Origin: Grifola frondosa | Taxonomy: Eukaryota > Basidiomycota > Agaricomycetes > Polyporales > Grifolaceae | Assembly (NCBI GenBank): GCA_001683735.1 | Contig: LUGG01000001.1 | Coordinates: 1,674,001 to 1,738,000 of the forward strand | DNA: 64,000 bases | Direction: 5' to 3' | Shown here: one piece after another, positions 1 to 64,000 of the stretch | How positions within the stretch are numbered: the first letter of the stretch is position 1 | Layout of the letters: every line of letters begins with the position of its first letter | The notes under the pieces: generated by a model | Told to the model about the DNA's origin: nothing | Databases searched by the model: none | Seen by the model: only the letters and a program-made list of their open reading frames with translations | Made by a program: the position numbers and the translations under genes

Positions 1-1888
1 GAGAAGAAGGCTGGAATGAAGCTGAAGAGGCCCGTTCCAAGCCGTGCGGCGCTGCCTTTCGGTGAAGACCAAGCCACAAACGAAGCATTCCTTATGATAT
101 GGAATTTCCTGGCCGTTTATGGGTGAGTCTAAGTAACGTTGTCCATGAATGTGAAATATTTACATCCTTTTCCATACGCAGCCAGCCGCTACACCTTTCA
201 CAGTTCACTATGGACGAGTTCGAACAGGCTATTCGACACTCGGTCCTCGACCCCCCGTGTGCTCTGCTCGCAGAAGTGCATGCTACACTCATTTATAACC
301 TGCGCATTGTGCCTTTCAATCGACACAGCGCAATTCTATCACTCATGAACCACAAAGATGATATGGACATAGACGTGGACGCTGACGCGGATGACGTTCT
401 CGGTGTGTCTGTTGAGACGCTAACCGCCGCCATGGCAGATGTCGGGAACAACTGGGAACGGGCTCCCTTACGACACGCTGAAGGCAGAGAAGGGTGGGAG
501 GAATCGCTGGTTGGGTGTTTGAAAGATGTGGGTCATTCTTCACTCGAAGTGTGCACGTATTCTCACTTAGTCCGCAACATAGCATGCCAACTTGGGGAAT
601 TTCCCTCGTCTTCGCGAAGTCCTCACGCGACTGCTCTTTGCTCCCGAGGCCGCTTCAGAGCCGTTAGCGTCTACCGCACCTTCTCCATTATCAAGTCCTG
701 CGCCAGGAGCGCTTTCTGTTCCTACGGCACCTGGCCTCCTATATCACACTCTCCCTCCCTCCGACAAGATCGCGATCCTAGCATTCATGTGCAACTTGGC
801 AGTTTCCAGCAAAGCCATTCATGCTCATATGGAGTGGTGTGAGGAGCAGCTCACTGCTCTGCGGAAAGAGAAGATCGAAGTCAACAGGACGAAGAAGCAA
901 TAGTGAGTAATTTTGCTCATGTCATGTGAGCCGTGAATTAACGCGTTTTGCAGCGCCGAGGAGATGAGCGGTTTGGCAGGCGAGACCAGAGACAGCGAAG
1001 CGGCTACAAATGGCGCCGACGAGGACGTCCCCATGCACGAGTCGAGTGACTTATCAGAAGCACCCGTGTCGGACGGGGAAAACGAGGCGGGCTCTGCGGC
1101 ACGCCGTAGGGAGAAGCGCCGCACTCAAGCGAAGGAGCGGGAGCTCGCACGGGCGAAGTCGGCGTCTGTCAAGCAGGCTTTGGCAGAACATCGCCGGCTG
1201 GACGAGGAGGTCAACAAGCTGGAGCGCCGGCTTGAGGGCATCGAGCGGGAGTTCAGGAAGCTGCTAGGTTCCGTGCGTGTCAAGCCACTGGGCAGGGACA
1301 GGTTCTTCAACCGCATATGGTGGTTTGACGGCATGGGCTCTGCGTCATTGATAGGAAGTGGAGGGGCCGTCCAGTATGGAACTGGGCGGATTTTCGTGCA
1401 GGGCCCCAGTGAATTTGACATAGAGCTATTGGAGAGAAGAGATGAGGACGTGAATGCGCGAAGGCGAGAAGAGGAGGGTGAGGAGGGGATGCTTGGTGTG
1501 GGTGAATGGGCTGTCTTTAACGAGTTGGAAGAGGTAAGGGCTTGTTTCAGACTCTCGCATGTTCCCATTGAGGTCCCACAATTTCTTTCTTCTTTCAGGT
1601 TGACGAGTTCATCGCCTGGCTGAATCCAAAGGGTGTCCGTGAACTGGCGCTCAAGAACGCCTTTGCAAAATGGTGGCCGCATATCGCCCCTGGAATGCGG
1701 CGTCGTGCAACGGTAAGTTTCATGCGAGCCTCGTCTTGAGCCGGTGACTGAGTCTGTCCTAGGACCTCGCTATGACCGCTAAAATTCCCGAGGCACGACG
1801 CAGTACTCGGACGAAGCATGCGGGCTCTGACCTCTCTCGGGAACCGTACATGATGTGGACGAATCGCAAGGCAATCAACGGCTCGTGA
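1..1888 (+). CDS. ITC1: Itc1/ACF1-like ISWI chromatin-remodelling subunit (5' end outside window)
   Basis: The accessory subunit of an ISWI nucleosome-spacing complex is the best fit. The frame is open at base 1. The first exons carry a DDT-type motif (FLMIWNFLAVYG, then after an intron LHLSQFTMDEFEQAI). A WHIM1-like helix follows near 780-890 (AILAFMCNLAVSSKAIH), then a long charged coiled coil (about 1,090-1,270) and a WHIM2-like block with GRDRFFNRIWWFDG near 1,290-1,335. The C-terminus has a further helical motif (FIAWLNPKGVRELALKNA) and stops at 1,886-1,888. Introns are short, for example 1,712-1,763. Domain order DDT, WHIM1, coiled coil, WHIM2 is what the Itc1/Acf1/WSTF family shows; the N-terminal WAC domain would lie upstream of the window. 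Nuclear function is inferred from the family. Confidence 0.8.
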
Positions 1889-2373
1889 CAAAAGTTCTAT
1901 TGTATATTTTGTTTATAATTGCTATCATTCCACGACCCCCCATTGCGAACTGTACACTGCAATCCATAGAATATGTGATGTATCCATTCCACGTTGTTGG
2001 TTATAATGTCAATTTGAATGTTAAAACACTGTTACGGATCACTGTAGTAGGCTAGCCTGTAGAAATTTGAGCTCCCCAGCTGGGTGCTTAAGGGCTACGA
2101 CATAGAAGACTGATTCGGGATGTTCATATGGTGGGAGTGTCGCGGTGGGTAGCCGGAGGCAAAATTTTATATCGTGGATAAGATCTGCTGTCTGACCAAT
2201 CACACGACAGACGCGCCGTCGACGCGTCTAAAGACCTCTAAAGACTAAATAGACTCTTTTCCAAATCCTTCAAGGTGTCTGTAGGTGTCTGTATAGCAGT
2301 ATCTCCCCAACTTTCGCTTGCTCTCACCTTCATTTTCCAACCGTGGCACCGCAGATGTGAATTTTCAGCTAGG

Positions 2374-2932
2374 CATGGATGCTACGCTGACGCAGCCCTC
2401 TCACTTGCGGCTCGAACTAGACATTACCAACGGCCTACTAAATTCCAGCGCCGAGGACATGTTCGACAATCTCTGTGTCAATGGAGAGCTATATGACCGC
2501 ACCGATGCTCCTATGCATGGCTTGACAGCAAGGATCCCTTTCTTGCCAGCATACACAACAGCTCCTTCAGTTCACAATGCTACTCACAATATGAATTCAA
2601 CACATGTTTAGCAGCAATAATATCGTCTATGTCTCGCTGCGGTGGTTACGAAATTCCAGGACCGGACAAGGTGGCATGCACACCAAGAGAAGGAGCAGTT
2701 TGGGAACAGGTCGTGACGATGCGTGGTCTCCGATTTTTGACGGACGGTCGACGCGGTGGTCCGCGTGTGTACGCCTTGTCCTAATCCCGCAGCTAGATTA
2801 ACACGATGCAAATCGGACTGCATGCGGTGTCATCGCCAGAAACGCTCCGACGAGGGATGCAAGTTAGAGCTGAGGATACAAGGATGGCACGCAACGCGGG
2901 CTGCGACGTCGGCGCACCTTAGCAAGGGCTGA
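2374..2932 (+). pseudogene. Possible decayed Zn2Cys6-type regulator fragment
   Basis: A reading frame starts at ATG 2,374 and runs about 80 residues without recognisable similarity. A second frame ending at 2,932 encodes closely spaced cysteines: CTPC at about 2,768-2,779, then CKSDCMRC and a final DEGC near 2,859. This is loosely like a fungal binuclear zinc cluster, but the spacing is irregular and the preceding DNA-binding basic run is weak. No clean splice path joins the two frames. It could equally be chance cysteines in non-coding DNA. Confidence 0.2.
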
Positions 2933-3163
2933 GCAGCGACCAGAAGCTGGTTACATGCCACCTCTCAAGTCCGTGCCTCAGGTGCAACGAGATGCCGGTG
3001 CGTCGATGCTCTCCCTGCTTATTTGTTTTGACCCCGTCTGATCGGTGCCCACTGTGAGTGCTGTCCTACACATTAGTCGTCTTATGATCAGAATCTTAGG
3101 AGTGGTGTGTCATTGTGTGGACGAGCTTCACAGCGCAAGTTGACATGGCTGCAGGTCAATCAT

Positions 3164-3646
3164 AGCATCTACGGTTCTATACTGCAAGTGTTCGGCTTCT
3201 GCATCGGGTTCTGCAACGCCATACGCTGCTGATCGCTCCCTTCCCAATCCCGCATCGCCTGCTGAAACGTGTAATCCGCTCATGCACCGCAGACCCTACA
3301 GGGCCCGTCAATCTGTCGGCCAGTTCTACAAGTCCGTCGATCCGGGGCCGTCCATGCAGGTGAACGTTTGCACAGAGTCTCTCCGTGTCGTGGACGTGAT
3401 CAAGCCCATTGTCCGGCACCCGCAACAACATCGACGCCCAGATGTTCGTATCTCCCCTGTTAGCCATAAATTCTGATCTCCACCCCCGATCTGGACCAAG
3501 CGCTCATCAAGCACGCAGAGACGACACTGCGGCACGTCGTCGGCGCGCAGTTGGTGCAGAGCGTCGTGACAGAGCGCGGGACGATCGTAGAGATCGTAGG
3601 AGACGTCGTGGACAAAGGGCGCCACGATCCAGGGCGTTCTTTCTAA
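3164..3646 (+). pseudogene. Stomatin/SPFH (band 7) pseudogene
   Basis: Four blocks in different frames match successive parts of a stomatin-like protein. Near 3,164-3,235 there is an N-terminal hydrophobic hairpin block (YGSILQVFGFCIGFCN). Near 3,313-3,400 the start of the SPFH domain appears (SVGQFYKSVDPG and VNVCTESLRVVDV). Near 3,406-3,440 a short TRDN-like piece remains (GTRNNIDAQ). From about 3,480 to the stop at 3,644-3,646 the helical end of the domain is seen (AETTLRHVVGAQLVQSVVTE and IVEIVGDVVDKG). The central ~80 residues of the domain are missing or unrecognisable and the blocks need frame changes. A functional stomatin is a membrane-associated scaffold of about 300 residues; this remnant cannot make one. 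The order of blocks is correct, so it is a decayed gene copy rather than chance similarity. Confidence 0.6.
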
Positions 3647-4061
3647 AGGTCTCTGTTACCGCGGAACAGAAGTGCATCGGCCATCGAGGGATATCGTTAT
3701 TAGTTTACATGTCTCTGCCCGAGCTTACAATTCTAGTAATATAAACAACCGTATACGAGTATTCTAGTAGGAGTTCTCGGAATACGCGGGGAGCTAGCCA
3801 GCCGAGTTTTGCCACTCTACGGGCGAATTCTTGATAGTGCATGACCGTCATGACTGACCGGATCATGTACGCGGTATCATTCTTTTCCATTCCCTACTCG
3901 GACCTTCCACGAATCTCAGTCTGCTGAGGGTTTCTCCATCGAAAGATATATTACGTGGAATCGATACAAATGAAATGCATATCTGCCTCGTCGACCCCCT
4001 GACTCCGGGCTTTTGTTATCACTCACTCTATTCTCCTGCAATACCACTCTAACTTTCAGCA

Positions 4062-6366
4062 ATGTCTTCGTTGCCTGCAGCGTTCGTTGCTGGATCCTAT
4101 CAGTCGGCATCCAGTGTTATATATGCCATTGAATCCTGTGAGTTCTAGACGTTTACGTTCCTTAAATTCTTGAGCTGATGTTGTACGCCTAGATCGTCGT
4201 GCTCAAAGCCACCTATCTGACTTCGTTTCCGGATCTGTGTCTCGCCGTCAGACAACTTAGATTTTGAGACAGAATCCGCCAATGAAGAGGAGGCCGAACT
4301 CGGCGTTGAGCTTGATCGAGGACCACAATATGAATACGACGATCATATCATCCACTGGGACGAGGAAATAGCTCCTGGACCTTCGAGTGGTACCAGCACC
4401 GGTGCCAGGCAATTCATATTGCCTGTGTCTACCCACCGCGAAGGTTTTCCGACGTCGGCACGACCACTTTCGAGAACCTTCACCCCGAAGGCTAGCGAAC
4501 GGACTCCTTTGATCAGGAAGGCGACGTCCGTTCTGGGGCATCAGACTCGTCTCTCGGAAGATACAGACGCTGCAGCCATTTTAAATATCCCAAGGCCAGA
4601 ACGCTATCGAGAAGGCTCTCCCAGATCAGCCGTCAGTCCGCCGCTAGTGCAGGCGGTAAAGCCGCAGAAATCACACACATCGGAGAGAGTACATTCGGGC
4701 AAACAGTATGACAATTGTTTCATCGTATGCGGTTGATGATTGATGGTCTGTTATCACCTCTCAGTTGTTGAACGCGATTGCCGTATTGTTTGGCATCGGC
4801 ATGTTGTCCGAGCCTCTAGCTTTTTCATATGCCGGCTGGATAGGTGGCACCATCCTCATTATTCTCTATGGATGGATCACATGCCATACGTAAGCTTTTC
4901 GACAATTGAAATTAGTCTGTACTGACAATGTTTTAGCGCAAAGATATTGGCACATATAGTCCTTGAAGACCCTGATATCAGGTCGTATTCCGACATTGGC
5001 CGGAAGGTTTTTGGACCGAGGTCAACCGTGCTCATCAGCACAATATTCTGTCTCGAACTTTTTACCGTTAGGTTCGTCAGTGCGCGTCTTTCATTTGCGT
5101 ACCATGTTCTTATGATGTTGCAGCGTTGCTCTAGTAACACTGTTCGCTGATTCACTCTGTGCTGTAATGCCCGCTTATTCTGCAGATACTTATAAGCTGG
5201 CTGGTCTCATTTTGTACGTTTCTCTGATTGATTTTTGTCTTTGAGCGGGTGTTCATAGATTTCGTATCAGCCTAATTCCAGCAGTGATGCTACCTTTATC
5301 CGTCTTGTCTTATACATCAGTCCTGGGTATATTCTCCATGATGTTAATCATTGGTGTGATCCTGTTCGATGGCTTCGCCAAACCTGACAGTCCAGGGAGT
5401 TTGTGGAGCCCGGCAGACACGAGCCTCGGGGTCGACAATCTCGTCCAACTCGGGATTTCGTTTGGGTTATTCATGGCAGGAGTGAGTGTTCTGCATTGTT
5501 CTGCCTTCTCGCAAACCGAGATCTGACCCAGTATTCCTGATCATAGTTCGCTGGACATGCCGCGATCCCAACTTTGGCTAGGGATATGATTGATCCTTCT
5601 CAGTTCGACCGCATGATTGACTGGGCGTTCGGTATTGCGACAGGCATATATGCTGTCTTGGGTGTCGCAGGATATATCATGTTTGGCAACTCGGTCAGCG
5701 ACGAAGTAAGCCATGATCTTCCGTTATTCTGTCTGGATAATTTACCTATCGTTTGGCTCACAGTTCAGTCGAGATCTCATGAAATACAGTACATACCCCG
5801 TCTTGAATAAAGTCGCTCTCTGGGGCCTCGTGCTTACACCTCTGTAAGTCGCCCTAAGTGTTCGTCTTCAATGAATGCTCATATGCCTCCAGATCAAAAT
5901 ACGCTCTCGCTACAAGACCTGTAAGCACCGTTCGTCCGCATCTCTGTCTTTCCATACTGAGCCGATGCCTGGTTATAATTAGCTCAGCATTACTATTGAG
6001 ATTATTTTGGGCATCGAAACAAGCGGCCATGCGTCGCCTGATGATCACACCTTCATGGCTACTCCAGACGGTGTTGTCCAACACAAGGACCATCTAAATC
6101 TCAAGAAGGTTCTCAGAGCTCTTGAGCGCACTGTTTTGACTATTCTCTCGGTGTTAGTGTCAATCCTCGTGCCAGATTTCGGTTCGGTGATGGCTGTCCT
6201 TGGTGCTTGTTTCTCATTCCTGCTGTGTGTAATCGGTCCACTCGCCGCGAAGATCGCATTGGCAGGTAAATGTAGCCTCTGGGATGGAGTGTTATTGGGG
6301 GTTGCTGTTGCAATGGCAGTATGGGGAACTGTTTCTGCCGTGTGGTCGACGATCTCGGTTGCATGA
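4062..6366 (+). CDS. Vacuolar-type amino acid transporter (AAAP/AVT family)
   Basis: Predicted amino acid/proton exchanger of the AVT group of the amino acid/auxin permease family, likely in the vacuolar membrane. The start ATG at 4,062 opens a long acidic, Ser/Thr-rich cytosolic N-terminus of about 200 residues, typical of AVT1-like proteins. The membrane part begins after an intron near 4,710-4,764 with LLNAIAVLFGIGMLSEPLAF, the family signature, and continues through about 10-11 hydrophobic segments (for example 5,280-5,520, 5,550-5,700 and 6,120-6,360). Many ~50-60 bp introns interrupt it. The frame must shift by one base near 4,589-4,592, where a CCC run lies between the N-terminal frame and the frame encoding ARTLSRRLSQISRQSA. 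One added C restores it, so this may be a sequence error. The stop is at 6,364-6,366. Substrate cannot be read from sequence. Confidence 0.8.
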
Positions 6367-6570
6367 TACTTAGATGATGTTAGAAATGCTGATATATATG
6401 TAGAATGACCGGAGCATCTTTTTTATTTATATACCTTGGCTGCCGTAAACAGAGAGGCATCTTACCATCACTTGGTTTGCATGATTTTGCTCAGAAAACA
6501 AGCGTGTACGACACCACTCCCACTCGCACGGCGAATTAAATTGCATCGAGGTAAAAGAATAAGACAAGGA

Positions 6571-7534
6571 CTAAGCATTCTGTGTATCATGCGTAATGAC
6601 TTTTGTAAGCTCTATAGCAAATTGTCAGCTCGCGCTATCTTCAATCCACAGAGTGAAACTTACGTGGCGCTGGATATTTTCTTGGACGACCGTCGACTCG
6701 ATCTGGTTATCGGGATTGGGAGGAATGCTGATGACGCCGGTGGAAGAGTCGATTGTCCAACCAAGTTTTTCAATATGGGCATCCAGCTCTGCGCCTGAGA
6801 CAACGACGTTTGCATTCGCGACCCAGATTTTCGTGATAACATTGAGAGGACTTACTCGACAAGTCAAGGTAGGTGCCCAATCTCTCGGCACCTATCCGCG
6901 TGAAAGCTGCTTTCACGGCACGAATGACTACCTCCCTGACCGAGTCCTCAAAGCCTACACATTCCACGGTGTATTGTCTCGTAGAGACTCAACCTGGTCC
7001 GAGCGGTAGAGGGCCCAAAACGCGGGGAATCTACATTGTTGCAAAAGGTTGTATAGCGTAGTGAGGACAGGAAGCAGAGAAGGCAGCGGGTCGGGTTCGT
7101 CAGTGTTCGTGTTCAATGGACGCTCGTCCAAGAGGGAGATACAGAGGTTGAAGTCGGGGAAGGGCGAGGAGGTGAGGGCTTTGATGAGGATGTTGATCAC
7201 AACATCGGGGTTGTACAGGTCGGGATTGAACTGGTATCTACATGAAAGGCTCGTCGTTAGAATTGAATACAAGCAGAGCACCGTCCGCATACGCACAGTT
7301 TGAGGATGGCAAGGTTGGCCAGACAATCATACTCTTCGCTTCGGATTTGATGATAGAGGTAGTCCTCTAGAATCCCGACATTTGAAGGGTTGTACCTGTC
7401 TATGAAACGAGGATATTTTCAGCAAGGCAACCAAGCGAGCAAAACAACCTCCGCGCACCGACACCAGAGACAAGCTTCTCAATCTCGGGAGTACGGGTGG
7501 GAGGGGAAACCCAAGCAGATGCAGTAGCGACCAT
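6571..7534 (-). CDS. eIF3k: Translation initiation factor 3 subunit K
   Basis: Small PCI/winged-helix subunit of eIF3, which scaffolds 43S pre-initiation complex assembly. It reads from ATG at 7,534. Exon 1 ends in EKLVSGV; the intron to about 7,396 joins it to DRYNPSNVGILEDYLYHQ, a hallmark of the family. After a second intron come YQFNPDLYNPDVVINILIKA, then CRFPAFW and GFEDSVREVV. The winged-helix end follows (KIWVANANVV, then LGWTIDSSTGVISIPP). A last intron, using an acceptor at GAG/CTT, gives the tail HLTKVITHDTQNA and a TAG at 6,571-6,573. This puts it close to the usual ~220-240 residues. It is divergently transcribed from the WD40 gene that starts 167 bp away. Confidence 0.88.
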
Positions 7535-7700
7535 GATAAATTCGAGGACAATGCAGGGCAATGGATACTTTGTCTAGGCAGAAGAGGTGAACGCCGTACA
7601 GGACAATGATTGGTGGCAAAAGCGAATACAGCAGTCGCGAAAGAAATATTTTGGGCGCTTCGCATGTTCTCTTGACCTCCCACCACAATTATTTCGCCCC
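7535..7700. promoter_or_regulatory. Shared bidirectional promoter region
   Basis: Only 166 bp separate the start codons of the minus-strand eIF3k gene and the plus-strand WD40 gene, so their promoters must overlap. I see no clear TATA box or CCAAT box. The inference of a shared promoter rests on spacing alone. Confidence 0.45.
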
Positions 7701-9352
<1,652 letters not shown>

Positions 9353-9603
9353 ATTATGACCATTATCTTTATATCGTACTTGCTCGTCGTTTACTAAACA
9401 CTCATTGTTCAACTTCAGGCCTCAGGTGTCGTCGTCCTCAGTATTTATTGCTCTGAAATCTCGAATATTGTTACTCTTACCAAGCGCTCGTGAATGTCCT
9501 GTTTTTGGCAAGATTAGTCTTTCGATGCTTTGCAACGCAACAAAAGTCGTCGTTACGGGCAATTTCTACCTTGCGTTCTGCAAAAATAGGAGCACTTTTG
9601 TAA

Positions 9604-11390
<1,787 letters not shown>

Positions 11391-11523
11391 GCTGGTAGAT
11401 CCCTTGTTTGCTGTAGTCATGCCCTAGTGTACCTTTACGTATCCCTTTCATCGAGAATGTATAACATCTGTGGACCATGCGCATAAAACTAGGAAGTACA
11501 ATGAGCTGAAAAGTGTAGCAACA

Positions 11524-12603
11524 TCAAGTTTCCGTGGCAATTGTTCCGACTGGAGCCATTGACACTCCTGGTTTTCGTCGTCGCTTCCTCTTGCGACCAC
11601 TGCCCTCTCCTCCAGTGGGGTTAGAATCATTTGGCTCGTCCGCTTCAACTCGTTTTCGCTTTTCTCCCGCTCGAGCCTCTCCACTACCCTCCTTGTGCAT
11701 CCCTTTCTCTTTAGGCCATTCTGTGGAAGCGTTAGGCTTGGCCTTCTTCTTCACGCTCAGAGGATTGGGTCCCTTTGGTCCTTTCCTCTTCTTGCGAAGT
11801 GGTTCCGCCGGTTCTGTGGACGGTAGGGAAGCTATTTCGGGGGCTTTTGGGTGAAGGGCCTGCTCTTCGACCTTTGGATAATATATCTGAGCCTAAAGAC
11901 ACTTTGCATAGAACGAAATATGACATACAAGATGTTTTGCACGTAACGTCGCGTCGCTGGGCGGCTCCAGGATCATTACTGACCGATTGATGTGGACGAC
12001 GGGTACGGCTGGTATACTGCGCAATTTCGACCGCAGCTCTTGGGATGGGTAGCTACGACGTAGCGATGCTTGTTAGTGTCTCCTGGAGATGTGAACATGG
12101 TCATAAATATGCAGATCCGGCCAAAAACATCTGTGTGGAAAACGCACCGACGACACTCGCGAGACAGTCGTCCCCAGGTATCGCCTCCCGGTGGTTACAC
12201 TTCCGCCGCTCAAACGTCTTCGCAAGGTCTACTGCGGGTTGCTGCTGCTTTCCCTGCAGGTACAATTCGTGTATGCAACACTGCGTGATCACTGAAGAAC
12301 GGCTTCGCCGCCGAGAGTACCGTCAGAGGTGCCTTGATACGGACAGTGCTGGGTCTCTGCGGCTCACTGGGTTTGGTAGCTCCCTGAAGGACAACGCCGA
12401 GCTGCTTCATAAGCTCAATTTTGTGCGAAACGGCTTCTTTACACATTTCGGAGTCGACTGGAAGAGGGTCGTCAGATCGATCCGGAGGGCTATAAGATGC
12501 GCATGGCATGCGAACCTAGGACTTGATATGGTTCTCTGAAGCCGAAAGACATGGAGTATAGGGACATCAGCTTGCGATACGCCTTGGCTCTTTTTTGTCG
12601 CAT
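11524..12603 (-). CDS. UTP23: rRNA-processing protein UTP23
   Basis: PIN-like domain protein of the small-subunit processome, needed for early pre-18S rRNA cleavage and snR30 release in yeast. Reads from ATG at 12,603 with MRQKRAKAYRKLMSLYSMSF, the conserved Fcf1/Utp23 start. An intron joins CAAGTCCTAG to TCGACTCC, giving QVLVDSEMC. A second intron leads to MITQCCIHELYLQGK, then the CNHREAIPGDDCLASVVG block containing the Cys/His zinc-binding residues typical of this group. A further exon around 11,950-12,060 encodes the VATQ..LRSKLRSIP and VVHINRSVMILEPP motifs. The tail (11,524-11,850) is Lys/Arg-rich with KGPKGPNPLSVKKK, a recognised Utp23 feature and likely nucleolar signal. The stop is at 11,524-11,526. 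Confidence 0.87.
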
Positions 12604-12817
12604 TTTGGATTGTTTTACTTTCGAGTTTCAGGAGGATAATTCTATGATAGTGACACAGATACGTATTTCGAGACACGCGGAGAGACCAGGGCTTAGAAAA
12701 TGTACAAGGGTAAAGATATCGGCTGTGTGTTAGTTTTATTCAAGAGCAAGTTGCAGGCGCTCAGCAGGCCCGATCACTGACATCGTCACCGTATACAGCG
12801 GTTGACCTCAAACCACG

Positions 12818-13845
12818 ATGCGTGTTCCACTAGCGTTGCTTGCTCTGACGAGGTGAGAGTTTCTGCCGTTCTTGATGCATATGTTTTGACATGCGCCGAC
12901 GTTGAGCTCATGCTACTCAGCACTCGCGTTGGACCTGAAGGGACGGATACAGTGGAATGACTTGTGTCCTGGTACATCGTCGTCGTGCAGCGTCGCTACT
13001 ATCATCTCATACGAAACATTAGGTATTGGCGACTTGGGTCAGGCCAAAGTGCTGCTTGACAATGGGAAGCTGTATGGCGGAGTGACCCGAGACGGCGGGT
13101 TTGTCATGTACGTTTCGTCCTTGGCTCGTATGTGCCACACTCATGCCGTTCGCAGACCAGATGTTCCTGCGGGGACGTATGTGCTCTCTGTGCAGACCCA
13201 CGATTATGCGTTTGAGAAGGTACGTGCTGGTGTTCACTTCTCAACCGACATCATCGCTCACAAGGCAGTGAAGCTCCGAATAGATGTTTTCGAGGAAGAA
13301 TCATTGCCGGAAGTTCGTCCATATTTCCCCGGGACACCGCTCTTCACCCCTTCCACTGTGACGCTCCCATACCCAATCGTACTCGCCGCGCGACAGAAGA
13401 ATGACTATTTTGTCCCCCACGAGTCGTTCAACATCGTCGGGATGTTCAAGAACCCGATGATGATGATGATGCTCGGTGTGGGCGCGATGGCGCTGTTGAT
13501 GCCTTACATTATGGTGAGGATGTGTTGGAATTTTATGTTTCGTTGATGAGCTAACCCGAGACCTGTGCATAGAAAAACATGGACCCGGAGGTGCTGGAAG
13601 ACTTCAAGGAGCGGCAAGCCCGCGTGTCCACTATTCAGAGCTCTTTACAGAGCGGTGACTTGGCGTCAAGGTTAGTGACCTGTCGCTTGATGTCTGTGCT
13701 ATTATTGATGTTTCGAGAGCTTAGTTTTTCTGCCTTGTTGAATGGTGGTAGTGAAGACGCGAAGAGTTCTTCAAGTTCGCCCGCGAAACAGCCATCAAAT
13801 TCCAGCGGTGTGAAGCACCGTGGTGGGAAAAACAAGAAACGATAG
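12818..13845 (+). CDS. EMC7: ER membrane protein complex subunit 7
   Basis: Subunit of the ER membrane protein complex, a membrane-protein insertase. ATG at 12,818 opens a signal peptide; with the intron spliced to the acceptor after GTTGAG it reads MRVPLALLALTSSCYSALAL. The lumenal beta-sandwich follows (DLKGRIQW, LDNGKLYGGVTRDGGF, DVPAGTYVLSVQTHDYAFEK). Later come VLAARQKNDYFVPHESFNI and a single transmembrane segment with the striking MFKNPMMMMMLGVGAMALLM, a family hallmark. The cytosolic tail contains MDPEVLEDFKE and a Ser/Lys-rich end, stopping at 13,843-13,845. Three to four short introns are evident. Length of about 230 residues is normal. Confidence 0.88.
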
Positions 13846-14045
13846 AGTTGGTATATGGTCACTACATATATATCTAATGTACATCCCGAACCCTTCATGT
13901 ACTGAAAATAGACTGGAGACGAGCTTGTCCTTAGTATACCGCACAGAAACTATTATAGCAACATGGTCATATATATAACTTGATAATGACCCCTGAAGGA
14001 CTAAGGAGAGTACCAGTGTTGTGGTGTCGCAATATGCACAAGGCG

Positions 14046-14654
14046 CTATGATTGAGGCGGTAAAATCGGAGATGATACTGCGGGTGGAAGCTGTCCATGG
14101 TCGAGGGAGCTACGATACTCAAGGACATGTCGCAGGACAGTGTTCCTGTAGAGAAATAGATGATCGTTGTATGCAATCAAACATAGCCGTCAGCATACCT
14201 CTCTTTGAAGTGGGCCAGAATTCCATGCGGCGATTGCAGGTCGTCCTCATCAACACTGCAACGGATACCGGTGAGTTGCAACCGTGATGGACAGGCCGGC
14301 GACTCACTTCTCTTCGGGCAGTGTTGTCGTCTCAAGGACATACATCTTATCGTTCCTCGCGCATTCCTCTTCCACGACGCCCGCACCGGGAGCGTCGCAG
14401 ACCTTCAGGCCTGTAACAGCGAGGTCTGCAGATAGGCTCTTCAGAGTCGGCGAAGGGCTCTTCGCGGAGTCATAGTCTAGGACGAGCACATGTTCTCCGG
14501 GGAATTGGGGAAGGAGAGCGCGCGGATCATCGTCAGCATAGTGATACTGAATGGTTGGGTGGCTGAGCGATGTGGATGCTGGTGTCGCAGATATGTTTGT
14601 GGACTGGTTGTGAGCGATGAGGATGAAATATGGTGGCTCTGCTGTGGAAGTCAT
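14046..14654 (-). CDS. Small conserved fungal protein of unknown function
   Basis: I do not recognise a named family. From ATG 14,654 a 116-residue first exon reads into PTLKSLSADLAVTGLKVCDA and NDKMYVLETTTLPEE. An intron (donor GTGAGTCG) leads to NVDEDDLQSPHGILAHFKER, and a second short intron to NTVLRHVLEYRSSL, ending with TAG at 14,046-14,048. The total is about 175 residues, with no signal peptide or membrane segment. Consistent splice sites, and a pattern of hydrophobic strands followed by a helical HGILAHFKERNTVLRHVLEY stretch, support a genuine gene. The frame is free of indels. A role cannot be assigned. Confidence 0.6.
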
Positions 14655-15141
14655 GCTCAGCGAGGCACCAGGGTCCGGCGGTCGCGACTCCGTAGCAGCT
14701 CTTGTCGCGATCGGCAGTTGTCACGTGTGATTGCGCGTGACAGACAACCTCCACCGACCGCTGTGACGTCAGGACTCAGCTCGGTCCTTCCTCGACGTGA
14801 CCGACGTGCTCGACGTCGTGCGTCGCGTTCTCGACGATTACTTCCGCAACAACCACGTCCCCTCTTTAATAGACAATATCTTCGCGAGATTTCTTCAATC
14901 CGCGCGCATCTGATGCCTCCACGAGAGACGTCATCATCGGTCCCCCTGGTGACACCTTCGTAGTAACGACGCCTAAATTGCACTGCTACATAAATGACCG
15001 CCTCGTTCGCTCTCGTTCGTGTCGTTTCCATATCCTTTCACAGCTCTGCGCATGCTCGCGCTGCTTCTTTCTGTATTTCAGTCCTTCCAAAATTCCCTCC
15101 TTTGAATCACATTCATTTATCGCATATTCAAAGTATTCAAT
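14655..15141. promoter_or_regulatory. Divergent intergenic region with CRE-like palindromes and an inverted repeat
   Basis: The 487 bp between two divergent genes hold a perfect CRE-type TGACGTCA (14,764-14,771) and a CACGTG E-box (14,722-14,727). The E-box sits in an inverted repeat with arms TGTCACG and CGTGACA. GACGTC/GACGTG cores recur from about 14,795 to 14,815 and near 14,926. The repeated cores look like bZIP/bHLH sites; which gene they serve is not clear. The long open frame here on the plus strand (14,490-14,963) is low-complexity Arg-rich and unlikely to be coding. Confidence 0.4.
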
Positions 15142-16627
15142 ATGACTCATCTGGCTTTTTTGCTCCTCTCGCTTTGTGTGCTTCTTTCTCTGGCTCCCAG
15201 TGGTTTTGCTGGTCCGGCTTGCGCACGTCGCAGCCAAGCACAAGACAATTGCGTCGAGAAGTGTAAGGACAAATGGGGTTGGCCTGGTCGTATCATGGGC
15301 TCCGACCCGTGGGGGCAAGTTATGACTACCTCTACCATTGACATAGCAGCTGCCGTGACTAAGGCTTGCCGTGTTAGAACTACTACGTGTGTTTTCTCTA
15401 AATTACAACCGATCTTTCTCTCATTACAGACACCTTCCAGGTCCTCGAGTGCTTCTACCTCTTCCGTGACAGAGGTAACTTCAGCCACAGTGTCGTCGGC
15501 CTCAACGAGTGTAGTTCATACAACGTCCTTGTCGTCGTCCCTGACTGCCATCCCGGCCAACGTAGCCCCCTCAGTCAATTTGTCGAGCTTGTCCACTTCA
15601 ACCCCAACCCAATCACAGTCGTCTTCGGCCACCACTTCTCATGTCCCGACTACATCTAGTACCAGCTCTTCGTCATCATCTTCTCAGACCCCCAAACCTG
15701 CGGCCACCCTATCATCCTCATCTTCCACTACCAGTTCTACTCCAGCCACCACCCATTCTTCAACGTCAACTCCTCCCCCTGCGCCCTCGACGACATCGAG
15801 TACTCCCCAACCGACTCCCACACATACAACGACAGCCTCATCTGCATCCAAAGCATCTTTCTCCTCTTCTTCCTCTTCTTCATCCCCGTCAGCTGCGGCT
15901 GCGGCTAGTGTGGGAGACGCCACTTCCCAAAGCGACATTGATCAGTATCTGTCTGCACACAACACGGTTCGCGCTCAACACGGTGCTTCTGCCTTGACAT
16001 GGGGCGACAACTTGGCATCGAAGGCTCAGCAATGGGCCAATGGCTGTGTCTTCCAGCATTCCGGCGGGTCCCTCGGACCGTTTGGAGGTATGCGAACAGC
16101 ACATCTGCCGGCGCCACCTTTGTGAATTGTGTTTTTGCAGAGAACTTGGCTGCTGGTACTGGTAGCAGCTACGACATCGCTGCGGCTGTGGGGGTCCTGG
16201 ACGGCTGAAGTTTGTGAGTGACTGTTGCGTCTGACATTTCTATGCTTCACATGCTCATTATCTCGTTTGTCAGCTGAGTATGATCCGAACAACCCTCAGC
16301 CTTCTCATTTCACCCAGGTAGGAAAACCCGTTGCGGCCTTGTGGCTTCACTGATGATGTTGTTTTGCAGGTCGTGTGAAGGCTTCCACGCAGGTTGGCTG
16401 TGCCGTCCAACTTTGCAATGGCATCTTCGATCCTAGCTTTGGGGTGAGTCCTTGCGTCTTGGCTACGATGCAATCCAGGCTGAAAGTGGCTCTCATAGGA
16501 AGCTAAATATTTCGTATGTGAGTACTCTCCTCAAGGAAACGTTATTGGTGAATTCCCGTAAGTCCACAGCATTCTGTGATGTGCATTGTAATTGACGTTG
16601 GTCTGCAGGGAGAACGTACAAGTGTAA
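15142..16627 (+). pseudogene. Secreted CAP/PR-1 (SCP) domain protein, reading frame broken twice
   Basis: Encodes a secreted PR-1-like protein: signal peptide MTHLAFLLLSLCVLLSLAP, a short Cys-containing segment, a ~150-residue Ser/Thr/Pro-rich mucin-like linker (about 15,430-15,910), then a CAP domain. CAP motifs include YLSAHNTVRAQHG, LASKAQQWANGCVFQHSGG, GENLAAGTGSSYDI, DPNNPQPSHFTQVV and QVGCAVQLCNG, ending EFPENVQV with TAA at 16,625-16,627. Two single-base faults interrupt it. The G run at 16,190-16,194 has one G too many (expected WTAEV follows if one is removed). At about 16,376 GTGTGAAGG reads Val-stop where GTGTGGAAGG would give the conserved VVWK. Splice sites are otherwise perfect. 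Either this is a very young pseudogene or both are sequence errors in a live gene. The family binds sterols or lipids outside the cell. Confidence 0.72.
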
Positions 16628-16915
16628 AGTAATCTGTCGTGCTCGCATTCCACTGCCCCTTTTGGGAGCCACTTTTATTTCTCTTTACTTTCTAGTACCG
16701 CCATTGATACATCAGGAATGTACGGCACGTTTCATATCTTTATCTTCTACAAATTTTGCATGTGTGCCTAGCCAGTACGTTGTGTTTCCGGTCGAATCAA
16801 AGTCAAATTCTTGTGTATATTGTCCACGTGGCATGTGATTCTGATCGGACGCCACAACGTCGAGCATATCCCAACTAGGCAACATCAGTCAGTCTATACT
16901 TTCGACGGCGCGTGC

Positions 16916-18053
16916 ATGGTGTCTCGCGGTTCGACGCTCTCTGAAATTTCCTATGTCATCCTCGTCCTCCTAACCACATTCTTCGTCGCCCTCTCCTGCG
17001 CACTTATTCTCTCTCAGGCTGTGCGGACCGCTCCTAACCGCGAGTGGGTCGAGAACTTCAATACAGTAGTGATTGGAGGGGCGTATACCATTGTGGTCAG
17101 CCCACGTTTGCTTTCGCGTCTCAGAAGTTTGGCGTGCTCAGAGACGGGTTATATAGTTCGTGCTCTCACTTGGATTCTGCTTGAAACGCAGGATTGCGGT
17201 ACATAGGAGGTTGCAGAGGATTTCCAAGGAATTCCATACCTTGGGGAAGGCTGACGTCCCTGATGTGCGTAACGTCTGGACTCTGACCTCGGAAAGACAT
17301 ATTTTTACTCATTTATGGTATTTTAATTTGTAGTCTGTATACTGGTATGTTCAACAGGAATACAGCCGTGCGTGTCTGGTCACATACGAGGCGCTACCGA
17401 AGGATGGGTTTCAGGAGGGCTGGGGAAAACCTGGTAAGCCACCCTCGCCCGTATCAAATTCATCATTTCTAAATTTGCGCTAGGTACAAAGTACGAAGGA
17501 ATTCGTTTCCGCACAGCTCTGCTGGACTCCATCCGAGATATAGGTGAGTTTGCGTACAAATATTGTCTTCACAACGCGGCTGCTGACGAGTGGCTCATCA
17601 GACAAGCTCGCACATCTGGTCATCCCGCGGCACCCGGCTTTGCGCCCGCATGCGCGGATGCTGCACCATTTCCGCTTCATCCTGCCGTTGCTCTCCCGGG
17701 ACGAGGTTGGGCTCACGCCACTCCACTACTACGACTCCGCGATCCAGCTGTCGAGGCACGGGTCGCGCGAACCGACGGAGGGCGAGTATATCATTGGCAT
17801 GCGCGCGGCGAAGGGGATCGAGCGGACGTGGGTGCCCCGCTCGCGCGTTTGAATTTCTGACCCTGCTCACGCATGGTGCTTGTATAGGCTGGACGAGTGT
17901 CACATGGAGATGCGCGAGGGTTCGTCGACGGATCTGAGCGAGTGTGCGTATCTTGGCTCGTGGACTGGGGTGGCATGCTTATCATCTTCGTCATTAGATG
18001 TAGTCACGACGCCATCGTTTGACACGGGTGCCATGGGGTATCTGAAGTCGTAG
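16916..18053 (+). CDS. Two-TM membrane protein, Dlt1-like (tentative)
   Basis: The proposed ATG at 16,916 begins a protein with two N-terminal membrane segments (YVILVLLTTFFVALSCALIL and, after a Glu-Asn-Phe stretch, TVVIGGAYTIVV). Then comes a soluble region of about 170 residues with RLQRISKEFHTLGKADVPD, GWGKPGTKYEGIRFRTALLD, HARMLHHFRFILPLL and LTPLHYYDSAIQLSRH. The final exon (from about 17,888) reads LDECHMEMREGSSTDLSE and stops at 18,051-18,053. The arrangement resembles the fungal Dlt1 (defect at low temperature) family, a resemblance I recall rather than could test. No frame breaks are needed. It converges on the GST gene with 180 bp between stop codons. Confidence 0.62.
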
Positions 18054-18233
18054 CCATCTGCTCGCCATGAGCCAAGCGCTATGTGGCACATCTCAGTAAT
18101 GTTATGCCACTTCGGATCGGGCTGCCCTCCTAACATTTGAACTTCATCATACGGCTCACAGTGCTCATCATAATTTATCCTATCAGTGCATACAGGAAAT
18201 AATATGTCGATAAAGATGATTGGATTCGCGCAC

Positions 18234-19348
18234 TCAGTGCAGACCGCCGGAGTACACCTTCTGCCAACCAGGTCGCTCGCTCCATGCAACCCAGTATGCG
18301 GCCACCTTGGTTGGGACGGGCTGCTTAGTCTCTTTCTCGAGCGCCTTATATCCGTCCTTATCCGCGGTCCCTCCGCACAAGAAGGCGACGCGCGCAAGCC
18401 ATGCCGCGAGGTGGAAGTCATCCTCACCGGGGGTCGCACCTCCGAGGAAGCCATTCTCGGGGAGCGTCGCTGGGAGGTCGTTGAGGACGAAGCCTACGAT
18501 GGTGTCCCAGTGCGCGGTAGACTGCTTGAAGAATCCGTGTTTGACGTCCTCAGATACCTCGCCCTTGTAGATGGCAAGGATGCCGCCGTTCACTGCAATC
18601 TTGCTTTCGTATAATTCCTTGTATGCGGCGCCCTCCGGGGTCTGGGCGTGTTTCTCAAGAGAGTTCTGGCCTACGAGGTGTCATTTTCGACTTTTATATA
18701 TGTTCCGGATCGCATGCAATAACTTACGGTTTTGGACGAAAGTAAACGGGAAACCGGAGGCGGAAGACTTCAGTTCCTCCTCGCTACGCTGTAAGCAAGG
18801 GGGGGTTCGGTAAGCCGCAGATCCAGCAGAATATGCAATTTGCGACGTACCGTGAGGAGCAGAGGCGCATTGGGATCGTACCTATCCTCATGGATCTTGT
18901 CAATGAACGCCGTCCCGCGTGCGACTTTTTTAGGAGCATGCTCCACGAGATAAGCGGTGACTTCGGCAGTGCTGGTGTATGCTTTGCCATCGGCGGTGAG
19001 TGTAGGTAGGGTGCCCTTCGGATTCTGATTGATGCGGCGCACGTCAGCATGATCCGATAACACAAGGTGGGATGTCTGGGGCGCACAATCTTCAGGAAGT
19101 CAGGCACGAAGTTGGCGCCTTCGACGAGGTTGACAACCTTCGTCTCGATGGCACCCTCGGGGTAGCCTAGCTCTTGGCTGCGATCGTAGGGGTCAGCGGC
19201 GGCGCGGGTTAGAATGGTGCGTAGTAGTCCTTACATGGCGAGCTCGGGGGCGGCGGACCAGATGGAGAGTCCGAACGTGTAGAGAATGGGCTGCGCTATT
19301 GTGAGCGGGTGGAGCAATGCGACGAGATTGCTCACATACCTTGGACAT
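18234..19348 (-). CDS. Glutathione S-transferase-like protein
   Basis: A cytosolic GST: thioredoxin-like N-domain followed by an all-helical C-domain. The tiny first exon encodes MSK (ATG 19,348), then AQPILYTFGLSIWSAAPELA, QELGYPEGAIETKVVNLVEG and, after an intron, INQNPKGTLPTLTADGKAY. The NPKGTLPTL stretch carries the cis-proline that binds glutathione, and the following STAEVTAYLVEHAP matches the family's E-S region (here T-S/A-E). The C-domain (18,234-18,780) includes HWDTIVGFVLNDLPA and DFHLAAWLARVAFLCGG and ends YSGGLH at 18,234-18,236. Length is about 250 residues. No catalytic Ser/Tyr/Cys class can be assigned with confidence; fungal-specific detoxification classes are likeliest. Confidence 0.78.
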
Positions 19349-19518
19349 GGCTGTAGCTACAGAGTGCTGGCCGACGATGTGAATGGAAGGGAAGATGGGG
19401 GAAAGCGGAGTTGGGTCGGCGAAAGTGGCTTTTATATGTTGGAGGAGATAACAAACTGATGGGGAACATATATGCTTAGTGAACGTGACATCATTGGCGC
19501 TACACACGTCGCGCTCAC

Positions 19519-19546
19519 CCAATCACGGTCACGAGATGAGCACGTG
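19519..19546. promoter_or_regulatory. CCAAT box and CACGTG E-box between GST and BTB genes
   Basis: CCAAT lies at 19,519-19,523 and CACGTG at 19,541-19,546 in the 417 bp divergent gap between the GST start (19,348) and the BTB start (19,766). Positions suit either gene. Function is inferred from motif only. Confidence 0.35.
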
Positions 19547-19765
19547 ATCGCGGTCTTGCTAAAACGGCGACACCTTGTGACAAAGGCGACGTCGCTGCTC
19601 GCTGCCTTTTGCTCGCCATCGGCGGTTTACACAGACCACCGACGGCATCCTGTGCACCTGACATCGTCGGACCTCGGCCGTTGCACACACGCAGGAGGTA
19701 CGTTATTGTGTGTCAAGTATCTCACATGCATCTTCATCGCCCGGTAACTTAGGCTGTACGAGATC

Positions 19766-20680
19766 ATGAGCATCGTACCTAGTGCGCATCAGGCTGCGAT
19801 AGCCAGCCCGCATCCTTCCTTCTCAGATCGCGACGCGGACATGACACTATGTTCCAAGGATCATGTCCAGTTCCAAGTGCATTCGCTCATCCTCAGGAGG
19901 GCCTCCGGGTGGTTCTCTACACTTCTTACTTTACCCCAGAGCGGTAGTAGCGTAGATGGTGTTCTCCATCTAGACGAATCAGCGGAAGTCCTTACTGGTC
20001 TTCTGACGTTGATTAGCGGCGGTGAGGTCCCATCGCTGACGTCCATCGACTACGCCGAGAGTCTCCTGTATGCTGCAGAGAAATACGAGATGCCGGGCCC
20101 GATATCTTTCATACGCAGTCTCATCATTCACCCCCCGCTTGTTTCCTCTCCGTTGCGTGTATATGGCCTCGCGTGTCGGCGGGGCTGGCTAGAGGAGGCT
20201 AAAATTGCGTCTACCCACTCACTCGGTCTTGACCTCTGTGCACCCGATTCCATCGAACAGCTCAGCAGCATGGATGCGTCTGATCTCGGCAAGCTCATGC
20301 TCCTGCACCGCCGCAGGAGGGATGCGTTCAGGAAGGGCTTAGAGGATCCTGCCTCATTCTCCGCCAACATCTCGCCCTCGCCGTGCACGAAGTGCATCAT
20401 GCTGGTTGAACAGAGTGCATGGCGCGACTTGAAGAATCTTTGGATGGTGGACACCGAGAGCCATCCGTTGGGTGAGACCTTGACGGTCGCAGATATCGTC
20501 GAGAGACCGGGCCTCCTCGCCGTCTTGGGCGCCACCTGTCCCCATTGCGGAGAACCATTGTACTCGAAGGTCGACACACTTCGGCATATGAAGAGACTCG
20601 TAGATGGCTTGCCTAAGGCCGTGGAAGTAAGTGGTTGTGCATACCCGTTGTGCTGCTTGACTAGACCACTTTCACTCTAG
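19766..20680 (+). CDS. BTB/POZ domain protein, family member A
   Basis: A 304-residue frame with an N-terminal BTB/POZ fold (about residues 20-120). It begins DADMTLCSKDHVQFQVHSLI and SGWFSTLL, followed by the family's AESLLYAAEKYEMP helix. The middle is helical (RVYGLACRRGWLEEAKIAS). The C-terminal part carries paired cysteines, CTKC at residues 207-210 and CPHC at 258-261, a possible zinc site also present in the three paralogs at 20,893-28,944. BTB domains dimerise and often recruit Cul3 ligases, but no Cul3 box is obvious. The frame ends at 20,680. GTAAGT just after PKAVE near 20,625 looks like an intron donor, so the real C-terminus may come from a later exon. This member is the most diverged and lies on the opposite strand. 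Confidence 0.75.
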   Translation: MSIVPSAHQAAIASPHPSFSDRDADMTLCSKDHVQFQVHSLILRRASGWFSTLLTLPQSGSSVDGVLHLDESAEVLTGLLTLISGGEVPSLTSIDYAESLLYAAEKYEMPGPISFIRSLIIHPPLVSSPLRVYGLACRRGWLEEAKIASTHSLGLDLCAPDSIEQLSSMDASDLGKLMLLHRRRRDAFRKGLEDPASFSANISPSPCTKCIMLVEQSAWRDLKNLWMVDTESHPLGETLTVADIVERPGLLAVLGATCPHCGEPLYSKVDTLRHMKRLVDGLPKAVEVSGCAYPLCCLTRPLSL

Positions 20681-20892
20681 TTCTAATCATGAGGACATCC
20701 CCGGTATAGTGGATGTATTGATGACTACATGAATAGACTCGATTTCCTAACATTTGTGTGCCATTGTGGTTTTCTTCAGGCTTGTAACTATACAGATCAT
20801 GTTGTAGTGATATGTTACAGGTATGCACAGCAACTATGGACTCGATTCGGGCACGAACTAATCAGGGAACTGAGAAATCACTGTCAGATGAA

Positions 20893-21824
20893 CTAGTCAC
20901 CACAACTCAAGGCAGCACGCACCTCAACGCACCGCGGCAGTTCCTCCACGATGCGTACAATGTTACGCATGGTCAACGCGCGATCATAGTGCATTTTCTG
21001 ACATTCTTTATGGGAGCATCTCGCGCCGAGCACCGTGGCCAGTTCCTCCATATCCATGTATTCACTGCTGAGGTGCTCGCCGATCGAACGCTGATCCATC
21101 TGCTTGGCCCACCGATACTTCAGGCTCTGCCACTCGTGGTGCACCGTCTCGCGGCCGCAGGTGTGGCACATGCCGGGCAGGCGATTGGCGAAGAACTGTC
21201 GTCGTCCATTCCCGCGATGAAGCGGTCTCTCCGCTGCCGGTGCAGCGCGAGGAGCTTCGTTAGGTGTGGCGCCTCGAGGCGGTTCAGCTCAGCCACCGCT
21301 TCCGGTGCGAATAAGTCCAGCGTGAGCGTACGCGTCGACGCGAGCTTCGCCTCGGGTATCCAGCCCATCCTGCATGCGATGCCGTAGACGCGGATCGGAG
21401 AGGCCTCCATAACGGGAGACATGATGGCGAGGCGCACTATCGCGGTAGGCAGGGGCATATCGTACTTCTCGGCGGCGCGCAGGAGTGACTCGAGGTAGTC
21501 GATATTGTTCAGGACCGGGAGGTCCACCCCGCTTACGATAGTGAGGAGCCCAGCGAGCACGTCGGCGTCCTCCTCCATCTGGAGCGCCTCAGAGGTGCAG
21601 GCGGTGCCCTGTGGGAGTGTGAACATTGTGCGGAACCACCCGGACGCGACGATGAGTATGTGCGAGTGTATGCGGAAGGTGGTGTTGTCCTTCGAGCAGA
21701 GCGCGATGTCAGCATTGAGCGAGGCGAAGACGGGGTGTATGTTGCCCTCCATCTTCTCTTCGTTGTCTTCGTTGTCGGTGTGGGTGACTTGGGTGATGGC
21801 GACTACATCTGTTTGGGTGGCCAT
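20893..21824 (-). CDS. BTB/POZ domain protein, family member B (one frame break)
   Basis: ATG at 21,824 starts a BTB protein with DADIALCSKDNTTFRIHSHI, SGWFRTMFTLPQG, YLESLLRAAEKYDMP and RVYGIACRMGWIPEAKLAST. The frame runs into unrelated Ala/Pro/Arg text after GMDDD, near 21,195-21,207. The expected continuation (FFANRLPGMCHTCGRETVHH, then HEWQSLKYRWAKQMD and CSHKECQKMHYD) is one frame over and stops with TAG at 20,893-20,895. A one-base loss in the GAC repeat at the break explains this; an intron does not, since no donor is present. The two younger copies show the same protein continuing in frame. It is either a damaged paralog or a sequence error. Confidence 0.7.
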
Positions 21825-22249
21825 GGCGAGGGAATGGGAGCGGTATCGCTGAATGGCAAGGGCCCTCTATAACAAGAGCTGCAAACATATCAAGGTGCTG
21901 GGTACTGAATTGTGCTTCTTTCCCATTCATCGATAGCGAACCGCGTGTAGAGCTGTCGAACATGTACATAATAGCAGGTATAGTCAAAAACACGACGAGG
22001 AGGAGCAAGGGATGTATGCGGATCTTCCGTGGGTCGCAAGGATAATCTTGATGAACTCTCTTTGACAAGATTCTAAACGGCCTCTTGGAATGAATTAATG
22101 AAGTGTATCGTCCATGCTAATGAAGTAATGGAGAAAGTCCGGAGATTTCACAATTGAGGGCTTTACGGCATCCCGAAGATAACATCAGGTGTGTACAGGT
22201 AGCTATAAGCCTCACTCTCTTGGGCGACTAATCAGAGAACTGACAGATT

Positions 22250-23417
22250 ATGCCGTTAGATGAGAATTGGGAATTTCACGGAGCATCGCGCACCTCAACA
22301 CATCGCGGCAGTTTCGCCACGATACCTACAATATGACGCATGGTCAACGCGCAATCATAATGCATTTTCTGACATTCTTTATGGGGCACCTCGCGCCGAG
22401 CACCGCAGCCAATTCCTCCACATCCATGTATTCGCTGCTGAGGTGCTCGCCGAAAGGCCTCTTATCCATTTGCTTCGCCCATCGATACTTCAGGCTCTGC
22501 CACTCGTGGTGCACCAGCTCGCGCCCGCAGTTGAAGCACTTAGCGGGCCGATGGTTGGCGAAGAACGTGGGACTGTCGAGTGCCGCGATGAAGCGCTCTT
22601 TCCTCTGCCTATGCAGCGCGATGAGCTTCGTCAGGTGGGGCGCGTCAACGCGATCCAGCTCCGCCACCCATCCTGGCGCGAACAGATCTAGCACGAGCGT
22701 GCGCGTGGACGCGAGCTTTGCTTCTGGTATCCAGTTCATTCTGCAAGCGATGCCGTAGACGCGGATTGGGGAGGCATTCACGACGGGAGACATGAGCGCG
22801 ACACGTGCGATCGCGATGGGCAGGGGCATCTCGTATTTCTCGGCGGCGCACAGGAGTGACTCGAGGTAGTCGATATTCTTCAGGTCCGGGCAGCCTGTTC
22901 CGCTCACGATGGCTAGGAGCCCGGCGAGCACGTCGGCGTCCTCCTGCACATGGATGACCTCTATAGTATTCGCGCTGACGCCGGCTGTATCTTGGGGAAG
23001 CGTAAACATTGTGCGGAACCATCCGGACACAGCGACAAGAGTGTGCGAATGTATGCAGAAGGTAGTGTTGTCCTTCGAGCAGAGTTGGACGTCTGCGTCC
23101 GGGGAGGCGAAGGCGGGGTGCGTCTTGGCCGCCATGCTCTCTTCATTACCGGTAAAGACCTGTGTGGTGACGACCTCTGTGGCGACTGCTTCAGTTAAAG
23201 TGGTTGTATGCGTAGCCATCGTGGATTATGAACAGGAGTTTGCATCCGAATAATGATCAGAGACCCCTATCGTATGCTCCTTCGTTGACACCGAGCCGCA
23301 TATAGGGTCTGCGAACACTGTACGTACATATAGTCAGAAAAGAGCAAGACGGTGCACTCGATTTTGCCATGTGCAAAATTTCCATCAGCTTCGAGATCCG
23401 ATGAGAGCGCTATATGC
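22250..23417. repeat. Long direct repeat, left copy (contains BTB member C)
   Basis: This ~1,168 bp block is nearly the same as 27,978-29,154. Both begin ATGCCGTTAGATGAGAATTG and both end at GAGAGCGCTATATGC; outside these points the flanks differ. The block holds a whole BTB gene with its upstream region. To its right, from 23,418, retroelement sequence begins immediately. Differences between copies include a short insertion just upstream of the start codon in the right copy and several single-base deletions. Confidence 0.85.
22276..23219 (-). CDS. BTB/POZ domain protein, family member C (one frame break near the end)
   Basis: From ATG 23,219 the protein reads through a full BTB domain (DADVQLCSKDNTTFCIHSHT, SGWFRTMFTLPQD, YLESLLCAAEKYEMP). 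It continues with RVYGIACRMNWIPEAKLAST, a helical middle and the KCFNCGRELVHHEWQ cysteine pair. The frame slips at the G run at 22,383-22,386, giving CPIKNVRK instead of CPHKECQKMHYD. The right-hand copy has five Gs there and reads on to VEVRDAP and stop. If one G is restored here, the gene would end at 22,276-22,278. About 310 residues. It is the best-preserved of the three minus-strand members. Confidence 0.75.
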
Positions 23418-24450
23418 GGAGGTCTCGAAGGCGAACATGGGAGCCGTCGAGGGGACTCGGGAGTTGGCGTTCTGGTGGTGACGAAGGGCTGTGAGCGGGG
23501 ATGTTGGTTCGTCGTTCCCCGTGGCAATGATATCTGCGCCGGCATGTTTCGTGGTTTTTGTCCACGGGATGTGAAATACGGCGTACTCTGCTTGTCCGAG
23601 GAGTTTCCGATAGCGTATTCCGGCGGACTTTGCGACGTGTTTGTCGGCGTCGAACGTGTTTGGTGACGGGATCACAAGTTCACCGAGGCTACGTGTTTTG
23701 TTAATATTATTCTAATGATTACGGAGCATGCATACCGGCGGCAGCACCAGAAGGCAGTGCACGCAATGGCGTATACCGCTGCGTCGAACGAGTTAGTCAG
23801 GTGAAGGCGGTCCGGAGTGCGTGCATGTGTTCTAGTGTTACCGGTGGCCTCTTTGCCTTCTTCGCGGGCTCATTTTTCAGCGCGCCGGTACAGGTGACTC
23901 TGAGCATTTTGTTTCCTTGCCATGGCGCGCCGTTGATTGCGTGCCAGAAACTGAGGCCAGCTAGCCAGTTGTCTATCGTGGTTCTGGCTACGGCGCCGCT
24001 CCACTTTGCGATGAAGGCTGCGAGTAGAGGTTCCGGTGCAGGCATGCGTAGCGTTTCGGGAATAGATAGGCCGTCGCAGAACTGTGTGAACCGAAGTAGG
24101 CCTGCGCCGTAATTTTTCTGCGTTTTGATATCTAGAGACGAGAGCATTACGTTGTATAGTGTAACGGAGGCTTCGAGTGAGAGAAGTGAGCTTGACGTGC
24201 GACGGAATTCTGTTGCAAATGGGGTGGACCAGCGTGCAAGGCGGTCTCGGGCAAGAACATGGGGACGAAGGTTGGATGGCAGGATGGTGTTGTTTTCTTT
24301 TGGTTTCCGAGGCTTTCGTCTGTTCGAAATTCGCGGCGAAGAAGTTTTGGCCACCGCACCATTCCTGGTAGCTACTGATTCCTTCTTTCGAGCAGACGCG
24401 CTCGCACTTGCGAGCGCTGTTTCCGGTTGGGATGATCTAGGCATGCACAA
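23385..24450 (-). CDS. DIRS-element tyrosine recombinase, C-terminally truncated
   Basis: Starts around ATG 24,450 with a basic N-terminus, then a SAM-like core-binding domain: DIKTQKNYGAGLLRFTQFCD, PLLAAFIAKWSGAVARTTID and WLAGLSFWHAINGAPWQG. The frame changes near 23,800 (AFT-stop versus HLTNSFDAAVYAIACTAFW). A typical intron from about 23,688 to 23,736 then joins CCRR to LGELVIPSPNTFD, which contains the first catalytic Arg (RLGEL). EYAVFHIPWTKTTK and STAPMFAFETS follow. The last residues before the TGA at 23,385-23,387 are encoded by the neighbouring direct repeat, so the ORF is chimeric. The HxxR box and tyrosine nucleophile are absent, so catalysis is not expected. Confidence 0.75.
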
Positions 24451-24494
24451 TAAACGGGATTAGCTCTGGTGGGAGCGTAGTAAGGGGAGGGAGT

Positions 24495-26449
24495 CTAGTC
24501 ATTGAGGGTCCGGTTCGCCGCGGACACCGGGTCCGCCTTGTTGACTTTCGTGTTCACATATGTTAGCTTGAATGAGAGGTTGAGTGACATGCCGATGACT
24601 CCCGCACGCCGGATGGAGTCATTTACTTGGAAATTTCTGCTACGTCCTCGGGTGAAGGCGCCTACCACTCCTTCATTGTCTCCTCGAATGAGAATGTCGG
24701 CGTTGGTTGCCCGAGTTCTTCAACATATCGGATGGCGAGTTCCACTGCTACCATTTCTGCCCAGCCGATGTCTCGTCCGCAAGCCTTCCATTCTGCAAGC
24801 GGCAACTTCCATCTCCATGCGGCCCAGCGTTCGCTTACTATGACTCCGATGCCCCAGTTTGTTGACGCGTCGACCCAGATTCCGAGGTCCTTCAGCTCGC
24901 CGCGAGGCGTTAGTGAACGCGTCACGCCTGGCAGGTTCAGTGTGTTCTGCCACCATTTGAGGTCTGAAATGACTGAGCGCGGGGATAACGTGTCGCATGT
25001 TTATTGGGGAAAGCTGCAATGAACGCGCAAAGGTTCGTGAGGTACGAGCGCCTTGCGGGTATACGAAGGTGATGTGGGAGAGCGTCCCGTTGATCGACAT
25101 CGCATCCTTCTGTGAAGTGCGCTCGCGCGCTATGTGGTCTAGGAAGAGCGTGAGTTTCGTGAGATACTTCTGGCGCTTTGTTTCGGGCAGGACACTGTGC
25201 GGTTCCACACGTCCCAGAGGAAGCCCAGGTATATTCCTGTGAAGGCGTGTTCCGTGCACTTCGTTTGATGCCACGGACACCCAGAGGCTTGGTGATGCGG
25301 AAAATGTCTTGTATGGTGTGGCTGTAGGTGAATGAATTCGGTGAGTTTCCGATCGTCTTAGGAAACCGAAAGTTGAACAGGTCGTCGACCCACTTCAGGT
25401 TCGGACCCATCTCGTTGGCGTCGAGAATATCTACGGTTGCGTCCATAGGTTCTCCTTGCAAGCCTACGCCCGATGTGATTCCAAACGGCACTGTGTGATC
25501 AATGTAGAAGACTCCTTCTTCGCATTGTATTACAATGAAGGCTTTGTGTGCGGGAAGGACGGGGAGGTTCCTGAACGCTGAGTCGATGTCAAGGGATGCC
25601 ACCTGCGTGCCGCGCGGAGCGACCGATATCTGTGGGTGTGTCAGTTCCAACGCTACGTTGCGATGAACTTCTGATAGATGAATAATTATATTCTTTGCGA
25701 CCGTCAAGGCGGGCATGTTCCGCTCCGGTATGCTCATGCAGGCTCAACCGTCAAGGCGGGCATTTCCGCTCGGGTTTGCCGCGAACCGTCCAGGTGGGCA
25801 TGTTCCACTCGGGTTCGCAGCGCTGATCGTCAAGGCGGGCAGCTCTCCGCTCGGATGCAGCAAATTCTTTCCGCAGTAAGGAAAGACGACGTACAATTTC
25901 CGCTACTTGCGCGGCAGTGCCCCATTTCGTGGGGAAATCCTCTGAGTTGATCTGACTATTGACGGATATCCCGTTCTCGTCTTTGAATGAGCAGTTTTGT
26001 ACTAGACGGAGTTTGCCTCTTGATCCGGCCTTTTCTATGACGGCTAATGGGGATGAGACGAAATTGCTGCCAAGAATCTTTTCCACCTCGCTGCGGGTGT
26101 ACGGGCCAGTCATGCGCCCGAGTTCGACCTGTTCTGCTATGTATGACTTGATGAAATCTAAGTTTTCGATGCCGGATGCATGATTTGCGGGTGTGAAGGT
26201 TTTCGGGATGGGATTGAGGTCACCGATGGGGAAACCGAATCGTATTCTATGAGGTAGGGAAGGATGCAGATCAAGAAGTTGTAAGCGACGCAGGGTGGAT
26301 TCGAACTCGTCCGCGTCGTAGGGCGTGATAATGCGGTCACGCTCTGATGCACCTCTTATCGTTGCCGTGATGCGTGGCGGAGCCGCAGAAGGCGCAGATG
26401 TGGGCGTCGGTGCTTGTGCAGTGTTTGGATCGGCAGGGGGTTTGTCCAT
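24495..26449 (-). CDS. DIRS-element reverse transcriptase-RNase H polyprotein
   Basis: From about ATG 26,449 the protein has a Pro/Ala/Thr-rich leader, then RT blocks: IRFGFPIGDLNPIPKTFTP, SPLAVIEKAGSRGKLRLVQN, and after an intron GTQVASLDIDSAFRNLPV, VPFGITSGVGLQGEPMDA and KWVDDLFNFRFP. The last carries the paired Asp of the RT active site. A thumb-like SINGTLSHITFVYPQG follows, then an RNase H-like part with IWVDASTNWGIG, CGRDIGWAEMVAVE and ILIRGDNEGVVGAF. It stops with TAG at 24,495-24,497. Several frame changes occur downstream of the RT core, some probably introns. The intron at 25,630-25,894 (GTACGT...CACAG) joins QVAEI to ISVAPRGTQ in frame. The start overlaps the end of gag in another frame. 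Confidence 0.78.
25701..25855. repeat. Four-copy ~40 bp minisatellite inside the RT intron
   Basis: Four imperfect copies of a unit like GTCAAGGCGGGCATGTTCCG begin near 25,701, 25,748, 25,786 and 25,827 (spacings 47, 38 and 41 bp). They all lie within the predicted intron 25,630-25,894, so they do not interrupt the RT protein once spliced. Confidence 0.75.
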
Positions 26450-27796
26450 AGATGTTGAATGCGATGCAGATTTCTTTTCTTGTGGCTGCGCTGACGAGTT
26501 TTTGGTCGGACCAGGTGGAGAAGGCTGGTTGACCGTTGGGAAGCGTGGTTCTACCGCACTCGTTGGCTCTGTGCCCGCTCTGCGCGCAGATGAGGCAGAG
26601 GGTCGGCGGACTTGGACGATCTGCCTTGTTGAAAGGGCCGTGACGAGTTGGACGGTGCCTGCCTCGAGTTCTCCGTTATCGAATTGTAATTCCTGTTATC
26701 GTTTCTGTCATACGACTGGAAGCGATTAGCGCTGTTGAAACGGGGAGTGGGGTTACGTAGCTCGGTTCGTGCGTTGAACTCCTCGTTCACGGCCATTCGG
26801 ACGTCTCGGAATTTGTTGACGTAGGCGTCCGAGCCGACGGTGAACGGTGCCTTCGTGGCGAAGTAGTTTGCACGTACTTCGATGTCGAACCTCAGGATGA
26901 CGGGGAATAGCTTCTTGAAGTCTTTCGTACCACACAGCCACTGGAGATGATTTTCGAAGCGCCGTACTATCGCAGTTTCACAGGTGCGTTCCAGTACTGG
27001 GAGGAAGTTGGCCCAGGCATCGCGCCAGTCCTCTGCCTGCATGTCGTCTTCTCTCGGCCATGGTTGACGTCGATTACTTCCTTCTTGATTCCGCTGGCGT
27101 TGTGTAGTTTTGTGTAGCTGATTTTTCCGGGGTTGCTTCGCATTTCGTGTATGGCGTCCGAGGTGCAGAGTGTGAGGGGAAGGTGGAATCCATTCGCAAG
27201 TAGAGCGAGTAGCGGCGGTGGCGCTTGCGCTGCGCGTTGGTCGAACAAGTCCGTCTGCAGTTCGGATCCGATGGTGAAGAATGGTGTACTAGGTGGAACT
27301 TCGCAGTCAGTTTTTGTTTGGGAGGTATTTGGGATGTCACCAGTGTCCGCTTCGTTGAGAAGCTTGAATGCGATTTTTCTGGATTCTGGTGTGAGTGCAA
27401 GTACTTCGGCGAGTAGTTCTCGAGCCGCTCTCTTCGCCGCTCGGGGTGCCTCTTCGCCGTTAATGTCTTCTTCGACGTCTCCGGAGTTCTTCCGCTTCGA
27501 ACCCGAAGTTGGGGACTGACTCCTCGACGTTTCTGGGTTCCCATTTCCGCGTCGTCGCCTGATCCGGTTGGTAACAACTCTTCATTGTCGCTGACTTCTT
27601 CTTCGCCTAGAGCTCTCCTAGTCGCCCGTTGTTGGTTACGTGCGTCGCGGAGTTTGTTTTCCGCGAACTCGGCTGGCTGGTCGCCTCGAGGCGGGGGCGT
27701 CTCTCCGTTGGACTGAGATCCAGAATCATCAGCGCCAAAGGCTGTGAGTTCTTTACCCCAACCCATCGGGTCTGTTGTTACGAGGCATATGTTCAA
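26337..27796 (-). CDS. DIRS-element Gag-like protein with zinc knuckle
   Basis: The element's first gene. From about ATG 27,796 it runs through an acidic/Arg-rich region (GDQPAEFAENKLRDARNQQR). A frame change near 27,500 leads to ESRKIAFKLLNEADTGD and PPPLLALLANGFHLPLTL. Then comes a conserved helical block: WRDAWANFLPVLERTCETAI, HLQWLCGTKDFKKLFPVILR and RFDIEVRANYFATKAPFTVG. The end carries a Cys/His cluster, TDAHICAFCGSATHHG then KRC, typical of nucleic-acid-binding Gag tails. It stops with TGA at 26,337-26,339 and overlaps the RT start by about 110 bp. The order and zinc cluster are those expected of a DIRS Gag; the exact splice path is uncertain. Confidence 0.6.
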
Positions 27797-27930
27797 ATCG
27801 GGTGTAATCTAACGAGCGGGAGCTCCGAAAAAGCGAAAATACTTAGGAACGGGCTGAGATGCGGTGGGGAAAGGATGAAGCGCGAGACGCGCAAGTCCTT
27901 ACCGCATTCAGCCCTACGCTTACTAAGCAT

Positions 27931-27974
27931 TAGTTTGACTTAGGTGCTCGCAGGCTCGCGCCTTAATCAAACTA
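27931..27974. repeat. Imperfect hairpin at the retroelement edge
   Basis: TAGTTTGACTTAGGTGC (27,931-27,947) pairs with the reverse complement of the sequence ending at 27,974 (TAGTTTGATTAAGGCGC), 14 of 17 positions. The loop is about 10 bp. It sits three bases from the junction with the right-hand direct repeat and may be part of the element's terminus. Confidence 0.5.
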
Positions 27975-27977
27975 CAC

Positions 27978-29154
27978 ATGCCGTTAGATGAGAATTGGGA
28001 ATTTCACGGAGCATCGCGCACCTCAACACATCGCGGCAGTTTCGCCACGATACCTACAATATGACGCATGGTCAACGCGCAATCATAATGCATTTTCTGA
28101 CATTCTTTATGGGGGCACCTCGCGCCGAGCACCGCAGCCAATTCCTCCACATCCATGTATTCGCTGCTGAGGTGCTCGCCGAAAGGCCTCTTATCCATTT
28201 GCTTCGCCCATCGATACTTCAGGCTCTGCCACTCGTGGTGCACCACTCGCGCCCGCAGTTGAAGCACTTAGCGGGCCGATGGTTGGCGAAGAACGTGGGA
28301 CTGTCGAGTGCCGCGATGAAGCGTCTTTCCTCTGCCTATGCAGCGCGACGAGCTTCGTCAAGTGGGGTGCGTCGACGCGATCCAGCTCCGCCACCCATCC
28401 TGGCGCGAAAAGATCCAGCATGAGCGTGCGCGTGGACGCGAGTTTTGCTTCTGGTATCCAGTTCATCCTGCATGCGATGCCGTAGACGCGGATTGGGGAG
28501 GCATTCACGACGGGAGACATGAGCGCGACGCGCGCGATCGCGATGGGCAGGGCATCTCGTATTTCTCGGCGGCGCACAGGAGCGACTCGAGGTAGTGGAT
28601 ATTCTTCAGGTCCGGGCAGCCTGTTCCGCTCACGATGGCTAGGAGCCCGGCGAGCACGTCGGCGTCCTCCTGTACATGGAGGACCTCTATGGTATTCGCG
28701 CCCGCGCCGGCTGTATCTTGGGGAAGCGTAAACATTGTGCGGAACCATCCGGACACAGCGACAAGAGTGTGCGAATGTATGCAGAAAGTAGTGTTTCCTT
28801 CGAGCAGAGTGCGACGTCTGCGTCGGGGGAGGCGAAGGCGGGGTGCGTCTTGGCGGCCATGCTCTCTTCATTACTGGTAAAGACCTGTGTGGCGACGACC
28901 TCGGTGGCGACTGCTTCAGTTAAAGTGGTTATATGCGTAGCCATTATGGATGTGAACGGCTAATGTCTCCTCGAGCGGACAAACAGGAGTTTGCATGCGA
29001 ACAATGATCAGAGACCCCTATCGTATGCTCCTTCGTTGACACCGAGCCGCATATACGGTCTTCGAACACTGTACATATAGTCAGAAAAGAGCAAGATGCA
29101 CTCGATTTTGCCGTGTGCAAAATTTCCATTAGCTTCGATGAGAGCGCTATATGC
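27978..29154. repeat. Long direct repeat, right copy (contains BTB member D)
   Basis: This ~1,177 bp block mirrors 22,250-23,417 in the same orientation and with the same endpoints (ATGCCGTTAG at the left, GCTATATGC at the right). It is nearly identical except for a ~25 bp extra stretch upstream of the BTB start near 28,950-28,980 and scattered substitutions or one-base deletions. Confidence 0.85.
28004..28944 (-). pseudogene. BTB/POZ domain protein, family member D (four one-base deletions)
   Basis: Starts at ATG 28,944 and follows member C almost residue for residue, but needs four frame corrections. Relative to the left copy one base is missing near 28,794 (after ALCSK), 28,549-28,552 (GGG instead of GGGG), 28,323 (GCGTC instead of GCGCTC) and 28,245 (CACCACTC instead of CACCAGCTC). 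Its last part is intact, including the five-G run at 28,111-28,115 that member C lacks, and ends VEVRDAP with TGA at 28,004-28,006. All four differences are deletions. Either this copy is decaying or the repeat was poorly resolved in the assembly. Confidence 0.75.
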
Positions 29155-29368
29155 TGTGAACAAGCATCATGTTAAGATGAACTGCGTTTGTGCTCAACGA
29201 TAAGGTCAACAAAGAAACTTGGGGAAAGTCCGGAGATTCGGTACGGCTACTAGATAACGCAGCAAGAGCTCAGCAGAAGATCTATATATTGGCCGATTAT
29301 AGTTGTGTACGGACACCCTTTTTGCATTAATCTCCTGTAGATTCTATCTCATCATCCCATCGAAGCGC

Positions 29369-30537
<1,169 letters not shown>

Positions 30538-31980
30538 ACCGGTGGAAGTCGTAGTATTGCTGTCAGTACTCTGCGTGTGATTCTTGGGGAGCCCGATGAG
30601 AATGAGGTCGGAGACGTAGTATCCGGCAGCCTTCAACTTCGAGTTGATATAGCGAGCGATGGCGACGAGCAAGAAGAAGGTGCCAACGAACGATGCCAGG
30701 AAAGCGAGCTGATATCGGTTTGGCATGCAATATCTTCCGCTGTACGCTGTGTCGTACGTTGGGGTTATCAGACTGCCACGACTATCGAGCGCTCGCGTAC
30801 CAGTGCGATCCGCCCGTTCGAGACGCGCGTACGCAGCATCGAGTACGAACAATATCCCACATAATAATCATCTCGACTGTACACGGGAACAGCATGTAAC
30901 TAATATCAAGGCTGAGCGATGGTTATCGATGGAGCACAGCTGATGACGAAAATATTCGGAATACAGCAAGCAGCGTCGCGGTCCTTGGCTTGCAAACATA
31001 GCCATATGAAAGCACGATGACAACCAGCCACACATGATTCAAGACACTCTAAGACTGTCACGAGGCCAAAAAATGCGGTGACGGCCTGAGTGTCAGTGGC
31101 GAGGGAGCTTCAGCCACTATCGTATGCTACTAGCACGGTTCGAGGTCGTGCCATATATGAATCTTTTTGCTACGGCAAATCATGAGTAGAGACAGTGTGC
31201 ACGGTGTCGATCTTTTGTTCGACTGACCGCCCAGTGCTCATGTGGATGCAGATCAGCCTCCGTATCTGCGCGGTGTTGGTTGCGCGCGATGTGGAATGTC
31301 GAAGATCATCGCAAACATGCTGATTGCATGGAATTCCAGGGGTGCCGAGCGCCCATCAACGCGTTGTCATTTTCCTTGAATGTATTCGGAAGTTGACCAA
31401 CGGGCGCGTCGAGACCGGATACCGAGTGTCGCAGTTGCGATAGACCCGTGTAGAGCAGACAAGATAGCAGCGTCACAGGATTGTGGGAGTGGAAAATTGA
31501 AGATGACATGCAGTGCCGACATGGCAACGTATATTACACAGCGCGTCGGCGGACGCTGGGTCTTATGAAGAAAGCCCACAGGGAGAAGGGGTGGGTGAGA
31601 ATAGTAGAGAATAGACATTGGTGGACCAAGGAGTCTGAGGTGCATACAAAGGAGAGGATGGAAAATATTTGGGCACGGTGGGAGGGATGAGCCGGGCGGC
31701 AGCGCCTGAGAGCGCGTAACGGCGAGTGTTCCGAGCCACGTGGATAATTCGAACGTTAATGAAGTTGGCAAACAGTCGAACGGTCGCTCCTTGTCCTGTC
31801 CCTCCACCCACCGACTCTCCCCGCTGGGGCCCTTGGCTTTGCTCCTTCTCTTTCCCTCTCTTTTCCTATCTTTCCTCTTTCTCTCATCTCCTTTTTTTTC
31901 TGACTTTCTTTCACTGTTTTGGGTGATCTTCCTTGTCTCCAGCGCTATCTACACGCCGGCGTGTCGAATCAGCAAAAAGC
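30538..31980. other. Gene-poor interval with a pyrimidine tract before the phosphatase gene
   Basis: No convincing gene is seen here. The minus-strand frame to 30,852 continues the reductase ORF upstream. From about 31,828 to 31,921 the plus strand is almost pure C/T (CTCTTTCCCTCTCTTTTCC and similar), a common core-promoter feature just upstream of fungal start codons; the next ATG is at 31,981. Other ORFs in this stretch are short and without recognisable motifs. Confidence 0.5.
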
Positions 31981-34106
31981 ATGGACGCCGCAACTCCTCG
32001 TCCGCAGTCTACTCTTCTGCCTCGCAGAAGGGGTCCTACTACTTCCCTCCGCATCGACACGCCCGTCCACAACCCTGGTATAGCGCTCTTTCTTAGCGAA
32101 AGCTTGGCTTCTGCATCGACCCTCTCTTCGACTACTTCGGACACAGATTCTTTCACTCTGCCATCCCCCAGCAAGCCTCGATCTCTCCGAAACATGAAGA
32201 AGCTGTCTATCACACTTCCCTCAGCGCAGTCCTCCACCAACTCCTTGGCTATCCCCCAACAGAGTCCTACAGCTCCATGGGCACCCTCCCACCAATTCAC
32301 CGGCAGTGACCAAGAGAAGGCCCTCTGTCATCTCACTTCCCAACACTAGTGGCGCTCCTCTTCTCCGTAGAAAGGGTGAGGACGGGGATGGCTCCCCCAC
32401 CGTCCCGTACGTAGATGGTCCCATTCAGATCCTTCCTGGTTTATGGCTTGGGTCAGAGGACAATGTACGCGATTGGAGGGGTCTTGTCGAACGAGGTATC
32501 AAGTCGGTGTTAAACGTAGCTAAGGAGGTCTCTACCGACTTTGATTCGGCGTCGAAGCCGCTGCGTCCGTTCATGTCGACTCCCGACTTGAACTCGACGA
32601 GGACTGGGCCGACCGCGTCTGAGTCCACTTATTACCCCGCGCATATACCCAGTGGTAGACCTGGCATGCATTACCTCAAACTCCACTGGTCCCACGGTCA
32701 GTCCGACCTCGTGCACGAAGGCTTCCCGGCGGCATTCGCCTTCGTGGATAAGGCCCTTGAACGTGGAGACGGCGTGCTCATCCAGTGCGTACAACACGCC
32801 GTGTCGACGTGAAACCCATGTCGTACTCACTATCTGATATAGCTGCCAATGCGGTGTCTCTCGTTCAGCCACCCTCGTTGTCGCATTGGTCATGCGGGCT
32901 GCCGCACAGCGCTCACCCAATGTTCCTCCAGAAGTATGGGCCTTGAAGGGCATGCAAGGCGCATACTCTTTTGTAAAAGAGAAAAGCAAATGGATCGGAC
33001 CAAATATGTCGTAAGTCGACTAGCTCCTTCCTCACTTGCGACTGACGTTTATTCTCTCAAAAGTCTTATTTATCAGTTGCTAGATTATGAGCGGTCTTTC
33101 AAAGCCGGAGAATCTTCCCCGGCCACTTCGGAGCTATCCGCGAAGAGGAATGGGGCCGTCGCCGTCAGGCGCTAGAAGATACGGACATAGAGGATGACAG
33201 AGAAAGCGTGGAGGTCATGCGAGAAGCGAGAGCCCTCGACCAGGCTATGGAAGATCGCATTGTCGCTCGCAAGTCGTCCTCGTCCTCTATCGGTTCTACT
33301 GGCCTCGGTATGGGTGCCGCTTGGAGAAACCGATATAGCGGTCGGAAACGCACCGGGTCGCTCGCAAGTGTACTGACGACCGGAAGCGTGTTAAGCGAGC
33401 ACTTAATGGAAGAAGATGAAGAGCCGGAGCTCCTGGGTGTTGGAAGCGATTTTGATGGCAAAAGCCTCAGCGGTTCAAGCGCCGAGCCGACCGAGGACGA
33501 ATCTAGCACTGCGTCCCACACTGCTTCTTACTCCAACACTATTTCTCCTGCTACTGCTCGTCCCGCTGTGCGACGTTCACCGTATTGCGGATGCCGCCTT
33601 CCGCCTCTCACAAAGGCATCGTTCAATCTTCCCCCTGTCCCCTCTACCGCCGTGAAATCGTCATTTGACGTCCCCCACCACCGCAACTAAGGATGAAGCA
33701 CCGTCGTCGTCCTCCTCCCCTTGGGATACTTCCTCCCGTTCCCTCCTCCCCCATCATCCCTGTAAATGCTCCCCCAGCGGTCCCTCGACCTCGTACCGAG
33801 TCGCGCAAACCAGATATCCCTCCTGCACACATTCGCAAAGTTGCCAAATCTCGACCCGTTTCGGTCGCTCTTGCAACGCCTTCACAGACCCTGTTCGTGT
33901 TCCCCCCTTCTCCGACGCTCATGACTCGTACTCCTTCTACGATGACTATTACGTCAAACGCTTCATATCCCTTCCCTTCGATCGCGACGCCCCGAGTATC
34001 AACATTCAATACAGAAGGGCGCCGTCGATCCTACATTGGATTGGGCGCGCCTGCGACGCCCACGGTCGCGTCCTCGCGAGTGGACGCCCGAGGATGGGTC
34101 GTATGA
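31981..34106 (+). CDS. Dual-specificity protein phosphatase (frame breaks)
   Basis: Cysteine-based phosphatase of the MAP-kinase-phosphatase type. ATG 31,981 starts a Ser/Thr/Pro-rich regulatory N-terminus. The catalytic domain begins DGPIQILPGLWLGSEDNVRD and RGIKSVLNVAKEV, then MHYLKLHWSHGQSDLV. The active-site loop HCQCGVSRSA (Cx5R) is formed across an intron at about 32,784-32,841. ALKGMQGAYSFVKEKSKWIG and YQLLDYERSF follow. A long low-complexity tail ends SSRVDARGWVV with TGA at 34,104-34,106. Frame changes not explained by introns occur between 32,200 and 32,305, near 33,131, and at the C5 run 33,672-33,676, where a sixth C restores PPPPQLRMKHRRRPPPLG. I read it as one live gene with sequence errors; a pseudogene is the alternative. 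Substrate could be a MAPK, as for Msg5. Confidence 0.75.
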
Positions 34107-34634
34107 CCTGATACGTGCTCAGCCCCTTGGCTAGGGGGTTTGAGTCGATGAAATGCATGCCATTGTGCCGTCGTAACATATTCGAATTCCTCCTGTTTGT
34201 TTTGTCTATGTTGCCGAGGCTCCAGACATTTCAGCGAGCGTTTGTGTTTGTCTTATTCTCTTCCCTGCCTCACGCCTTTGGACCTTTCTTTTTTTTTATT
34301 ATCCAGTTCGGTGCATGTACCACTGTTTATATGCGGGGCCTCCGTGGCATCTCTAGCATATCTTTATCCCCTTCTTGTTTTTATACGTCTGGACTTCGCA
34401 TCTGCATTGTCGTGTCTGTACAACATCCACGCATTTTTTCGGTGTCCTTTTCATCATTGTCTTCGCATTTGTTTCCTTCCGCTGTCATCATAGGCTTCCC
34501 GCATTTTATGCCGCTCCGCAGAGCGGACAACGAGCACAGAATAAAAAGCCCAAAACACTTGAGCGAGGTGTGAACGAAAGACTCGGAAAAAGCGGACGTG
34601 AGGCGAGGTGTGTATGTTACATGGGTAGTCGTGG

Positions 34635-35809
34635 TCACTTGAACACGCGCCCGACGCTGTTCTTCACAACGCCGGTGAGGATCTGCCCACCCAGACCCCC
34701 CAGGCCCATATTCCACCCTGACGATGCCAGGTTGTTCGCCCACTTCTGCTTGGCATCACGGTCGCTGCGGTGTCGCCAACGTCCATCAGTCAGGCTGCAG
34801 GTGTCAGGAGGTGTGACGGGACAGACGTACGCGTAGGTGAAGCCGATGGCATTGGTGACATTGAATATCAATGCGAGTATGACGATGGGCACGAACCTGC
34901 TTGCCGGACAACGGTGAGGGTGTGTAGGATGACGTCGGTGGGTACTCACGAGGGTTGAACTTCAGGAATGACACGATCAGAAGGGCGAGCCATAGTAGGG
35001 GGAACGTGTACACTGCTATCTGTATTCGAAAGGGTCGTGAGGATGGATTTCTCGAAGGATGGGAGTATTGACTGACCCAGAACATTCTATAATAAAGTGG
35101 TTCGTGAGCGCATGGTAGGTATCATTCAGGAAGCCCACGTACTTGGAGTCGATTGGATTAGCTGGGCGGAAGGCTGCCATGATGTGTGGTGAGAGTTGGA
35201 GCCTAATGACATACGAAACGAACTCACGTCCCGGCTCTCGAAGACCCAATAGCTCTCGCCATCGTCGTCAACCTGTGTAAGCAAAAGATGGGACAGGCGT
35301 TATCATTGGAATGTGCATTTCTGACCTGGTTCCAGAAGCGCAACCCGACCAGCGTTCGCCCTGCTACGTTCTTGATGTCCGACCATGCAAATTAAACTCC
35401 ACACATAAATATGGGTGAAATCACTTACTCGACAGTTCCAGAAGTCCATAGCTAGCAGGACTACGACGATGACGGACTGTCAAGAGATTCAATGAAGCTC
35501 ACAGCGTATTATGCCAGACATGACAGGTAGACTGACGGAGAGAACATAGTTGGATATTAGGAGTCCGCAGAGAATGTACACAGTTATCGCAGCTATTCGG
35601 AAGAGGTATAGACAGAAGAGGGCAAGTGGGTGGGCAGACTGTCGACGAATTATGAGGAATACTCCAGACCAAGCAGTTATCAGCATACTTGTCGAAAGAT
35701 TCCGGCAATGCCTGGTGTGTACAAGCCCAGCGAATCATTGAGCACGAGCGAGTGCATGTCTTGACGGCAGCTACGCACCAGATTCTGCGTCTCCAGGCGT
35801 GGAAGCCAT
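34635..35809 (-). CDS. TVP23: Golgi membrane protein Tvp23
   Basis: Small four-TM protein of the late Golgi involved in vesicle trafficking. Exons read [108 protein letters not shown] and then [20 protein letters not shown], ending VGRVFK with TGA at 34,635-34,637. The family signatures QSAHPLALF and [24 protein letters not shown] blocks are all present, split by many ~50 bp introns. I place the start at ATG 35,809 ([12 protein letters not shown]). The same frame is open upstream to 36,016, with a Pro/Ser-rich extension that could be the real N-terminus. No indels are needed. Confidence 0.83.
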
Positions 35810-36193
35810 GGCTTGTGTAGAACGAGCACCGGCATTTAGGCCAGCTGGACTGGGGGATGGCGTAGCGTTGATGTTCCCCGAGATCGGACGTTCATTAATG
35901 TCAAGTTCGTCAGGCTCGATAGTATCAAAAGCAATGCCGACGAGCTCATAGCGGAAAGGAGACGTCAACAACGATGAAAGTGAATACGAAGTTCGTGACT
36001 GCGGTCGCGGATGCAAAATGTGTACAGACGCCCGTTGACCTCGAAGGTTTGCTGTGCTTCGTGACGCAGTCTGATAATTTCATGACGGACCTTCGCGTTT
36101 CTGACCGTCGGCCACCAAAGAAACAACATCGCTTCTTGGGAGAGGTCTCCTACAGATTCCTCCACAAAACCGCCTCTACCACTGATCACGCCG

Positions 36194-37696
36194 GTGGTAT
36201 TTCGTATACAAGCGGCGGGTATCGCATCTTGCATAGAGTCGGACTGGTGTCCGCGGTCACTTCCTTCTGCAGCGGCCGAGGCTGCGTTTCGTCTGGTCGT
36301 TCTTCTGCGACTTCGAAGTACGTTGACGGTTCGGCCCGGCTTCGCATCCAATGTTTGGGAACAGTGGTCAAAAGAGAAGAGCCTTGATGAAGACCTCGAG
36401 GTTGTGAATGGCCAAATAGTTCACGTCTGGTCCACTTTCCTTGAGATCGATCGTTCCGTTCAGGAGATAGAAGAGGCCTTATGGAGTGAATATCAAGTTG
36501 ACAGTGAAAGCTGCCGCAGTCTGCGAGGTGCGTTTGAGCAAATCTGTTTCTTGAACGTGTCTGAAATATTGCTCATAGTGGTTGATTTATTGGCGCAGGA
36601 GGATTCTCCGCCGAGTATTCTCAGCCATAGGATCGTGGTTCTCAGTTTGCTGAGGACGTGGATATACGGCCGTTCCGATGAACGCAGCAATTCTTCGACG
36701 GTTCGCCGACTACTCAGTATTACATTCGCCCTCGGTGAGTTGGTCACTCGATTTTGTGAGCGTTCAATTGACTGGACCGCGAAAGGGTGCTGCATGCTGT
36801 AGATCTTCTATCTTGGATCATTTACTTGAGTATATTCGCCCACTTCTTGTTGAGCCCTCCTACACGATCCTACCCTGCATCCTATCCTCTTAAACCCGCT
36901 GCTCGACAGATATATCTCATGAATTTTGTGTTGCAAGACTACTGCAGCCGTGGTCATTCTCGACCATCCCGCATATCTTCGTGCTATTGTGTTTTATCGC
37001 GTGTCTCCCATCGGTTTCCCTATTCTGATGGGGTTTCCTATGCTGTACTATTCTTCACATTTTCATGTCACATGATCGGGTTTCACCTCCCTTGTATCCG
37101 AATCCCATGTTCTTGTTTTCCTTCCAATGGGTCCTCCTTTGGCGTGTTAGTATGGCATAGTCTCTCGCGAATTCTCTACCCTGTTATCGCATTCTTCCTG
37201 CCGGCACTCCTCGTGTCCCTCTTCCTTCTATTTAGATCACTGGCGGATCTCGTCCGCTTTCTCGCAAGGAGGAAGCTGGCTTTTCGACCCTGCTCCAATG
37301 GAAAGCCGAGTCAATTTCCTCCTCCTCGCCACCTTTCTGCTCTTCATGCTGCTGGGTTCTTGGTTTATGCTCGTCCTGATCTACCCGTCATTATCGCCAC
37401 CGGATGGTTCTCTTCCTGTGCCTTGGGATCGATATTCAAGATCAGTAGGCTTGGAAGCACGCAGGGCCTTAGTCCGGATCTCCGTGGCGTATTCGACACC
37501 ATATCAGTTTCCCGCTCCTGTCAATCTCTTGCAACTGCTTGTCGTACGCCTACCTGCCGTTTTGGTGAGGCTGGTGTGGAGGAAGGAGCAAGTTGCGGCA
37601 CGGATGCAGGTTCTGAACAGAGTCTTGTGGAGGGTGACAATTGCTCCCGTAGCCTGTATTGTCGCGGGCTTGTGGCTTTGGGGATTGTCTAGATGA
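36194..37696 (+). CDS. Multi-pass membrane protein of unknown function
   Basis: I do not recognise a named family. The N-terminal half is soluble and helical: GFASNVWEQWSKEKSLDEDL, VHVWSTFLEIDRSVQEIEEA, then after an intron (36,528-36,579) VVDLLAQEDSPPSILSHRIV and LLRTWIYGRSDERSN. A second intron (36,736-36,803) joins ITFAL to DLLSWIIYLSIFAHFLLSPP. Later hydrophobic segments are YPVIAFFLPALLVSLFLLF, FLLLATFLLFMLLGSWFMLV and ITIAPVACIVAGLWLW-like, ending GLSR with TGA at 37,694-37,696. The frame must change around 37,230-37,300, probably a one-base fault or an unseen intron. At least four or five membrane spans are likely. It is divergent from TVP23. Confidence 0.5.
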
Positions 37697-38109
37697 AGAC
37701 GTGAGTGTCGTTTCTTTCTGTTGCGTGTGTCTCACTCGAGCCGGCAGATAGACAGCCTGTTTATAATAATGTGACATCATCTACACATTGAAGAGCATAC
37801 TCATTTATTACATTTGTATATTATTGTGTGAGACCGGAGGCCGTTAACGATCGAAATCGCTGTCTACTACGTCAGTTACTGCACATATCAACCATATCGA
37901 CAAAGTCGGACTTTAACTAGTCGTTGAATCTGGACGTGTACCATGTTGCTCATGTCACCTAAAGTCGTCAAGATACCGCCATGAGTTCTAGTCGAAGAAC
38001 TGGAAAACAGCCTCCTCCAAACGACGAAGACTCATATAACTGCTAGCCAAGTTGATGAAGACGTACCACGCCGCAGTCACAAACAAATGCGCCGTCTGCA
38101 TCTGCCCTA

Positions 38110-39866
38110 TCTACCCGGGTTTTACCATTCTATCATATTCCCTCTCTGACTACCCTATGTATCCGTGTCTTTGCCGAAAACCTGCAGGAGTTGTCGAAAG
38201 ATCCCGTGGTATGGAAGAACGTCCGATTATGGTTGAAGGAACTGCCCGATGGCTTGATCGTGAAGGTGTTCACGGTACTGAGACGAACTTGCCCAACGAT
38301 TCTGAGTAATGGGTTTATCGTAGCTGTATGTATTGCTATTCGTGGAGGTTATGCCACTGAACTCTTCGGGATCCAGCATTTCCTGCGTGGTCACGCTATC
38401 ACGCTAACTAGTGATCTGCCTGGCGTGAAACGGGACACCCCTTAGCAATTTCCAGTTCACCCTCGAGGAACACCTTGCGAGAGCTGGAGCTCAGCGGGTT
38501 TGAAAGATCACGGATGTCAATTTTGCGTCGGTAGTCTCAAAGCTGCCCTCGCTGCATGCTCTCATTTTACGGCGAGTTTTTTCTATCATACCGATGTGAG
38601 TTATGCTGAAGGGCCATGCTTTTAAAGCGGCTGCACGAAGGTAGGCCCGAAGACGGTGGAAGCCATAGTGAAACATTGCCCCGACCTCGAGGTCATCAAT
38701 TTGAATTACACTGCCGTGACGCCTATTTCTCTGGCTCCCCTCCTTCACAACTGTAAGGCTCTGCAGGTTCTCAAAGTAGCTGGGATTCCAAACTGGGTTC
38801 GTCACAGTCGTTCACCTGGAAGTCGTCATGCGTAATTAGTACTACCGTCACAGACCGACGCTACCTTCGGCAAACTCTGGTCTGCGCTGGACGTCGGTGA
38901 AGATTTCCGGCTGACGAACCTGTTGACACTGAATCTGCGTCAGAATGCGCTCAGTGATGCAGTGGTCAATCCTGTACTGTCAATCTGCCCGAACCTGAGG
39001 CGCTTGGACTTGTCTTTCACACTCGTTCTCCATCCGGCGTTGTCATTGAACGACAATACCGTCCTAGAGAAGTTGTCGCTTACGTCTACGAAAGTGTCAG
39101 GTCTTACATTACTGAACATCGTATCCCACCTTCCGAATATCAAGATACTGGCTATCGGAGCTCTGGGAGGAGGGCAGGGCTCGAGTGCGGCGATTTCGAA
39201 CACATCCGCAATGAACATGAGAGATCAAACTCTTCGCTCTCTGACAGATATGCTGGAGAAGTGTGCTAGTTTAGAGCGCGTCAGTTTGGTTGGCAACACG
39301 ATGCTGGGAACGACCGGGAGACAGAATAGTGCCATTGAGGATTTCATCCGTAGAGCGGGTAGGAGGTGCAAGGTGAGTGTCCGGGATATCTTACTGCTCA
39401 TTATGTCTGTGACCGCCGGTCGCTTTCAGAATCTGAACTTAGCTGGGATCTCGTCTCTACGCTCGTCGGACTTGCAGGGGCTATTAGCGGAAGACATCCA
39501 CCAAGGCGCGCCACAAATCCAATATCTGAACCTAAATAACACAATGGTGGATGATGATGCCGCGCCGTATATCGCTAGCTGTTCGTCCTTAAATACGCTG
39601 CAAGTGGCGGGCACGCGGTTAACAAGTTAGCATAAGGCTTTACCGTGCGTCTACCGTCTGATTTTGCTTGGTATAGGTGCCGGTCTGTTTCCGATCATCG
39701 ATGCTTGCACGGAATTAGAGAAACTTGATCTTACGAGCTGTCGAGGCGTCGGCGTGGTTGACAGGCGACGATTCTTCGAGGTACATATTGCTTTGTTCGT
39801 TTCACCATAAGTTAAGATTCTGAGGAGGGTTATTAGGTTTGGGAGCAAGATTGGAAAAATCGGTAA
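38110..39866 (+). CDS. Leucine-rich-repeat (F-box/LRR-like) protein
   Basis: The first supported exon contains LTTLCIRVFAENLQELSKDP and VVWKNVRLWLKELPDGLIVK, resembling the region after an F-box; I find no convincing start codon in that frame, so the true 5' end is unknown. Leucine-rich repeats follow: LRELELSGFE, LPSLHALILRGCTKVGPKTV, CPDLEVINLNYTAVTPISLA, LLTLNLRQNALSDAVVNPVL, CPNLRRLDLSFTL, LEKLSLTSTKVSG, LERVSLVGNTMLG, IQYLNLNNTMVDDDAAPYIA and LEKLDLTSCRGVGVVDRRRF. The final intron leads to WEQDWKNR and TAA at 39,864-39,866. The repeats fit the cysteine-containing subtype seen in Fbxl/Amn1/Rad7 proteins. A role in substrate recognition by an SCF-type ligase is possible but not shown. Confidence 0.62.
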
Positions 39867-40004
39867 CCAGATAGCATGACGGCTTATCATTCTTCCTGGA
39901 GATAAATTGTTTTACATCGGTTTTCTACTGAATTTCACAAGAATTTCATGATCAAGACCAACATTTACAAGAATCTTGCGAGAGACCGATCTGAGGAAAC
40001 ACTT

Positions 40005-43000
40005 TTAGTTAGGGAGGCATTGAGAATAGTCTATTGTGTGAAATTCAGTGATGTTTTCCGTGCCTCTCAAATGACAACCACTTACAATCATTCGACACTG
40101 TGCACGTCGAACCACCTGGACAGAGAGAGATGTCAGTCAATCATTTGTATTGGATGCGAGGGTCATCTTACTGGCACAAGCTGTGGGACCGGTCCACCCT
40201 ATACCTCCACACTGACCCCAGACGCCTGCCACAGTAGAGGGAGTGGACGATGGTGCAGAGCTAGAAGGGGAAGCAGAGGATGACTGCGAACTGCTGGAGG
40301 AAGAAGCTGGGGACGAGGCTGAAGACGAGGAAGACGACGTCGGGGCAGACGTAGAGGATGACGCTGGAGCAGTAGCAGTTGGAGCAGGAGCAGCACCAGA
40401 GGCGTCTCCATAGAAAATTCCACGACCGTTAGTACCGATGTAGACCCTAAGGAAGATTTTGGTAAGAGTTGCAGACATCGTGCAGCGTAGAGGAGCAGAA
40501 TAAAGGTTCGTCGCTCACCGGCCATAGATCCTAGGGTCGGCAGTGAGGCAGTTTGAGCTTGCGGAGCCAAACCCGTGAGTGGCGTCGTTAATCTGGACCC
40601 AGTTGACACCAGCATCATCAGATCTGAAGTAGCCTACGCCACCGATGTTCGCTGCTGCAAAGACAGCGGGATACCCGCCCGCAGTTTTCGACGCACCAAG
40701 GGCGATGGCCCAAGCCTGAGAAACACTAGAGATGGAGCTGAAAGTCGTGCCACTATTGGTGGAGTGGAACAAGCCCATGTCCGTGGAAACCCAGACATCG
40801 CCGGTCACGTTGGGATGGACGACAACTTTGAAAGGAGAGGTGGAAGAACCAAGGGAACCCTGTACGACGAAAGTATTCCCGCCATCAACGGAGAGGTAGA
40901 ACTCCGAGCCAGAAGCGCCATAGAAGATTGAGTTATTCTTCTTGTCAGAGGCAATCGCTGCATCCGAGGGAAGAGAAGGAACCGAAACAAAGGAGTTGGT
41001 GTATTGCGAAACCTGCACGCCGTTGGCGGACGTACGCCAGAGGACCGTATCGCCGTTAGCGGATATAGCGACCTGCAAATCGCCAATCAGCAACGAGAAC
41101 GAACTACATTAACTTGCAAGCCTAACCTTGCCTCCCGAAACATCATCGGCAGCGCCATAATCTTGAGACCTGCGCATCAAATATGAGCAAAAACTCTGCA
41201 TATATGTAATCTCTTCATATATACCAGGTGGTGCCAGAGTCAGTTGAAATGGCGACTTGCTTTCCAGCAGAACCGTCTGAGGTTGTCCCAATGCGAACAA
41301 TGGTAGTTGGCACGTTTCCAGCGTAGTCGACGTCAGCGGAGGTTGACCAAGCGGGGTTGGAGAAAGACACCTGCGGAGGAGTGTCGAGGTCGTTGTGAAC
41401 GAAACCTATCAAAAGCAAACAGCATGAGGCAAGATCATATTTGACCATCATAGGCGGCGTACCGTCAACGTCGCCAACAGCAGAAATCAGGTGTGGACCA
41501 ACGGGAGGCGAGATCAAATTTTGAATGGAGGTCTCTTCAATGCCGTCCGCCAATGACTTTAGTGTGATGTTGCGCGACGCGCCCGTATCCCACTTAAGGA
41601 GATCATGTCCACCCAAAATGGTCTCTCCGGTGCCGTATAGCCAATGGTTCGAGTCGAAGGGGTCGATAGATAGTCCCTCCATCATCCACCCGATTTGCAG
41701 CGTGAAAGCAGTTATAGTCGCATCCGGTCCCATCCATGGCGCTAACGAGTCATCATACTTGTAGTATCGGTTGAGCGTCGGATAGTCCTCCCACTCCCAA
41801 AGTCCAGTCCAGGTGGCGCCGCCGTCAGTGGAGCGGAAAATTTGCCCATCTGGCCACCAAGAGTTCAGGGCGGCCACCATGATGGTACCAGGCTGCTGTG
41901 CGTCGACCGCGACACCACTATTCCCATGTCAGTTAACTCTAACAATGAAAAGAATAACAATAGTACCCAAAACCGAAATAAAGGTCGCCTTATTATTGTG
42001 CTGGTTATCAGCCTGGTGAAATAAGTAATAGTGCACGGACATACTTCCGGAAACCGGTGTAATGTCGGTCCATGCGCCAGAGGTGATGTTGTACTTGAAG
42101 ACGCTACCCTGTTGACAACCATCATGTCAATATATGTTCATGCAATACTATGAGTGTACTCACCAATGTACCGTCATAAGGACCAGCACCATTCGAGTAA
42201 GAAATATACAGGGATTTCTCCGCTGCAGACAGAATACCCTTGTGAGGAATGAAGGTGTTGTTTTGACCGGCTACAGCGCCCCCTGAATACAAGAAGACAA
42301 TTTTAGTCTAACAACAACAATAACAAAGCGCATATCAAATCTAGACTCACAAGTAGCGCCTGCATCGTTAGAAACAAAAATGTTGTTTGTGCCGTTGTTT
42401 GCGACTCCCACGAAGATGCGGGGAGTAGCGTTGCCGCTCGAGCCGGAGGTTGAGTCGAATGTGACCCAGGACAGTCCTATGATATCACTATTGTAGCCGG
42501 ACGTGTCCGTGGGGTCAGGTACATATGTTCCTATTTCAGGCTGTGTGAGCATCAAGGTCGATTTCGGAATGCGTGAAATGACGCACCGACGCTGGGGAAG
42601 TTCGTGACTTGCGTCCACGATGTCCCATAATTGGTCGACTTCCAAAGACCATGACCGCTGCGAGCGCCAAAGTACAGGATGTTGTTGCTGTTAGGATCAA
42701 CAGCCAAGCGCTTCAACACACGAGATATTCAGCTCCGAGAAGGTCTATAATAATGATATTCACGCGCACCTCTCCCATGCCACGACCTGGCATATTGCCG
42801 CCAACCTTAAATGGCAGAACCGAAGGAGTGAACGTCTTGCCCTGATCAGTAGAAATGAGGATCTGGCCATTGTTTGGATCCCAGGAGTTCGTGTACATCC
42901 CGGTTGCCTGCGTGCGTCGTTAATATTGGATCACGAACATCGCATCGTAAAGCATGGTGCACTCACTAAATAGAGACGATCGATATCCACCGGGTCGGTA

Positions 43001-43278
43001 GCGAGGGCATCGACACCCCAATAGTTCCAACGCGCATTGTCGACGAAGTCGAGTAAGGGCGTCCACGTCTCGTTTGAGTTCATGATGTATGCTCCACCAA
43101 TGTCCGTGCGGGCATATACAAGGCCTTGCTTGGATGGATTGAAGATGATGTTAGGGACGAAACCGCCACCTCCACCGATCTTGACATTCTTCCAGGTGTA
43201 TATCTGTGATGAAACTGCAGAAACAAATGAGAAGACCGCTGGCAGTGTGAACACCGCAAGGAGCGTCAACCGGAACAT
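40005..43278 (-). CDS. GH74 xyloglucanase with C-terminal CBM1
   Basis: Secreted hemicellulase of glycoside hydrolase family 74. ATG 43,278 starts a signal peptide (MFRLTLLAVFTLPAVFSFVS). The two seven-bladed propellers contain many BNR-like repeats (ISTDQGKTF, STDGGATW, STDSGTTW, SVDGGNTF, DDAGVNW). The candidate catalytic Asp59 lies in YARTDIGGAY, and a second in the ISAVGDVDG block near 41,465. Other family marks are WNYWGVDALATDPVD, GNMPGRGMGE and WMMEGLSIDPFDSNHWLYGT. An Ala/Ser/Thr-Pro linker (about 40,250-40,400) precedes a fungal CBM1: VWGQCGGIGWTGPTACAS, then STCTVSND and YYSQCLPN, joined by two introns to a TAA at 40,005-40,007. The gene has at least ten introns and no frame fault that I can see. 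It would bind cellulose and cleave xyloglucan in plant cell walls. Confidence 0.92.
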
Positions 43279-44733
43279 AGTTGCTTAACCGTTGGGCACT
43301 AGTCCACAGATGAGCCGGCTCTGCTTTATAGAATTTGAGAAGCCATGGAGGAGAGGTCGGTTGCACTTACCAGGTCAATGCATCCAGCAAATGCGGCGGG
43401 CCGTCAACAGACACCGAAGAAATTGCGGTTCCGAAGAATAGACAGCAGCAGCGGGCGCGGATGTGACACGTTAAGACATGAGGTGTATTCCATGGCTCCG
43501 ACATGAAGAAGAAATGCCGAAGTTTAGACTTAGGACCTTGCCCCGAAGCTGTGCCGCGTCTCTGTAGCATCGATCAGTAATAATAGCAGATCCTTTGGCC
43601 GTGAACGTGATGAAATGTCTCGTGCGCTGGAAGACATGAGCTCAAAATTGCATGTGTTATTGAGAGACAGTCTTTAGAACAGAGACGCCAGAGATAGAAA
43701 CTTAATTGCATATTCCAGAAGCCCAGGATCTATGTTGCACGAAGCATACAGGTAAGCAGGGACTTCCCATAGAAGATCACGACGGACGCGCGAACGGGCC
43801 GTTCGGAGATTTTGCATGTGCACATTGGACACAGGTTTAGAGCAAGTTTTCAAGAGAAGTAGCTTTAACGGTATCGCGGAGATGCTTGTATATCAAGAGA
43901 CGAGGCACAGGCTTGTCTGTCCAACCAGAGAAAAGGCCATACTGCAATTAGACAAGACCACAAGGGAGGCAGGGAGAGGTAGGTCAGTTGACCCATGTGC
44001 AGGAAAACGCCACAATGCTCGCGATGTTGGCGAACCACATGTATCATCCGGAACGTACGATAAGTTTCGCCGTGGCATCAGTGATGAAAGTTCTGACGAC
44101 CTCTTCAATGTACTTCAGGTGCAACGCTACATCGACCACAGTACTAGTGAGTAAGAATGCAACTGATAGGCGGCGGACTAGAGTCTGTACTGACAAATAT
44201 CTGCTAGACCGGCGCCTGGGCCGACTAGTTGAACACCGCGATGATGATAACGAGGCACCTGAATTTTGATACCCGAGGCCTTATACAATTCAGCACGAAC
44301 TTTATATTCCCACTGCATAACTTGAGTACTGAATCGTTGAGGCAACAAGGCTTCAAGCATGAAAGGATTGAAGGTGAAGTCAGCTGCTGTGATTTGGAAC
44401 ACGACAGGTCACAATACATCATAACTCACGTGACATGATTGCCATGACAGATGTCACAATCGATCGCTGCTGTCACGAATCTCATGATCGCACGCATGAG
44501 GCAACTATGAGGCAACGCCCTTATTCCGAAAATGGAAATTATACCTTATAAGGCAGTCCATGTGTGGACCGCTTCGTTCTAGTGGTGACGCCCACAAGGC
44601 AAAGCTGGTACAAAGCTTTTGAATCAAAATGCACGCTTTGGCCCCATCTCCCCTTTCTTCACTACCACTACCACCCCCGCTGCATCCTCCGTGATTTTAT
44701 CCATCCCTCATCCACACATTGCTTTGACAGTTC
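43279..44733. other. 1.45 kb interval without a recognised gene
   Basis: Only short ORFs with no known motifs are found here. A minus-strand stretch near 43,990-44,400 shows hydrophobic and ordinary-looking peptide text (for example VVDVALHLKYIEEVVRTFIT) that could be a gene relic, but stops interrupt it. A palindromic TCACGTGA lies at 44,426-44,433 with TGACA/TGTCA elements beside it. It may belong to the promoter of the kinase-like gene at 44,734. Confidence 0.35.
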
Positions 44734-47698
44734 AATGTCTGAGTCGATGCAGCCTTCTTACCTGTCTGCTACATGTGGCGTCTCAATGATGAGACGCCAC
44801 ACCAGCTATGGACCGTCCGCCACCGTTGCTGCTACCAACATCTTGCGTCCAAGGACTGTACGGGAGTCTCTTCTTGAGGCAGAGCACTCTATTTTCCCCC
44901 GCGTACTCACTGCGACATATATTCCGCCACCGCCAACGCCACAGCGTCCGCGAGTTGTCCACGCCACGCCACAGCAGCTGCGTGACGATGTCGACTGGGA
45001 CATCAAACCACAGGTAGCTTATATTGACTCTTAGCCTTCATGCCACGTCTAAACGTCTCCTTCCCAGCCGGAGAAAGATGATAACGCCGGAAAGCCTCCG
45101 GAGAAAGGCGAACCAATACCTTCAACATTACTACGCGCCACGGTTTATGAGCCGTTCGGGAATTTTGCTTGGGCCGTCGGGCTCCCCATGGAAGATATTG
45201 TGGAGGGAGAGGAGCTCGGTTGTAAGTCGACAACTTCCTCCTCGCCACACGCTGTTCATACTCATGGGCTGCTAAATAGGTGGCGCTATGTGCAGGGCAA
45301 CTCTTAACACAGGAAAATTGGGTAAACGCAAGATTACATACGTCTGCAGAACGTGAGTATTGAGTGTACTGGTTCATTCATGCCGCTACTGACCCGTGAA
45401 TTTTTCAGTTGGCCCCATCGAACTCAGCACAAGTGGCGAGGATTCTACGCTGAGGTATGTCTTCCCTTTGACGTACTGTCGATGCCAAACTGAGCCGTTC
45501 AACAGCTTGCGCTCTATAAATGCCACACCTTCCTCCGAGACTTGCAAGGAGACGTTATTCCCTATATCATCAATGTATACAACGACGTAGTAGGCATCCA
45601 TATCGCGATGCAACCGCCGCACGAGGTGTTCTGGATCGAGGCGTCCCCAGATATACCTGATGTTCTCAAGGAGCGCGTCATAGAGGCGTACGAGAAGATC
45701 CATGCCAGGGGTATCGTACACGGCGACGCGGAGCTGCGCCACATGCTTATCGGTGCCGACGCCAGGGTCACTATCCTCGATTTCCAGGAGAGTATTTCCA
45801 CCGTCCCCGTGGCCTCTGTAGGGCTGCGCAAGGCGATGCCCGAAGACTTCGCGAAGGAGATGCGGAGGGTGAAATACAAGCTCGATTATCAGGGCGCTCG
45901 CGCTCGTGAGTGGGCCAAGGTGCATCGAGCTGGTGAGCGGGAGAGGTATCGGAGGGAGCACCGCGTTGTGGTGGGCAACTCCTACATCGAAGGTCCGGAC
46001 CCTGGTCCTCCTCTCCCGGAAGACGTTGTGGAGCCTCCCATCAACTACCAAGAGTTCCAGTATTACTGGTGCCAGACTGACAACGCGAAGCCCAGGAGGT
46101 ATATGGCTCCTGGACAGACACGGGAGTCGGTAGACGAGGCGATCGACGGATTTCTCAACATCCTCGTAGCATTGGATGAGAAGAGGGCTACGAGAAATAA
46201 CCTCATCCCGGGTACCAGCACTGAGAAGACGGTAGCATCGGGCTCATCCGACCCATCTCGCTCTTCATCCAAGCGTCGCCGTCACGGTTCTGAGGAGCCT
46301 GCCGAGAGGCCAAAAGAAGAAACATCGCAAACGATCTCATTCTGACGCGTCATCTTCTCGGCAGCATCACACGTCGGAGCCCGCACAATCAGAGCGCCAG
46401 CTGCGCGACTTACCTTTTAAGGGTACGTTTTCTCCGCTGCTTTATGTTACGTGACTAACGAACATTGATGACATCCAGTCAAGTCAAGATCATATTCAGA
46501 ATGTACGGCGGGTGACCTCCCTACGGCGTCATCCTCATCCGCGCCCGCCAAGCCAATCATTGTGCACGACTATGTGGACTATGACGGCCCACGTGCTAAG
46601 TACGTGCCTCATCCTCCGACAGAGATGAGGATGGCGATGGAGCGCATGAGATGGGTCCGTATGGAGAACGCCGAGGAGTGCGCCCGCCAGGGGCTTCCAT
46701 ATTATCGTGGCGATGCCCTCGTAATACAAGCCCCGAGCTTCAAGCGGCGTGTTCCGAAGGGCCAGAGCATATCGATGGGCGGGCTCAAGCGCAAGCGAGA
46801 GAAATGGGAGGATCGGGTGCATATCGCTTATCCCAGCGTCCGCGAGGTTCAGGGGAGGGTGAAGCGGCCACCCGTCGAAGATAACAGCTCGGACGGAGAA
46901 GACCGGGCGGTGCAATTCCGTTCGCAAGAGGAAGTGCGCTACTTTACAAATGAGCCACGGGATGATTCGCCGCCGCCTGAGGCTGGTCCCAGCACAGCGT
47001 CGTCCTATCCTCATCGCCGTCGTTCGGCGCAGCCTCGCCGCGGAGTATTGCGCAAGTCGAAGCCGGTGAAGACCATCGACTACCATAAGAGTCAGTGGAC
47101 GGCCGAAGAGGACCTCTTGCTCTCGCCCAAGCTGGGCCCTCAGAGCGTCGAGATACCAGAGAACGCGACGTTCCTGCCCTTCCTGGGCGCGATTCAGCGC
47201 CGATACGATGATGCTGCCCTGAGTACTGCACCGTCTACGCCACTTGCGCCATCAGCCGCTGATTCAGCTGCTGTTATGGCATACCTCGCTCCGGAAAGGA
47301 TACTGTCAGACCTCCAGGCTGCGGCTGGGCCAAGCACACCAGAGAAGCTCGCGGACGGTTTCGCTCCGAGGGTGATTTCGTCTCTTCCGAGCCAGGAGCC
47401 GATTGCGTCAGGATCGTCGTCGAGGTCCACACACTCCCACCATCGTCATCATGACCATCATCGTCACCACAGTTCGTCGAATCGCTCTCGGAACAGGTCT
47501 GAGCGCCGCGAGCAGTCGAAGCCTTATCACATTCCACACCGCCGGCGACACTTGTTCATGCCGGGAGGCGAGCCCTCCGAATCTGAGGAGGAGGTATTCG
47601 TGGAGAGCCTGCTCCACCGGAAGACGGCAGGGAAGCATTCGCGAGCGAAGGACGAGAGTCCAAGTCTGCTGAGCTGGCTATTCGGGTGGTGGCGGTGA
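44734..47698 (+). CDS. Long kinase-like protein with degenerate catalytic motifs and His/Arg-rich tail
   Basis: ATG 44,734 (MSESMQPSYLSATCG). After several short introns the frame gives TWPHRTQHKWRGFYAELALY and KCHTFLRDLQGDVIPYII. A kinase-like C-lobe follows with RVIEAYEKIHARGIVHGDAE and VTILDFQESIS. HGD stands where HRD is usual and the catalytic Asp is kept. The following Asn is replaced (DAELRH), and DFG is DFQ. No clear glycine loop or VAIK lysine is seen, so it is probably a pseudokinase or a RIO-like divergent kinase. One extra A in the run 46,312-46,315 breaks the frame; removing it continues KKKHRKRSHSDASSS. Then, after an intron at about 46,422-46,479, comes VKSRSYSECTAGD and a long basic, low-complexity tail including THSHHRHHDHHRHH. 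It stops at 47,696-47,698. Nuclear location is suggested by basic clusters. Confidence 0.6.
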
Positions 47699-48754
47699 GC
47701 GAAGCGAGGTGTGGCGAAATGAACACTTTAGCCTGTTTGTCGTATATACGGTTGTCACGGACATGTATCTCTCTGCGTTGGATCGGTTTCAAGAATGTCT
47801 TTGGGTGCGCGCCTGCGCGCAGTCGTCACCATCTTGCCATCCTGTTCCTGAGACTTGGCGGCGCAGATAAGTGCATGACCATGTCACACGACACGAGGAA
47901 CCTCTGTTTTGAGTCTGTAAAGACTCTAGTCCTTCTTGCCTGGTACGCGTGTTCAGATCTTGTGCGAACAGTGAGCGCTGAGCCCCTAAGTACTTGTGAA
48001 TTTTGCTCGAGGCCTCTAGATGTGCGTCCATATGCATTAGAGTCTCCGTCGACAACCGTCGAAATTTTCGGATCCGTCTTGTTGGTTCTGGGACGTTCGA
48101 TCACTGTTCGATCAAATTGCTTATCGCTGGTGGTTGTACTCCTTGCGAGCATTTGCGAGCGGGACGGGAATTTGAGAAAATTGGCACGCTGCGGTAGTAG
48201 TACGCCAGGTCAATGCTATGTATGCAGAGCAATATTCCCAGCGGATGGGGAACAAGACCGGGACATGAGAGTTTAGTTGCGAGGATATGGTAAGATATCC
48301 CCCGTGATATTCCCCGCATTATGTTATCTTATCTCATTCGATTTCCCGAACGGGACATTTGTTTACGCGCTCCACCAATTTCGCTCTGGCCTGTCCACCA
48401 ACATGTCCCACCGCCCGCGACAGTACGACTCGTATACCGTCTTTTCCACAAATCTCGGAGAAGAGAAGGATGGCTTTGATAGGGAGGGCTGGATGCTTCC
48501 GGTCTTCGATAAGCTGCGGTGCCTGTGGATGGCAAGCGCTGGTGCAAGCGCCGCCATTGACAGATCTTCATCCTGGCACAATTTTTTAGCGTCTGTACCG
48601 ACCGTGGTGCGGCCTGGCGCCCGCCCGTCCGCACGCGGATGGTATAAAGCCCGTCTCCCCGACTCCATTTGGTTTCTTGAGGCTCCGCCCTTGACTTCAT
48701 TGTCGTCTCACCAGTCTCCCATCTTTCCTCCTCCCCATTCTACTGCTGTCAACA
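47699..48754. other. Intergenic region with TATA box before the permease gene
   Basis: No supported gene. TATAAA at 48,643-48,648 lies 107 bp before the permease ATG (48,755) with a C/T-rich stretch (48,690-48,745) between them, a classical fungal promoter layout. The 196-residue plus-strand frame at 47,686-48,276 has no domain and starts within the preceding gene; I do not accept it. Confidence 0.5.
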
Positions 48755-51239
48755 ATGTCCAGCATCGATGAGGTCGATGAGAAGAGCATGGCTCACATCG
48801 ACGAGGCTCCCGTCAACAAGTCTCACGATTATGATGCGGAATCTCATGTCTCTTATGTTCCCCCGAAGCCAGGCTCAAGCGCCAGCTCAAGAACAGGCAC
48901 ATCGCTATGATCAGGTGAGCATCATCGGTTTGTGTTCCAATACCTGTAGCTAATAGCCGACCAATCCTGCAGTATCGGCGGTATGTATCGCGCACATGCA
49001 TCTCCCCGCATTTGTTCTCAACAAGGTTTCCAGGTGTGATTGGTACCGGCCTCTTCTTGGGAACTGCCACCGCCTTGGAGAATGGCGGCCCTGTCGGTTT
49101 GCTTCTTGGTTATGTTGCGATGGGCACCGTCTGCTACAGCGTCATGGTAAGCAGTGCACCCACTCTGGCGCTCCGCTCTCAGTCTTATCTCGTTCAGGTT
49201 TCGTTGGGCGAGATGGTCGCTTATCTTCCATTGCCCGGTGGTCACATCAAGTTGGCTGAGCGTTTCGTGGATCCGGCGTTTTCTTTCGTTATGGTGCGCT
49301 TCCTTTCCGACTGTTTTTCCAGCCGCGATTGACGACCGGACTTTATCGCAGGGCTGGAATTATTGTGTGTTCTTTGTATGCGGATCCTCCGATAATTTCA
49401 ATTTAACATGGCTTTGCAGGGTACAACTGGACGATCATCCTTCCCGCTGAGCTTTCTGCTGCGTCCGTTCTAATCAATTACTGGAATGAATCGGTCAACA
49501 ACGCCGCTTGGATAACGATATGTCTGGTTGTGGTCGTCACCATAAACATGTTCGGTGCTGGTGAGTACTCTGCGGACATTTTCAATCAATCTTGCCAATT
49601 GAACAACGGCGCTATCCAGGTGTATACGGAGAATGCGAATTCATCTTCGCGTACGTCAATCTCCACGACCTAGATGCCCACTTACGGGAACTAACGTTGC
49701 ACTAGTTCAATCAAGGTTATCACCATTACCGGACTAATTATCTTGGGTATCGTCCTTGACTTGGGTGGAGGTCCGAACCACGATCGTCTCGGCTTCCGCT
49801 ACTGGAAGCATCCTGGGCCTTTCGTCCAGTACGGTGGCATCGGTGGCTCTAAGGGTCAGTTCCTCGGATGGTGGGCTGTTCTCACCCAAGCTGCTTTCTC
49901 GTTCATTGGAACCGAGATTGTCGCCGTAAGTTTTCTGAATAACGGGATCTGTCGAGATCAGATTCTTACTCGACTACTAGATTGCCGCGGGAGAAGCCAA
50001 GAATCCCAGGCGTAATTTGCCGAAGGCCATCAAGCGGGTCTACATTCGAATCCTGCTGTTCTACATCGGCGGCGTCAGTATTATCGGTCTCCTCGTTCCT
50101 TCCAACGAGCCATCACTCAACCTGAAGATATCCAACGCCGCCAAGTCCCCTTCGTCATTGCCATTAAGACCGCCGGTATCAAAGGCCTCCCATCCGTTAG
50201 TGATCGAAGCTTTTTTCATAGCGCCGTCCACTAAATTTTAATGATAGGTTATCAACGCTGCGCTCTTGACTTCTGCGTGGTCTGCTGCGTCCAGTGACCT
50301 GTACACTAGCTCTCGTGCTCTCTGTATGTACCTTATATTTCCCACCATTGCCCTCCTGATACGATTGAACCCTGCTATAGATGGCCTTGCTATGGTCGGT
50401 AACGCGCCGAAGATCTTCAACCGCACCTCGAAGAAGGGATTGCCCTACGTCTCCCTGACCTTCTGCTCGTTGTTTGCTACTCTCGCATACATGGGTGTCA
50501 GCACCGGATCGGGAACCGTGTTCAACTGGTTCGTCAACAGTAAGTCTATTACCGATACATTCGCTACGTGGCATTGCTGACCCATTTTTTCAGTGACAGG
50601 CACGTTGTTCTCGACGACTTGCACATATTTGATGACTTACTGACGTACGATTACAGCTATTGCGGGTCTGATGACGTGGTTCGGTATCTGTGTCACCTAC
50701 ATCCGCTTCTACAAGGGCATGAAGGTGCAAGGCTACGACAGGAAGGACCTTCCTTATGCTTCCTTCCTGCAGCCCTACGCTGCATGGTACGCGATGGGCG
50801 CGTGCCTGTTCATCTGCTTCGTGAGTGCACACATCCATACCGATATACCAGCAGCGGCTCATGGCCCGTTACGTCAACAGTTCAGCGGCTGGAACGTGTT
50901 CTTGAAGGGCAAATGGGCGACCGACACTTTCGTCACGAACTACCTTCCCCTTGCGCTCTTCCCTGTCCTGTACTTCGGGGCCAAGCTGTGGTTCAGGATC
51001 CCGATGGTGAGGCCCGAAGAGATGGACTTCGTCACTGGACTCAAGGAGATCGAGGCCGATACGTAAGTCATCCCGCCGTTATCGATGGCAGCCCCGGCTC
51101 ACCCGCCTTCCCTTCCGCAGATACGATGAGCCCCCTCCGAGGAACTGGGCAGAGGCCTTCTGGCAGTGGCTGGTGAGTGCTCCCGCTATCGCTGGTGTCC
51201 GATCCGCGTACTGACGCACGCTTTCTCGTGAAGATGTGA
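48755..51239 (+). CDS. Amino acid permease (yeast AAT/YAT family)
   Basis: Plasma-membrane amino acid/proton symporter of the APC superfamily with 12 membrane spans. The cytosolic N-terminus (MSSIDEVDEKSMAHIDEAP) leads to RLKRQLKNRHIAMISIGG and GVIGTGLFLGTA, the family signature. Next are YSVMVSLGEMVAYLPLPGGH, WYNWTIILPAELSAASVLIN, FSFIGTEIVAIAAGEAKNPR, INAALLTSAWSAASSDLYTS and SRALYGLAMVGNAP. It ends NWAEAFWQWLM with TGA at 51,237-51,239; the last codon, ATG, lies alone in the final exon. The frame shifts at the C5 run 48,860-48,864. A sixth C gives PPEARLKRQLKNRH, so a base-calling error is likely. About ten short introns. Specificity cannot be read directly; general or proline-type permeases are closest. 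Confidence 0.87.
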
Positions 51240-53026
51240 TCTCCCGGGCCGCCAACTGCCAGAAAGACTTGCTTCAGCTGTATCCTGTATGTCTAAGGTA
51301 TCATAGTAATGCCACACGACGTCCGCACGAAGCGATCTACCTCAAACAACACCTCGCCGTATTAAATGTACATATAGTCTGACCGTCGCCTGGTGTAATA
51401 TGGTCAGTATAATCGGTGGGGGTCGCTGCAGTACCTACGAGTTCTCCCAAAATGCAGCATATACCTTACAGTGTAACAAACAAATCATGTATGTTCTTTT
51501 TTATATTATCGCAATGTACGATTTGGGGCGTAGGCTATTTCTCTCATGTCGTGATTGTTCAAGCGGTATCAATGGGTTCAGTTGATTTCAGACTCCAGTT
51601 GATTGCGCAGCTTCAGAGTGTGATGCATATGATGGACGGGGATCTGGAGCTTTCTGTTGTGAGAATGATGGCAATGCTTCTCGAGGGAATTAAGTCCCCT
51701 GAGCCGACAGTCAGGTACCTTCGTCATCGATACTCACAAGTAGGACATCCGTAGAATATCAAGAAGAGCTGGAGGATGCGAAACGGATATTGCGAGATAA
51801 AAGAGCAGCTCTGCGCACATGCTGGACGGAAATGATGGGCCATGGGATTTAGAAGCAGATTGGCCAAAGCAGATTGGCCGCAGCCTGGGCGCAACTTCAC
51901 GTATACTGCTATTTCAACATATGTACATGAATGATGGAACTCTGTTGTATCTGCATCACAGGTCGACATAGATATCTGACGTTGGATACTCACCGAGAAA
52001 TGTCCTTGCTGAAACAGATTCCGCGACCGAAGGGCGGCCCAAAGGCGTATGTGTTTGCTCACAACAGAATTTCGAAATATGCTTTGGCATTTTCGGATCG
52101 CATTGACAGAGGCTGAGGCAACCAGCGGCAGTAGGGATCAGCTTGGAGTCGTCGGGGTTCACTGAAACGTCGCTGTAACAATTGTTACGCGCTTGCTGGT
52201 AACAAGTGGCATAATTTATTTTCCTGCAGCTCGACAACTCTGATATGAATTCACTGACCAGTGGCAGTCGTCCGAAACCAAGAACGGTATCGCATGTCCT
52301 CGCACATGGACTCAGTGGATTCCAGGTTAAAGAACGACGAACTTCCATGTACAACAAGTACTGTTACGACGTCGGCCATCAGTGAACTCCTGACACAGGC
52401 TTGCGTAAAGTTGCGTTCAAGCTGGACGTTGGTGAGGCTTGAATGGTAGGGTAGTACACCATGACTTTGTATCGAGACCGAACGAAGTGTGTCGTGATGC
52501 AGAAATTCAGCGATCCAGAACTCGTGTTGATGAGCTGAGAACTCACCTAAATTTCACCTTAAATTGATGCGGAGCCCGTGAAACGATTCCGTTGATGGTG
52601 AATTAAGCCGAGAGGAAACGGACGTCTCGACCCGTCTCATCCGTTGGGCCGACATTAGCGGAATGAAACAGACTCGGAAGCCACGACTGCGCATGGTCTT
52701 ATCTCGCGCTGAATGCAGCTGCTTGTGGTTGCGCGACGTAAAGAACGAGAAGTGTGCAAGAGGGTTAGCTATGCGATGATCAGATCATGAGTAAGAGTTG
52801 ACGGATATCATTGATGCTGGGATGGTGCCTCCCGGGGAGGCCATAGAGTCGGAGACCTTGTTAGTGAGGCTCAGGGCGGCTGCGGTTACGAGTACTATAG
52901 TAACCTAACTACGCATTCGAATTCCAAACACGACATTCGACACCACCACCCTCCCTTCTTCCATCTGTACATCACGCAGGCCGTCTATCAGAGCCCTTGA
53001 CAGCGTCAACACCAGCACGTCGCCGG
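51240..53026. other. 1.8 kb interval without a recognised gene
   Basis: No confident gene is found. A minus-strand frame (51,956-52,357) encodes a Cys-rich peptide (CYQQARNNCYSDV, CLSLCQC) without a signal peptide. It could be an exon of an unannotated secreted protein or chance. The last ~100 bp before 53,027 are C/T- and A-rich and likely hold the promoter of the RhoGEF gene. Confidence 0.35.
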
Positions 53027-56000
53027 ATGCCATCAGTAGAGTACGAGGATGAGCTCTTCACCGGCGCATACCCGCAGGAGAGAAGCGACAGCCCGACGCT
53101 GGGCACTTGGGATGACGATACGGACGAGAGAGACATGAAGCCCAAGAGGAGACCAGTCGGTGAGTGTCTGCATCATCCTTGTTTGGTCTGATGCTGTCTC
53201 TCCTCGGCCCCCCTCTCTCCTCAGCGGTTGTTTGCGCTTGATCCTGCCTCCCGCAACCAGAGCGACTTTCTCCTCATACCATCATTCTTCTTCTCCATTC
53301 TCTCTTTCCCCTCCCCATTCTTTGCTTTCCGGCCTTATAACAGTCTCTCCTTATTACGCCACTAACTCCCAATCTTTTCATCCCAAGTCGCAGATTATAT
53401 CTATCCGCGTCCTTCTTCCTCCTTCGCTCCAGGCAGAACGCCATGCACACAAGACCTCGCGCTGCCACACAACCCAAACATCCGGTCTCGCACGACGAAT
53501 GGTCACCTGAATACGAACCCCCGTCTGCTGGAGTTTCCCCGTCAAGCGCCTATCTCGTGGACTCACCGAATTCCCATCCTCCTGTCCCCGTAATTCGCTA
53601 ACCTCTGTCGCGCATTCTGCTTCAGATGAAGACTATGCAACGTCCGACTTAGCGTATTCCCATTCCACCTCTCGCTCACCTAACATGCGAGCGCTCCCCG
53701 ACCCTGCTCGATTTCCGGATCCCTATCCATACCGTCCCCTCGTTGGCATCTCGGTTCTACTACCCCGCGCTGTCGTCCACAGACTCATCCTCGGCCTCGA
53801 CGCGCTCGTCGGCATACACCAGTTCCGCGAAATCAGGTGATTATGGTCATGTCCATGTTGCGTTGGGTGACGACGAGCCAGAGCCTGGTGTAGGTGTAGG
53901 CATCACCACAGACGATGTAGTTCAACTTTTGGCTCAAGACGCGGGCACGTCATCATCGTCTGCGACGCACGGCAGGACGCCTGTTGATCAGACTCGCTGG
54001 TCGGACTTTTACTCTAATGGAATGCGATCCCGGTCCTCCTCAGTCGGCAACAGCAGGAATGATTCCGCTCATGATAATGGGATTCGAGTTTTACGTGGGA
54101 CACCCAGTTTTGACATGGGTTGGCAGGCTGTAGACGAGCGAGACGAGGCCACGCTTGGAAGCGAGGAGGAAACAGACGATGAGCCATCCATGGACGAAGA
54201 TGAGGACGAAGAAGTGGAAGAGGAACAGCCGGCCAGTGCAGTGGTCGTCGCAGAGGAAGGTAGGGGTGTGATAGTACGTGGAGACGACGTGCCTATTGTG
54301 CGAGTTCACGTTGTGCAAGGTGCGTGACATCCTTCTATGCTTCACTCGTCGCGGTTGTTAATCGGGCATGTTAATTTCACTGCAGGTACTACACATCTCC
54401 TTATTGGTTCTTCTAGCACCCCAAATGCCGTCCCTGCGTTCCTCACCAATACCCTCCCAAATTAGTGATACACTCCTCGCTCTCGATATCTCGGCAAATT
54501 TCCTCAGTGCGTTACCCCCAGCGTTAGCGGCATGCGAAAACCTCGAAGAGTTAACATTGCGTCAAATCCATTGCGCGCTCTCCCCCTTTTCCTCTCCAGC
54601 TTAACCTCGCTGCGTGTACTCATCGTGGATTCAACGGGGATCAACGCTCTCCCACCTTCTCTGAGTTCTTTGGATAAGCTATACTATGAGTATCCGTAGG
54701 AATAAGATGAGTTCCTTGCCCAGCTGGCTGTGTTTGCTGCCATCATTGGAGACCCTGCTGGTTGACGGGAACCCTTTCCAAGGCCCTTGGAAAGCACTCA
54801 TGGAGCCCCTGCTCTCTAAGTCGCCACTTTCTCCGGTCTATCCTCCGTCGACTCCTATGTTCCCCCTGCATTCGGCCAGTGTTCAGAGCATCACTTCTGA
54901 TAACACAGACGGCGACGAGTTCTTTGACTCTCCTGCAACGATGGACCGAGACAGTCGCTTCGACTTCACGCAGGAGGACGAAGACACTATCACTCCTGCG
55001 CGTGCCCCGTATCTAGCAAGGTCGATCACCGAACCAGCTGTTAGCCAAGCCATGGAAGTCCCCTCACCAGGGCTGTCTCGCACACGAACGACCCCTAACC
55101 GCACGTACTACGACAAAAATCGCCCCTCAAGCAAATCACCACAGACGCCAGCGGACGATGGACCCGCATTCCCCCAGCCGTCATCGTCCAGAGGCGGCCA
55201 GGATGGCATAGATAGGGAGGTCCGGCGGATGAAGAGTGCAGGTGAACTCAGGAGGAATCGCACGACAAACCCTCCGCAACTGCCCTCAAAATCGCTTGCC
55301 TCGTCCCCGCAGCGCGCTGCGTTGTCCGAGTACCACCCCTCGGCGTCGAGCTCGAACCTCCTTAATATGGGGTCAAATTCAGTCGACCAGTCGGCGCCCA
55401 AGCGCTTCGCGAGTCTTGGTGTGGCTGCTGGTGGGATGATGTCCAATTCCGGCAAAGCCGGGAGGACTATGGGTACCAGCCTTTGGGACAACCCGACAGA
55501 GGAAGACGCTCATGATGTACCCCCCTACCAGCGAAAGCTTCTCCCCCACACGAGAAGCACTTTGGGAGTGACCATGGTCGCCACCCGGCAAGGATGACAA
55601 GGATAAGTCAAGTCGCTGGGGTTTCTTGAAGAAGATGTCAATGGGAAAGATGCGGCCGGACCCACCGCCACAATCGAAACAACCTATCGCGCATAGTCGA
55701 CCTCAGCAGACGGCTCCTTACCCTCGTGGTGGGACGCCGAAGACTCTGCCGGCAGTCCCATCCATAGATGTGCGAATATCGACGACAGGTTCATTACTGC
55801 AGTATCAAGGGCACTCGCCGCCCAGGGAGATGGTCCCTCCTAGCTTGTCGAGGAAGTCTTCAAACCTGAACATTAGCACGGTTCATGAAGCCCCAAAGAT
55901 GCTGTCTGTGTCTTCGCCAAATTTGCTCGCTCCTGCACCAACCTCTCGCGCTAACAAGCGCCGAAGTTTCCTCCCCATCGACATGTCTCCTATACCGATC

Positions 56001-58116
56001 CCGTCTGCGGCGCCGTTCCTACCTGGGGTCACGGCGACAAACAGCATAGATGAGGGTGACGATGTAATGGTGATGACTCCGAGCCCAGTATTACACGTGG
56101 AGACGTGTGAGCAGATCCAGCGCCGTGAGGAGGAGAGAGCACGGGAGGCTCGAGTACGGGCTCTGCGCTCGGTGATGGCCTATCTCAAGGACATGTATGA
56201 TCTTGGTCTGTCTCAAACGCAGACCATGTCCATGTACGGCAATCTACCGGGCACTACCCCTGAGACTTCTGGTTCTGGGACTCGTTCGCGTCGTCCGACA
56301 GTGGTCGACGGTGGTCGGCTGGGTTCAGAAAGCTCTGTCGCGTCCATCGCATCTATGTCTTCGCTACGGCCGGAATCCTCCGTTCATCTGCGTTCCCCCG
56401 AAGTGCGGGTTGGGCTGCGCAGCGGGTCTGCGACGCAGACGAACAGCGTTGCGACTACAGACAGTGGGGGATCTGGCGGCGGTGAAGAGCGCAAGTATAA
56501 GGACGATAAGGGGAAGCGCGCCCGCGTCATCCGCGAGATCGTAGAGTATGTGGTGGTTTGCGGGTTGTTGTGTTCAGTGACTGAAGGTGTTTTGACAGGA
56601 CGGAGCGGACATATGTCAAGGGTTACAGGAGCTCGTGGATATCTACATCAAACCTGCTTCTGCGACAGTGAACGTGCTGAGCGGGGTCGGCCAGAGTAAG
56701 GACACTGTGGTTCCTGCGCAGGAGCGCAAGATTGTTTTTAGCGGGCTGGAGGCATTGTTCTCTTTCCACAAGGAAAGTTTCTTGCCAGCGCTAGAAAGGG
56801 CTTCTGCACCGCTGTTGTCTCCGAAGGAGGGATCCAAAGGGGATGTCGACGGCCACCTGTCATCAGATGTGGCGCGAGATGTGGCCAATACCTTCGTCTC
56901 GCATGCCGCATTCATGAAGATGTATTCAACTTACATTAAGTGAGAGTCGCTCTGCCAGCTTCATCCGCAAAGTCGCTAACAATGGTTCCCAGTAATTTCG
57001 ACAACTCTGTCCAACGGATCAGGACGTGGGTCTCTGACCGGAGCGGACCTTCGTCTGGAGGACAAACGCTGTCTCCCTCATCTAGCAGTGCTCAGCTTGT
57101 TGGTTTGGGACTGACGATGGCTGCAGGCATTGCTTCTACCACGTCACCAGATGGCCCGTCTGCCCACAATGTTGCTCCATTGTCCTCCAGCCAAAAGAAG
57201 CGGATCAGGGCGTATATTAAGCGGTGCCGAATGAACCCGAGACATTCACAGTTAAATCTAGAAGGTTATCTACTTCTCCCTGTGCAGCGCATACCCCGCT
57301 ATCGTTTGCTTGTGAGTGAAATATTTGTGCCCTTGCCATCATCCAGTATTAATGATTGGGATAGTTGGAGGAACTTGTCAGGAGCAGTCCTCCCATGTAC
57401 GAGTACATGGAGGACCCCATAGACAGGGCGCTGACGGAAATTGCTGAGCTGGCAACCAACATGAATGAAGGCAAGCGAGAGTCAGAATCTCGTCGAAAAC
57501 TTGTGCTATGGCAATCGAGGATACGGGGGAAATTTCCCAGTCCTCTGGTCCAACCGCATCGGTGCGTTGATATCCTCCCTGTGCGAGCTCACCGACTGAT
57601 TGCATCCTATTTCAGTCGTTTGATTATGGATGGCCCGCTTCAGCTCACTCGAGTGGTCCGAAAAGCTACTGTATCATTCGAAGTCATCGACTCATCAGGA
57701 GATGCTTCGTCGGTTCAAGTGGAATGCTTGTCTCCTGAGCTCACTCCTCGGTCATTGATCGGCATTCTGTGTAATGATCTGCTAGTTCTTTGTCGCGATC
57801 CGTCTGAAGGAAAGGACCCGAACTCTTTTGTTGACTTATGGGCTGTGCTACGAATGCAGACGCTGCCACAACCGGCGAGCATTGTTCACGGGAATGGTAC
57901 GATATTTCTTTATCAGAGGTTGAATATCTCTACTGACGTCGATATCCCAGCTCTTCGTTTGGTGGACAATAAAGCAATCCTTTACTTTGACGCTCCTTCA
58001 ACATCTGATGCGTTGACATGGTTCAGAGGTAATATACATTGTCACTGTATGATTGCCAGTGGGACTAACCGTCTTTAACAGCTATCAATTTGCACATACC
58101 TGCGTCGAAAGCCTAA
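53027..58116 (+). CDS. LRR-containing Rho guanine nucleotide exchange factor (LRR-DH-PH)
   Basis: Large cytosolic activator of a Rho-type GTPase. ATG 53,027 (MPSVEYEDELFTGAYPQ) opens a Ser/Pro-rich, acidic N-terminus (EDEDEEVEEEQP near 54,195). A short leucine-rich block lies at 54,460-54,790 (LLALDISANFLSALPPALAA, SLRVLIVDSTGINALPPSLS, MSIRRNKMSSLPSWLCLLPS, LETLLVDGNPF). A long disordered linker follows. The DH domain starts near 56,540 with REIVE and TERTYVKGLQELVDIYIKPA, and ends with its helix-8 motif LEGYLLLPVQRIPRYRLLLE. The PH domain (57,610-58,070) includes MDGPLQLTRVVRKATVSFEV, LCNDLLVLCRDPSEGK and ALTWFRAIN. TAA is at 58,114-58,116. Single-base frame faults lie near 53,745, 54,559 (TTGCG for TTGGCG), 54,685 and 55,580. 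It probably acts in polarity or septation. Confidence 0.82.
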
Positions 58117-58452
58117 TCCTCTTCTGTATCGATCTCACTAAATCACCAATTGACACTGACACGCTGATCCTGTCATTCTATTCATCATCTATTTGCAATT
58201 CATCATCGCGTTCGTTTCTTACATATATACGTACTCGTTCATTGTACTCGTCCACCCATCATGCCGACTTGTGTTCGTTACCTCCGCTATTCGCTCCTTT
58301 TTATTGCATCTCTGCACGTTGTGGGTTGTCATTGCATTTTTATCTTAGAGAATCGGTGTACTTATCAGGCCCAAGGGGTAGACCAATAATGCGATCCACC
58401 TCACTTTCTATTACGCGTGTTGGAATTACTGAGTGCAGATAGGTCACGTGAG
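58117..58452. other. Intergenic, C/T-rich 3' region
   Basis: No gene is seen in this 336 bp. It is T- and C-rich on the plus strand and includes likely 3' UTR sequence of the RhoGEF gene and the promoter of the carrier gene. A TCACGTGA motif lies at about 58,443-58,450, just before the ATG at 58,453. Confidence 0.4.
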
Positions 58453-59821
58453 ATGGAGTCAGAAAGTTATCTGATAAGCGGAGATGAAGATTTTGAGATG
58501 ACGCAGGTCGGCATCTTCCCGGACTCGCCTCCAGATTCTGACACGGTCTTCCCTCTTGTCTCTCTTCGCCCATTCCCTCACCTTACTTTTATCGGCAGGC
58601 TTCTCGTTTGCTGGCACTACCTGTGTGACAGAGGCGTTGTCCTAGATATGGAACCATTCGAAGCTAAAGTCGTCGCTGCAGCGACAGGTTCAACGTTGAC
58701 TGCTCTCACCAGTGAGTATCTTTTTCTCCACTCATAAGAGTCTCACTGAACGCAATGTCTAGTGACTCCATTTGACGTTGTGAAGACACGACTTCAGACA
58801 CAACGTCCACTACAACGACCGCTTTTCCCACAGCCGCCTCCCAACACATGCTGCCAGGCTCCGTCTATGCCCTGCGTGCGAAACATGTCTTCCTCGCTCC
58901 AGCGGTAGAGGGGAGGTAGTATGCGTGTGGGATCATGGTGTTTTCAGAGCAGAGAAGGTCCATGGATTCTTCGATGCGATTCGACATGTCTGGAGGGCTG
59001 AAGGCATCTCAGGGCTCTGGAAGGGTGCAGGGACCACGCTGTAAGTAACGCAGTATTCTGATGTTACGGAGGTTCGCAGAAATTTTTCGATTCATAGCTC
59101 ACATGTCATTCCAGTGTGATAGGCGTCCCATCGGCAACATGCTATATGCTCACATATGACCACCTACTGAATGTCACGCTGCCACCAATACTGCCTTCAA
59201 GCATCGTACCATTGTGTGCCGGTATCATCGCACGACAACGATCACATCCATCATGTCACCTCTTGAACTCATTCGCACAAATTTGCAGTCGACACCACCC
59301 TCACCAGACAATCCTCATACTCTCCGGTCAGTCATAGCTTCTGTTCATGGTCTATCACGAGCGCAGGGCTTCCACCACCTATGGAGGGGCCTCGGACCTA
59401 CATTATGGCGTGACGTTCCATTTAGCGGGCTATATTGGCGGGTTACGAGTCGTGTAAAAACGTGTTCAAGCGGCAAGGAGTCAGCGGACCCCAGGTCGCG
59501 TTCGTCAGCGGCGCGTTAAGCGGCACGACAGCGGCTCTCCTGACATCCCCGTTTGACGTACTCAAGACGAGGCGGCAAGCCCTGCTGATGTCTTCGAGTC
59601 TGAAAACCAATGGAACGATTCCTTTAGTGCTGGACATTCTCAGGCGGGAAGGCGTCTCCGCTCTATATGCTGGCATTCTACCACGCATCACAAAGATAGC
59701 TCCAGCATGCGGTATTATGATTGCATGTTTTGAGGTGTGTCAAGGTTTCTTTCAAAATTTGCAACATACTGACTGCGATGGGCAGGGCGTTGGCAAATTC
59801 TTGACGAAGAAAGATTCATAG
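58453..59821 (+). CDS. MTM1: Mitochondrial carrier, Mtm1/SLC25A39-40 type
   Basis: Inner-membrane carrier; the animal orthologs import glutathione and yeast Mtm1 affects manganese/iron homeostasis. The first carrier repeat gives KVVAAATGSTLTALT and VTPFDVVKTRLQTQRP (PxDxxKTR). It is followed by the Cys-bearing matrix loop characteristic of this subgroup (NTCCQAPSMPCVRNMSSS) and RHVWRAEGISGLWKGAGTTL. Repeat 2 has MSPLELIRTNLQS, then GFHHLWRGLGPTLWRDVPFS. Repeat 3 has SPFDVLKTRRQALLM and GVSALYAGILPRITKIAPAC. The stop is at 59,819-59,821. Two single-base losses interrupt it: near 59,235 (one A, restoring ARTTITSIMSPLEL) and at 59,437-59,438 (GG for GGG, restoring YWAGYESCKN). The start is placed at 58,453; ATG 58,647 (MEPFEAKVV) is a credible alternative with a more usual N-terminus. 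Confidence 0.82.
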
Positions 59822-59946
59822 AATCATGTTAGATGACCATAGATACCACACCATACGTGACGATGCACTATCCTTATAACATCCATCTAGTAGCTAGGAA
59901 TAAATACAATGTGTGATGATACCAATCCCGATTGAAGAATACACTG

Positions 59947-61025
59947 TCATCCCAGTCTGTTCAACTGCTTCTTGGCAGAAGTCAACTTGCCCCCTACTCG
60001 ATCAACCTCTGATGTCAGATTGTCTAGCAGCTCATTCTGCTCTGCAATCTCGTTGCCAATAGCGAGGCCGAGGTGCTTCTGTCTGTTTAGGACAGTCGTG
60101 AGGTGTGCGAGTTGTGTGTCTTGTTGCTCCATCTGCGTCACTTGCAGCTGGAACAGCCCGTGATCATCCAGCGGCCGTGTCTGCTCCGTCTCCTGTGGCT
60201 GCGCAGCGGCACCGAAGACTCGAGCGACGGGCCTGCCAAACCCTGTTGCTGAAGACGATCCCAGTAGCGCGGCGCGGTCGGTAGGGGACGCAGGGTTCCT
60301 CTCCGCGTTCGAACCTAAACCCCGGGCGGTCATCCTGGCAACGGTGACGATCTTGGCCAGCTTCTCGCAGTCATCCCGCAGTCGCGCGGCCATGTCAGTG
60401 CGCCGCTGGAGCTCGCCCTCGCTCATGCCTCCTAGCCCCAGCGTCTTCAGCCCTTCCTCTAAAAACCCCACCCGTGAAAGCACTCCAGCGAGCTTCTTCT
60501 TCGCCTGCACGTTCGCTTGGTGCGAGCCCGCGACGTCGCCGCGGTCGGACAGGGCGTCGCGCTTGTTGATGTCGGCGCGGACGTCCCGTATGCGAGTCTG
60601 CAGATCGTTGTGCTCATCGAGCCACGAAGAGGACGTGAACTGGGAGGGGGTGCCGTCAGGGCCAGTCTGCTTCCCGACGGGGACCCCGAGAAAGTCGCGG
60701 AAGCAAAGCTCTCCCGCCATTTGTCCTCCTTCGCGCTGAGAATCGCGCGAAGGTAGAGCTCGAGACCTGCGCGGCGCTCTTCAAGCAGGGCAGGGTTCTT
60801 GCGAGATGCGAAGATGGAGAGGCCGCTCTTGGGCGGAAGGGAGCAAGGAGGAGGGGCGCCAGTGGACTTTGTGAGCTCAATGTGGAGATCGAGGAACTCG
60901 GAGTAGCGGCGCCACATGTGCCATGAGCGTACGGAGGCCTGTATCTCTATTCGATAGACGGTGTGGACCTTGGGCTCGACGCGCTCCTCATAACCACGGA
61001 TGAAGATGGCGTGAATGGCGGTCAT
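59947..61025 (-). CDS. VAM7: Vam7-like vacuolar SNARE (PX + Qc-SNARE)
   Basis: SNARE acting in vacuole fusion with the HOPS complex. ATG 61,025 leads directly into a PX domain: VYRIEIQASVRSWHMWRRYS and EFLDLHIELTKS. The RRYSEF motif carries the Arg that binds phosphatidylinositol 3-phosphate, and LPPKSG and RRAGLELYLRAIL follow. After DKWRESFA the frame slips near 60,700-60,704; one extra C gives FAFRDFLGVPVG. The middle is helical (WLDEHNDLQTRIRDVRADIN). The C-terminal SNARE motif runs from QLQVTQMEQQDTQLAHLTTV through RQKHLGLAIGNEIAEQNELL to LTSEVDRVGGKLTSAKKQLN, ending RLG with TGA at 59,947-59,949. No transmembrane anchor is present, exactly as in Vam7, which is held by its PX domain. Confidence 0.85.
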
Positions 61026-61303
61026 TTGTAACAGGCAGATGCGCCTCGAGATGGAAGTCGAGTGCCATAAAGCTTACCACGATTAGCGCCGGCGCGACCA
61101 GCACATGCACACACCACGCTCAGCGATACCCCAGTCTCAGAACTAAGTAAATTTGCAAACTACAGCTCGATGTACGAAAAATCCGATTAGCGTCAAAGTG
61201 CAAACGATCATACTAGATACTGTTACAAATGCGGTAACAAAGCAAAACTCAAAAAAGTAGGGCTACATCGACAATGAATTATGCGATTATCATGCACCCA
61301 CCA

Positions 61304-62775
61304 TCAGCTTCCGTTGGGGGTTTCCGTCACAGCCACCAACTTGTCCTCCTCCGGTGAAGCAGAAGCAAGGTCAAGAACAGACTCGCCGATGGTGACATCG
61401 CCAATGAGATAGCGGAGGACGTCGCTGAGCGTGATGATGCCCAGAAGGCGCCCTTTCCTGCCGCCTCTCCGCTCGTCCTCCTGAACAGATATCAATGTAT
61501 GCAAGCATGATTCAGCTCGATCCACTCACATCGCCTTCGACCACGACCAGTCGATGCACCCGCCGTTTCTTGATTAATTGCATCAATGTGCCTAATGAAT
61601 CAGATGCAGTACAGATGACGACGCCGGGAAAATCAGTAGCCCTCTGGTTCAGAGCTTCGGATATCGTGAGGTCTAAGGAAGTGTAGACACCTAGGCGTAC
61701 AAGTGTCTGGAAGCATAATCAGGTAAAGAAGATACGAGACCAAGGAACAGCTCACGATGACATCAACGGTCTCATATAAATTGACTACAATGCCATCTTC
61801 GTCTATGATTGGTACAGCAGATATACCGCGAGCAGAGAACATGTGTACGACATCAAACACCGGCGTTGACATCGTGGCTGTAGCAATCGGATGGAAGGGG
61901 TTGTAATTCTCTGGCGGTTCCCCGTCTGGCACAGGTAGAGGAGACACATAAGTGCCAATCGCGAGCTTCCGCAAGGGCATATGCAGCTGCTGTATTTCCT
62001 TTCCGCACTACATGGCGATTATCAGCAGGCGAAACAGCGATCGCATCTATGATCACTGACGTTTATGGATATAAATTTGAGCAAACGGTATTGCGTCAGA
62101 ACAGATACAATAACCTCGTGTCCCGTTTCTGTGTCGTTGTCCAGTAGTGGTACTCGGCGCGCATGTGTCTGTATCAACAGCTTGGCTGCATCGTAAAGCG
62201 ATGCTGATGGATGCTCGCGCAATAGAGGGGGAGTCGCCACGCCCAAGGCCTTCTCAATCTCTGCCGATGGTAAGGTGTCAATGTGTGCCAAGTACTATGA
62301 AGAGGGTGGGGCGACGAACCTCGCAATGACTCCAGACGGAACGTCTCTACATCAGTTGCGGCGGTGTCATACGAGGAGAATTGGTAGTAATACTGAATGA
62401 GATGGATGATATCTGAGACAGTAAACATTCCCGCGAAGCATGACTTGTCGCTATTCCATAATGGCGCGGACACAACGCCTGCCAAAGGAGATATGAGATG
62501 CGAGTCCGAGTGCACGATAGGCACATATGCACACCATTTAGCAAGAGACATTGAAGAGCCTTCTTCACTTCTAGCCTCGAGTCTAGCACGATCAGCCTGA
62601 AACTGACTGGGAACGTGTCGTATGATGTGCGACCCTTTAGATAGTTGCGGATGGCAGACAAGGCAGCATCATGAGTCTCCTGGGTAAGAGGGGGAAGATG
62701 AGATGGAGCACGTCTGCGAGTAGAGCCCCTTCTACGGGCTCTAGGAGAATTGTTTGGAGAAAGAGCCGTATTCAT
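61304..62775 (-). CDS. SNF4: Snf4-like AMPK gamma subunit (four CBS domains)
   Basis: Regulatory gamma subunit of the Snf1/AMP-activated kinase. ATG 62,775 opens a short basic N-terminus (RARRRGSTRRRAPSHLPPL), then IRNYLKGRTSYDTFPVSFRL and DSRLEVKKALQCLLLNG. An intron leads to VVSAPLWNSDKSCFAGMFTV and SDIIHLIQYYYQFSSYD. The next CBS motifs read LLREHPSASLYDAAKLLIQT and HARRVPLLDNDTETGHEVIV, SVLTQYRLLKFI, then VFDVVHMFSARGISAVPIID and LYETVDVI, LMQLIKKRRVHRLVVVEGD and LLGIITLSDVLRYLIGD. It ends TETPNGS with TGA at 61,304-61,306. The four CBS repeats, which bind adenine nucleotides, are all identifiable. All exons join in frame without correction. Confidence 0.9.
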
Positions 62776-63090
62776 GTTGAGGACGTCGCCATAAAGCCAG
62801 TGGGTGGTACCAGAGGGATGCCTCGAGGCCGCTGAGCGGGGCAGGACCAGTGGCTACCCCACGATTAGTCATCACCCCCGGAGCCTGATATGACCATTCG
62901 GGCCGGACCGGAGCTATATGGGTGCACCGACCGAAGCCCGGCCGACAGCATCGTTGGTCACACTGACACCGCTCTGCCCAGCCCTAGTCGCTTTCCGCCT
63001 TACTCCCAATTCCCACCTTGCCTTTCTCATTCTTTTCACGATTTACTGACACGTTTCCTCCTTCATTTCTCTCGCATTCTACGCCGCACC

Positions 63091-64000
63091 ATGGGCAGCT
63101 CTTCGCGACATGCCGCACAGTACCAGTATGTCGACTGGGACGATACTGCTGAAGCACTGTCAGCCGGGGTGAAGATGTTGCAGGACGCCCTTGTCCCACC
63201 GGCTCCTTCCATCGACGTGCTCGAGGATCACCCTCCACCAGGCAATGGATCCACGCGTGATGCCTTCTACATTCTTCTCCCGCTGCTCATCATCCTCTCT
63301 ACGTTCTTGTTCCTGCTTCTGCTTTTTCTCGTGTGCGTCATCCTTCTCCGCCGGCGACGCGGGATCATGCTACGAGATCATGACGGACCTGTGGATATGA
63401 GCCGAGAGGATTTGGTCGAGGGCGAGGGTGGGTTCGAGGGTGTCGAGTCTCGATGGTTGGAAAGTGTGAGCGAGTCTGTTAGCCGGGCATATCTACGTGC
63501 AAAAGGTATGTGTGAACTCAGACACTGCTTTCACACCGCGCGTGAGATTGAAATACGTGTTGCTTGCGTTTCAGAGTATCAAATGCAATACCTTCCAAAC
63601 TCACTTCCCACTGACATCACGCTATCGCAATTTCTTTCGATCCAAGAGAAGGGCGTATCTGCATGGTCTTTCGATCCGGATTTCGAAGCCATGGCCTCTT
63701 TACTGGTGCACGCACGTACCGAACTCACCTTCCTTCCTGATCCTTCCTCGGCATCCTCAGTGCAGTCTAATCTGCCGCTCCCTAAACTGAACGAAGTATA
63801 TTACTGGGAAGTGAAGATGTTTGATCTCCCGGAGACCACAAATGTTGCGATTGGCCTGGCTACGAAGCCATACCCTGCGTTCCGACTCCCGGGCCTGTGT
63901 CGACATTCCGTGGCATATCACTCGAATGGCGACAAGTCGCACAATTACCCGTTCACTGCAACTCCTTGTGGGTCGCCTCTGAAAGAGGGTGACGTTCTCG
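63091..64000 (+). CDS. SSH4: Ssh4-like SPRY-domain membrane protein (3' end outside window)
   Basis: Resembles yeast Ssh4, a vacuole/endosome Rsp5 ubiquitin-ligase adaptor that sorts membrane proteins into multivesicular bodies. ATG 63,091 (MGSSSRHAAQYQYVDWDD) is followed by a short lumenal part, a single transmembrane helix (FYILLPLLIILSTFLFLLLL) and a RRRRG stop-transfer. After an intron at about 63,506-63,573 come EYQMQYLPNSLPTDITLSQF and GVSAWSFDPDFEAM. The SPRY domain begins LNEVYYWEVKMFDLPETTNV and AIGLATKPYPAFRLPG, then SVAYHSNGDKSHNYP. The frame is still open at 64,000. Substrates would be permeases. Confidence 0.83.
   Translation, partial: MGSSSRHAAQYQYVDWDDTAEALSAGVKMLQDALVPPAPSIDVLEDHPPPGNGSTRDAFYILLPLLIILSTFLFLLLLFLVCVILLRRRRGIMLRDHDGPVDMSREDLVEGEGGFEGVESRWLESVSESVSRAYLRAKGMCELRHCFHTAREIEIRVACVSEYQMQYLPNSLPTDITLSQFLSIQEKGVSAWSFDPDFEAMASLLVHARTELTFLPDPSSASSVQSNLPLPKLNEVYYWEVKMFDLPETTNVAIGLATKPYPAFRLPGLCRHSVAYHSNGDKSHNYPFTATPCGSPLKEGDVL

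Follow-up and report, generated by a model that had tools for sequence, protein, structure and literature searches.

Diverged direct copies of a BTB gene on either side of a 3'-truncated Ngaro-type retrotransposon in Grifola frondosa

Results

Layout of the locus

The window, i.e., the whole stretch of DNA analyzed here, comprises 64,000 nucleotides and corresponds to C1:1,674,001-1,738,000 of a Grifola frondosa assembly (39.06 Mb, 64 contigs). Genes are referred to by locus tags with the prefix A0H81, which we take to be that of strain 9006-11. A section of PMC10820438 gives GCA_001683735.1 as the assembly of strain 9006-11. The locus contained two direct copies of a block carrying a BTB gene (22,250-23,417 and 27,978-29,154), placed around 4,560 bp (23,418-27,977) that are largely occupied by a retroelement, and all ends were sharp. 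An older paralogue (termed C) and a fourth BTB gene that is distant in sequence (19,766-20,680) were located beside the blocks. The following features were distinguished:

20,893-21,824, minus strand: BTB paralogue C (A0H81_00719), which is older than the blocks, shares about 80% identity with them and served as outgroup
22,227-22,243: stretch in the left flank (L), colinear with and 16/17 identical to 20,857-20,873 downstream of paralogue C; the join of L to the left block is taken as the unoccupied arrangement
22,250-23,417, minus strand: left block (b1), with a BTB gene (A0H81_00722, ATG at 23,219), 198 bp upstream of it and its downstream end
23,418: illegitimate junction between left block and element, with one extra G and no microhomology seen
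23,419-27,977, minus strand: 3'-truncated Ngaro-type retrotransposon with an exact 5' end, the last 1,448 bp missing relative to a copy on contig C8
23,689-23,735, minus strand: 47-bp GT...AG intron in the recombinase gene, precisely absent from the C8 copy
27,831-27,977, minus strand: 147-bp terminal repeat A1, with the same sequence as both A1 and A2 in C8
27,978-29,154, minus strand: right block (b2), with a BTB copy (A0H81_00727, ATG at 28,944) whose frame is broken by four one-base gaps
29,220-29,238, plus strand: stretch in the right flank (R), TGGGGAAAGTCCGGAGATT, 276 bp upstream of b2 and 18/19 identical to 22,129-22,147; the join of b2 to R is taken as the native upstream arrangement

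Elsewhere in the window, at 9,802-11,321, tandem 228-bp repeats, some of them spaced 281 bp, encode ubiquitin repeats; we take this to be an ordinary polyubiquitin gene, probably with introns.

The two BTB blocks

The blocks were 1,168 bp (left) and 1,177 bp (right) long and had the same orientation, and both started with ATGCCGTTAG and ended with CTATATGC. Their coordinates, their ends and the length of the intervening DNA agreed with the initial annotation. That annotation had also assigned a whole BTB gene to each block. Of the two BTB frames, only the left one was open (291 aa, with a one-base gap at 22,382 that shifts the C-terminus), and its protein had a 99% match over 98% to A0H81_00722 of G. 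frondosa. When the one-base gaps were polarized using paralogue C as outgroup, four were assigned to b2 and one to b1. In paralogue C itself, the frame was also broken within the cysteine-rich C-terminal region, where a single base was missing in comparison with the blocks. In the genome search, the block sequence matched its two copies and paralogue C only, and neither the C8 copy of the element nor a relative of the element at 3,046 kb on C1. A retrocopy (processed-gene) origin of a block was not favored, since the blocks carry 198 and 210 bp upstream of the ATG.

Alignment of the blocks revealed 40 substitutions over 1,150 aligned sites (3.5%). These were unevenly spread, with none in the 370 sites at the left end and all 40 in the remaining 780, where 29 were found in the rest of the coding part (596 sites) and 11 upstream of it (184 sites). 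A substitution-free run of 370 bp has a chance of about 2e-7 (0 of 200,000 permutations). In the coding part, the differences were synonymous in 17 of the 27 differing codons, gapped codons excluded. Upstream of the gene, the blocks were further distinguished by indels (26, 4, 3 and 7 bases).

The retroelement between the blocks

A search of the assembly with the whole region resulted in at least nine matches, one of which was a near-identical copy on C8 (C8:1,447,648-1,453,620). This sister element is longer (5,973 bp), defines the true ends, and has no BTB block at its termini. It showed the order A1-ORFs-B1-A2-B2 with split direct repeats of 147 (A1), 407 (B1), 147 (A2) and 405 bp (B2), whereas the window copy keeps A1 only. 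The A1 repeat of the window copy stops at 27,977, and in C8 both A1 and A2 stop at the corresponding base; this terminus is followed by GC in C8 (at A1 as well as A2) and by AT in the window. In the stretches fetched around the C8 copy and the C1:3,046-kb relative, no long duplicated flanks were seen, only short local repeats, and these sequences do not appear to indicate a family of gene-bearing elements. The initial annotation had noted that the arrangement mimics an LTR element. The block-element-block appearance is indeed present and seems accidental: the C8 sister has terminal repeats of its own and lacks the BTB block, and the blocks are therefore rejected as LTR-type termini of the element.

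The C8 copy contained a 503-aa ORF, a presumed RT/RNase H region in two frames and, directly after the latter, a 427-aa recombinase ORF. Based on its position and a CCHC-like motif we take the 503-aa ORF to be gag-like, and the RT region presumably carries a WVDD-like motif. The Pfam RT and RNase H models gave no match in the RT-region ORFs of the window copy, the C8 copy or a relative on C7. A Sparassis crispa protein that is 63% identical to the RT-region protein (SCP_0205780) has a UniRef name beginning with 'Reverse transcriptase domain', and the protein with the next number, SCP_0205790, is a relative of the recombinase. The Pfam Phage_integrase model matched the 427-aa ORF below the cut-off only (E 0.041; 14.1 vs 27.1 bits). 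Relatives of the recombinase amounted to 448 proteins at E <= 0.001 among 7,997 scored candidates; the 120 relatives listed included many from polypores, as well as proteins deposited as Tyr recombinase domain-containing.

We take R234, H356xxR359, W382 and Y390 to be the motif residues of the C8 recombinase, with Y390 as the presumed nucleophile; only R234 remains in the window copy, which lacks 103 C-terminal recombinase residues including HxxR, GGW and Y390. As described in the initial annotation, the recombinase frame of the window copy runs into the left block. After the 47-bp intron it enters the block, which encodes its last ten codons (AYSALIGSRS), as in the deposited A0H81_00723.

The element had initially been described as a truncated DIRS element. 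The truncation stands; DIRS sensu stricto was rejected, because the terminal repeats of the C8 copy are direct and not inverted and the methyltransferase (Dam) model gave no match in the four C8 ORFs scanned. We assign the element to Ngaro because its split direct repeats agree with the definitions given in sections of PMC3783388, where Ngaro is the group reported for Dikarya. The Ngaro repeat order is described likewise in passages of PMC4157794 and PMC8547959.

The window and C8 copies of the element differed by 9 substitutions over 4,510 sites (0.2%), of which at least five were located within eight bases of a gap. Short gaps were more frequent, with 13 in the window copy and 2 in the C8 copy, in addition to the single 47-bp stretch. 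A unique neighbor gene, which we take to be a member of the cytochrome-b5-reductase-like family, has a probable one-base gap near 29,662, as judged from its translation by eye. Because gaps outnumber substitutions and because of this additional probable gap, base errors in the assembly are suggested. The frameshifts in the window element and in the BTB copies may be such errors and are not to be taken as proof of pseudogenes.

An intron in the recombinase gene

The 47-bp stretch that distinguishes the two copies reads GT...AG on the coding strand and interrupts the codon of the second arginine in an RRLGE motif. In the C1:3,046-kb relative (∼70% identical), a 49-bp GT...AG stretch was found at the same position and in the same phase (C1:3046221-3046269), and the deposited A0H81_00723 is spliced at the 47-bp intron (annotated splice, P0057). 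The intron was present in two of the three close copies, and in the match table many more distant matches appeared uninterrupted at this position. The simplest reading of these sequences would be a loss in C8 via spliced RNA, which would imply one earlier gain and a loss in C8 only. The intron pair would then be a natural sign of Ngaro movement through spliced RNA. Introns in such elements have been reported before; no paper on introns in Ngaro elements was found among the titles and abstract openings of the best-ranked papers listed, and the word 'intron' was absent from the two DIRS overviews that were text-searched.

Native flanks of the BTB copies

The flanks of the blocks were compared with those of paralogue C. 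The similarity of L to the sequence downstream of C was reached by 0 of 300 shuffles, compared to 270 of 300 for the end of the element. With three mismatches allowed, the L pattern matched by chance 0.3 times per shuffled window, and two matches were attained in 3 of 100 shuffles; because such chance matches occur, it is the colinearity that carries the weight for L. On the opposite side, TGGRGAAAGTCCGGAGATT is located upstream of both paralogue C (at 305 bp) and b2 (at 276 bp). When R was compared with the sequence upstream of C, 1 of 300 shuffles attained the observed local score, compared to 235 of 300 for the inner end of the element. Against the same sequence, the upstream part of b2 together with R scored 157, where the largest of 200 shuffles scored 116.5. 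A 15-base core had two exact sites in the genome (upstream of C and of b2) and two more at one mismatch; the reversed-pattern control gave five matches at up to one mismatch. The non-coding stretch at 22,129-22,147 and 29,220-29,238 has a palindromic TCCGGA core and is conserved ∼300 bp upstream of two BTB genes. It is lost from the left block, as is everything else beyond 198 bp upstream of the left gene.

As L matches the downstream side of C and R its upstream side, the native flanks of a single gene are divided between the two copies. Judged from these similarities, the L-b1 and b2-R joins are taken as old, and the A1-b2 and b1-element joins as new.

Discussion

Order of events

Divergence between the blocks was about 17 times higher than between the element copies (40/1,150 vs 9/4,510, Fisher p 3.6e-20), and the 370-bp tract did not differ from the element copies (0/370 vs 9/4,510, Fisher p 1). 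Since the insertion is no earlier than the split from the C8 lineage (0.2%) and the blocks differ by 3.5%, most of the block divergence predates the insertion, and the blocks must have been alleles or paralogues by then.

The initial annotation had offered a tandem duplication whose junction captured the retroelement, and in its simple form this proposal fails at the block divergence. To survive, it would require that a crossover or conversion with a diverged allele followed: a break at one BTB gene, with long staggered ends, would have been filled in and a truncated element copy taken up, resulting in a giant target-site duplication, and the 40 differences would have been acquired in the later exchange. 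The 370-bp tract, which is as similar as the element copies are, speaks for such a course, and a section of PMC7407515 describes break-repair insertions in rice that are accompanied by tandem duplication. A giant target-site duplication, whose flanks are no older than the insertion, is compatible with these 370 sites and not with the other 780, and the exact A1 end would have to be luck. We consider this course improbable.

The second proposal of the initial annotation, a duplication by recombination around an insertion, fits best. We tentatively regard the locus as the scar of an unequal exchange between an insertion-bearing and an insertion-free chromosome, which falls short of a probable explanation; such an event would be neat but not unheard-of. 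On one haplotype, which would have had a single BTB gene, a Ngaro element would have inserted directly downstream of this gene. The exact 5' terminus of the element abuts the block, while entry by means of its own recombinase, and the presence of only one BTB gene at that time, are what we infer for this step. The two haplotypes would then have been fused, either by an illegitimate exchange or when a break was repaired with the partner chromosome, such that the BTB gene of the empty haplotype became linked by its upstream end to an internal position in the element of the filled one. This join has no microhomology and the 3' part of the element is missing; the filled and empty haplotypes would be the putative partners. 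The product would be L-BTB-truncated element-BTB-R, in which the left copy represents the empty site and the right copy the filled half-site. The two BTB copies would be former alleles and hence already diverged.

Unequal exchange is preferred because two events suffice, whereas three are needed if an older tandem pair underwent a deletion. It is also supported by the block divergence of 3.5%, which is near the between-strain level of 3%, as an ANI of 97% between strain CH1 and GCA_001683735.1 is given in a passage of PMC12028448. Against it, the blocks diverge more than the ∼1% heterozygosity implied by a passage of PMC11340509, in which resequenced G. frondosa strains have on average 376,290 heterozygous SNPs on a 39.28-Mb reference; this figure slightly lowers the odds of the exchange and slightly raises those of the older tandem pair. 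In addition, shared ancestry or conversion has to be assumed for the 370-bp run, one of 300 shuffles attained the R-side similarity to C, and no recombinase core match was seen because the bases that follow the terminus differ between C8 and the window. Older tandem paralogues would, moreover, look the same as former alleles.

With such paralogues, a full element would have inserted downstream of the right gene, and the 3' end of the element, the intervening spacer and the sequence upstream of the left gene would have been lost in a single deletion. In favor of this course, BTB genes form an array at the locus, the block divergence that mostly predates the insertion exceeds average heterozygosity, and the proportion of synonymous differences is as between long-kept genes. 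However, this course takes one event more (duplication, insertion, deletion) and also conversion for the substitution-free tract, and we hold it to be unlikely.

An assembly artefact, in which two dikaryon haplotypes were joined end to end and the second starts inside the element, would have a geometry identical to that of the exchange. The frequent short gaps in the window element relative to C8 make the consensus quality seem poor, and neither 'monokaryo' nor 'homokaryo' was found in the two G. frondosa papers examined for these terms. However, the flank probes (8.0 kb right, 7.9 kb left) matched once each in the assembly and no haplotig was seen there, and the probable one-base error in the unique neighbor gene indicates that poor consensus is not confined to this piece. 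Overlap-free joins are unusual for long-read assemblers, which would argue further against a misjoin if such an assembler was used. We give this explanation little credence. It is highly improbable that the truncated element and a BTB gene formed an extrachromosomal circle that entered an empty chromosome by homologous integration at its BTB gene, i.e., that a Ngaro element captured and re-delivered a host gene.

Consequences

The element and one of the BTB copies could be lost through homologous recombination between the blocks, which the 370-bp tract would facilitate. Excision would have to proceed in this way because the window copy lacks most of the recombinase catalytic residues. If the unequal exchange is correct, one stretch would preserve both the empty site and the filled half-site, together with the native flank on either side, and the order of insertion and duplication could be tested in other strains. 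It would also show how two host-gene alleles become linked duplicates as a result of a recent retroelement insertion, the left one having lost its distal upstream region.

Comparison with known systems

Unequal exchange between transposon-bearing and empty homologues gives a block-element-block arrangement with a native flank on each outer side. The layout observed here is the same, with the difference that one join is non-homologous and is located inside the element. The C8 copy resembles the Ngaro elements of Agaricomycotina as portrayed in sections of Muszewska et al. (2013; PMC3783388) in its A-pol-B-A-B repeats, its putative RT/RNase H gene, its tyrosine recombinase gene and the lack of a detected methyltransferase, whereas the window copy differs from them in being 3'-truncated and in retaining A1 only. 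A direct duplication around an insert is shared with the patch-mediated break repair of rice (Vaughn and Bennetzen, cited in PMC7407515), for which a passage of that paper gives insertions of 10-1000 bp; at the present locus, the duplicated blocks are 1.17 kb long and diverged.
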